Notes under the pieces: model-generated | The model's database searches: none | Seen by the model: only the letters and a program-made list of their open reading frames with translations | Told to the model about the DNA's origin: nothing | Shown here: piece after piece, positions 1 through 39,879 of the stretch | Numbering within the stretch: position 1 is the first letter of the stretch | Layout: every line of letters starts with the position of its first letter | Position numbers and translations under genes: made by a program | Assembly (NCBI GenBank): GCA_029552745.1 | Contig: JAKPDK010000186.1 | Coordinates: 1-39,879, forward strand | Reading direction: 5' to 3' | DNA: 39,879 nucleotides | Source: Candidatus Hydrogenedentota bacterium | GTDB taxonomy: Bacteria > Hydrogenedentota > Hydrogenedentia > Hydrogenedentales > SLHB01

Positions 1-72
1 GATTCAGGCGGGGGGCATGAATACGCGGACAGCCAGCAAGCAGAACTTGAATTTGTGGACGATGAAGATTAG
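1..72 (+). CDS. Small terminase 3' end (duplicate of 39739-39810)
   Basis: This is the last 23 codons and the TAG stop (70-72) of the small terminase gene, present here only because the window overlaps itself. The full gene is at 39229-39810. It should not be counted as a second gene or as a pseudogene. Confidence 0.85.
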   Translation, partial: DSGGGHEYADSQQAELEFVDDED

Positions 73-73
73 A

Positions 74-133
74 TTGTAGATTCATTTCATCGCGGCCCCT
101 CGTTGTAGGCGTCACGCTATTTTGAATCTACAA
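74..133. promoter_or_regulatory. Inverted repeat between small and large terminase genes
   Basis: A perfect 11-bp inverted repeat lies in the gap between the terminase genes. The left arm at 74-84 reads TTGTAGATTCA and the right arm at 123-133 reads TGAATCTACAA, with a 38-bp spacer. The right arm runs into an A-rich tract. No T-tract follows on either strand, so this is not an intrinsic terminator. By position it could be a terminase recognition site (cos or pac) or a protein-binding site. The same sequence recurs at the right end through the overlap. Confidence 0.5.
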
Positions 134-181
134 AAAAAAACAAAAAGCGAATTGACGATCAGACAATGAGGGGACGCACCT

Positions 182-1447
182 TTGCAAAAATACAAAGTTC
201 GATACAAACAAAACAAACATCAACGTGAATTTCACGCTGATCTTGTATCGCGTTTTTTGCATTTGTCCACGGGCTTCGGGGGCGGCAAGACCTACGCGCT
301 TTGCATGAAAGCCCTTCAACTTTCAATGTTGAACGCCCCTTATCACGGGGCCATTGTTGCGCCCGACTATCAAGAGTTCAAGAAGGATGTGTTGCCAGAA
401 ATGGAATCCATACTTCAGCGCAACGGCATTCCCTACAAGTATCACAAGACTGATCACTATTTCACCTTCCCCTGGACTCGCGGCAAATTGTTTGTGGCTT
501 CGGCTGACAAACCTATTCGTGGCCCGAACTGGGCGTTTGCGCTTATCAACGAAGTGACTCTGATCCCGCTTACGAAATACAAAGAAGTTGTGGGCCGTGT
601 GCGCGTGAAGAAAGCGCGATTCCCACAAGTTTGTTCTGTCGGCACACCCGAAGGGTATGTGTCTGAATACTACGAGTATTTCATTGCAAACCCACATCCG
701 AAGATGGCTGACAAACTTAGAATCATCTACGGCTCGACGGACGACAACGTGGACAACTTGCATGAGTTCTATCTTGAAAACTTAGAATCAGCCTACGATC
801 AGAAATGGATTGAAGCCTATCGCAAAGGTCTTTGGGTGAACATGGCTGAAAACCTTTTCTATTATTCGTATGATCCAAAGAAGAACCACGATTCAACAAT
901 CGACCGCGAAGAGTTCGGACAGTATCACGTTTCAATGGACTTCAACGTCGATCCGTTCTGCGCAACTGTTTGGGGCTACAACGGATATGAACTCTTTGGG
1001 ATTGAGTGCATCGAACTCAGAGGTGCGCAAGGGTATCGAACAGAAAACATGATCCAGGCGTTGAAAGAACGTGGATACAACCCCACAAATTCAATCATCT
1101 ATCCCGATCCGGCGGGCAAAGCGCGAAGCACAAAAGGTCTTCCCGATGTGACGATCTTGCGCAACGCTGGGTTTGAAGTGCGAGTCAAAAAGGTCGCGCC
1201 TTCATTCAGGGCGCGTCAGTTGAACGTGAACAACTTGCTGGACAAAGGACTGATCAAGTTTCATCCGGTTCGATGCAAAGAGTTGAAACGCGATTTTGAA
1301 GGCGTCGAACAGGATGTGATAACCCTTGAGAAGTCAAAGAAAAATCCGTTGTTGACACACTTCAGTGATGGGCTTGATTATATGTGTGACATTCTCTTCC
1401 CTTTCAGCGGCAACGCGAAAGCAACGAGACAAGAAAGGATGCGCTAG
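182..1447 (+). CDS. terL: Terminase large subunit (packaging ATPase/nuclease)
   Basis: This is the motor that pumps DNA into the prohead and cuts it. The protein has 421 residues. The Walker A motif is TGFGGGKT at residues 30-37 and the Walker B motif is ALINEVT around 120-126. A coupling-type CSVGTPEG follows at about 151-158. The RuvC-like nuclease acidic residues appear to be D253 (SMDFN), D309 (YPDPAG) and D396 or D399 (HFSDGLDY). The start is TTG at 182, chosen for the GAGGGGA ribosome site at 168-174, seven bases upstream. An ATG at 166 is out of frame. The stop overlaps the portal GTG by one base (TAGTG). Confidence 0.95.
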   Translation: MQKYKVRYKQNKHQREFHADLVSRFLHLSTGFGGGKTYALCMKALQLSMLNAPYHGAIVAPDYQEFKKDVLPEMESILQRNGIPYKYHKTDHYFTFPWTRGKLFVASADKPIRGPNWAFALINEVTLIPLTKYKEVVGRVRVKKARFPQVCSVGTPEGYVSEYYEYFIANPHPKMADKLRIIYGSTDDNVDNLHEFYLENLESAYDQKWIEAYRKGLWVNMAENLFYYSYDPKKNHDSTIDREEFGQYHVSMDFNVDPFCATVWGYNGYELFGIECIELRGAQGYRTENMIQALKERGYNPTNSIIYPDPAGKARSTKGLPDVTILRNAGFEVRVKKVAPSFRARQLNVNNLLDKGLIKFHPVRCKELKRDFEGVEQDVITLEKSKKNPLLTHFSDGLDYMCDILFPFSGNAKATRQERMR

Positions 1448-3159
1448 TGCGAATCAAAACAGAATCACAACTTCTTGATCCAGCGGTGCGGGCAAAGATC
1501 ATTGAAGAAATCGAATCCCGTGAAAACCAAACCAGAAAGTTTCAAGCCTATCGTCGCTATCAATGCTACAAGGACAAAACGAATCACTATGTTGTTGAGG
1601 CACTTCTTCGACAATTCGATGCGGACACCGTTGAAGAAATGCGATACGCGCTTTCAAACATTTCGATTGTCAAAAAGGTGATCGACAAACTTGCCCGCGT
1701 GTATAGCAACGGCGTTGAACGAACGATCAGCGGCAACGAAGCCGAAACAAAAAAACTGAAAGACATTGAGAAGCGTCTTGATGTCAACACGGCACTGAAG
1801 AGAACAAATCGCTTCTTGAAACTTGAGAAGAACGTCGATTTGTTTGTGAAGCCTTGTCCGGTTCAAAACTTTGACGGTTCTGAAACTAAATGGGCAATCA
1901 AACTCGAAGCCCTTTTGCCTTTCTTGTATGATGTCGTTGAAGACTACTACGACCGCACAAAAGCAATGTGTGTGATCTTGTCTGACTATCAGCCGCCCGC
2001 AACTTCACTTGCGCAATTCGATGGGAAGCGTTCACCGATCCCGCTCATTGCGGTGCCAGAACAAAATGCGAACGTGCCCGATGGCAAAGATCAAATCATT
2101 GCGGACAAGCCCGCTGATCAGAAAAACCATTCGTCACCGACAGGTGAAAAGACTTATGTGTTCTGGTCGAAGTCTTTGCATTTCACTTGCAATTCAAAAG
2201 GTGAAATCATCCCAGACGAAAAGAATCCAGAAAACAAAAACCCACTGGGCGTCTTCAATCACATCAACTTTGCGATTGATCAAGACGGTGCTTTCTGGGC
2301 TGAAGGCGGTGATGATTTGATCGACGGCGCAATCTTGATCAATGCTTTGATCACACACACGAATCATGTGGGCACTGTTCAGGGCTATGGTCAATTCTAT
2401 ATCACGGGCGAGAATCTTCCACGTTCGATCAAAGTAGGTCCGACAAAAGCAATTATCGCTGAATACAAAAAAGATGAACAGGCCGAACCAAAGATGGGAT
2501 TCTTGAATGCGAATCCGCAACTTGATTCGCTTCGTTCACTCATCGAAATGTATATCGCTTTGTTTTTGACGACGAACAATCTTTCGACAAGCGGCGTGTC
2601 CACACAACTTTCGAGTTCTGGCACTTTGCCTTCGGGCATCGCGCTGATCATCGACAAAGCTGAATCGCTTGAAGATGTGCAAGATCAACGTCAGGTGTTT
2701 GTCGATAAGGAAGCGGACATCTTTGAAGCTATCAACGCCGTGTTGACTACATACGGCGATGAGAATTTGATTGATGAACTCAAAGGGCTTTCATTGTCTG
2801 AAGGATTCAAAAAGAACTTCAGCGTGAAGTTCAACGATCCGACTCCGATCATGTCTGAAAAAGAAAAACTTGAAAACTTGAAACTTCGTCAAGACCTTGG
2901 CATCGACACAATGTTGTCTTTGTTGATGAAAGACGATCCGACGCTTGATGAAAAACAAGCCGAAGAAAAACTCAAGAAGTTGATTGAACAGCGAATCAAA
3001 GAAAAGATGCTTGAATCTGAAGCGATGAAAGCGGCGGGCATTGAATACGAAACTGATCCAGCAAACCCAGACGATCCAAACAACCCGAACCCAGACGATC
3101 CGGCTGAAGACGACATGGAAGGTGAAGACGATGAAGGTGACGGGCAAAACGATCAGTGA
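1447..3159 (+). CDS. Portal protein (SPP1 gp6-like)
   Basis: The 570-residue protein is the dodecameric ring at one capsid vertex through which DNA enters and leaves. It directly follows the large terminase and has the length and overall pattern of the SPP1 gp6-type portal family: a helical N-terminal part, then a segment near residues 355-425 (MYIALFLTTNN and a serine-rich stretch) ahead of the long helical crown region. The C-terminus is a highly acidic Asp/Pro/Asn tail (residues ~535-570). The GTG start shares its first base with the terminase stop. The 3' end overlaps the next gene by 29 bases. The family assignment rests on position and sequence feel rather than a search. Confidence 0.85.
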   Translation: MRIKTESQLLDPAVRAKIIEEIESRENQTRKFQAYRRYQCYKDKTNHYVVEALLRQFDADTVEEMRYALSNISIVKKVIDKLARVYSNGVERTISGNEAETKKLKDIEKRLDVNTALKRTNRFLKLEKNVDLFVKPCPVQNFDGSETKWAIKLEALLPFLYDVVEDYYDRTKAMCVILSDYQPPATSLAQFDGKRSPIPLIAVPEQNANVPDGKDQIIADKPADQKNHSSPTGEKTYVFWSKSLHFTCNSKGEIIPDEKNPENKNPLGVFNHINFAIDQDGAFWAEGGDDLIDGAILINALITHTNHVGTVQGYGQFYITGENLPRSIKVGPTKAIIAEYKKDEQAEPKMGFLNANPQLDSLRSLIEMYIALFLTTNNLSTSGVSTQLSSSGTLPSGIALIIDKAESLEDVQDQRQVFVDKEADIFEAINAVLTTYGDENLIDELKGLSLSEGFKKNFSVKFNDPTPIMSEKEKLENLKLRQDLGIDTMLSLLMKDDPTLDEKQAEEKLKKLIEQRIKEKMLESEAMKAAGIEYETDPANPDDPNNPNPDDPAEDDMEGEDDEGDGQNDQ

Positions 3160-3778
3160 TTCTGAAACATCGGTTGAGATTGATCTTTTTGAAGGTCGAT
3201 CTTTGCCGTTGAAAGTGAAGAAGCGCATTCAAGAAGATGTCGGCAACTATCTTGTCGAACAGACACTTGTTGCGATGAACGAAAAGAAGTCGCCTGTCCA
3301 GGGGGAAGGCGGCTTCAAAGCATTGTCAAAAAACTATCGAAAAAGAAAACTTGAAGAAGTGGGATCGGGCGAAGCGAACTTGGAGTTCGACGGCGTGATG
3401 AAAGATGAACTCAATTTCTATCCAACAAAGAACGGGATTGAAATAGGTGTTTACGGCGAACGCGCCAGGGCCGCTGACGGCCACAACAATTTGTCAGGCA
3501 AAAGTTCTTTGCCCACTCGAAGGTTCTTGCCGGATGAAGGCCAGACCTACAAGAAGTCGATCCAGGCTGAAGTTGATCGAATTGTGGCCGATGCTATAAG
3601 TGAAGAAGTCGGATTCAAAAAATCAGACTTCAAAGGTGTCACAACGAAGAAAGAACTTTTTGATATTCTCGCACAGAAGTTCGGCCCGATGTCTCGCGCC
3701 GAACTCACGCTTGCGGTATTCAGAAACGAAGACCTTGTTGAAATTCTATCAGACTTAGATTTGCTGGGGTTCTTCTAG
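3131..3778 (+). CDS. Neck / virion morphogenesis-like protein, copy 1
   Basis: A protein of about 215 residues directly after the portal. The frame is open from 3041, but the ATG at 3131 has a good ribosome site (GGAAGGTG at 3117-3124, six bases upstream), so I start there. Visible motifs are SPVQGEGGF near residue 45, a leucine-rich GVM segment, an IGVYGERA strand and PTRRFLPDEGQTY. This layout resembles tail-completion or virion-morphogenesis proteins (HK97 gp10 or Mu gpG type), which end in a conserved P-R-R-F-(I/L)-P element. The next gene shows the same plan, so the two may be paralogues. The exact role is uncertain. Confidence 0.6.
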   Translation: MKVTGKTISDSETSVEIDLFEGRSLPLKVKKRIQEDVGNYLVEQTLVAMNEKKSPVQGEGGFKALSKNYRKRKLEEVGSGEANLEFDGVMKDELNFYPTKNGIEIGVYGERARAADGHNNLSGKSSLPTRRFLPDEGQTYKKSIQAEVDRIVADAISEEVGFKKSDFKGVTTKKELFDILAQKFGPMSRAELTLAVFRNEDLVEILSDLDLLGFF

Positions 3779-4284
3779 TGTTCAAAGTAAAGGTCTCATC
3801 GAAATTTCGGGCAACGATTCAAAACAAACTAAACAAAGTTGTTGATGCAAAGTTTGTTCAGGATATGCAATCCGAAGTTGTGGACGGTGAAATCAAACGA
3901 ATGATTGCGGCGGGTGTTTCGCCCGTTGATTCCTATGAAGGCAATCGAAGATTTCGCGGATACAAAAACCCGAAGAAATATCCAGGCGACAAAAAGTCGA
4001 AGCGTCCTGTTTCACTTTATTTGTCCGGTGTGATGCTTTCTTTCTACAAAGCGGTTCGTGTTTCGGGCCGAAGACTCACGCTTGGAATCACGACCGATGC
4101 GCCTGAAGAAGTGAAGGTGCGGGCCGTTGCGAACAATGTCGGCACCGTGTCCAGATCGGGTGCCGAGGCTATCCCGCCCCGTCGATTCATCCCGTTGAAG
4201 GGCGAGACTTTCAGAATTTCTGTGCTGCGCAAAATAAAAAATCTTTACGCACGGCGAATTAAGGCCCTACTATCTTCAAAGTGA
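3778..4284 (+). CDS. Neck / virion morphogenesis-like protein, copy 2
   Basis: A 168-residue basic protein starting with GTG at 3778, which overlaps the previous TAG stop by one base; GGGG lies eight bases upstream. It carries the same ordered elements as its neighbour: SPVDSYEG near residue 47, LYLSGVMLSFYKA, a strand LTLGITTD, and IPPRRFIPLKGETF near the C-terminus. This is typical of gp10/gpG-like neck or tail-completion families. Two tandem members before the scaffold gene are unusual. The function is inferred from motifs and position only. Confidence 0.55.
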   Translation: MFKVKVSSKFRATIQNKLNKVVDAKFVQDMQSEVVDGEIKRMIAAGVSPVDSYEGNRRFRGYKNPKKYPGDKKSKRPVSLYLSGVMLSFYKAVRVSGRRLTLGITTDAPEEVKVRAVANNVGTVSRSGAEAIPPRRFIPLKGETFRISVLRKIKNLYARRIKALLSSK

Positions 4285-4345
4285 TTGCCGTGCAATCGCC
4301 ACGCGCAAGATGTTCTTCGTGTGATAATTTGAAAGGAAGGCGACT

Positions 4346-5050
4346 ATGCCTAAGATGATCCCAGCCGTTGATGCTGACGGCAAACCTATTTTGAATGCGG
4401 ACGGTACTCCAAAGATGATCGAGGTACCAGACGACAATCCAAACCCAAACGATCCCCCAGTCGATCCCCCTACTGAATCGCTTGTGTCGAAAGAAGCATA
4501 CGACAGAGTGAAAGCGGATATGCACAAGTTCAAGCAAGAAAAGGCTGAACTTGAAAGACGTTTGGCTGAAATGAAAGTTCAAGGCCACAAAGAAAAGGAA
4601 GACTGGAAGTCAGTTGCCGAACACCATGAAACAACGGCAAAAGAACTTCAAGCCAAGTATGAGGGACTGAAGTCGAGTCTAGTTGCTGAAAAGAAGTTCA
4701 GTGCCCTTTCAGCCGAGGCTATGAAACAAGGGATCAACCCCGCGTCTCTGCCTGATTTAGAATTGCTTGACTTTGACGAATTGACTGTCGAGACTACAAG
4801 CACAGGCAAGATTCTTGTGTCTGGGGCCGACAGAGCCATTGCAAAACTTAAGACTCTTCGCCCACACTGGTTCACTAAGACAGTGCCTTCAGTGAATCCT
4901 TCAACCCCGAATCTGGGGACGCCACAAAACGGGACCGTGACAATTGCGGACCTGAACAACGCCGAAGCTCAATGGAAGAAAACAAAGTCTGACGTTGACA
5001 AGAAAGCGTATTTCGACCTGATCCAAAGATACAAAGCCCAGGGGGGCTAA
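4346..5050 (+). CDS. Capsid scaffolding protein
   Basis: A 234-residue acidic, helical protein immediately before the coat gene, the normal place for a scaffold. Residues 1-45 are rich in Pro, Asp and Asn. Residues ~46-115 form a strongly charged coiled-coil region. The C-terminal part (residues ~205-234) is a short basic helix, the kind of element that contacts the coat protein in known scaffolds. AAGGAAGG at 4333-4340 is a strong ribosome site five bases before the ATG. No protease gene is evident nearby, so the scaffold may leave the shell without being cleaved. Confidence 0.8.
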   Translation: MPKMIPAVDADGKPILNADGTPKMIEVPDDNPNPNDPPVDPPTESLVSKEAYDRVKADMHKFKQEKAELERRLAEMKVQGHKEKEDWKSVAEHHETTAKELQAKYEGLKSSLVAEKKFSALSAEAMKQGINPASLPDLELLDFDELTVETTSTGKILVSGADRAIAKLKTLRPHWFTKTVPSVNPSTPNLGTPQNGTVTIADLNNAEAQWKKTKSDVDKKAYFDLIQRYKAQGG

Positions 5051-5079
5051 GTTTATTTTAAAACAAAAGGAGACAACAC

Positions 5080-5925
5080 ATGCCAAACGCATTTATGACG
5101 ACTGGGGCTGAAGTCAGTGCCATCGTCCCTAAACAATGGTCCGAAAAATATTATGATGTTCTTCTGGCCGAATTGCCGATGAACTCTATTATCAGCCGTG
5201 ACTATGAAGGTGAAATCCAAAACTTGGGTGATACCGTCAACATCCCGACTGTGCCCGAGTTCAACGAAGGGACAGAACTTCCCGAAGCCGATGCGAATGA
5301 TGCCGAGGCGGTGACTGTCACTACTCAACCGCTTGTGATCAACAAGCGAATCGTGAAGGACTTTATTGTCACAAACAAAGCCCTTCTTCAGTCGATCCCG
5401 TTCGTTGACAAGTTGAAAGACTTGGCAATCTACTCGATCAACAAAAAGATTCACTCGTTGATCTTGTCGTTGACGGTGCCTTCAGCGGCGGCCCCTGATC
5501 ACACGATCACGGCTGTCACGCCTGGGACGTTCGCACTTGCGGACATCCTTGCGCTGAAAGAACTTCTCGACAATCAAAACGTGCCGATGGCTGATCGTCA
5601 CTTCGGTCTCGGTGCTGGACCTTTGAATGATGTGTTCAACATCACAGGGTTCACATCGTCTGACTTCGTGGCGAGTGGAAGTCCGCTTCAGTCCGGCCAG
5701 TTGCCCGCGCAACTTGTTGGATTCATGCCGCACTTCTCGACTCTGTTCGGTTCTACGGTGTACGCATTCCACTCTTCGTATTTCACAATGGCCGCACAAC
5801 AAGGCATGGCCGTGAAAGAATACGACTTGGGTGTTGAAGGTCGTCGTGCATCCCGTGTGAACTGTGACACCCTTATCGGGTTGAAACAATTGTCGAACCT
5901 TCGCGTTGCGACTTGCACAGTCTAA
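5080..5925 (+). CDS. Major capsid protein (HK97-fold)
   Basis: A 281-residue protein following the scaffold. The N-terminal segment has an ISRDYEGEI element followed by LGDTVNIP and then a region rich in Glu/Ala/Thr, matching the N-arm and E-loop pattern of P22-type or related HK97-fold coat proteins. The C-terminal part is a mixed alpha/beta A- and P-domain region ending in LRVATCTV. AAAGGAG stands before the ATG. The stop is followed at once by a strong hairpin terminator, consistent with high, separately controlled expression. No N-terminal delta-domain or protease signature is seen. Confidence 0.88.
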   Translation: MPNAFMTTGAEVSAIVPKQWSEKYYDVLLAELPMNSIISRDYEGEIQNLGDTVNIPTVPEFNEGTELPEADANDAEAVTVTTQPLVINKRIVKDFIVTNKALLQSIPFVDKLKDLAIYSINKKIHSLILSLTVPSAAAPDHTITAVTPGTFALADILALKELLDNQNVPMADRHFGLGAGPLNDVFNITGFTSSDFVASGSPLQSGQLPAQLVGFMPHFSTLFGSTVYAFHSSYFTMAAQQGMAVKEYDLGVEGRRASRVNCDTLIGLKQLSNLRVATCTV

Positions 5926-5937
5926 CCAAAACCAAAA

Positions 5938-5995
5938 CCCCGCATTGCTTCGGTGATCGGGTGCGGGGCCGTTCTAGGACGGCCCTTTGCTTTTT
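5938..5995 (+). terminator. Two overlapping hairpins, intrinsic terminator after coat gene
   Basis: Hairpin 1 pairs CCCCGCA (5938-5944) with TGCGGGG (5962-5968). Hairpin 2 pairs GGGCCGT (5966-5972) with ACGGCCC (5979-5985) and is followed by TTTGCTTTTT. Hairpin 2 is a standard intrinsic terminator. The arms overlap at 5966-5968, so the two stems compete, which could tune readthrough into the downstream head and tail genes. Confidence 0.85.
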
Positions 5996-6042
5996 CAAAA
6001 ACCAAAACCCTAAGAAGGGGTTTCAAACCGAAAGGACTGTAA

Positions 6043-6246
6043 GTGTTGCCAAGAACGACGCGACTTAGATGGGTGTCCGCAAAAAAGCCCGAGACAATTC
6101 AGGCTTTTTGCGATGCGCTCGATAAGCGCATCGAAATTAAATCAATCGTTCAGTCGGGCGGGTTGTGGTTTTTGTGGTTCGTGCCCGACGACAAACGCGC
6201 CGACATCAAATCAGGTCGGCTGAAAGAAGTGAAAAATGAGAACTGA
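6043..6246 (+). CDS. Hypothetical small protein
   Basis: A 67-residue protein of unknown function. The start is GTG at 6043 with AAAGGA about seven bases upstream. It is basic and mixed alpha/beta, with an aromatic GLWFLWFVPDD segment around residues 40-50. The 3' end overlaps the next gene by 11 bases, suggesting translational coupling. It lies just after the coat terminator, where phages often carry small head-associated genes, but nothing in the sequence shows a function. Confidence 0.6.
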   Translation: MLPRTTRLRWVSAKKPETIQAFCDALDKRIEIKSIVQSGGLWFLWFVPDDKRADIKSGRLKEVKNEN

Positions 6247-6562
6247 AGTTATTTCTGAAGCAAGCGAGAAGGCACAAGCCGCCGCTTTGAAAACACAAAT
6301 GGACATGGTGAAAAACCACGGGACAAAATTTTTGATGAGACAAATCGAATCAGAAAACACTTCGCCGGAATACAAAGCCGCTTGCGAAGCTGAACTTGCC
6401 CGTCGTGAAGAAATCTACAAAGCAGAAAGAAAAGTTGCTGCGCCCGCGCCCGCACCTGAAGTGCCGCCCGCTGATCCGCAAGGTTCTGGGGATTCGCAAG
6501 GTTCTGGGGATTCGCAAGGTTCAGGCGAAGGACAAGACGAAGAAAACACCCCGTCGGCATAG
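6236..6562 (+). CDS. Hypothetical protein with Gly/Ser/Asp repeat tail
   Basis: A 108-residue protein of unknown function. Residues 1-65 are charged and helical. Residues 67-80 are Ala/Pro-rich. The C-terminus holds repeated QGSGDS hexapeptides, encoded by an 18-bp tandem repeat, and ends acidic. A helix with a low-complexity flexible tail next to the coat gene would suit a head-associated or linker role, but that is inference. The start overlaps the previous gene. Confidence 0.6.
   Translation: MRTEVISEASEKAQAAALKTQMDMVKNHGTKFLMRQIESENTSPEYKAACEAELARREEIYKAERKVAAPAPAPEVPPADPQGSGDSQGSGDSQGSGEGQDEENTPSA
6477..6522 (+). repeat. 18-bp tandem repeat inside 6236-6562
   Basis: The unit CGCAAGGTTCTGGGGATT occurs at 6477-6494 and 6495-6512, with a partial third copy from 6513. 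It encodes the Gln-Gly-Ser-Gly-Asp-Ser repeat and stays in frame, so copy number could vary without breaking the gene. Confidence 0.85.
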
Positions 6563-6629
6563 TGCTGACGGGCCACAATTTAGCCGTTCAAAAACTCTTT
6601 TGTTTTTGTGACCGAAAGGTTCAAGGGGT

Positions 6630-6905
6630 ATGCCGAACGTAGATGATCATGGACTAGAAGTCCTAAAGAAAGCCGCGCAAAATCTTGATCCCGTCAAAAA
6701 ACGGGACTACGCGCTTCAGGTCGTGTCGAAACTTCCGTTCGCACCGCCCTGGAATACTGACTATATTCGATCAACCCTTGACGGCCTCGTTCAAACTATC
6801 GTTTACAAAACAGGCGGTGCCGCTGGCACCGTTCTGAAAACAATCACAATCACATACGACGACTGTGACTTCCAAAACTACACAGTGGAAGTGAGTTCGC
6901 CGTGA
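6630..6905 (+). CDS. Hypothetical small protein
   Basis: A 91-residue protein of unknown function with an ATG at 6630 and AAGGGG just upstream. The N-terminal half is helical (DHGLEVLKKAAQNLDPVKKRDYA); the C-terminal half is a beta-rich stretch (TVLKTITITYDD, then YTVEVSS). It shares the TGATG junction with the next gene and belongs to the rightward head-region operon. The short size and beta-rich end would fit a small virion protein, without direct evidence. Confidence 0.6.
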   Translation: MPNVDDHGLEVLKKAAQNLDPVKKRDYALQVVSKLPFAPPWNTDYIRSTLDGLVQTIVYKTGGAAGTVLKTITITYDDCDFQNYTVEVSSP

Positions 6906-7108
6906 TGTTTGAAATCAACCCATTCACAGGCGAGTTCGTTCAAGGGAAGCCAGAAAACAAAAATTTCGGCCCCTTCACACATTTCGATTGCGGCTTGCTT
7001 GCTGATCTTGATTTCAATTCTTTTCACAAAATCGACTGTGACGATCTTCCTATTTGTTGCAGCAAAAGAAAAATTGACTTGGGGGCTTTAGATGAGTGCG
7101 GTGACTAG
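6905..7108 (+). CDS. Hypothetical small Cys/Asp-rich protein
   Basis: A 67-residue protein. A GTG at 6902 is also in frame, but the ATG at 6905 overlaps the previous TGA (TGATG) and is the more natural start. It contains five cysteines, with CGLLADLDF, CDDLPICCSK and a terminal DECGD, so metal binding or disulfides are possible. Its 3' end overlaps the fibre gene by 17 bases, suggesting coupled synthesis. The function is unknown. Confidence 0.55.
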   Translation: MFEINPFTGEFVQGKPENKNFGPFTHFDCGLLADLDFNSFHKIDCDDLPICCSKRKIDLGALDECGD

Positions 7109-8636
7109 ATTTCAAATTCTACGCGGGACAACCGCACAAAGGACATCTTTCATCCCATTGAAGGGTGAACTGATCATGGACCTTGAAAGCGGGTTTTTGT
7201 ATATCGGCGACGGCGTGACCTTCGGCGGTGTGCTTGCCGCCCCACTTGCTGCAAGCACCGATAGAATCATTGCTGTCGTCCGAAATGAATCGGGCGCAAT
7301 GATTCCAAAAGGCACCCCAGTTTGCATCGTCGGTGCATCCGGTGGCGGGATCGGATTGATTGAAAAATCCGATGCTTCAAATCCAGCCCGCATCAATTCT
7401 ATCGGCCTTCTTGAAAACGATGTGCCGAACAATGCAAGCGGCACTGTGATGATCGAGGGTTCAATCACAAACTTGAATACAAGTGCGTTTGATTCCGGCG
7501 ATGATCTATATATCGCCCCAGGCGGCGGCTTAACTGACGACAAGCCAGTTGAACCGAATTTCATCGAACGTGTGGCAAAAGCCGTTGTGATCAGCGAAAC
7601 TGTCGGTTCGGTGATTGTTCGTCTCGGTGGTATTGTGGACCTTCCGAATCTTCCAAACAATCACATTCCTATCGGAGTCGGGGGCGGTCACACCACAACT
7701 GTCGATGCCGACGCGAAGATTGCGGCGAACACGGCGGTGATTGCGGCCCAGGCTTCAGCCGATGCCGCACAAGCTGACGCGGACGCCGCGCAAGCTGACA
7801 TCGACGCCCACGAAGCCAGAACGGACAACCCGCATTCAGTCACGAAAGCGCAAGTCGGCCTCGGCAATGTGGACAACACAAGCGATGCAGACAAGCCAAT
7901 TTCTACGGCCACGCAAGCCGCACTTAATTTGAAATATGATGCTTCAAATCCAAACGGATATGAAACGCCCGCACAACTAAACGCAAGGGATACCGCGAAT
8001 CGTGCCCGCGCAAATCACACGGGCACCCAGCTTGCGGCAACGATTTCTGATTTCGCCGCAACGGTTCTTGCAACTGTTCTTTCGGGCTATGCTGTCGGCG
8101 CAAACACCGCGCTTGCAGCGACCGACACAATCCTTCAAGCATTCCAAAAAGTGCAAGGGCAAATCAACGCCCGCGCACTTTCGGCAAGACAAATCCTTTC
8201 TGGATACGGTCTCACGGGCGGCGGTGATTTGACCGCCGACATAACACTTGCTGTCGGATTGTCGAATCAAACAGTGAACGCAACGGGCACAACTACGACG
8301 ACAAGTGCAACTGACGTTTTAATGAACTCAATGTCTATCACCCCAGTTGCGGGCACATATCTCGTATTGTTTGGATGTTCGGTTGAATCAAATAGTGACG
8401 ATGCTGACATCTTTACTTCTATATATTCCGGCGGTGTTCGGGCGAGCGGTTCGCAACGTCAGGCAACGCCGAATGTATCGGGCGGACCAGGGAATCCGGC
8501 AAGTGCGGTGATTCCAATGGAGACACATGCGATTGTTTCAGTAAACGGATCACAAGCCATCGAAGGAAGATGGCGACGAACGGCGGGCACGGCTTCAGCA
8601 TACACCCGCCAACTTTCGATTGTGAGGATTGCATAA
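7092..8636 (+). CDS. Fibre protein with Mtd-like N-terminus (head or tail fibre)
   Basis: A 514-residue fibre. Residues ~5-42 carry the pattern RGTTAQ, then a Gly-Glu-Leu, then GFLYIGDG, characteristic of the N-terminal domain of major tropism determinant-type proteins. Residues ~208-240 form an Ala/Asp heptad region (likely trimeric coiled coil). Residues ~243-275 hold the phage fibre motif NPHSVTKAQVGLGNVDNTSD, and RANHTGTQ recurs near 302. Residues ~395-514 form a beta-rich C-terminal domain that could be a jelly-roll binding head. It sits right after the coat genes and before the connector genes, so it may decorate the head; a tail location is the alternative. Confidence 0.8.
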   Translation: MSAVTRFQILRGTTAQRTSFIPLKGELIMDLESGFLYIGDGVTFGGVLAAPLAASTDRIIAVVRNESGAMIPKGTPVCIVGASGGGIGLIEKSDASNPARINSIGLLENDVPNNASGTVMIEGSITNLNTSAFDSGDDLYIAPGGGLTDDKPVEPNFIERVAKAVVISETVGSVIVRLGGIVDLPNLPNNHIPIGVGGGHTTTVDADAKIAANTAVIAAQASADAAQADADAAQADIDAHEARTDNPHSVTKAQVGLGNVDNTSDADKPISTATQAALNLKYDASNPNGYETPAQLNARDTANRARANHTGTQLAATISDFAATVLATVLSGYAVGANTALAATDTILQAFQKVQGQINARALSARQILSGYGLTGGGDLTADITLAVGLSNQTVNATGTTTTTSATDVLMNSMSITPVAGTYLVLFGCSVESNSDDADIFTSIYSGGVRASGSQRQATPNVSGGPGNPASAVIPMETHAIVSVNGSQAIEGRWRRTAGTASAYTRQLSIVRIA

Positions 8637-9436
8637 TGCTTTACGCTTTCAAACAACAAAAATACAACCCGAATCGAGAAGCGCAAATCCCTGAAGACTG
8701 GGCGTGGCTGAAACTTCAAATCGGTGATCACGAACGCGAACAGTACGAACAGGACAACTGGATTGTTCTTGAGACAGATGATTTCAATTCGTATCTTGTG
8801 AATAAAAACGCGCAAACTTCTCTTCGCGTTTTTGATCTTGTCCACGAACAATTCAAAAATCTTCACCCATCAAAAATTGATTTCAGAAGGCACCTTCGTT
8901 CTGAAGTGTATCTTCAAAAAACAGTTTCGATGCTTCCAAACGGACGGCCTGACAAAGCGGTTTACACATACGAGGGAACTCCAATTTGTGAAATTCAATT
9001 TGTCTTTGAAGCCGATGCACTGAATTTTATGAAACGCCGAACAGAACTTCTTGCATACTACAAACGGGACGGCGAACGGGGTGAACAGTTCGCAATCGCT
9101 GACGACTTCTATGATTTGACAAACCCATATCATCTTCAACTTGTGATGCAAGAAAGGTCCGAAGCGCGGGCCATGATCATCGAACAAGTGAAGGCATTTC
9201 TGAACGACGTTCTTGCGCAACACTATTTGCCGCAAGGCTGGACATATCCGCAAATCCTTCAGGTCGTAGGTGATTTCTGGAATAAGTACGGCTTGCCGAT
9301 CAACGCATGGATCAGCGTTGCAAGCCCACAATTTCAGACGATGCTTGCCGCCGAAGAAGACTTTGAATTTTTGAACATCACAGTCTCCCCAGGCGTGAAC
9401 ATGAAACAATATATTTTGCAGAAGACATCATACTAA
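8636..9436 (+). CDS. Hypothetical structural-region protein
   Basis: A 266-residue protein of unknown function. The frame is open from 8570, but the ATG at 8636 shares a base with the fibre stop (TAATG) and has GAGGA at 8624-8628, so I start there. It is mixed alpha/beta and rich in aromatic and charged residues, with a helical middle (FVFEADALNFMKRRTELL) and QGWTYPQILQVVGDFW near residue 205. No catalytic motif is evident. Coupling to the fibre gene suggests a partner role such as attachment or assembly, but this is inference. Confidence 0.6.
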   Translation: MLYAFKQQKYNPNREAQIPEDWAWLKLQIGDHEREQYEQDNWIVLETDDFNSYLVNKNAQTSLRVFDLVHEQFKNLHPSKIDFRRHLRSEVYLQKTVSMLPNGRPDKAVYTYEGTPICEIQFVFEADALNFMKRRTELLAYYKRDGERGEQFAIADDFYDLTNPYHLQLVMQERSEARAMIIEQVKAFLNDVLAQHYLPQGWTYPQILQVVGDFWNKYGLPINAWISVASPQFQTMLAAEEDFEFLNITVSPGVNMKQYILQKTSY

Positions 9437-9447
9437 GGAAGGTTTGA

Positions 9448-10116
9448 ATGCTTAGAAAGATCATCGACTTCGTGAGTTTGAAACTGATCAGCCCTTTCAA
9501 CTGGGGGCGCATCAAGTTTTTGCTGACTGGACGCGAGTTCAACTTGCGCCCCTACGACCGCGAATATGCGCGGCGGTTGATGAAACTTTCGCCTTATTTG
9601 TGGGTGTCACGTCGGCGAACACATTTGACTTCGTATTTGATTTCTTTAGGCGATTTTGCGCTTGCCTTGTGGGTTTGGATGAAAGCCAAGTTCAAAGGTC
9701 CGCGCCCGCGCTGGGGCTACTGGACACATGCTTTCTTGAGTGATCAAAATGGAAAGCTGATCGAAGCGGTCGCAAAAGGAGTTCAAGAAGCCTACTTTGA
9801 CGACGTGTTTGATTGCGATTCTGTCGCGTGTCTTGCGCCGAGTTTTGCAACTGACGAAGAGTGGAAGGAAGTTTCAGAAGTCGTGATCGACATGGCCCGA
9901 AAACAACTGGGCAAGAAGTATGATACGATCTTCAACATCGCCGACGACAGCGAATTGTCGTGCATTGAACTTGTGCGCGTTGCACTTCGCGCATTGCCAC
10001 AATACGGTTTGCGCTTCAAAGACTTTGAAGCCATGATTCAACAATATAAAAACGTGACTCCGCAAATGCTCTATGAATCTAAGAGTTTTCGCGTTGTCTG
10101 GGAAGTGAGACGCTAA
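9448..10116 (+). CDS. Permuted papain-like hydrolase (YiiX/NlpC-P60 superfamily)
   Basis: A 222-residue protein. The signature is a histidine in YWTHAFL (H94), then KLIEAVAKGV with E106, and C-terminally KKYDTIFN followed by DDSELSCIELV with C172. This His-first, Cys-last order is typical of the circularly permuted YiiX/YebB-type NlpC/P60 proteins, which cut peptide or amide bonds, often in peptidoglycan. The N-terminus has a hydrophobic stretch around residues 66-80 that may touch a membrane. GGAAGG precedes the ATG. Among head-tail joining genes it may be a virion-borne cell-wall hydrolase; a lipid or protein substrate is also possible. Confidence 0.65.
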   Translation: MLRKIIDFVSLKLISPFNWGRIKFLLTGREFNLRPYDREYARRLMKLSPYLWVSRRRTHLTSYLISLGDFALALWVWMKAKFKGPRPRWGYWTHAFLSDQNGKLIEAVAKGVQEAYFDDVFDCDSVACLAPSFATDEEWKEVSEVVIDMARKQLGKKYDTIFNIADDSELSCIELVRVALRALPQYGLRFKDFEAMIQQYKNVTPQMLYESKSFRVVWEVRR

Positions 10117-11138
10117 TGATCATTGCAATTTTGCACAATGAAAAACAGGTTCAGCTTCGAGACCTGACAAGGTTTGATGCTTCCAAGTCTGTTCTTGTGA
10201 AGGGATCGGCAAACCCGATCATCGGAGTCAAGATCAAGGCTGGGGCTGACGCGGCTGAAGTCGATGTCTTCAACGCTGACAACAAAAAATGGTTCTTAGA
10301 CTGGGCCTTCAGCCAGTATGCTTTTGATGTCGATTCGTCAAACTCTGAACTTGTCTTTGAAGTCGGCGGGACGCGCTATCAGACGAACGTATTGACAGGC
10401 ACCTATGATCTTGCAAATCTTTTGACCGCAATCAAAAATGCAATGGAATCTGTCGTTTCGCCCTTGTCTGTTTCATTCACGGTAGATGAACGAAACAGAA
10501 TCACAATGAACCCCTCCCTACCGCTGAAGATTCTACCGAATTTTTCTTCGGCGGGCCTTTTGCGACATCTTGGGTTCAAAGAAGACGGCCAGCTTGTCAG
10601 CTTCCCCGTCGAATACGGTTTGCGAAAAGTGACCGTGACGGTCGAAGCTGGGACGACTGGCCCCTATACGGTTGTCGAGTCCGCTTCGATCAGCGCATTT
10701 GTGGAAGTTTACACCGAAGAAGGGGATTCACTTTTCAGCGATGATTCTGATTTGATCAGCGAAGAACCGGACATAATGAAATGGCTTCCAGCGGGACGCG
10801 GATCGTACAAAGATTTGCACCGAAAAGCCCAGCGTTTGATTCTCGACTGGATTGATCGTCAAGGATACCGCGACGAACAACAAAGAAAGCTGACGAAGTG
10901 GGCTTTTGTCGATCATTCCGATGTTCGCATGTGGTCCTACTACATGGTGCTTCGACTCTTCTTCATGGGCGCACAGAACGACGTTGACGACGTGTTCAAA
11001 AAGAAAGCCGCCTACTATGAAAAACTTGAAATCGCATCGCGTGACCGCGCCGTTCTGAAACTAGACCTGGATGGTGACAACAAATCCGATGTGCCGAACG
11101 GCCCAGACATTCGTTCAGGAAGGTTGTTCTTCCGATGA
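10116..11138 (+). CDS. Head-tail connector/adaptor with extra N-terminal domain
   Basis: A 340-residue protein. Residues ~225-340 are helical (HRKAQRLILDWIDRQGY, then WSYYMVLRLFFMGAQ) and end in LKLDLDGDNKS, the usual form of head completion or adaptor proteins that dock under the portal. Residues ~91-156 hold a beta-rich module (TGTYDLANLL, FTVDERNRIT, LLRHLGF) also seen in the tail protein at 15397-16182. The start overlaps the previous stop (TAATG), and the next gene starts in its stop (ATGA). The adaptor role comes from the C-terminal pattern and position. Confidence 0.65.
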   Translation: MIIAILHNEKQVQLRDLTRFDASKSVLVKGSANPIIGVKIKAGADAAEVDVFNADNKKWFLDWAFSQYAFDVDSSNSELVFEVGGTRYQTNVLTGTYDLANLLTAIKNAMESVVSPLSVSFTVDERNRITMNPSLPLKILPNFSSAGLLRHLGFKEDGQLVSFPVEYGLRKVTVTVEAGTTGPYTVVESASISAFVEVYTEEGDSLFSDDSDLISEEPDIMKWLPAGRGSYKDLHRKAQRLILDWIDRQGYRDEQQRKLTKWAFVDHSDVRMWSYYMVLRLFFMGAQNDVDDVFKKKAAYYEKLEIASRDRAVLKLDLDGDNKSDVPNGPDIRSGRLFFR

Positions 11139-11560
11139 GTTTCATTGACTTGAGACCTTATTTTGAAGCCAGAATGAAAACCGTTGATCAGGACCTTCGG
11201 GAATGGCCGGATGCTTTCAACATCGAAAACATCCCTTCGGGTATTCTTGACAAGTCTTGGCATGTGGAGTTCGGACCGTTCAACTACACTGGGACGGCCC
11301 ACACTTGCCTTCATTTTGACTGTCCAGTTCGCCTTCAGGTGTTCATCAAGGGATACCGTGAACCGAAGGAAGCCGTTGACTCTGCGCTGAAATTCGCGGA
11401 CGCTATTGTCAAAGAGTGCTGCAAGCTCTCTAATCGGCTGAATCAGGCCACAATCAAAAATGTCCTTCCGAATTTGATCGACATTCGTAAACTCACGCAA
11501 GGCAACGATAACTGTGCGGTTCTTGAACTTACATTCGATTGCGAAATTGTTATTTGTTAA
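11135..11560 (+). CDS. Probable tail terminator / tail completion protein
   Basis: A 141-residue alpha/beta protein between the adaptor and the tail tube, the usual place for the tail terminator ring that caps the finished tail. It has a beta-rich middle (WHVEFGPF, then LHFDCPVRLQVFIKGY), a helix (PKEAVDSALKFADAIVKECCKL) and a final strand (CAVLELTFDCEIVI), like lambda gpU-type or related terminators. The ATG overlaps the preceding TGA by four bases (ATGA). The assignment rests mainly on gene order and size. Confidence 0.6.
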   Translation: MSFIDLRPYFEARMKTVDQDLREWPDAFNIENIPSGILDKSWHVEFGPFNYTGTAHTCLHFDCPVRLQVFIKGYREPKEAVDSALKFADAIVKECCKLSNRLNQATIKNVLPNLIDIRKLTQGNDNCAVLELTFDCEIVIC

Positions 11561-11580
11561 ACCAAAAAAGGAGTTAAAAA

Positions 11581-12513
11581 ATGGGAGTAGAAAACATCAA
11601 AGTTGAGGCGATGAAAGTGTTTTATGGTCTCAACACAAAACAAAAAGAGAAGATCACGATTCGTGCTGGGGTTGTGAAAGCCGACCTTGCGGGCGCATAC
11701 TTCCATTCGTATGCGGTTCTTGCGGGCGCAATCGTGAAGCATGTCTTCTGGTTCAATGTGACTGGAAGTGACGTTGCACCTTCTCTTGCCGATGCGACTT
11801 TGCACGAAGTTGACATTTCTGATCCAGGCATCGACACGGTTCAAGAAATCGCCGCCGAACTCCAAAGTGTGATCGACGCTTTGACGACGGTATATAGTGC
11901 GACCGTTGTGAACAACGTGATCACAGTTGATCACGAAGTTGCCGGATATGCACCGTCGATGCACGATGCGAAGAACCCACTTCTTGTCACTGATTTCGGT
12001 TTTGAAATCCTTGTTCAAGGTGACACTGAAGATGAACTCGGTTGTATCGAAGGCGACATCGAAGTGTCGTTTGAAGAGTCTTTCATTGATGTCACTTGCC
12101 ACGCTGAAGGAACCACGCCTGTCGCGCAATTGAAGAACGGTGTGTCTTCCGTTGAAGTGACGATGAACCTTGAAGAGACGACAAAAGAAAAACTCAAAAA
12201 GATGTTCGTCAAATCGGGCGGTTCTTTCATCCCTGACAACGGTTCTGAAGTGTTCGGAATGGGCACGTTTAAGAACTTTGAAAACATGTTCAAGTATGCA
12301 ACGAAGTTGCGCCTTCACCCTGTTCGCTTGCTGGACGGTGATATGTCTGAAGACTATACCTTCCACAAAGCGATTCCGAACCTGACAGGCTTGACCTTCT
12401 CGGGTGAAAACGTGTTCACGCTTCCTATCACCTTCAAAGTCTATCCGGCTGAAGGCGTTGATAGCCGCGTCAACTACTTTTCTATCGGTGACGGTTCGCA
12501 ATCACTTGCGTAA
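11581..12513 (+). CDS. Major tail protein (tail tube)
   Basis: A 310-residue beta-rich protein located between the tail terminator and the tail chaperones, as for tube proteins. AAAGGAG gives a strong ribosome site, and a hairpin follows the gene, both consistent with high expression. Residues ~150-290 (EDELGCIEGDIEVSFEES, SVEVTMNLEETTKEKL, TFSGENVFTLPITFKVYP) fit the tube beta-barrel with its long loop. Residues ~40-130 look like an additional domain with alternating strands and a helix (TVQEIAAELQSVIDAL). Confidence 0.8.
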   Translation: MGVENIKVEAMKVFYGLNTKQKEKITIRAGVVKADLAGAYFHSYAVLAGAIVKHVFWFNVTGSDVAPSLADATLHEVDISDPGIDTVQEIAAELQSVIDALTTVYSATVVNNVITVDHEVAGYAPSMHDAKNPLLVTDFGFEILVQGDTEDELGCIEGDIEVSFEESFIDVTCHAEGTTPVAQLKNGVSSVEVTMNLEETTKEKLKKMFVKSGGSFIPDNGSEVFGMGTFKNFENMFKYATKLRLHPVRLLDGDMSEDYTFHKAIPNLTGLTFSGENVFTLPITFKVYPAEGVDSRVNYFSIGDGSQSLA

Positions 12514-12537
12514 ACTTTTGACTTTTGATCCAATTAA

Positions 12538-12569
12538 GGCCCCAGGCGATTAAGCACGGGGCCACGCTT
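12538..12569 (+). terminator. Hairpin after tail tube gene, possible attenuator
   Basis: GGCCCC at 12538-12543 pairs with GGGGCC at 12558-12563, followed by the weak run ACGCTTT. The T-tract is poor, so it probably reduces rather than stops transcription into the chaperone and tape measure genes, which are needed in smaller amounts than the tube. Confidence 0.5.
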
Positions 12570-12588
12570 TAAGAGAAGGAGAATCCGA

Positions 12589-12849
12589 ATGGGATTTCAA
12601 TATGAAGACGAAGAACTTGAATTGATCTACAAAGGTCAAACCTACAAGTACCGTGCGCCGTCAGCGATTGAACAACAAGTGACAGCCAAAAAATTCAAAG
12701 AGAAAGCTGACGACGAGACAGTGGGTGCCGCTGATTTGTATATCAATTTTTTTGTTGAACTCGGTTTGCCGAAAGACGTGCTTGAAAAGATGTCCATGAA
12801 AGGTCTCACGGACTTGTTTCTATACACCGTCGGCGCAAAAAAAAACTAG
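12589..12849 (+). CDS. Tail assembly chaperone, short form (gpG-like)
   Basis: An 86-residue protein between tail tube and tape measure genes. It is alpha/beta and acidic, with a short beta start (EDEELELIYKGQTYKYR) followed by helices, like the N-terminal product of tail assembly chaperone pairs. AGAAGGAG lies upstream of the ATG. It ends VGAKKN at a TAG placed directly after a run of nine A, the slip site that produces the longer form. Its probable role is to coat the tape measure protein and recruit tube subunits. Confidence 0.8.
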   Translation: MGFQYEDEELELIYKGQTYKYRAPSAIEQQVTAKKFKEKADDETVGAADLYINFFVELGLPKDVLEKMSMKGLTDLFLYTVGAKKN

Positions 12850-13154
12850 ATTTCAACGACGTTCAGTTTGCAAAGGTTCTTCGATTCTATCCTGGGCTTT
12901 CATATAGGGAAGCCGCTTCTCTTCCGGCGGCGGCTTTCAACAAGTTATGGAAGGCCATCGACATTCTTGAAGCGCAAGAACAACTTGTTCTGATCAGGGC
13001 GTTTCAACATACGAGTCTGACAAAAAACGCCAAGATAGAAAGGGACAAGAAGCTATACGCGGCGGCTTATCCGCGAGACATTTACAAGAGAGAAGCAAAA
13101 GACGCTTCGTTCTTAGTGCAAAAACTTGGGGGCAAAGATGGCCGACGAAAATAA
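12589..13154 (+). CDS. Tail assembly chaperone, frameshifted long form (gpGT-like)
   Basis: Predicted 188-residue fusion made by a -1 ribosomal frameshift at 12840-12846. The zero frame runs to 12846 and continues in the -1 frame from 12846 to the TAA at 13152-13154. The second part has no sensible start of its own. It encodes about 102 residues beginning LDFNDVQFAKVLRFYPG, helical and ending in a basic tail. The short/long pair is the classic arrangement of siphovirus tail chaperones. The long form overlaps the tape measure start by 17 bases. Confidence 0.75.
12837..12846 (+). promoter_or_regulatory. -1 ribosomal frameshift slip site
   Basis: Nine A residues at 12837-12845 followed by C give the heptamer A AAA AAC (12840-12846) in register with the zero frame, which then meets TAG at 12847-12849. 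Both tRNAs can re-pair one base back, which matches the canonical X XXY YYZ rule. I did not see a strong stem or pseudoknot immediately downstream. Confidence 0.75.
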
Positions 13155-15393
13155 GATACAACTCGATGTCGAACTCTCGGAGAGTTCGATTGACAATTCG
13201 TTCAAAGCCATCGACAAACGCGCCGAAAAATCCGCGAAGGAGTCGGCGGCAGTCTTCGGTGAATACTTCCAAAAACAAGAAAACGAACTCAAAGATTCCA
13301 TTGATCGGATTGTGAACGAGACGCGAAAGACGGCCCAGAAATCCGCGAAGGAATCAGCGGCGGCATTTGCCGAAGCGTTTGAAAAGCAAGACAAAATCTA
13401 CAAAGCGTCGGTGAAACAAAACATCGACAACGCTATCAACGCAATCACCGGATCAAACAACATCAAGAAATCGGCGCAAGAAAGCGCATCGGTTTTTGAA
13501 GAAGCGTTTGCAAAAGAAATCACGGGCAACAAATCAATCGACAAAGCGTTGAACGCAATCCTTCCCGCCGCTGACGCAAGTGCCGCGATGGGGACAGGTC
13601 TTGCGCGGCTTGCGGGACCGCTTGCCGCTGCGACGGCTGGGATTGTGGCCCTGGGGTTTGCTGCAAAAGAGACTTTCGACCTGATCATTGCGGGCGAAAA
13701 AGAAATCAAACTCGAAAACAAATTCAAGGTTCTTGCACAACAAGCGGGAATCGCGGGCGATGCAATTCGTGATGATCTATCCAAAGCCGTTGACGGCCTT
13801 GTGGGTGAATCAGAACTTTTGCAACTCGCTTCTGAAACATTCATTCAACTTGGCAACAATGCGAAACAGTTGCCACAAATTCTTGAACTCGCACGAAAAA
13901 CCTATGCAATCTTCGGCGGCGATGTTGTCAAGAATACTGAAGCAATCACAAATGCAATCTTCACCGGACAGACTCGACAACTGAAACAACTTGGGATTCT
14001 TGTCGATACTGAAAAGGTTTACAAAGACTATGCCCGAACACTTGGGACTGTCGTCCCACTTTTGTCTGAACAACAAAAGCAACAAGCACTTCTGAATGAA
14101 GTGTTGAGACAGGGCAACGAACGGTTCAGAAATGTTGATGTTGACGGCGGCAAGGCGACCGATGCGGTCAAGCGTTTCAGCGTGGCCGTCGGTGAACTCA
14201 AAGATCAGCTTGCAATTTTGGCTTCAAATACTTTGGGACAGACACTTGCGGACGCCGCAAATTCTGTTTCAAAATTTGTTGCTGGAATCAACAAAGCATT
14301 TCAAACGGCAAACAATCCAGCGGATCAAGTTGAAAAACTGAACATGCAAATTCGGTATTTGACGGGTTCGATCAAAGGGGCCGAAGAACAACTCCGAAAT
14401 TTCAATGCAGTTGAACGATTCTTTTTGGAAGATAGTTTCAAAGAATCTATCCAAGAAAAGTCGGCCCTTCTTGTGAAGTATCAAAAAGAACTCGAAGAAG
14501 CCACAAGAAAACAGGCCGCCGAACAAGCCGCCGCCGTAAACACGGGGGCCGTGGCTGGACAACCTTCAACTGTTTCGGATGAATACTTGCGACGAAAACA
14601 AGAACTCGTTGCAAAAGTTCAATCACTCAACGAACAACTTGCGGCTTCAGAACTTCAGCTTGCACAAGATGAGTTCACACGCGAACAAACCCGTGCAAAT
14701 CTTGAAGCGGTCACATATCAACAAAGATATGCGGCTGAACTGAAGTTTCAACAAGACAAATCGCAACTTGAAAAGTTCTTTGCTGACAACGGTATCAACG
14801 ACATTGATCTTCGCAATCAAGCGCGTGAAGCCCTTGAGTCACAACATGTGAACAACTTGTTGAAGATCGACAAGACTTATATTGACAACAAAAAGAAACT
14901 TGAAAAGGCCGCAAATGATTCGGCCTACAATGCGACCGCGACCGCTTTAGGTCAAATCGCAACACTTCAACAAAATGCTTCGGGCGAACTCGCTGCAATC
15001 GGGAAGGCCGCCGCAATCACAAAGGCAACAATGGACGGCTATGTTGCCGTTCAAAATGCCCTTGCGCAAGTGCCATATCCTTTCAACTTCGCGGCGGCGG
15101 CACTTGTGGGTGCTGCAGCGGCGGCGAACGTGGCGAAGATTGCGAGTATCGGGGAAGGCGGGGGCGGTTCAGCCGCATTCCAGCCTGGGACGGGCGGGAC
15201 ACCTGGACTTCCGAATACTGGCCCAATTGTCGAAGCACCTTTGCCGACTGAAACAGTTGCCGAAGTGCCAGCGACATCAATCAACCTGACGATCAACGGC
15301 AATGTCCTTGACCGTCGTGAAACAGGTCTTGAAATCGCACAAATTCTTGAAGAACAGTTTGCGGATCAAGGTCTTGTGATCAGGGGGGCGTAA
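13138..15393 (+). CDS. Tail tape measure protein
   Basis: A 751-residue protein that sets tail length and helps DNA entry. I start at ATG 13138, with GGGGG five bases upstream; a TTG at 13126 is in frame but less likely. It is mostly helical with repeated Lys/Ser/Ala segments (RAEKSAKESAAVFGEYF, then KTAQKSAKESAAAFAEAF) in residues 20-120. A hydrophobic stretch lies near residues 155-185 (LARLAGPLAAATAGIVALGF). Long coiled coils follow, and then the usual C-terminal element GELAAIGKAAAITKATMDGY. At about 0.15 nm per residue the tail would be roughly 110 nm long. Confidence 0.92.
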   Translation: MADENKIQLDVELSESSIDNSFKAIDKRAEKSAKESAAVFGEYFQKQENELKDSIDRIVNETRKTAQKSAKESAAAFAEAFEKQDKIYKASVKQNIDNAINAITGSNNIKKSAQESASVFEEAFAKEITGNKSIDKALNAILPAADASAAMGTGLARLAGPLAAATAGIVALGFAAKETFDLIIAGEKEIKLENKFKVLAQQAGIAGDAIRDDLSKAVDGLVGESELLQLASETFIQLGNNAKQLPQILELARKTYAIFGGDVVKNTEAITNAIFTGQTRQLKQLGILVDTEKVYKDYARTLGTVVPLLSEQQKQQALLNEVLRQGNERFRNVDVDGGKATDAVKRFSVAVGELKDQLAILASNTLGQTLADAANSVSKFVAGINKAFQTANNPADQVEKLNMQIRYLTGSIKGAEEQLRNFNAVERFFLEDSFKESIQEKSALLVKYQKELEEATRKQAAEQAAAVNTGAVAGQPSTVSDEYLRRKQELVAKVQSLNEQLAASELQLAQDEFTREQTRANLEAVTYQQRYAAELKFQQDKSQLEKFFADNGINDIDLRNQAREALESQHVNNLLKIDKTYIDNKKKLEKAANDSAYNATATALGQIATLQQNASGELAAIGKAAAITKATMDGYVAVQNALAQVPYPFNFAAAALVGAAAAANVAKIASIGEGGGGSAAFQPGTGGTPGLPNTGPIVEAPLPTETVAEVPATSINLTINGNVLDRRETGLEIAQILEEQFADQGLVIRGA

Positions 15394-15396
15394 ACG

Positions 15397-16182
15397 GTGG
15401 CTTTGAAGACACATTCGGTTTTCTACTACGGGCACAAGGTTGATGAAAACAACAACCTGATCAATTTTGCTGACAGTCCAGGCGGCCCTGAAAAGACCGC
15501 CGAACTTCCAGTGGGAAGCTATACTTTCACGAAGTTTTTGGAAGTTGTGACGAATGCTTTGAACGGTGCAAGTGCGCTTGACTGGAACTATTCCGTTGAT
15601 CGTCGAACTCGCATCGTGACTTTCACATCAAGCGGCCCAGCCGATCTTTTGTTCGGCACGGGCACAAATTTTTTGAACACCCCAGCGGCCTTGCTTGGCT
15701 TCCCACAAGCGGACATTCTCAATAATACTTCGTTTGTGGGTTCTTTGCCTTCGGGTTATGAGTGGGCACCGCAATTCCCTCTGCAAGACTACAAGTCAAA
15801 ATATGTGAACAAAAAACTTGTGAACGCTGTCGTTTCAAAATCAGCGTCAGGGGACAACGTATCGGTTCAATCTTTTGGCGTTGATCGGATGATCAAATGT
15901 AATGCAAAGTATATCACGAATCAACCGACTGACGGTTTGATCCGAAACAATCCTTCAGCGGTTGAAGAAGCAATCGCTTTCATGGACTACGCGGTTGAAA
16001 AGAATCCGCTTGAGTTCATGGAAGATGAAAACAACCGCGATGTTTTTGACAAAGTGTACTTGGAATCTTCGGCGTCTGGATCAGACGGCACTGGGTATGA
16101 GTTAACAGAATACTATGATAGGGGCCTTCCCGAATACTTCGAGACGGGCCTTTTGACTTTCAAAGTGATCAACAAGGAGTAG
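15397..16182 (+). CDS. Tail protein sharing a module with the head-tail adaptor
   Basis: A 261-residue protein just after the tape measure, a usual place for distal tail proteins. The GTG start has GGGGGG ten bases upstream. Residues ~38-103 (VGSYTFTKFL, NALNG, YSVDRRTRIVTF, AALLGF) match a module in the adaptor at 10116-11138. The C-terminal half is acidic (MEDENNRDVFDKVYLE) and unassigned. It may join the tip to the tube or carry a fibre, but I do not recognise the family. Confidence 0.55.
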   Translation: MALKTHSVFYYGHKVDENNNLINFADSPGGPEKTAELPVGSYTFTKFLEVVTNALNGASALDWNYSVDRRTRIVTFTSSGPADLLFGTGTNFLNTPAALLGFPQADILNNTSFVGSLPSGYEWAPQFPLQDYKSKYVNKKLVNAVVSKSASGDNVSVQSFGVDRMIKCNAKYITNQPTDGLIRNNPSAVEEAIAFMDYAVEKNPLEFMEDENNRDVFDKVYLESSASGSDGTGYELTEYYDRGLPEYFETGLLTFKVINKE

Positions 16183-16186
16183 ATTC

Positions 16187-17872
16187 ATGTCAGTCGTAAA
16201 CGGACAACTTGCGAATCAAACCACATTCAATCAAGCCTTCATGTCTCGCACGTCCGCGACGACTTCGACCGTTGCCACCGTTGCGCTCGAAAACACCCTT
16301 TCCGTGTCCGGTGCTTTTGTTGTCAACCTTCAAAGGGCAATCAACAAAATCTATGAAGGACTGGGCACAACGGGCGAAGCGGACACAGCCATCAACGACT
16401 ATGCAAATCAGAACTATATTACAAATGGCGACAACCGAAAAATTGCCGTTGAAAAACTAGATGCTCAACTGAAACAAACACAAGATGATCTTGACGTTGC
16501 TGAAGCTGATATTGCTTCACTTGAAAACCGAGTGGACATCATTGAATCGCAAGATTCTACTTTCGGCGGAAACAAAACTTTCACTGGCAATGTTGTTGTC
16601 GAAGGTGACTTTGAAGTTCAGGGCACCACAACTTCGATCAATTCGACTGATCTTGAAATTGAAGATGCGTATGTGACAGTCAACAAGGGCGGCACCGATA
16701 CGTCAGCCGAAGACGCGGGCCTTGAAGTCGAAAGACCTTCAGGCAATGCGGCCATTAAGTTTGATTCGGCCCTTGCTTCAAAATGGAAGATCGGCCTTCT
16801 TTCTGCAATGTATGAAGTGATTGTGTCGGGCGTTTCGCAAGTGATTGCGGGCGCAAAACAGTTCACCGCTGGCATCTTCACAGACACAATCGGTGAATCA
16901 ACACTTGATGCGGGTGTCACCGTTGACGGCGTTTTGATCAAAGATGGCCTTGTGGACGGCGAAGATGTTTCGTCACTTGGTTCACGACTCACGCAAGCTG
17001 AACTTGATATTGACGACACCGAAGCAAGACTTGATGTGATCGAATCACAGAACTCAACTTTCGGCGGCGACAAAATCTTCAGTGACGACGTTCAAGTTCA
17101 AGGCAATGCCTCGTTCAAAAATATCGCTGTCGCTGAAGAAATCTTTTTGGGTGCGGTGATCAATACGCAAACGGGTGCTGATCAAGAAATCACAACGGTC
17201 AATGCACCCATTGTGAAACTCACGGGGGTGGGACTTGCTTCGATTGAAGCTATCACTCCGCCGACGGGCGCAAACAAATTGATCATGTTCATCAATCAAA
17301 CGGGTGCCGATGTGATCTTCAAAGACAATATCGACAACATCCGAACAGGCACGGGGGCCGATGTTCAACTCGGCGACAATCAACCTGTCTTTGCAGCTTT
17401 CGACGACACGACAGGCATGTGGTATCTTCATTCAGTCGGCGGTTCTGGTTCTGGGGGCGCGGGCGGTTCTAAGACTATCGACATGAAATTGAACGGACTT
17501 ATCGGCGGCGCACCCGCACAGAACGGTGTCGATGGGTTTTGGATTGCACCTTCAAACATACAAATCACAAACGTATTCATCTATCAAGAAGTCGCGGGCG
17601 GCGGCGGGACAACTGAACTTGATTTGAAGGTCAAACCGTTTTTGTCGGGCGTATTCACTTCGATCTTCTTGACTACGCCGAAAGTTGTGCCCGCTGCGGG
17701 CGCGAACGCGTGGTGTGGTGTCGGCGACACGGTGACAGGATGCACCGCCCCTGTTTTGTCTTCCCTTCCGTTTGCGGTCGCGGCAAAATCAGCGTTGAGA
17801 ATGGACTTAATTCAAGCCCAGACTGGCAACGCCGCGGGGTGCGGTTTAATCATTGTTTACGAAGAAATCTAA
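16187..17872 (+). CDS. Tail fibre / receptor-binding protein
   Basis: A 561-residue fibre. The N-terminal ~90 residues are Thr/Ser/Ala-rich. Residues ~91-125 are a coiled coil. A motif of the form R-x-D-x-IESQ-(D/N)-STFGG occurs twice (residues ~115-130 and ~281-295), so the shaft contains an internal duplication. Beta-repeat shaft segments follow, then a Gly/Ser hinge at ~418-428. Residues ~450-558 form a C-terminal domain closely resembling the product of 22214-22756, presumably the receptor-binding head. AAGGAG overlaps the previous stop and serves the ATG. Confidence 0.8.
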   Translation: MSVVNGQLANQTTFNQAFMSRTSATTSTVATVALENTLSVSGAFVVNLQRAINKIYEGLGTTGEADTAINDYANQNYITNGDNRKIAVEKLDAQLKQTQDDLDVAEADIASLENRVDIIESQDSTFGGNKTFTGNVVVEGDFEVQGTTTSINSTDLEIEDAYVTVNKGGTDTSAEDAGLEVERPSGNAAIKFDSALASKWKIGLLSAMYEVIVSGVSQVIAGAKQFTAGIFTDTIGESTLDAGVTVDGVLIKDGLVDGEDVSSLGSRLTQAELDIDDTEARLDVIESQNSTFGGDKIFSDDVQVQGNASFKNIAVAEEIFLGAVINTQTGADQEITTVNAPIVKLTGVGLASIEAITPPTGANKLIMFINQTGADVIFKDNIDNIRTGTGADVQLGDNQPVFAAFDDTTGMWYLHSVGGSGSGGAGGSKTIDMKLNGLIGGAPAQNGVDGFWIAPSNIQITNVFIYQEVAGGGGTTELDLKVKPFLSGVFTSIFLTTPKVVPAAGANAWCGVGDTVTGCTAPVLSSLPFAVAAKSALRMDLIQAQTGNAAGCGLIIVYEEI

Positions 17873-17898
17873 ACTTGAACCTGAAAGGGGTTTTTAAT

Positions 17899-18294
17899 AT
17901 GGCAACACTTAATATCGGAATAAAAGTCAATAATGCGGTGAATGCCGCTACTGGCCTTATAACAAATGGGGTTCTGTTTACAGTATATACAGTACCCGCT
18001 AACGCAGTATTTATCGGACATATGTATGCATCAAACGCACATGGAGCTGGGACATTTTGGCAAGTTCACTTCGGGGGAACGCCGGTTATGCAAGTTGCGG
18101 CACCCACTACAGATATACTAGCACCGCAAGGGAATACCGGAGTTAGTGGGCCGTCAACGGCTGCGGGATTGGCGGCTGGGGTTTCTACAGGTCTATTTAT
18201 AGCCGGACCTGGGACAGTCATCGGCGGTCTTAATTCAACAGGGGTGAACCAAATATTCCGGCTTGTGGGAGTGGTTTTGGCTAACACTCAGTAA
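17899..18294 (+). CDS. Small Gly/Ala-rich tail or receptor-binding protein
   Basis: A 131-residue protein. The frame is open from 17710, but that part is a shadow of the fibre gene; ATG 17899 has AAAGGGG eight bases upstream. The protein is hydrophobic and beta-prone, with FTVYTVPANAVFIGHMYASNA resembling the strand pattern of small binding domains in phage tips. Base use differs from its neighbours: ATA, CTA and GTA codons are frequent here and rare around it, suggesting recent acquisition. The role is inferred from position after the fibre. Confidence 0.6.
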   Translation: MATLNIGIKVNNAVNAATGLITNGVLFTVYTVPANAVFIGHMYASNAHGAGTFWQVHFGGTPVMQVAAPTTDILAPQGNTGVSGPSTAAGLAAGVSTGLFIAGPGTVIGGLNSTGVNQIFRLVGVVLANTQ

Positions 18295-18316
18295 GTCCAA
18301 AACAGAATATTATTAT

Positions 18317-18322
18317 TATAAT
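18317..18322 (+). promoter_or_regulatory. Possible -10 element before lysis-like cluster
   Basis: A perfect TATAAT at 18317-18322 lies in an AT-rich gap just before the membrane protein gene. No good -35 element stands 16-18 bases upstream. A phage-specific or activator-dependent promoter is possible, but chance in AT-rich DNA is a fair alternative. Confidence 0.25.
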
Positions 18323-18337
18323 ATGATGGGGACAAAA

Positions 18338-18571
18338 GTGAAGTCAGACTTAAAAATAAACTTGCGAGACATCGTTGAATTTCTTTTCTTGCCAGTGCTG
18401 ACAGCGGGGGTTTTCGTTCTTTGGGATTTGAACAAGAACATCAACGACCTAAATGTTCGCGTCGGTGTTTTGATTGCAAACAATGGGGCCTTCGAGAAGC
18501 GAGTCGATAGCATCGAAAAACGACTTGAAAAACTTGAAGATCAATTCAAGTTCGAACCAAAAGGAGAGTGA
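18338..18571 (+). CDS. Small membrane protein with coiled coil (holin/XhlA-like candidate)
   Basis: A protein of about 77 residues, with one hydrophobic segment near the N-terminus (IVEFLFLPVLTAGVFVLWDL) followed by a charged coiled coil (VDSIEKRLEKLEDQF). The GTG at 18338 is preceded by GATGGGGAC, a reasonable ribosome site. An ATG at 18323 would add five residues but lacks a site. A membrane anchor with coiled coil in a cluster of tiny genes before two spanin-like genes suggests a lysis role. The topology also fits a membrane-anchored injection or exclusion protein. Confidence 0.55.
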   Translation: MKSDLKINLRDIVEFLFLPVLTAGVFVLWDLNKNINDLNVRVGVLIANNGAFEKRVDSIEKRLEKLEDQFKFEPKGE

Positions 18572-18573
18572 TC

Positions 18574-18714
18574 GTGGAACTTTTGATCGGTATTTTGTGG
18601 GGTGTGTTTGTCACCCACAATGTCGAACAGACAGACTATTTCAAATGCAAATATGATAAGATCGAGGCTTCGTGCATGGTGCTTGAAGCCGACAAAACCA
18701 AAAAGGGGGAATGA
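18574..18714 (+). CDS. 46-residue small membrane-associated protein
   Basis: A short gene filling an apparent gap. GTG at 18574 is preceded by AAGGAGAG with six bases spacing. The product is 46 residues: a short hydrophobic N-terminus (LLIGILWGVFVTHNV), then a Gln-Thr-Asp-Tyr-Phe and cysteine-containing segment, and a Lys-rich end. The stop TGA overlaps the ATGATG start of the next gene, so translation is probably coupled. The function is unknown; it belongs to the cluster of very small envelope-type genes. Confidence 0.6.
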   Translation: MELLIGILWGVFVTHNVEQTDYFKCKYDKIEASCMVLEADKTKKGE

Positions 18715-18935
18715 TGAACCTGGGACAACAAATTCTTGCACTCGTTGAAACACAAGTAAAAGCGGCGGTTGAAACACAAGCTGAACCGTTGATGGCTTCT
18801 TTGCTTGATAAGCTGAAAGAAACTATCCCTGGCAAGATTGACGACGTGATGATTGAGGCTGTGAAGCCCCAGTTGTTGCCCGTTGTGAAAGCCGAACTTT
18901 TGAAACTGGCTGACAAAATCAGCAAAGACATTTAA
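18711..18935 (+). CDS. Small helical protein
   Basis: A 74-residue protein predicted almost wholly helical and amphipathic (ALVETQVKAAVETQAEP, then LLDKLKETIPGKIDDVM). Two adjacent ATG codons (18711 and 18714) are possible starts, after AAAAAGGGGG. No clear membrane segment or catalytic motif is present. It lies between tiny membrane-associated genes and may be part of the lysis cluster or a tail-tip accessory. The function is unknown. Confidence 0.55.
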   Translation: MMNLGQQILALVETQVKAAVETQAEPLMASLLDKLKETIPGKIDDVMIEAVKPQLLPVVKAELLKLADKISKDI

Positions 18936-18951
18936 AGGGAAGGGACAAAAC

Positions 18952-19179
18952 ATGTCGGCGATTCTTTCTAAAGCTGGGGCGTGGTTCATGCAATATGTGA
19001 TGAAGTATGTGATTCGCTATTTGTGGGATCACTTCACCGCTTGGCAAGAACGCCGACGTGCCCACGAAGAACAACAAAAAAAGGATGAAGCAAACAAACC
19101 GAAATACGATGCGGCGGTGAACAATGGGACTGACGAACAAATTGAAGAAGCAACTGAAGACTATCTCAACGGTCGCTAG
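18952..19179 (+). CDS. Inner-membrane spanin-like candidate
   Basis: A 75-residue protein with a short N-terminal hydrophobic/aromatic segment (AWFMQYVMKYVIRYLW, residues 10-25) followed by a charged coiled-coil region (ERRRAHEEQQKKDE). This is the topology of an i-spanin: one anchor and a periplasmic coiled coil. Its 3' end overlaps, in another frame, a gene for a lipoprotein, as in the classical Rz/Rz1 pair. AAGGGAAGGG precedes the ATG. The anchor is less hydrophobic than usual, so the call is tentative. Confidence 0.45.
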   Translation: MSAILSKAGAWFMQYVMKYVIRYLWDHFTAWQERRRAHEEQQKKDEANKPKYDAAVNNGTDEQIEEATEDYLNGR

Positions 19180-19441
19180 TGCGGCGTTGATTGTCGGATG
19201 TTCTTGTCTTCCAAAAGATCCCGACATCCGACCGAAACAAATCCTTCAGCGGCTTGGCAAGTGCAAACAATATACAATGGAGTTCGGCGACAAGCTGACT
19301 TTCAAATTTGAAAAAGACATTCCACTTTCAGAGTGTCTGAAAGACGGCTATTTCGTATTGACTGACGAAGAACTTGTCCGCGCCCGCAACTACTACAACG
19401 AAGCAAAGAAATGCTACGATCAGCAATGTAGGGGCAAATAA
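19124..19441 (+). CDS. Lipoprotein, outer-membrane spanin-like candidate
   Basis: A 105-residue lipoprotein. The signal has a basic n-region (KLKKQLK), a short hydrophobic core and the lipobox ALIVGC with the cysteine at residue 26; mature residues include several more cysteines. ATG 19124 is used here; TTG at 19142 would give an equally good signal peptide of 20 residues. The gene begins inside the preceding coiled-coil gene. A nested lipoprotein after a membrane/coiled-coil gene suggests an o-spanin fusing inner and outer membranes. It is longer than most Rz1 proteins. Confidence 0.55.
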   Translation: MGLTNKLKKQLKTISTVASAALIVGCSCLPKDPDIRPKQILQRLGKCKQYTMEFGDKLTFKFEKDIPLSECLKDGYFVLTDEELVRARNYYNEAKKCYDQQCRGK

Positions 19442-19444
19442 AAA

Positions 19445-22201
19445 ATGGCAACTGAACTCACGGTCAAAGCCCAGACGAAAGCGGACGCCCGAACTCAAGA
19501 ACCACAACTGGTTCTTCAGATCGACGGCGTTGAAACTGTTTTCGGGATCGGCGAAGTCAAAAAATATATCAAGATCGGTGATCCTGGGCTTGAAATCGGC
19601 GACGAATGGAAGATCGGGGGCTTGAATGCCTACGAGAATCAACTCGATGTTGTGGACCTAAACGGTTCGTCAAACTCCATTTCGCAACAACTACTTCAAG
19701 ACAAAGGGGGGACTTCTTCTGTCCCTTCGATTCAAGTTTCATTGATAGACAAAAACGGATTGATCACTGAATTGATCACGCCTGGGGAAGTCGTTGAAGA
19801 CATCCTGGGAAGAAAAGCAAATGTCTATCTAGGGTATCAAGACACGGCATGGCCGCAAGATTTCGTTCGTATCTTTTCAGGTATCATTGACGAAGTATCC
19901 GGCGGTTCAACTATCGTGTTGAATGTCGCGCACCCCGAACAAAAAAAGCGCGTTGAAATCTTCCAAAAAATCACAACTGAACTGACTTCTGATTTGAATT
20001 TCAGAAGCAAAAACATTCAACATATTCTTTACAAAACAAGACGTGATGTCGTCGGCACTGTGACAGTGACATATACTTCGGGCGCAACTGTCGGCTCTGA
20101 AGTTGTCAGTGTAGTCGGCACGGCCATCACAGTTCAAATTGATCCAGGCAACACACAAGCGCGGCACATCCGAAATGCAATCGAAAGGTCGATTGATGCC
20201 GTTGCCCTTGTTGATATTAAGATCGACACAAACTTCACAAACGAACCGCAAACTGTTCAGGCGTCAACACCGCTGGATTCAGACACCACAATCAACGTCG
20301 TCTCAACTGCCGGAATGCTTTTGCCCGTGCCTTCAGCCGGACTTCGCACCTATGTGCGAATCGACGATGAAGTGATCGAATACACTGGACTGACTGCAAC
20401 AACGATCACCGGATGCACTCGCGGTGCTTTGGCTTCGATTGATGAACGTGCCGAGGGTGCACATCACGGCAATGGAACAAGTGTCGATACTTTCTATCGA
20501 CTCGAAGGTTCAGCGTTTGAAATGGCCCTTCGCATTCTTATGTCGGGCGGCCCAGCAAATTTCACAGATGGCATTCAAATTAAATCAATCGTTGAAGTCG
20601 AAGGCGTCGGCCCGATTCCGAATGCCGTTTGGTTTGAAAACATGAACATTCAAGACATGTGGGGCGTGACGGTCGGTGATCGTTGCACGATCACGGGTGA
20701 TCAGGTGCCGTCAAACAACGTCACCGATGCCATCATTCAAGATGTTGTCGCCACACCATACGGTTCATATATCGTTCTTCAAGGCGTTTCACTTTCGACA
20801 AGTTTGTCTTCTGAAGGCACAATTGCGTTCGCATCAAAATGGAATGTTCTTCCGACAGGTGCGGGCCTTGGAATGGGCGGCGATGAAGTTGATGTGCCTG
20901 AATTTGAACGATTGAACGAAGTGTTTTCTTCTTCGATCTTTACGTACGATTTCTATTTGAAAGACTCTGTGATCGGCAAGGATTTCATTGATACTGAAAT
21001 TCTCTTCCCAACGGGCGCGTTCACTCTTCCACGTCGGGGCAAAGTCTCGGTTGGATATACTTCGCCGCCTTTGGGTGCCGCTGACATCAAGGTCCTTGAT
21101 TCAACAAACACAACTAAGCCCCAGCAAAATAAGATCAAGCGTTCTATCAACAAGTATTTCTACAACAACGTGCTTTTCAAATACAACGAAGCGGTCGTTG
21201 ATGAACGTCGATTGTCGGGTGACTTAGAAATTCAGCAAGATTCAAAAAACAGAATCCCTGTCGGCAACAAAACACTTGTGATCGACGCAAGGGGTTTGCG
21301 CCCTTCAACCGATACGACGACAATCATTGAAATCTTGAAACGTCGCTTCGGTGACAAATACAAATTCGGGGCCGAACAAGTCACGACCTATGCTTTTTAT
21401 GGCAAGACTTTTGACACCGATGTCGGCGATGTTGTGGTGTTTGGGGACAAAACGCTTCAGCTTCCCGATACAAAAAAAGGCAATCGAAACTTTGCCCCGC
21501 GACTTTTTGAAGTTGCAAATAAATCTTTGAGCATCAAATCAGGGGAAGTGAAACTTGATTTGATCGACAGCGGGTATTCACTTGCTAACGGTCGGTACGG
21601 GATCGTGTCGCCCTCTTCGCAAACTGTCGCGGCTGGATCAAGCGGCAATGAAGTGAAGATCAAAAATAGCTATGAAACTTTGCCCCCACGAATTGAAAAG
21701 AACAAGTGGACACCATACATCGGTTTGCGAGTGATCATCCACGACGACATGTGGGACAATGTTTTTGAAACAATACTTGTCGGCTTTTCGCCTTCAGACG
21801 ATTTCTTAATGATTCTCGATGATCCCGTGCCCTTCCCAGTTCTTGACGACTACATCGTGGACATCGCACAATATCCAGACAACGCCGATCCCGAAGATCA
21901 GCAAATGGCGAAACGGATTTTTGTCTATACAAATCCGACTGTCGAAGTGCTGGCCGGAATCAGCGACACACAATTCACCGTCGCGGGACTTGATGCTGAC
22001 AAATTTCTTGAAGGCGCAATCCTTTTGGTTCGTGGACAAGGCGATGAAAAGTGGGACGTTGTGAGTCCTGAAGTTCGTGTGACTGACGTGACCGGATCGA
22101 CAATCACAGTGAGTGATTCACTGGGATTCACACCCGCCGCCGGATACGAAATTGATTTGATCGGATTCAAAGACGGCGGCGCACCTTACAGGTATCTATA
22201 A
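19445..22201 (+). CDS. Central tail hub / tip attachment protein (J-like)
   Basis: A 918-residue protein, the largest in the genome, beta-rich throughout. The N-terminal ~200 residues include YLGYQDTAWPQDFVRIFSGIIDEVSGG, the hub domain pattern (short strands, then a G-I-I-D-E element) found in gp27/J-type hubs. Residues ~270-340 hold a DTTINVVSTAGM / YVRIDDEVIEYTG / CTRG pattern common in phage tip proteins. The C-terminal ~200 residues contain TPYIGLRVIIHDD and related strands. It probably closes the tube and carries the receptor-binding proteins, such as the one encoded next. Confidence 0.75.
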   Translation: MATELTVKAQTKADARTQEPQLVLQIDGVETVFGIGEVKKYIKIGDPGLEIGDEWKIGGLNAYENQLDVVDLNGSSNSISQQLLQDKGGTSSVPSIQVSLIDKNGLITELITPGEVVEDILGRKANVYLGYQDTAWPQDFVRIFSGIIDEVSGGSTIVLNVAHPEQKKRVEIFQKITTELTSDLNFRSKNIQHILYKTRRDVVGTVTVTYTSGATVGSEVVSVVGTAITVQIDPGNTQARHIRNAIERSIDAVALVDIKIDTNFTNEPQTVQASTPLDSDTTINVVSTAGMLLPVPSAGLRTYVRIDDEVIEYTGLTATTITGCTRGALASIDERAEGAHHGNGTSVDTFYRLEGSAFEMALRILMSGGPANFTDGIQIKSIVEVEGVGPIPNAVWFENMNIQDMWGVTVGDRCTITGDQVPSNNVTDAIIQDVVATPYGSYIVLQGVSLSTSLSSEGTIAFASKWNVLPTGAGLGMGGDEVDVPEFERLNEVFSSSIFTYDFYLKDSVIGKDFIDTEILFPTGAFTLPRRGKVSVGYTSPPLGAADIKVLDSTNTTKPQQNKIKRSINKYFYNNVLFKYNEAVVDERRLSGDLEIQQDSKNRIPVGNKTLVIDARGLRPSTDTTTIIEILKRRFGDKYKFGAEQVTTYAFYGKTFDTDVGDVVVFGDKTLQLPDTKKGNRNFAPRLFEVANKSLSIKSGEVKLDLIDSGYSLANGRYGIVSPSSQTVAAGSSGNEVKIKNSYETLPPRIEKNKWTPYIGLRVIIHDDMWDNVFETILVGFSPSDDFLMILDDPVPFPVLDDYIVDIAQYPDNADPEDQQMAKRIFVYTNPTVEVLAGISDTQFTVAGLDADKFLEGAILLVRGQGDEKWDVVSPEVRVTDVTGSTITVSDSLGFTPAAGYEIDLIGFKDGGAPYRYL

Positions 22202-22213
22202 AGGAGTTTTTCT

Positions 22214-22756
22214 ATGGCAGCACTTATCCCAGACCTTCGCAAGTTCATCGTAGGTCTTGAAGTCAAAAACGCTTCTTCGGTATCTGAAGCCACATGGCGA
22301 AAGATCGGGGGCATGATCAACTTCTTGGGGCATCGAACCCATCAAGAAAAGAACTTTCGAGTCAATGGCAACTACGGTCTTCTTCCGCCCACATCTTATC
22401 CGGTGAACGCAATTGACGGCCTTCACTTCTTTGAATTTGATGCGGAGATATTTAATATCTGGACATACAACTTCAAAGAAGGGGTCAGCGGAATCACAGA
22501 ACTTGATTTGAAAGTGAAGCCGAAGGGATCGGGTTCATTCACTTCGATCTTGTCAACGACAGCGAAGATCGGTCCGACCGCGCCCGCTGAAACTTGGTTT
22601 GAAATCGGTGACACGGGCACCGGAATCGCCGCCCCTGTTCTTGACGGCGGTGTGCCCTACAACGTGAATCGTGGTGATGCGATTCGGATGGACCTTTTGC
22701 AAGCGATGGCTGAAGGCGAACATTGCGGCATGGTGATTCACTTTCGGCCTAGATAG
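22214..22756 (+). CDS. Small receptor-binding protein, paralogue of fibre tip
   Basis: A 180-residue protein after the hub. Residues ~70-177 parallel the C-terminal head of the fibre at 16187-17872: DG near the start, TELDLKVKP, (S/T)FTSI, IGDT or VGDT, APVL, A-(I/L)-RMDL and a final CG(M/L)-(V/I)-I. The first 60 residues differ and may anchor it to the hub. AAGGAG precedes the ATG. Its stop codon lies inside a sequence repeated at 23906-23960, past the cargo island. Confidence 0.7.
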   Translation: MAALIPDLRKFIVGLEVKNASSVSEATWRKIGGMINFLGHRTHQEKNFRVNGNYGLLPPTSYPVNAIDGLHFFEFDAEIFNIWTYNFKEGVSGITELDLKVKPKGSGSFTSILSTTAKIGPTAPAETWFEIGDTGTGIAAPVLDGGVPYNVNRGDAIRMDLLQAMAEGEHCGMVIHFRPR

Positions 22757-22790
22757 TATCAATTTGAGACTCAAGAAAAGAAAACCCCCT
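22738..22790. repeat. Direct repeat, left copy flanking cargo island
   Basis: About 53 bases beginning TCACTTTCGG and ending AAAACCCCCT match 23906-23960 with a handful of differences. The repeat covers the last codons and stop of the receptor-binding gene, a shared stretch of roughly 30 bases after it, and the left arm of the terminator that is complete only in the right copy. Confidence 0.85.
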
Positions 22791-22833
22791 TCGCTTCTTC
22801 AAAATCCGCATCTTTTAAGTCTGATAATTTCAT
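22771..22833 (-). pseudogene. Truncated 20-codon ORF at cargo island edge
   Basis: On the minus strand an ATG overlapping the stop of the Ala-repeat gene (ATGA) opens a reading frame of 20 codons starting MKLSDLKDAD and ending GVFFS. The last codons are read from the flanking repeat itself. This looks like the start of a third cargo gene cut off at the insertion boundary. It may still be translated by coupling, but a working product is unlikely. Confidence 0.45.
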
Positions 22834-23372
22834 TTCAGAGCATCCACCATCATTAGTAAGTTTACCTGTTCTTGATTCTCTCGCGCATAGTCGGCGGCAT
22901 CGGTGGCGGCTTCGGAGGTGGCACGGGTGGCATAGGCGGCAGCTCGGGCGGCATAGGTGGAGGCATAGGCGGCATCGGAGGCGGCATAGGCGGCGGCACG
23001 AGCGGCTTCGGAGGCGGCACGGGCGGCATAGGCGGCGTCACGGGTGGCTTCGGAGACGGCATAGGCGTTCTCTTTTGTGGGACTATTTAGCCATGCCTTA
23101 ACAGCATATAGAGCTTGTCGTGGTCTTTTATCGCCTGGACACTTCTCTTCAAAAATTGAAAGAACCTTGGATGCACAAAGCAAAGACCATCTGACGTTTT
23201 GTTCTAGTGTCGCTATTCGCACAAACACCCAGACTTTATCATCATAAGTCAGTTCTTTAAGCATGATGAAGTCTTCCAATGAACCATCAAAGTCCGGATA
23301 ATGCTTCAAATAATTATCTAATCGGTCTTTACACGGGCCAAGGTCTTTTATTTTTTCTGTGTTGATTCTCAT
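22830..23372 (-). CDS. Alanine-repeat protein, putative immunity protein (Imm5-like)
   Basis: A 180-residue protein. The N-terminal half is a compact helical domain (CKDRLDNYLKHYPDF, then a stretch ending CPGDKRPRQALYAVKAWL). Residues ~103-165 are a helical run of Ala-Ala-Tyr/Arg repeats such as AAYAARAASEAARAA. This pairing, with the P-x-D-x-R-P-R-x-A element just before an Ala-rich array, is the pattern of putative immunity proteins (Imm5-like) found on phages and plasmids. GAGGTGA gives a strong ribosome site. It lies on the opposite strand to the tail genes, inside the cargo island. The toxin or system it might counter is unknown. Confidence 0.6.
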   Translation of the reverse strand: MRINTEKIKDLGPCKDRLDNYLKHYPDFDGSLEDFIMLKELTYDDKVWVFVRIATLEQNVRWSLLCASKVLSIFEEKCPGDKRPRQALYAVKAWLNSPTKENAYAVSEATRDAAYAARAASEAARAAAYAASDAAYASTYAARAAAYATRATSEAATDAADYARENQEQVNLLMMVDALK

Positions 23373-23411
23373 TCAATCACCTCAACATAAGTTACTTTCC
23401 ATTATTCGGCG

Positions 23412-23639
23412 TTATGCTTTACTTATCGGGATCTTCGCTTCAAATTCGATTTCAGCGAATAGCTTTAAATCCGCTCTTTCCTCTTCGCTTAGAAAGCGCG
23501 AGTCGTCCGATGAGTCTATGCTAGCGCGACCCCTCTCATCGACCGTGACCGATATGACACCTGGCCTTACCCACTTCGTCATCTCAAAAACAAACGTCAC
23601 TGGTTCGTCTTCGTCGGTTATTGTTCTTACAAGTTTCAT
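23412..23639 (-). CDS. Hypothetical cargo protein
   Basis: A 75-residue acidic protein of unknown function, first gene of the leftward cargo pair. It has a beta-rich start (VTFVFEMTKWV, then VISVTVDERG) and an acidic helical end (FLSEEERADLKLFAEIEFE). GGGGAC precedes the ATG. It ends 39 bases before the Ala-repeat gene, so both are probably on one transcript. Codon use is more mixed than in the structural genes. Confidence 0.55.
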   Translation of the reverse strand: MKLVRTITDEDEPVTFVFEMTKWVRPGVISVTVDERGRASIDSSDDSRFLSEEERADLKLFAEIEFEAKIPISKA

Positions 23640-23658
23640 ACTTAGTCCCCACTTTCAT

Positions 23659-23664
23659 ATTCTA
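23659..23664 (-). promoter_or_regulatory. Possible -10 element for cargo genes
   Basis: On the minus strand TAGAAT (five of six consensus bases) lies about 20 bases upstream of the first cargo gene. The -35 region is weak. Independent promoters are typical of such cargo genes, but this is tentative. Confidence 0.3.
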
Positions 23665-23797
23665 CGAATGCGTTCATAACCTACTCATAGCAATCGAGAG
23701 GACAACGCCGTTCTGCGGCTTATTCAAGTTGAGGCCTTCAGGGGTGAAGAACTTTCAGGCAGCCGTGAAATTATTTCCCGCGCAACTCCGCGTTATC

Positions 23798-23861
23798 TCT
23801 GCGCATCCTCATAGATCGTCAAACTTCTGCGCATCCTCATAGATCGTCAAACTTCTGCGCA
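23798..23861. repeat. 28-bp tandem direct repeat (2.3 copies)
   Basis: The 28-bp unit begins TCTGCGCATCC and runs through CATAGATCGTCAAAC. It occurs at 23798-23825 and 23826-23853 with eight bases of a third copy. It lies in the stretch 23640-24004, where I see no gene on either strand. Units are directly adjacent with no spacers, so this is not a CRISPR array. Confidence 0.85.
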
Positions 23862-23905
23862 GTGTCGTAATTTTCGCCGCTTCTGGTCTCGACCGATTCT
23901 GTGCC

Positions 23906-23960
23906 TCACTTCCAGCCTAGGTAGTATCAATTTGAGAATCAAGAAAAGAAAACACCCCCT
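23906..23960. repeat. Direct repeat, right copy flanking cargo island
   Basis: Right partner of 22738-22790. It contains TCACTTCCAGCCTAGGTAG, matching the receptor-binding gene end, then a shared stretch, then the left arm of the complete terminator at 23955-23984. The reading frame upstream is not preserved, so only the tail of the gene was duplicated. Confidence 0.85.
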
Positions 23961-23984
23961 ACCGATAAGTCAGTAGGGGGTTTT
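23955..23984. terminator. Bidirectional intrinsic terminator
   Basis: CCCCCTAC (23955-23962) pairs with GTAGGGGG (23973-23980), an 8-bp stem with a 10-base loop. TTTT follows on the plus strand and TGTTTTCTTTTC on the minus strand. It closes the leftward replication/lysis operon and, before cargo insertion, probably also the rightward tail operon. Confidence 0.85.
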
Positions 23985-24004
23985 GTCCACGTTCGTGATT
24001 CGCC

Positions 24005-24223
24005 CTAAGCCTTCTCGTAGGCTTGAACGAAATTGTGGACCGCTGAAAACACTTCGATGATAGCACCCTTCGGCACTTTTTCACATCGCGCTCTCACTTC
24101 TTTTTGACTTGTGCAATACCAAAATCCTGTCTTCCAGCCGCTTGAAGTTTCGCGATGAATCGCAACGACATAGCGGTGAACGTGCAATTTTGGTTCTTTC
24201 GAGTATGCAACTTTCTTCAACAT
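24005..24223 (-). CDS. Hypothetical small basic protein
   Basis: A 72-residue basic protein of unknown function, last gene of the leftward operon. AAAGGAAG lies just before its ATG, and it starts 12 bases after the endolysin stop. It has a beta-strand-like middle with aromatic residues (SGWKTGFWYCTSQKEV) and a helical end. Proximity to the endolysin makes a lysis-related role possible, but no motif supports it. Confidence 0.55.
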   Translation of the reverse strand: MLKKVAYSKEPKLHVHRYVVAIHRETSSGWKTGFWYCTSQKEVRARCEKVPKGAIIEVFSAVHNFVQAYEKA

Positions 24224-24235
24224 AGTTCTTCCTTT

Positions 24236-25750
24236 CTAGGACTGAATTTTGAATTTGCCCTGTTTGTAAAGTTCTTTCAAGATCACGGCGGCCCCAGCCG
24301 ACGATTGAGTGGAAGCATTGGGATCAAATTTGCCGTCTGAAACATATTTGCCAGCATCATCGTTGATGTTTGAACACGCCCACAAATAGGGTGACGTTTC
24401 AGCTTTGCCAGCACCCGAAATGTATCCAGTGCCGTTGTATCTTTCAAGTGCATACAAGATGTTACCGATGTCGTTGTCCCCTTCAATCAATTTCTTCCAG
24501 CGAGAAGATTCACCGACAAGTGCATCGACAGCCGCATCTTCCCAAGTCGCAAAAGGCCCACGACCTTTCGGGACGATTGAAGTTTTGCGTCCAGTGCCGA
24601 CAATCTTTTCACCGTTGTGAAGAACGCCCGCAAAGTTGCAAGATGCTTCTTTGAAATGAATCACACCCAGAATCCAAGCGAAGTTTTCAGGGACAGCCGC
24701 GCCGATTCTTTTTGCGACAGCAAGATAGCGAGCATATCCCGCTTCAATTGTCTTCACAGTTTTTGCGACTTGCGCTTCTTTGCCCGCGTCGATTTCACAT
24801 GCGGCAAACATTCGTCGATACCACGGTTCAGTGCCTTCGTCGGCATCTTGTCCCGTTGTGATTTTGCCCGTCGGCGGCTTTACAGGTTCAGGTTGTGGTG
24901 TTTCATTCACGCCCCCGCCCATGATTGCGGCCCAGGTTTTCGGTCCGACAATGCCGTCAACTTTCAAGCCTTTGACTTGCTGATAGGCTCTCACAACGCT
25001 ATCAGTTTGCGGGCCGAAGTCGCCGTCAACTTTCAACACAAAAGAAAGTTGATTCAAACGGTTTTGAAGAAGCGTGACATATTGTCCTTTGTCGCCACGA
25101 CGAAGAGTCGGTTTTGAGTCATCCGTTCGATCTTCAGAAGTAGGCGGTGCGGTCGGCGCACTTGCCACATCTTCTTTCGCACGACGAATGTGAACAAGTC
25201 GGCTTCGCAAATATGAAGTCGAAGAAGTGACTTTGTTCGATTGATTGCCGCCGAGACATTTCAGCATGATCAAGCCGAGTTTGTCTTCGTCCATTTGTGT
25301 GATGTGACCGCCGCCGTCTCGCGTGAGACGAAGAAGATCACCGCGTTGTGCTTGTGCGTTTGGCACTTCAACCCCCCAGGTGTCCCAAGACTTTGAAGAT
25401 GCACTCCAAGTCGGATGAATGAACAGAACACCCGTGTCGATGTCTTTCATTTTGTTGTAGTCAACTTTTGCGAAGACAAACAATTCAATGATCATGCCTT
25501 CTTTGATTCCGCGTTTGCGAAGCACGTCGCAAGCGGCTTTCGGATTTCGGCGAATGTTCGCAAGCACCATGCACAACACGATCCAAGAAGAACACCACGG
25601 GATTTCGTCGGTATGTGAACCGCCCGCGTCGCCTTCGATGTTGCACAGTCGATGCGCGACTTCGATCATTCGATTGTCTTTCGGTCCGCTGATTTCAGAC
25701 AGTCCCAAGTATTCAGAACTGACAGCGTACACTTCACGCATGAAACTCAT
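24236..25750 (-). CDS. Three-module endolysin (Cys peptidase/amidase + PG-binding + lysozyme-like)
   Basis: A 504-residue cell-wall hydrolase. I start at the ATG at 25750, which follows AAAGGGGGC; an upstream in-frame ATG at 25810 lacks a site. Residues 1-190 match the TIGR02594-type Cys domain: EYLGLSEISG, PWCSSW with C53, GHITQ with H149, and CLGGNQSNKV. Residues ~215-278 are a peptidoglycan-binding domain (LRRGDKGQYVTLLQNRL, VDGDFGPQTD, VDGIVGPKTW). Residues ~355-500 resemble a phage lysozyme family, with FKEAS (E368), RYNGTGY and SPYLW followed by GKYVSDG. Linkers are Pro-rich. It lies in the same leftward operon as the DNA polymerase. Confidence 0.85.
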   Translation of the reverse strand: MSFMREVYAVSSEYLGLSEISGPKDNRMIEVAHRLCNIEGDAGGSHTDEIPWCSSWIVLCMVLANIRRNPKAACDVLRKRGIKEGMIIELFVFAKVDYNKMKDIDTGVLFIHPTWSASSKSWDTWGVEVPNAQAQRGDLLRLTRDGGGHITQMDEDKLGLIMLKCLGGNQSNKVTSSTSYLRSRLVHIRRAKEDVASAPTAPPTSEDRTDDSKPTLRRGDKGQYVTLLQNRLNQLSFVLKVDGDFGPQTDSVVRAYQQVKGLKVDGIVGPKTWAAIMGGGVNETPQPEPVKPPTGKITTGQDADEGTEPWYRRMFAACEIDAGKEAQVAKTVKTIEAGYARYLAVAKRIGAAVPENFAWILGVIHFKEASCNFAGVLHNGEKIVGTGRKTSIVPKGRGPFATWEDAAVDALVGESSRWKKLIEGDNDIGNILYALERYNGTGYISGAGKAETSPYLWACSNINDDAGKYVSDGKFDPNASTQSSAGAAVILKELYKQGKFKIQS

Positions 25751-25813
25751 TTTGCCCCCTTTTCTATTTTGTGATTGTGGCCCTAAGAGTTCACCCCGAA
25801 AACACCGCACACG

Positions 25814-27847
25814 TCAACCTTTGCGATACCTGAAGTCTGTCCAGCCCCCGACCTTCAACGGGATGTCTTGGCCCCATTCGGGCCGTTGCGACATGAGTCG
25901 TTCAAACTCTTCCCATTGACCTTTACCGATCAATTTTTCGCACAAGATTTCATCGTGAACAGTGAATAGGATTTCATATCCAGCGGCATCAACTCGAATC
26001 ATTGATTCACTCATGCAATCGCGTGAGACGGCCTGACAAATGTTTTCGCAAAGAAGGCCCCCATATACCGCACGTTGAACCCATTTTGTTTTTGAATCAG
26101 TCGTGTAGATATAAAGTTTCGGACGAAGTTCACCCCAAGGTGTCTCTTCATTGCGAACTTCCGGTTTGTAGTAGGCAAGTTTGCGGCCCGAAGGAAGTCG
26201 CGCAAACAAGAAGTCACCTTCGACAAACCATGTGACTTTGTTGATCGTGACTTTCTTGCCTTTGTTGACGACGGCGTAGATTGCAGCCCTTTCATAGTTG
26301 TCCCAGACTTTCGGGACAAGCGGATACTTTTCACGAAAGGCTTGATGTGCGCGTTCAAGAAGTGACTCGGCAACATCAATGCCTTCATCTTTACAAGTTT
26401 GCGCAAACTTCTTCAGCCCCATTTGATAGCCGCAAGCAAGAATCACTTTCTTGCCCATTTGTCGGCGTTCGGAATATCCTTCCGCTCTATATTCGGCCAG
26501 CACTTCTTCGTAGGTGCATCCGTAGATTGTGGCCGCCATCGAACAGTAGATGTCGAGACCGTCGGCATATTCTTTCAACCCAGGTTTGTCGCCCGCAAGC
26601 CATAGAAGAACGCGGGCTTCGATTGAACTGAAGTCGGCACAGAAGAGTTCATACCCAGGACTTGCGATAATCATGCCGCGAAGGGCCGAAGAAAACAGGT
26701 CCATAGGCCGCCCGTAGATCAGCCGAATCATATCTAAATCGCCTTCCAAAAGATCAGAATAGGCGTATGGCGGGACTTTCATCGTCCCCCTGGGGAAGTT
26801 CTGGGGTTGAACGCCCATGCCCGCCCAGCGGCCCGTTGACGCGCCATGAAACAAAAGGTTATCGCGGACGCGGTTGTCGAGGCGGTCGCATCGGTCTTTG
26901 AAGGCTTGATATTTTGAAACACTGGATTTGCCAAGCGACTGACGAATCTTCAGCACGTCGATCACATCTTGATTTGCAACGTCTTTTAATTTGTCGATGT
27001 CTTTCAAAGCATCATCGACAGTTTTCTTTTGAAGGTTTGGAAGTGAAAAACCTTGATCTTCCAAAAATCTTTTGAAAGCCGCCGTTGATTTTGCGGTCTT
27101 CACTGATCCAAAAGTTTTCAAACGAAGTTGATGCGTGAGTTCTTTTTCTTCTTGATGAATCATCGCAAGAATTTGATCGACAAGTTCAATGTCCACGGTG
27201 AAGCCACGTTGATTGATCTTTTGATCAAGCACCCACAATTCGCGTTCTTTTTGAGTGAAAGGGGAATACTTGCGAACGGCATAGTATAGGGCTTCTTCAG
27301 TCCACAAGTCGGTGCGACAGTATTCGTAGAGGCGGGACATGAACTCGTTTTCTTCCTGCCATTCGATCCAGGCTTTGATGTTCTGAACTGGGGGGCGCGG
27401 CTTGCACATTTGAAGAAGAAGTTTTCGCCCCTCAACATCCTTCTTGATAGGAAGATTGAGCGCAAGGCCCGCGCCCTCAAGTCCACGGGGAAGGGCTAAG
27501 ATTGAACACAATGACAAAGTGCAAATGTAGTCCTTTGGTTCAAGCGTTCGCATCTTTGCGCCCATCGGTGTTGTTTGAAGGTGCACATGATTGTAGATTG
27601 CTTGTTCAAAGGGGGCGTTGTGCGCAACAACGTGTTCAGCATGTTTCAGCGCATAGTAGAACTCTTTTGTTTCACTCGGATCATCGGTGTATATCGCGGG
27701 CATTGATATCACATGGGCTTTCTTTTCGCCGATGATCTTCCAGCCCACGCACATGATTTCAGTTGAAGGATGTCTCGCATACATGTGTTGCCCTACTGAC
27801 GGCAGATCGGCGCGTGATCTTGTCTCGTAGTCCAGCAACAACTTCAT
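25814..27847 (-). CDS. DNA polymerase, family A, with 3'-5' exonuclease
   Basis: A 677-residue replicative polymerase. The proofreading domain shows DYET (D6, E8), HNAPFE near 76-81 and YCRTD (Y176, D180). Polymerase motif A is CADFSSIEARV (D405), motif B is RRQMGKKVILACGYQMG (about 461-477), and motif C is VHDE (630-633). There is no 5'-3' exonuclease domain, as usual for phage enzymes. The first ATG overlaps the stop of the upstream 65-residue gene (ATGA). All catalytic acids needed for both activities are present. Confidence 0.95.
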   Translation of the reverse strand: MKLLLDYETRSRADLPSVGQHMYARHPSTEIMCVGWKIIGEKKAHVISMPAIYTDDPSETKEFYYALKHAEHVVAHNAPFEQAIYNHVHLQTTPMGAKMRTLEPKDYICTLSLCSILALPRGLEGAGLALNLPIKKDVEGRKLLLQMCKPRPPVQNIKAWIEWQEENEFMSRLYEYCRTDLWTEEALYYAVRKYSPFTQKERELWVLDQKINQRGFTVDIELVDQILAMIHQEEKELTHQLRLKTFGSVKTAKSTAAFKRFLEDQGFSLPNLQKKTVDDALKDIDKLKDVANQDVIDVLKIRQSLGKSSVSKYQAFKDRCDRLDNRVRDNLLFHGASTGRWAGMGVQPQNFPRGTMKVPPYAYSDLLEGDLDMIRLIYGRPMDLFSSALRGMIIASPGYELFCADFSSIEARVLLWLAGDKPGLKEYADGLDIYCSMAATIYGCTYEEVLAEYRAEGYSERRQMGKKVILACGYQMGLKKFAQTCKDEGIDVAESLLERAHQAFREKYPLVPKVWDNYERAAIYAVVNKGKKVTINKVTWFVEGDFLFARLPSGRKLAYYKPEVRNEETPWGELRPKLYIYTTDSKTKWVQRAVYGGLLCENICQAVSRDCMSESMIRVDAAGYEILFTVHDEILCEKLIGKGQWEEFERLMSQRPEWGQDIPLKVGGWTDFRYRKG

Positions 27848-28041
27848 GTGACTATTCCCCCCACTTCGCGGGCCATGAAGCCCGCTTCAAATGCTTGTTT
27901 CATCTTTATCTTTGTGATCATGTCGGGCTTCAGTTTGTTGTATTCAAGCCAAGCCTTGAAACGAAGATTGATCAACGTGCGCAAACGATTTTTTGGGATT
28001 GATTCTTTTTCTGAATCATACATGTGACCTTTGTCGTCCAT
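27844..28041 (-). CDS. Hypothetical small basic protein before polymerase
   Basis: A 65-residue basic helical protein (NRLRTLINLRFKAWLEYNKL, then MKQAFEAGFMAREVG). GAAAGGCGG precedes the ATG. Its TGA overlaps the polymerase ATG, so it is translationally coupled. It is the first gene after the strong terminator at 28141-28168 and probably starts its own transcription unit. The function is unknown; a replication accessory is a reasonable guess. Confidence 0.6.
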   Translation of the reverse strand: MDDKGHMYDSEKESIPKNRLRTLINLRFKAWLEYNKLKPDMITKIKMKQAFEAGFMAREVGGIVT

Positions 28042-28071
28042 TGAATACCGCCTTTCATTTTGTGGTTTCTC

Positions 28072-28139
28072 AAGTCAGCGGCCCATATATTGCCCAGTCA
28101 CGATTTTATAACGGTTTACACTGTGCGGGCCGCTGACTT
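28072..28139. promoter_or_regulatory. 13-bp perfect inverted repeat with AT-rich centre
   Basis: AAGTCAGCGGCCC (28072-28084) and GGGCCGCTGACTT (28127-28139) are perfect complements around a 42-bp spacer. The spacer is AT-rich and holds promoter-like elements on the minus strand (TTATAAAAT and AATATAT) without a clean -35. It stands between the terminator of the DUF2815 unit and the small gene/polymerase unit. It may be an operator with promoter, an RNA stem-loop leader, or a replication-related site. Confidence 0.6.
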
Positions 28140-28140
28140 C

Positions 28141-28168
28141 AAAAAGCCCGCCGCGATTCACGGCGGGC
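28141..28168 (-). terminator. Leftward intrinsic terminator
   Basis: On the minus strand GCCCGCCG and CGGCGGGC form an 8-bp GC stem with a 7-base loop, directly followed by TTTTT. It ends the transcript that comes through the DUF2800 and DUF2815 genes, so polymerase and endolysin genes are expressed by readthrough or a separate promoter. Confidence 0.9.
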
Positions 28169-28210
28169 AAAAATACTAGAACGACAATTCATCTTCAAAC
28201 CCTTTCAGGT

Positions 28211-28786
28211 TTACAGTTCAAAATCATCTTCTTTTTCAAAATTGCTTGGATCGTCAGAACCGTCGTCAACCGCATCGAATGTTTCAGAAGCGTCAGGACG
28301 TTTCACAAAGCGTTCGCCTTCAGCCAGCTTTTGCACCGATTCCAAGTTGAACGAAACTCCGCGTTTCATCACTTGCCCTTTTGCGTTCTTGTATTCCCAG
28401 GCATAGGCGTTGATTGCAGCGCGGGCATAGCATCCGGCATAGATGTCATCGGCGACAAGAATCGGCTCAACCTTTTGATCAACAACTTGTGGTTTGAACT
28501 TCGTCGAAGCCGACACCACAATCTTGTCTTCATATCCTTCAAGGTCTTTTTCGTTGCCGTCTTTGAACGGAAGAACGAGGCCCTTCGGCGGGTTCTGTCC
28601 CCACTTATCAACAATTGCTTTTTTGACAACCGCTTTCAACGGCGACAAATCAGTTTTCTTGTCGAAAAGCATTTGAATAGAATACTTCGGGGCTTGGCCC
28701 TCAAATGCTTTGGGTTCAAAAAGTTCAGGGAATGAGAGTCTAAACTTCGGGGTGATCACTTTCGTTGCGGTTTGTTTTTCAGCCAT
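28211..28786 (-). CDS. DUF2815 ssDNA-binding protein
   Basis: A 191-residue protein of the DUF2815 family, with an OB-type fold similar to phage T7 gp2.5-like ssDNA-binding proteins. Visible hallmarks are TPKFRLSFPELFEPK at the start, KYSIQMLFDKK, the central IYAGCYARAAINAYAW segment, and an acidic C-terminal tail (GSDDPSNFEKEDDFEL). The acidic tail is the usual docking site for partner enzymes. AAAGGAC precedes the ATG. It lies directly downstream of the DUF2800 gene, its usual neighbour in phage replication modules. Confidence 0.88.
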   Translation of the reverse strand: MAEKQTATKVITPKFRLSFPELFEPKAFEGQAPKYSIQMLFDKKTDLSPLKAVVKKAIVDKWGQNPPKGLVLPFKDGNEKDLEGYEDKIVVSASTKFKPQVVDQKVEPILVADDIYAGCYARAAINAYAWEYKNAKGQVMKRGVSFNLESVQKLAEGERFVKRPDASETFDAVDDGSDDPSNFEKEDDFEL

Positions 28787-28799
28787 GTGGCTAGTCCTT

Positions 28800-29996
28800 T
28801 CAATCGATGATCAGGTCGTCCGGCCCTGAATCACCATAGTCAGTTTTTGTGTTTGTTTTCGACAACTTCACCCCGCCGGATACAAGGTGCGTGTTGTCTT
28901 GCAAAAATTTGTCGATAAGTTCTGAAGGCACTTTTCGTTTCTTCATTTCTTTTTCGACTTCAGCAACCGATTTTTGTTCGGTCACTAGGAAGTCAACTTC
29001 ATATGCTTTGACATCAAGATAGTGTTTCACCGTCTTGGTTTGCCTGAAGTCGACGTGATCCTTCCACTTCCGAGTCGGTCGTGTCGGTTCTAAAGTCCAG
29101 CCGTCAATTCGATTGCCGGACTTAAGTCTATTCTCGGCGTATGTTTCGACTTCTTTGATCCACAATTTCAGATACGCCGTTTGATCCAAAAGTGTGCGAA
29201 GTTGATCAGAAGTCAAATGCTTTGGGTCGGGTTGAACTGGGCTTGAAAAATCCAGTTGCGCCTTCTCAAGCGATTTTTTGTAGATAGCTGGGCAAATGAT
29301 TTTTGCCGGACAGAAAAAGCAATGTTCACCCGATTCGAGTTTCGGCTTTTTCTTTTCAGCGGCTTTGATGCCGTCAGCAAAAATGCGCTTCCATTTGTAT
29401 AGGTCACCGAGTCCATAGGTCGCGGTGCGGGCCGGATGATTGCGAGTCACCGAACGCGGTTGATATATTGTGGTTTTGACTTCATCGAAATCGTATTTCA
29501 ATTTGTGGGCAAGGCCCAGTGCATAGTACATCATTTGCGAATTGTCTTCGTGCGGGACGTGCTTGCGCCCATACTTGAAGTCAATGATATGCAAACAACC
29601 AAACGGTTCAATGATGGCAACATCCACTGTGCCGAACGCAACTTTGATCACGGGATCAGCGTCATCAGTGATCACACCGTCAAGTTCGACTCGTTCTTCA
29701 ACAAGCAATTCGTAGTGCGGCTTCATTTGCGAACGCACCCACTCGACAAACCCCTGGACATACTCGCGCATGTCCAAGGGATATTTGTCTTCTTCGTTTT
29801 CAAAGAACGTCACAACATCGCGCACGTTGCTATTCAACGCGAACTCCATGAGTTCGTGTGCGCGTGTGCCTTCTTCAGCCGCCGCGCTTTCTTCTTGATC
29901 AGGTGCCCCGTCGGACAACTGAACTGAACCTGGACAATTCAGCCAGCGTTCAGAAGAAGATGCCGCATATCGGGCGTGTTGCTTTAGTTCAGACAT
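28800..29996 (-). CDS. DUF2800 PD-(D/E)XK nuclease (Cas4/RecB-like)
   Basis: A 398-residue protein of the DUF2800 family. The N-terminus has SSSERWLNCPGS, and the core nuclease motifs appear as GTVDVAII followed by LHIIDFKYG. A C-terminal cysteine cluster (HCFFCPAKIICPA), with the N-terminal cysteine, would form the iron-sulfur cluster of the Cas4/AddB-type fold. Such proteins are thought to process DNA ends during phage replication or recombination. The stop is 13 bases from the DUF2815 start, so they are one operon. Confidence 0.87.
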   Translation of the reverse strand: MSELKQHARYAASSSERWLNCPGSVQLSDGAPDQEESAAAEEGTRAHELMEFALNSNVRDVVTFFENEEDKYPLDMREYVQGFVEWVRSQMKPHYELLVEERVELDGVITDDADPVIKVAFGTVDVAIIEPFGCLHIIDFKYGRKHVPHEDNSQMMYYALGLAHKLKYDFDEVKTTIYQPRSVTRNHPARTATYGLGDLYKWKRIFADGIKAAEKKKPKLESGEHCFFCPAKIICPAIYKKSLEKAQLDFSSPVQPDPKHLTSDQLRTLLDQTAYLKLWIKEVETYAENRLKSGNRIDGWTLEPTRPTRKWKDHVDFRQTKTVKHYLDVKAYEVDFLVTEQKSVAEVEKEMKKRKVPSELIDKFLQDNTHLVSGGVKLSKTNTKTDYGDSGPDDLIID

Positions 29997-30001
29997 AAGA
30001 C

Positions 30002-30466
30002 CTACAAATGCTTCTTGGCAAGTTCGATCACTTTGCCGTAGTCAGATTTTTTGATGTCGTTGATTGCAGTCACTTTGAATTTGCCAAGCAAATTCAACGC
30101 TTTTTCTTTGCCATGCTTAGTTGCAAAATCTTTCACAACTTTGCGCACATCTTCCAAAGTCGGACCTTCGTCAGCGGGTTCGTCGTCGCCGAAAAGATCG
30201 TCGTCACCTTCAGAAGCGGCGTCAGCTTCAGCGTCGGCGTGTGCCGTTTCAAGTGCATCGTCCACTTCAGGCGCGGGCGCGGCCTTTGCTTTGCCTTTAC
30301 CTTTTGCGGCTTTTGTTTCAGCGGGCGCGGCTTCAGGTTGTGCGGCTGACGTTGCAGCGGCGACATTCCCCAAAAGTTTTTCAGCGCGGTCAAGTTGCGC
30401 CGTCAAGCCAGCCAGAAATTCTTTGCTTTCGGCCCCAGCCATGATCACAAGTTCAAGTCTCGACAT
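30002..30466 (-). CDS. Acidic linker protein with C-terminal helical domain
   Basis: A protein of about 154 residues. Of two nearby ATG codons (30472 and 30466), the second has better spacing from GGAG. Residues ~10-40 are a helix; ~45-75 are Ala/Pro/Lys-rich; ~75-105 are very acidic. Residues ~108-154 form a compact domain (VRKVVKDFATKHGKEKALNLL, then DIKKSDYGKVIELAKKHL) recognisable from other phage replication-region proteins. The function is unknown; a protein- or DNA-binding accessory is plausible. The gene stops six bases before DUF2800. Confidence 0.6.
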   Translation of the reverse strand: MSRLELVIMAGAESKEFLAGLTAQLDRAEKLLGNVAAATSAAQPEAAPAETKAAKGKGKAKAAPAPEVDDALETAHADAEADAASEGDDDLFGDDEPADEGPTLEDVRKVVKDFATKHGKEKALNLLGKFKVTAINDIKKSDYGKVIELAKKHL

Positions 30467-30587
30467 TCTCATTCTCCTTTGTTGTGGGCGAATCGCCCGT
30501 TTGTTTTTGTTCTTTAAGTCGCCGTCGTATCTGACAGCGTATCCATATTCTCATTCGTGGCGAAGCGATGTTGCCTTTCGTTTTCAT
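30453..30587 (-). CDS. 44-residue basic protein between helicase and linker gene
   Basis: A short gene in what looks like a gap. Its ATG overlaps the helicase stop (ATGA) at 30584-30587, and it ends 14 bases inside the next gene. The product is strongly basic in its first 30 residues (MRIWIRCQIRRRLKEQKQ) and has a polar tail. Overlaps at both ends argue that it is translated. A small nucleic-acid-binding partner of the helicase is one possibility; it could also be a leader that couples translation. Confidence 0.5.
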   Translation of the reverse strand: MKTKGNIASPRMRIWIRCQIRRRLKEQKQTGDSPTTKENENVET

Positions 30588-32236
30588 TTGCCATAGATGC
30601 CTTTGTCAATCTTCTGATTCTTGTGTTGATGTGCGTTCAAGATCATGTGATCAAGCGAGTTCTTCCACACAAGAAAGATCGGCTGGACTGAACGTGTTTG
30701 TGTGATCCGATATAGACGATTGATGGCCTGATCATTTTGCCCAGGCACCCAAGAAGGTTCAACGAACACAACGGTCGCGGCTTTTGTCAGCGTCAACCCC
30801 ACGCCCGCCGCTTCAATGTTCGCCACAAATACATTGCGCGAATTTGATTTTTGAAATTCTTGAACCGAAGCGTGTCTCTTCTTCATAGGCGTTTCGCCCG
30901 TGATCACAAAAGGTTCATACTTTGCTAGACCGTCAGCCAAAAGATGCACGACTTCTTTGTGCCATGCAAACACGACAACTTCACCTTTGTCTTCGATGAT
31001 TTCTTTCAGCACTTTCAAAGACTGATCGACTTTGCGAAGACCATTACGTTTTCTAAGTTCGGACAAAAATTGAAAGCCGCCGCTGACAAAAACATTGTCA
31101 CCCATCGACGCCGTTGCGTGGCTGATCTTTTCGGCATAGGCTTCATCGCGCATGATTTCAGCCTTGATGATTTCATCAAGTGACACTTCGTTCAGAATCT
31201 TCATTTCGGATTCGATGTGCTTTGCACCCCTGTCTTCTTCCAAGTAAATGAACTTTGCGGGCATCTTCGGCGGCAAGTCCACGCACTCTTCAAGTCGTTT
31301 TGTCAGCATGAAGTCTTTGTTCAACCGAGTGTTGAACTCTTCAAGGTTCGATGCGCCCGTGTAGTCCCATCCCCATTCACCTTCAAAGGCATCACAGTAT
31401 TTCAAAGCGTATCGGTGCTTGTCTAAATACTCGATCACATGGGGCGCGTGTTTTGATAGAATGGGGAATAGTTCAATCGGACGACCGTTTGGCATTGGGG
31501 TGCCTGACATATTGACAACGTGATCAGCGATTCGGTGAAAGCCTTGCCAGACTTTCTTTCTGTTGCCGACTTGAACTCTTCCCCCAAGAACACTTTGCGT
31601 TCGCTTCACGTCGGGATTTTTGAAGTAGTGCGCTTCATCTATGAAAAGCCATTTGAACTTTCGACCGCACTCAAAGAAGAACTCGCGGATTCGATCAACA
31701 TGAACAACGCTTGCGGGCACAATATAGATGTCAGCTTTTTCGTCGAATAAATGTTTTTGCCCCCGAACGATGTCAATTTGTGGTTTGTTCTTCCACGTCG
31801 TCCATGCTTCGATTTCAGCAGCCCAGTTCAGGGCCAAGAAAGCGGGGCAAATAACTATCGAAGGCCCAGGTTCGGCGTTCATGCACATCACGGCGGCGGG
31901 CGTTTTGCCCGTGCCCGCTTCGCCCGCAATATAAGATGCGCGTCTTTGCAAGGCCCACTTCACAAATTCGATTTGATGAAGAAAAGGTTTTTTGCCTTCG
32001 GGCCAAGTGATCTTTGTGAAATCAGGATTCAACGGCTGAAGGCCCAGTTGATCAAGAATGTATTTGCGAGTTTGTGGTGTGGCGTAGTCAATCAAACGAT
32101 ACGCGGCTTTGTGATCGTGCGAAACATACTTCTTCAAGTCCGCGTCCCAGAAAAAGGGCGCGGCCTGAACAAATGGTTTCATGTCGTATGATAAGCGGGC
32201 GACGTATTTCACGCCGTCGAAGTTTACTTCAAGCAC
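30584..32236 (-). CDS. SNF2-family DEAH helicase/translocase
   Basis: A 550-residue superfamily 2 ATPase. The N-terminal ~60 residues resemble the HARP-like segment of SMARCAL1-type proteins. Walker A is GEAGTGKT (residues 105-112), motif II is DEAH (200-203), motif III is MSGTPMPNG, and motifs V and VI appear as AAGVGLTLT and QAINRLYRITQTR. Start is GTG at 32236 with AAGGAAG upstream. In phage replication modules such enzymes are thought to remodel forks or open DNA. It is the first large gene of the leftward operon. Confidence 0.9.
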   Translation of the reverse strand: MLEVNFDGVKYVARLSYDMKPFVQAAPFFWDADLKKYVSHDHKAAYRLIDYATPQTRKYILDQLGLQPLNPDFTKITWPEGKKPFLHQIEFVKWALQRRASYIAGEAGTGKTPAAVMCMNAEPGPSIVICPAFLALNWAAEIEAWTTWKNKPQIDIVRGQKHLFDEKADIYIVPASVVHVDRIREFFFECGRKFKWLFIDEAHYFKNPDVKRTQSVLGGRVQVGNRKKVWQGFHRIADHVVNMSGTPMPNGRPIELFPILSKHAPHVIEYLDKHRYALKYCDAFEGEWGWDYTGASNLEEFNTRLNKDFMLTKRLEECVDLPPKMPAKFIYLEEDRGAKHIESEMKILNEVSLDEIIKAEIMRDEAYAEKISHATASMGDNVFVSGGFQFLSELRKRNGLRKVDQSLKVLKEIIEDKGEVVVFAWHKEVVHLLADGLAKYEPFVITGETPMKKRHASVQEFQKSNSRNVFVANIEAAGVGLTLTKAATVVFVEPSWVPGQNDQAINRLYRITQTRSVQPIFLVWKNSLDHMILNAHQHKNQKIDKGIYGK

Positions 32237-32259
32237 GATTCGGGCTTCCTTTTATATTG

Positions 32260-32475
32260 TTATTTGCGGCGTTTGAAAAGTTCGGCGACATAACCGATTG
32301 CAAAAGAAATTGCCCATGCCTGATAGAACGTCAAGACAGGTGCTTCCTTCCAAAAAATAGGTGCAATGAAATTGAACAGAAGTTGGAAGATCAATCCCCA
32401 GATAGCACTGAAGCCCGCGAGAAGAAGCACGAACATAAGACCGACAACGATTGCCGCGATGAGTTTCGCAAGCAT
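32260..32475 (-). CDS. Small membrane protein with two hydrophobic segments
   Basis: A 71-residue protein with one strong transmembrane segment (IAAIVVGLMFVLLLAGFSAIW, residues 6-26) and a second, weaker one near residues 50-65 (YQAWAISFAIGYV), ending in a basic tail. AGGGGG precedes the ATG. It is the first gene of the leftward early operon, next to the divergent promoter region. Early membrane proteins can exclude other phages, alter the envelope or act as holin-like proteins; the sequence does not decide which. Confidence 0.65.
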   Translation of the reverse strand: MLAKLIAAIVVGLMFVLLLAGFSAIWGLIFQLLFNFIAPIFWKEAPVLTFYQAWAISFAIGYVAELFKRRK

Positions 32476-32494
32476 AGACGCCCCCTATTTGTTG

Positions 32495-32523
32495 TTGCAG
32501 GTGGGTCTACAATGCTTTATCGT
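32495..32523 (+). promoter_or_regulatory. Rightward early promoter candidate
   Basis: TTGCAG (32495-32500), a 17-base spacer and TATCGT (32518-32523) precede the Cro-like regulator gene. It overlaps the leftward candidate, so a single regulator bound here could control both. Both hexamers are imperfect. Confidence 0.4.
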
Positions 32524-32537
32524 TCAAAACCTGTCAA
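32509..32537 (-). promoter_or_regulatory. Leftward early promoter candidate
   Basis: On the minus strand a perfect TTGACA (32537-32532) is followed after 17 bases by CATTGT (32514-32509), a weak -10. Transcription would start near 32502, about 27 bases before the membrane protein ATG. It faces the rightward promoter candidate in the 98-bp divergent gap. Confidence 0.5.
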
Positions 32538-32573
32538 CATTAAATCAGTGAAATTTCTTCAAAGGGGGCTGAA

Positions 32574-32822
32574 ATGGCAAAACTCTTTACTTTACAAGAC
32601 TATATCGAACTTCGGACAGGTGCGGCGATTGCCCGTGACTTGGGGGTCGATGAACAAACGGTCTATTTCTGGAAGTCGAAAAGATCGGCACCGAAGCCGC
32701 ACACGGCGGCACGTCTTATCGCGCTGACAAATGGCCTTCTTTCTTGGGAAGGAATCTATCAACCTTTCGTTGATCATCATGTCGAGTCACAGCTTGAATT
32801 TGATTTCGGTCAAAAGAAGTAG
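32574..32822 (+). CDS. Cro-like helix-turn-helix regulator
   Basis: An 82-residue protein. The helix-turn-helix is AAIARDLGVDEQTVYFWKSK (residues 17-36), followed by the RSAPKPHTAARLIALTNG element typical of phage Cro/YdaS-type regulators, and a short tail. CAAAGGGGG precedes the ATG. It is the first rightward gene at the divergent promoter region and likely controls both promoters. No CI-type partner or integrase is nearby, so it is more probably a lytic timing switch than part of a lysogeny switch. Confidence 0.75.
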   Translation: MAKLFTLQDYIELRTGAAIARDLGVDEQTVYFWKSKRSAPKPHTAARLIALTNGLLSWEGIYQPFVDHHVESQLEFDFGQKK

Positions 32823-32831
32823 GGGACGGAT

Positions 32832-33617
32832 ATGTCAAAAATAGAAATATATAGAGGTGACTGTTTGGACGTTCTTGAATGGATTGAAGATAAGTCGATT
32901 GATCTTATTCTCACTGATCCACCTTATGGAACGACTGCTTGCAAGTGGGATACAGTTATTCCATTCGAGCCAATGTGGAAAGAGTTAAAGCGTATTCGCA
33001 AAGACAATGCGGCTTGTGTTTTGTTTGGGAGTGAGCCTTTTTCAAGTCACTTACGAATGAGCAACATTAAGGAGTTTAAATATGACTGGATTTGGAAAAA
33101 GAATGTTCCAACTGGCCACACCTTGGCAAAATGCAAACCCATGTCTTCCTATGAAATCATAAGCGTTTTTAGTCCGGCTAAAACATATCACGCTAGTCGA
33201 ACCACTCGCGCACTTAGGTATTACCCACAGGGTTTAGAAAAAAACAACAACGCCAAGACTAAAAAAGCAGAAAGTAATTGGTCAGACGTTTGTCACAATG
33301 AAACGCCAGGTAAATTTCGAGGCGACTACCTCGCTTATGAATTTAAGAACTATCCTAGAAACATTCTTGAATTTAAAGGCGAGGCAAATACCAGCCGACT
33401 TCATCCAACACAAAAACCCGTCCCTCTTCTTGAATATTTGATCAAGACCTACACTCTCGAAGGAGAAACGGTTCTCGACTTCACTATGGGGTCTGGCTCA
33501 ACTGGTGTAGCTTGCAAGAACTTAAACAGAAATTTCATCGGTATTGAAAAGGACGATAAGTATTTTGAAATAGCTAAGAAAAGAATTGAAGGGGCAAAGA
33601 ATGAACACACTACGTGA
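32832..33617 (+). CDS. DNA methyltransferase, beta-class N4/N6
   Basis: A 261-residue DNA methyltransferase. The catalytic motif DPPY is near the N-terminus (residues 29-32), and the AdoMet-binding FTMGSGSTG is near the C-terminus (217-225), preceded by RLHPTQKPVPLLEYLI. This order defines the beta class (adenine N6 or cytosine N4). No endonuclease gene is next to it, so it is an orphan enzyme, perhaps shielding phage DNA from host restriction. Codons such as ATA, AGA and TTA are commoner here than around it, suggesting later acquisition. The target sequence cannot be read from the gene. Confidence 0.9.
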   Translation: MSKIEIYRGDCLDVLEWIEDKSIDLILTDPPYGTTACKWDTVIPFEPMWKELKRIRKDNAACVLFGSEPFSSHLRMSNIKEFKYDWIWKKNVPTGHTLAKCKPMSSYEIISVFSPAKTYHASRTTRALRYYPQGLEKNNNAKTKKAESNWSDVCHNETPGKFRGDYLAYEFKNYPRNILEFKGEANTSRLHPTQKPVPLLEYLIKTYTLEGETVLDFTMGSGSTGVACKNLNRNFIGIEKDDKYFEIAKKRIEGAKNEHTT

Positions 33618-35892
33618 AGTGAAACGCTTCTATGATATGGGCTTTGCTATCCTTTGGTTATATCCAAAGTCAAAGCGGCCCATCGGTGAAGACTGGACAA
33701 CGGGGGATCGAAAGCCCTGGGAAGTCTTGCAAAAAACATTTAAAGAAGCAAACAACGTCGGCGTCAGGCTTGGGGCCGCATCGAAGTTCAAAGACGGCAC
33801 ATATCTATGTGTTCTTGATTGTGACGTGAAGTCCAGTGATCCGATTCACTTGAAAGAAATGGAAGTTGCACTTCACAATTTCTGTCCTTCGCATGAGTTC
33901 GCGCCGCGAGTTCTTTCGGGCCGAGGCGGGGGAAGTTGTCACTTTTATTTCAGAACACAAACACCACAACAATCGTTCAAAGCATTGAGGTCAAATCACA
34001 AAGTCAAAGTATTCATGCCGTCAGTTGATGCTTCAAAAACTGATCGTGAATATTTGACCGAGGATGAAATCAAAGCCGGATACCGAATGCGTCTTGCCTG
34101 GGAAGTCGATGTCTTCGGCGAAGGCAAGCAAGTCGTGATCCCGCCTTCAACCCATCCTGATTCGGGCCGCGCCTATCAATGGGAATCGCCGCTTCGTGAG
34201 TGGGACGGGATTCCACTTCACAAAAACTTTGAACCAAGTCGCGTTCGACTTCTCAAGAGTTCAAAAAAAGAAGTGAAGTTTGCTGACATTGATTTGTTTT
34301 CGGCCCCCGTGCCTGAAAAGTTCTATGATTTAATCACATCGGGCCGTGGGTTTGAAAAATATCCGTCACGTTCGGAGGCTATCTTTGCCGCTTTGAACGG
34401 CCTGATCATGGCGGGACTAACTGACGAACAAATCTTCACCGTGCTGACAGACCCGTCAAACTTCTTGAGTGAAAAACCCTTAGAAGCTGGCAAGGGTGAT
34501 CCGGTCGCCGCTGCAAGATGGCTTCAAAATCAAATCGACAAAATCAGAGACGAAAGATCGGCGAAGATTGCCTTTGAAGGCGAAGCCATCATTGATGATC
34601 TTGATGAAATGCTGGCCCTATCAGACGAAGAAGCTGAAGCGCAAGAAGCCGAACTTGTGTCGTGGCAAACAAGACTTCAAGGCACAAAAACCGGACAGTG
34701 GAAGAATACCGCACATAACTTGTATTTGATTCTGAAAAATCTAGGCGGCGAGACCGAACGGGTTGAAAGTTGTTTTGCCTATGATGAGTTCAATCAAGCA
34801 AATATCTACACGTTCGCACCGCCCTGGGGCGATGAATCCGATGTCGGGCGTGAACTCACCGACCTTGACGACATCCGAATCAAAACGTGGCTGTCTAAAG
34901 AATGGGGCATCGAAGCCAGCACTCAAGCCGTCGCCGACATAACCTTTCAACTTGGCAAAGAGAATGCGTTTCATCCGGTGCAACGATACTTGAAGTCGCT
35001 GAAATGGGACGGCAAAGAACGACTGGACTCAATGCTTCAAAAGTATTGCGGGGCGGTCGGTGACACAAGATACTTGTCAGCCGTAGGCCGAAAGTTCATG
35101 TGTGCGGCTGTCGCCCGCGTGTTTCACCCAGGCATCAAATACGATCATGTGATGATTCTCGAAGGCCCCCAAGGTGTGGGCAAGTCCACATTCGTTCAAA
35201 TCCTTTCGCACAAGTGGGGTTCTGATTCACTCGGCGACATCACAAATAAAGATGTTGTAGACAACATGCGCGGCAAATGGCTGATCGAACTCGGTGAACT
35301 TGCATCAATGAACCGCGCCGAAGCAAATGACCTAAAGGCTTTCATCACTCGACAATTTGATGTCGTACGAAAAGCCTTCGGGCGAAGGTCACAGACTTAT
35401 CCAAGACAGTGCGTATTTGTCGGCACAACAAACGACGACGAGTATTTGAAGGATGCAACGGGCGGGCGAAGATTTTGGCCCGTGCAAACAACGAAGTTCA
35501 ATATCCGCGCACTACTTCGTGACCGTGATCAGTTGTGGGCCGAAGCGGTTGTCACCTATGGGATGGGCGAAGCCCTTTTCTTAGACGATGAAGAAGTCAG
35601 GGACTACGCAAGCGGTGAACAGAAAGACCGTTTTGTTGTCGATGAAATCCAGACGCAAGTTCAAAGAGTGATTGAAGCTGAAGACTTCCCGAACGAATTT
35701 GATTTTGAAGACGTGTGGTCTCGCATGTCGATCACTGAAGGAAAACTTCAAAAATCGTGTGACTATCCAACGCAACTTCGGATCAAAAAAGCACTTCGAG
35801 TTCTTGGGTATCCGAAGGTGCGAAAACGGGGGCCGCAAGGCCGCGCCTTGGTGTGGCTGAAAGACCGTGAAACGACCTACAAAACGTGGTGA
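33601..35892 (+). CDS. Primase-polymerase / VapE-type helicase
   Basis: A 763-residue bifunctional replication protein. I start at ATG 33601 (AAGGGG upstream); it overlaps the methyltransferase by 17 bases. Residues ~1-200 form a primase-polymerase domain: GVRLGA, LDCD with D73 and D75, SGRGGGSCHFYF (H114), and KQVVIPPSTHPDSG. Residues ~450-700 form a VirE/VapE-type helicase: ILEGPQGVGKSTF (Walker A near 522-529), KWLIELGEL, and a late FVGTTNDDEYLKDATGGRRFWP. It likely primes and unwinds DNA at the adjoining origin candidate. Confidence 0.9.
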   Translation: MNTLREVKRFYDMGFAILWLYPKSKRPIGEDWTTGDRKPWEVLQKTFKEANNVGVRLGAASKFKDGTYLCVLDCDVKSSDPIHLKEMEVALHNFCPSHEFAPRVLSGRGGGSCHFYFRTQTPQQSFKALRSNHKVKVFMPSVDASKTDREYLTEDEIKAGYRMRLAWEVDVFGEGKQVVIPPSTHPDSGRAYQWESPLREWDGIPLHKNFEPSRVRLLKSSKKEVKFADIDLFSAPVPEKFYDLITSGRGFEKYPSRSEAIFAALNGLIMAGLTDEQIFTVLTDPSNFLSEKPLEAGKGDPVAAARWLQNQIDKIRDERSAKIAFEGEAIIDDLDEMLALSDEEAEAQEAELVSWQTRLQGTKTGQWKNTAHNLYLILKNLGGETERVESCFAYDEFNQANIYTFAPPWGDESDVGRELTDLDDIRIKTWLSKEWGIEASTQAVADITFQLGKENAFHPVQRYLKSLKWDGKERLDSMLQKYCGAVGDTRYLSAVGRKFMCAAVARVFHPGIKYDHVMILEGPQGVGKSTFVQILSHKWGSDSLGDITNKDVVDNMRGKWLIELGELASMNRAEANDLKAFITRQFDVVRKAFGRRSQTYPRQCVFVGTTNDDEYLKDATGGRRFWPVQTTKFNIRALLRDRDQLWAEAVVTYGMGEALFLDDEEVRDYASGEQKDRFVVDEIQTQVQRVIEAEDFPNEFDFEDVWSRMSITEGKLQKSCDYPTQLRIKKALRVLGYPKVRKRGPQGRALVWLKDRETTYKTW

Positions 35893-35897
35893 CAAAA

Positions 35898-36188
35898 GTG
35901 GGCAAGGTCTCTCGTTTTTGTCCAAGGTGGGCAAGGTCTTTTGCGATTTTGTGGGCAAGGTGGGATAAGTCGCGGGCAAAGTTTTTTGAAGAGACCTTGC
36001 CCGCGAAAGCGGTTGAAGTTTCAATAGTTTAGTTCACTTGGCAAAGTGGGCAAAGTGAAATGATACTGTTAGGAGTCTGATATAGTCAGATCGAATATAA
36101 GCGGTTTATAGGGATGTTTATAGGTTATAGCATTTTATATAAAGGGCTTTATAGAAAACGCCTTGTTTTCTTGCCCAACCTTGCCCAC
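35898..36188. other. Candidate replication origin: iterons plus AT-rich region
   Basis: The region 35893-36321 has no convincing gene. The 11-mer GTGGGCAAGGT or a near copy occurs forward at 35898, 35927, 35951, 35972 (GCGGGCAAAGT) and 36046 (GTGGGCAAAGT), and reversed at 35992-36004 and 36178-36188, with a further half site at 36170. Copies at 35972 and 35992-36004 form an inverted repeat. Between the sets is a very AT-rich stretch (36075-36160). Iterons beside AT-rich DNA, directly after the primase-helicase gene, are the standard look of an origin; a repressor-binding array is the main alternative. Confidence 0.65.
36105..36154 (+). repeat. AT-rich TTATAG repeats inside origin candidate
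   Basis: TTTATAG occurs at 36105-36111, 36117-36123 and 36148-36154, and GTTATAG at 36124-36130, with TTTTATATAA at 36133-36142. A small inverted repeat TCTGA/TCAGA (36076-36080 and 36086-36090) precedes them. Regular AT-rich repeats next to iterons fit a DNA-unwinding element. Confidence 0.6.
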
Positions 36189-36199
36189 CCCCTTTTTGT

Positions 36200-36240
36200 C
36201 GCCAAAAATTTCGACGGCAAAAAAACGGCAAAAAGCGGCA
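36200..36240 (+). repeat. CGGCAAAA short repeats after origin candidate
   Basis: The word CGGCAAAA occurs three times between about 36213 and 36242, each separated by a few bases, just downstream of the reversed iterons. It may be part of the same control region or a simple low-complexity stretch. No reading frame here looks real. Confidence 0.4.
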
Positions 36241-36321
36241 AAAGGTCGGCCCTCAAGGGGCAAATTTGTGGTATGAGAAATGCATATAGTTTGATGGGAT
36301 TTTTTTTGAAAGGATGTGACC

Positions 36322-36486
36322 ATGAAAACAAAATTGATTTTGACTTTGAACAACCCGTTGTTTGATTTGGGATGGCAAGCGCGTGTTGTTCATAACTTAG
36401 CCGAAGCATATCGGATCGTGCGTCTCATTGAACTAGGTGCTGGACGCCCGATCACTTTTCAGATACGAACAGAGTGTGCCGACTAA
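36322..36486 (+). CDS. 54-residue hypothetical protein
   Basis: A short gene missed by length cut-offs. AAAGGATG stands about eight bases before the ATG. The 54-residue product starts MKTKLILTLNNP and continues with a basic amphipathic helix (LAEAYRIVRLIELGAG) and a final strand. It is the first gene after the origin candidate and is followed, 22 bases on, by another small gene with its own ribosome site. The function is unknown. Confidence 0.55.
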   Translation: MKTKLILTLNNPLFDLGWQARVVHNLAEAYRIVRLIELGAGRPITFQIRTECAD

Positions 36487-36508
36487 GGCACACCGAATAG
36501 GGGGACAA

Positions 36509-36778
36509 ATGATTCTAAAGATTCCATGCAAGATCGGTGATCAAGTCACCGTCACACTCATCAGGCGCGACGCAATCAATGTCGTTCAGCCGATTGAAGA
36601 CGGCGAGAAGTGCCGCATCTACGTTGACAACATTTCGCTTCCGCTCGAAGCGCAAGTTCGTTTCAAACTACTTTCTGAATTTCTGGGCCGATCATATCCT
36701 GAAGGTTCGATGAAGGTGCCTGACGAAAAGAAGAACGAACCACAACCGCAAGTCGGTCAACGCGAACTGAATGCGTGA
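36509..36778 (+). CDS. Hypothetical small protein
   Basis: An 89-residue protein of unknown function. The frame is open from 36437, but ATG 36509 follows TAGGGGGACAA and is the natural start. It is beta-rich at first (MILKIPCKIGDQVTVTLIRR) with a helix (LEAQVRFKLLSEFLG) and a Pro/Lys/Gln-rich tail. Its stop overlaps the nuclease start by eight bases, so it is coupled to the nuclease and may assist it, which is inference. Confidence 0.6.
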   Translation: MILKIPCKIGDQVTVTLIRRDAINVVQPIEDGEKCRIYVDNISLPLEAQVRFKLLSEFLGRSYPEGSMKVPDEKKNEPQPQVGQRELNA

Positions 36779-37226
36779 ATCGAATTTCACAACCGACGTG
36801 ATGAAATCACTTCGGCGAGTGGGCGCATGGGCCTACAAAATCCCTGACGCCCCTTCGTCGAAGATCACCGGACTTCGATTCACTATTTCAAAACCATGTG
36901 ACATCGTTGCTTGCATCGACGGCAAGTTCATTGCCATCGAAACAAAGTTCAAAAAGAAGTTCGCCGCGTTGAGTGTGCGCGATATGCAAGACAGTCAACT
37001 TGTCAACTTGACAAACGTACTGAAGAACGATGGCATAGCACTTGTCTTTCTTGGCATCAAAGAGAGGGGCAAGAAAACGAAACTTTTGATCTACGACTGG
37101 CAAACCTTGGGAAGCCGTTTTGCAAAGAACGAGTCGATAGCCGCAAAAGAACTTCGTGAACATGAGTTCATCGAAGCTGACGAAGAAGGTTTGTTCGACC
37201 TAACCGAATGGAAGGAATGGCTCTAG
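36771..37226 (+). CDS. PD-(D/E)XK nuclease (Holliday-junction resolvase / RecU-like)
   Basis: A 151-residue protein with a PD-(D/E)XK core: an N-terminal helix, YKIPDAPSS, then KPCDIVA (D44) and FIAIETKF (E57 and K59). A later segment (LKNDGIALVFLGI) matches the fourth strand. The order and spacing resemble RecU/Hjc-type or VRR-NUC nucleases, which cut branched DNA before packaging. It overlaps the gene before it and shares the TAGTG junction with the gene after it. Which substrate it cuts cannot be decided here. Confidence 0.75.
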   Translation: MRESNFTTDVMKSLRRVGAWAYKIPDAPSSKITGLRFTISKPCDIVACIDGKFIAIETKFKKKFAALSVRDMQDSQLVNLTNVLKNDGIALVFLGIKERGKKTKLLIYDWQTLGSRFAKNESIAAKELREHEFIEADEEGLFDLTEWKEWL

Positions 37227-37444
37227 TGGCACTGAAACGACCTAGACGCAAATTCAATCGACGACAAGTGAAAGCATCGGTTGATGAACCCGTGAAGCAA
37301 ACACTTGAAATGCTGGGCTTTGATATTCCAAAACTGATCGAACAACTTTTGTCGAGTGTTGCGGATCACAAACGCTGTCCTTGTTGCGGGCGAGAAGTTC
37401 GGCCAGTGATCACGGGCCGGAAGATTTCTTCAGAACTAGACTAG
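37226..37444 (+). CDS. Hypothetical protein with CPCC motif
   Basis: A 72-residue protein starting with GTG at 37226, one base inside the nuclease TAG stop; ATG codons at 37208 and 37217 are in-frame alternatives. The N-terminus is very basic (LKRPRRKFNRRQVKAS), followed by a helix (VKQTLEMLGFDIPKLIEQLL) and HKRCPCCGREVRP. One CPxC-type knuckle is visible, not a complete zinc finger, so metal binding would need a partner or dimer. A DNA-binding role alongside the nuclease is possible. Confidence 0.55.
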   Translation: MALKRPRRKFNRRQVKASVDEPVKQTLEMLGFDIPKLIEQLLSSVADHKRCPCCGREVRPVITGRKISSELD

Positions 37445-37475
37445 ACTTCATTTGTGGTGTTTGCGAACATCAATC

Positions 37476-37691
37476 ATGCAAACACCGACGAAACTCCAAA
37501 AGCGAAAACAGAAAACGATCAACGAAGAACTCCAAGCCTTGAATGCGATGCGGGCGAATCAAGATTTGCACGATGCAATCAACGCCTGGATCGTTCAACC
37601 CCACTTGACCGAAGTCCAGCGCGACAGGCTTCGGGCGGTTCTGGCCGTCTTGTGCCACGCGCCGTTGAAGAAAGTTCTTGCCTTTTTGTGA
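37476..37691 (+). CDS. Hypothetical small helical protein
   Basis: A 71-residue, mostly helical basic protein (KLQKRKQKTINEELQALNAM, then TEVQRDRLRAVLAVL). I use ATG 37476, but no good ribosome site stands before it; an in-frame GTG at 37452 would add eight residues. An overlapping frame at 37454-37717 is open too but looks less protein-like. The function is unknown. Confidence 0.45.
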   Translation: MQTPTKLQKRKQKTINEELQALNAMRANQDLHDAINAWIVQPHLTEVQRDRLRAVLAVLCHAPLKKVLAFL

Positions 37692-37750
37692 CGGCTTGCT
37701 TCAGGCTTTGGGTTTGATGATCCAAAAACCGAATAGAGGGGGTGCCGAAT

Positions 37751-38395
37751 ATGGCAACACAAAAAACGATCACAAGAAAACCAAGTGCAAACGCCGTCAA
37801 AGCAAGTCGCACACCGAAAACAGAAATCGACGACCTGGACTTAGACCTTGAAGGCGACGCCGATCAAGAAGTGAAAGAACCTGTCGTCAAAAGTTTGGCT
37901 GGACAATCGTTTGAACGAAACATGTCTGGCACAAAAAAAATCTTCACTGATCTTTTCAAACTCACAGTTGCCAAGGTGATCAAGTACGAAGGCTGGGACG
38001 AACAAAACGAACACCCTGACGAACACCCCAGCAAGTTTTCACACTGGGAACACACGCACCCTTTCAGAACCTACGACAAGAAAGGTGCTAGGATCACAAC
38101 GTCCACGCCCATCGGCGGTCACTTTCACGTTGTTGAATGGGAAGACGGCGAAGACGGCAAAACTCCGATCATCAAATCCGTGTCTGGCCCTATGGTGATG
38201 GGCAAAAAAAGAATCAAAGGCAAAATTGTTCAAGTGCCGGTGCCCGCAAACGACTACGATGATCACACTCACGACATCGAATATATCCGTTCAAGCGAAA
38301 TCGTTGTGCAAGCGACAAACGTCGAAGCTGCAAAAGTGATTGCATGGGAAGCGAACAAAACCGCACCGATCCCAGGCGTTCAAGAACGAGGCTAA
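37751..38395 (+). CDS. Histidine-rich hypothetical protein
   Basis: A 214-residue protein of unknown function. ATG 37751 is preceded by GAGGGGG with about eight bases spacing; a GTG at 37742 is in frame. The first ~45 residues are Lys/Thr then Asp/Glu-rich. Residues 85-180 contain clustered histidines: EHPDEHP (H88, H92), HWEHTHPF (H98, H101, H103), GGHFHVVEW (H124, H126) and DDHTHDIEY (H172, H174). Repeated HxH pairs on predicted strands suggest metal binding in a beta fold. It is upstream of the small terminase in the late rightward group. Confidence 0.6.
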   Translation: MATQKTITRKPSANAVKASRTPKTEIDDLDLDLEGDADQEVKEPVVKSLAGQSFERNMSGTKKIFTDLFKLTVAKVIKYEGWDEQNEHPDEHPSKFSHWEHTHPFRTYDKKGARITTSTPIGGHFHVVEWEDGEDGKTPIIKSVSGPMVMGKKRIKGKIVQVPVPANDYDDHTHDIEYIRSSEIVVQATNVEAAKVIAWEANKTAPIPGVQERG

Positions 38396-38396
38396 G

Positions 38397-38612
38397 ATGT
38401 TGAACGAAGGCGATAGACTCATCAAACCACAACAAGTTCAGAAGCAAGTCCCTTGGGACAAACTCGAAGGCGTTGTGATTTTGGGACTAAGAAAAAAAGG
38501 CGAAGCAAATTCTCTTCACATGTCTTCAGTGACAGTTGATGAACTGGCACTTTTGACTTCACAGTTGCAAGCGCATCTTGCCTATTTGTTGGGGCCGATG
38601 AAAGAAGGTTGA
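38397..38612 (+). CDS. Hypothetical small protein
   Basis: A 71-residue protein. The frame is open from 38340, but ATG 38397 with GAGG upstream, two bases after the previous stop, is the likely start. It has KLEGVVILGLRKKGEANSLHMSSVTVDELALLTSQLQAHLAYLLG, a beta pair followed by a leucine-rich helix. It resembles small accessory proteins of phage late-early regions, but I cannot assign a function. Confidence 0.55.
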   Translation: MLNEGDRLIKPQQVQKQVPWDKLEGVVILGLRKKGEANSLHMSSVTVDELALLTSQLQAHLAYLLGPMKEG

Positions 38613-38613
38613 C

Positions 38614-38907
38614 ATGAGTCAGCCTGAATCGTGCAAGCATCACATCTATCAAGGTCACTTCACAAATTTTGTGAATGATCTTGCGAACGAAGGTGCGCAA
38701 GGCCCACTTGCACTTTTGATCGTGGCCGAAGATGCAAACGGCGAAGTGTATATGTATCGACGCGGACCGGATGATCGACAAATGATTTTGGCCGAGACAG
38801 CCGCGACAATGTTCGCACAACAATTTGAAAGAAAGGAAGCTGAATCATGCTTCGTGAACAAGTTAAAAAATGGTATCGAGAAGCTATCCAACTTGATTTT
38901 GAAATAG
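38614..38907 (+). CDS. Hypothetical small protein
   Basis: A 97-residue protein starting at ATG 38614 just after the previous stop, with AAGG nearby. The N-terminal part contains CKHHIYQGHF, then a strand (GPLALLIVAEDANGEVYMYRR) and helices. The last 61 bases overlap the next gene. The order of segments suggests a small mixed-fold protein; no known motif is recognised. Confidence 0.55.
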   Translation: MSQPESCKHHIYQGHFTNFVNDLANEGAQGPLALLIVAEDANGEVYMYRRGPDDRQMILAETAATMFAQQFERKEAESCFVNKLKNGIEKLSNLILK

Positions 38908-39299
38908 AACCAGAACTGAAAAGAAAACTTCTCGCTGAAGATCATCCGAATCTAAACAAGTTCATCGACAACTTGTGTGAACAATTCATTCAAGCCGAAA
39001 AGCAATGTCGTCGCAAAGGTCTCATCCTTAAGACGAAGACGATGCAAGACACAGTGTATGATTTGACAAAGTATTTCGTGATGGGACTTCAGGGGGAAGC
39101 GAAACGTCGCTATGAATCCGATCTTGAAAAGTCAGCGCGTGAAGCTGAAGCGGCGAAGGTCAAGGAGTTTGAAGACGTACTTCAAGGCAAAGCGACAGGC
39201 GAGTTTGCCGAAGCGGGGGTGATCAGCAATGAAAAAATCGACGCTGAAAGGGAAGCGGCACTCGAAAGAGAAGACCGCGCCCGTCTCACGCAAAGCTAA
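38847..39299 (+). CDS. Hypothetical helical charged protein
   Basis: A 150-residue helical protein of unknown function. GAAAGGAAG stands before the ATG. It has three parts: a helix-rich start (LREQVKKWYREAIQLD), a middle with basic residues (AEKQCRRKGLILKTKTMQD), and a long charged coiled coil (residues ~90-150, YESDLEKSAREAEAAKVKEF). It overlaps the gene before by 61 bases and the small terminase by 71 bases. Such tight overlaps suggest a late-packaging operon. Confidence 0.55.
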   Translation: MLREQVKKWYREAIQLDFEIEPELKRKLLAEDHPNLNKFIDNLCEQFIQAEKQCRRKGLILKTKTMQDTVYDLTKYFVMGLQGEAKRRYESDLEKSAREAEAAKVKEFEDVLQGKATGEFAEAGVISNEKIDAEREAALEREDRARLTQS

Positions 39300-39810
39300 G
39301 TCGAAGAAGAAAGTTCTTGCTGAAGAAGAACTGGACCGATGGCTTGCTGAAGGCGGCAAAAAAGAAGAAAAGGAAGACGGCGAAATCGACGGCCTAGTGG
39401 GGCGCGAACAACCGCTTTTCTTTTTCGGACCGCCGCCCGCAATCAAGCAACTATACACAGGCACAGACTACGACAAAGACTTTCACCCACAAGACCTTCT
39501 TGCACACATGCGAAACGGCAAGACAAGAAGTGAAATCATTGCGGGCTGGGGCATCACATATTCAAAATTCAATTCATGGCTTGATCAACATCCTGAACTT
39601 GCTGAAGCGTATGCGGTCGGCAAGCCCGCGTTCGACGCCTATCACAAGGCCGCACTTCGGCACGTTGCCTTCGGGCAAATGCCGAAAGCAAAAGAATACA
39701 GCGTTCACTTCATGCTGAAGAACTTTGCGGGCTTTGATGATTCAGGCGGGGGGCATGAATACGCGGACAGCCAGCAAGCAGAACTTGAATTTGTGGACGA
39801 TGAAGATTAG
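39229..39810 (+). CDS. terS: Terminase small subunit
   Basis: A 193-residue protein that recognises phage DNA for packaging. Residues 1-30 are strongly basic and 31-60 acidic. A helix-turn-helix-type region is at ~88-120 (LLAHMRNGKTRSEIIAGWGI, then FNSWLDQHPELAEAY), followed by long helices for ring formation and an acidic C-terminal tail (FVDDED), which would contact the large subunit. GGGGGTGA lies upstream of the ATG. The gene runs into the terminal overlap and, on the circle, sits 109 bp before the large terminase. Confidence 0.85.
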   Translation: MKKSTLKGKRHSKEKTAPVSRKAKSKKKVLAEEELDRWLAEGGKKEEKEDGEIDGLVGREQPLFFFGPPPAIKQLYTGTDYDKDFHPQDLLAHMRNGKTRSEIIAGWGITYSKFNSWLDQHPELAEAYAVGKPAFDAYHKAALRHVAFGQMPKAKEYSVHFMLKNFAGFDDSGGGHEYADSQQAELEFVDDED

Positions 39811-39879
39811 ATTGTAGATTCATTTCATCGCGGCCCCTCGTTGTAGGCGTCACGCTATTTTGAATCTACAAAAAAAAAC
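39739..39879. repeat. Right copy of 141-bp exact terminal direct repeat
   Basis: Identical to bases 1-141. It includes the end of the small terminase gene and the inverted repeat between the terminase genes. It shows the contig closes on itself; one copy should be trimmed before any numbering of the genome. Confidence 0.95.

Follow-up and report, generated by a model that had tools for sequence, protein, structure and literature searches.

The pri-rep-ori segment of the PICI EcCICFT073 drives plasmid maintenance, and its origin is an AT-rich region between two iteron sets located 3' of the initiator gene (PMC6092414). A 302-bp non-coding element of the Streptococcus thermophilus phage Sfi21 (the PER element) acts as an independent origin that is activated by infection (PMC6356513). 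SaPI Rep uses its C-terminal domain to recognise iterons 3' of its own gene, and in SCCmec the C-terminal domain of the initiator helicase Cch2 binds direct repeats downstream of the operon (PMC7581432).

The window, meaning the whole 39,879-bp stretch analysed here, is one entire contig. Its ends carry a perfect 141-bp direct repeat (window 1-141 = 39739-39879), so the contig is taken to be circular, with a closed length of 39,738 bp; a repeat of this size points to k-mer overlap in the assembly. Structural and packaging genes (terminase large subunit at 182-1447, terminase small subunit, major head, tape-measure and endolysin) are present together with replication genes (DNA polymerase, exonuclease and Gp2.5-like SSB). 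The contig is a complete circular tailed-phage genome within a bacterial assembly. On comparative grounds, the region at 35893-36190 is very probably its replication origin, of the SaPI/PICI and Sfi21 type and recognised by the adjacent initiator. The first-pass annotation had also read an origin here, and this reading is upheld by a PriRep1-like initiator, a 3' layout that recurs in VapE loci, and two experimentally supported origins that look alike.

The locus shares with SaPIbov1, SaPI1 and EcCICFT073 a related D5/VapE-type initiator helicase with a primase and a non-coding region directly 3' of the initiator gene in which two sets of element-specific iterons flank an AT-rich stretch. The window protein is also predicted to have a C-terminal winged helix, which may correspond to their C-terminal DNA-binding domain. 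Primase and helicase are fused in the window phage, whereas they can be separate or fused in PICIs, and its iteron is GGGCAAGGT; in EcCICFT073, the repeat scan of our survey peaks at the pri-rep stop with iterons GGTAGACA. A PICI is a satellite that takes most virion proteins from a helper phage. The window is instead a complete circular phage with its own terminase, major head, tape-measure, polymerase and SSB genes, so it has a replicon of the SaPI/PICI type but is no PICI.

The 302-bp origin of Sfi21 is annotated directly behind a DUF5906/Pox_D5 protein. It similarly consists of short repeats in both orientations around an AT-rich core with TATATAG, these being AGTAAC-type repeats on both sides of ATATATATAGAG, and its score in the repeat scan is tied with one other region. 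Sfi21 differs from the window phage in its repeat sequence and in infecting a Firmicute. Its protein matches Pox_D5 and DUF5906 but, unlike the window protein, neither the VapE nor the Prim-Pol model. SCCmec Cch2 is likewise an initiator helicase whose C-terminal domain reads downstream repeats, as the window protein may do, but it has just three 5-nt iterons and a separate primase complex (CCPol-MP), and it resides in a chromosomal cassette. Phage lambda also has iterons adjoining an AT-rich stretch. However, these lie within the O gene and O recruits the host DnaB, whereas the initiator proposed here would itself be the helicase. An earlier remark that phage origins with this layout are not known finds no support; the layout is not new, because PICIs and Sfi21 already have it. 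A small number of phages and phage satellites provide proven cases, and the layout recurs across many phages with differing site sequences.

Iterons and the AT-rich stretch

The features of the locus, in window coordinates, are the following.

32574-32822, + strand: small HTH (Cro-like) protein (HTH_28, 2.4e-4, under Pfam's cut-off; phrog_35, 1.6e-6)
33586-35892, + strand: Prim-Pol and VapE-like SF3/D5-type helicase, 768 aa, proposed self-loading initiator (Pfam domains, 7PDS)
35644-35859, + strand: C-terminal winged-helix domain, residues 687-758, predicted by AF2, proposed iteron reader
35893-36190, no strand: proposed replication origin (iterons and AT-rich stretch)
35900-35908, + strand: iteron GGGCAAGGT, exact
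35920-35928, + strand: degenerate iteron GTCCAAGGT, 9 bp ahead of the next site, same as the iteron core of relative L029
35929-35937, + strand: iteron GGGCAAGGT, exact
35953-35961, + strand: iteron GGGCAAGGT, exact
35962-35970, + strand: degenerate iteron GGGATAAGT, 9 bp behind the previous site
35974-35982, + strand: iteron GGGCAAAGT, one mismatch
35994-36002, - strand: iteron GGGCAAGGT, exact, inverted
36039-36047, + strand: degenerate iteron TGGCAAAGT, 9 bp ahead of the next site
36048-36056, + strand: iteron GGGCAAAGT, one mismatch
36060-36167, no strand: AT-rich putative melting region, 60-70% AT per 60-bp window, four TTATAG
36148-36162, + strand: TTTATAGAAAACGCC element, adjoining the right-hand iterons, kept in close relatives
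36168-36176, - strand: degenerate iteron GGGCAAGAA, read from the sequence
36178-36186, - strand: iteron GGGCAAGGT, exact, inverted, right-hand set

Seven GGGCAARGT sites (five on the + strand and two on the - strand) occur in 35893-36321, where 0.015 are expected from 2000 dinucleotide shuffles that never held more than 2. Five are exact copies of GGGCAAGGT (three +, two -) and two are GGGCAAAGT, both +, and the remaining 39.4 kb of the genome have only eight one-mismatch matches, all dispersed. Four degenerate copies adjoin the main sites, and three of them pair in tandem with a main site at a distance of 9 bp (35920 with 35929, 35953 with 35962, 36039 with 36048). The sites are mostly forward on the left and reverse on the right, with an AT stretch (~36060-36170, 60-70% AT) between them that contains TTATAG four times (36106, 36118, 36125 and 36149; 0.14 expected). 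The first iteron begins 7 bp past the stop of the primase-helicase gene. These counts bear out what had been noticed by eye, namely at least seven sites in both orientations around repeated TTATAG next to this gene. The organised region had been drawn as 430 bp long, which holds for the iterons and AT stretch at 35893-36190 but not for the last 130 bp (36190-36321), where iterons are absent and only CGGCAAAAA repeats precede the ORF starting at 36322. The functional interval is better given as 35893-36190. The CGGCAAAAA-type repeats lie at 36214-36250, between the right-hand iterons and that ORF, and are outside the iteron family.

Operators are another possible role for inverted sites that precede an ORF; through them, the Cro-like HTH protein or another phage regulator would control the genes from 36322 at a locus that is no origin. 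The relatives L001 and L030 have also kept the HTH gene, and origin and operator roles can overlap. However, the sites cluster nowhere else in the genome, and none is found in the intergenic stretch ahead of the HTH gene, which is the usual place for Cro-like action. Binding by the Cro-like regulator was the case that the first-pass annotation had set against its own reading. Promoter-like matches are not above chance, and across loci the cluster is tied to the VapE stop while the downstream genes differ. We consider operators without an origin very unlikely.

The region folds far better than its shuffles (z -6.4) and includes one terminator-like site (35916-35936), as a structured RNA or a transcription-termination region behind the VapE gene might. 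The strong folding arises because inverted copies of one site are present. Copies in the same orientation at 9-bp distance, the commonest spacing in the survey, form no hairpin alone. Terminator-like matches in the region are not above chance, and the region has no Rfam match, which leaves this explanation extremely unlikely. For the origin reading, a DnaA-dependent origin of the iteron-plasmid type, with DnaA boxes beside the iterons, was considered and rejected; even with one mismatch allowed, 35893-36321 contains no DnaA box. GC skew, which had been proposed as a check, was rejected as an origin marker. Its extremes at ~31,969 and ~23,081 coincide with changes of gene orientation, and it does not switch at the proposed origin, about which it is uninformative.

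By raw repeat score, a coding repeat at ~22.7-23.1 kb ranks above the origin region in the window. It is a G-rich degenerate tandem repeat with units of 21, 33 and 42 bp (22885-23061) within the minus-strand ORF 22830-23372, and it seems to encode an Ala-rich repeat. A perfect 28-bp tandem repeat with 2.3 copies of TCTGCGCATCCTCATAGATCGTCAAACT occurs at 23798-23861. A similarity search with the origin DNA returned only a short VapE coding match among phages and no match among plasmids.

The primase-helicase and its proposed action

The 768-aa protein belongs to the D5/VapE type of SF3 helicases, as does its relative SaPI PriRep. It matches the Pfam models VapE-like_dom (1.7e-76), Prim-Pol (9e-18) and DUF5906 (7e-10), and its top PDB match by phmmer is 7PDS, 'PriRep1 with dsDNA' (2.4e-55). 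Foldseek with the predicted structure also finds 7PDS (7.6e-31). A VIA-align superposition on this entry covers 394 residues of 358-763 (Z 32.6, rmsd 5.4, 31% identity), and the second-best PDB entry is far lower at Z 15.5. The N-terminus resembles the Prim-Pol of the archaeal plasmid pRN1 (Z 13.4). Sixty related host genomes were searched for the primase-helicase, and the sole match is the window itself. An N6/N4 DNA methyltransferase gene (window 32832-33617) is located directly 5' of the primase-helicase gene and overlaps its start.

By phmmer against the PDB and by Pfam scan, the last 87 residues have no meaningful match. The AF2 model assigns them helices at 687-696, 707-714 and 727-739 and strands at 744-749 and 752-758 (block pLDDT 57-87), which together predict a winged helix, although the placement of domains is uncertain in a model built from eight input sequences with mean pLDDT 79.9 and pTM 0.45. 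The C-terminal winged helix may be the iteron reader. If so, the Prim-Pol/VapE protein would contact both iteron sets, left and right, through its winged-helix C-termini, and hexamers could assemble on both sides of the AT-rich stretch. The TTATAG stretch between the sets would then melt, and the hexamers would load there and unwind outward. Priming may be carried out by the protein's own Prim-Pol domain, with synthesis presumably continued by the phage-encoded DNA polymerase and Gp2.5-like SSB.

Another phage or host protein could instead read the iterons and recruit the adjacent VapE helicase to the origin. Among loci, iteron similarity rises with identity of the C-terminal domain (CTD) and at least as well with identity of the helicase core (partial Mantel rank correlations of 0.064 for CTD given core and 0.092 for core given CTD), so this comparison does not single out the CTD, and it leaves room for a separate reader. 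Against such a protein, the interval has no DnaA boxes, and in many phages the position of the cluster is fixed relative to the VapE gene. Both SaPI Rep and Cch2 recognise iterons through C-terminal parts of their own (PMC7581432). A separate reader is very unlikely, and recognition by the adjacent initiator is the favoured reading.

Proposed origins in close relatives and across VapE loci

Four close relatives (L196, L029, L030 and L001) keep the position and layout of the proposed origin but have an altered iteron. It is GTCCAAGGT/GTCCATAGT in L196 (78%), GTCCAAGGTGA in L029 (71%), GTACTAGGTGA in L001 (71%), and GTCCAAGGTG in few, degenerate copies in L030 (64%). L029 and L001 retain the TATAGAAA element by the right-hand set, and L196 and L030 have it in modified form. 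One half-site in the window phage is itself GTCCAAGGT. Judged from sequence comparison, the altered iterons and this half-site are as expected if the mode of recognition is common to these phages and its specificity drifts. The window phage and its close relatives, with GGGCAAGGT, GTCCAAGGT and GTACTAGGT, would form a natural series for studying how SF3 initiators read their sites.

The wider survey scored both-strand 7-mer repetition in every 400-450-bp window of VapE loci from viral contigs, phage records and genome contigs. In a first pass, the best repeat window was at the VapE stop in 21 of 34 loci (2.3 expected). Of an enlarged set of 125 non-redundant VapE loci (<72% identity), 74 have this window starting between -250 and +700 of the stop, where 14.1 would be expected; z>=6 is reached near the stop in 79 loci versus 29 elsewhere. 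The repeats thus counted suggest that a 3' iteron layout is frequent among VapE phages. A strong 3' cluster is absent in 46 of the 125 loci, including L030 and the Bacteroidetes-host loci L021, L024 and L027. Among these 46, some Pseudomonas-type phages (L018 and L035) have their repeats one further small gene downstream of VapE. L021, L024 and L027 are Bacteroides/Elizabethkingia VapE phages in which VapE is not followed by an iteron cluster; L024 and L027 have another gene immediately after VapE, and the origin of these phages must be located at a different place.

Top iteron words mostly differ between the surveyed loci. Three features nevertheless recur, all of them drawn from these very loci, so that an independent set is needed to confirm them: same-orientation repeats are spaced 9 bp apart in 59 of 79 regions (14.4 in control windows), this being the commonest spacing; the top word matches GKNNAC in 35 of 79 (2.3, maximum 7, among letter-shuffled words); and TATAG[AG]AA is present in 25% of iteron regions and 1.2% elsewhere. 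The element TATAGAAA occurs in 7 of 34 loci (0.6 in shuffles). The window iteron GGGCAAGGT matches GKNNA but not GKNNAC. In the papers available, we did not find the 9-bp spacing, the GKNNAC archetype or the TATAGRAA element described, and these three, the last in the melting region, are what is new at the family level.

The chances are about even that a single ancient architecture underlies the origins of most VapE/Prim-Pol phages, in which 9-bp tandem iterons of a loose GKNNAC archetype and a TATAGRAA/CGCGTATA melting element combine a fast-changing, element-specific iteron with a stable helicase and layout. If this is true, then the choice of iteron would constitute a replication-specificity (incompatibility) code beside the initiator gene. 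Independently of this, the region at 35893-36190 provides a candidate origin that can be tested, in a group of phages for which no mapped origin was found. In L031, the VapE ORF (end up to 7481) has a C-terminus that is extended by a second, winged-helix-like segment, and the iteron of this locus, AAGGTGTGGACAC, is longer than usual.
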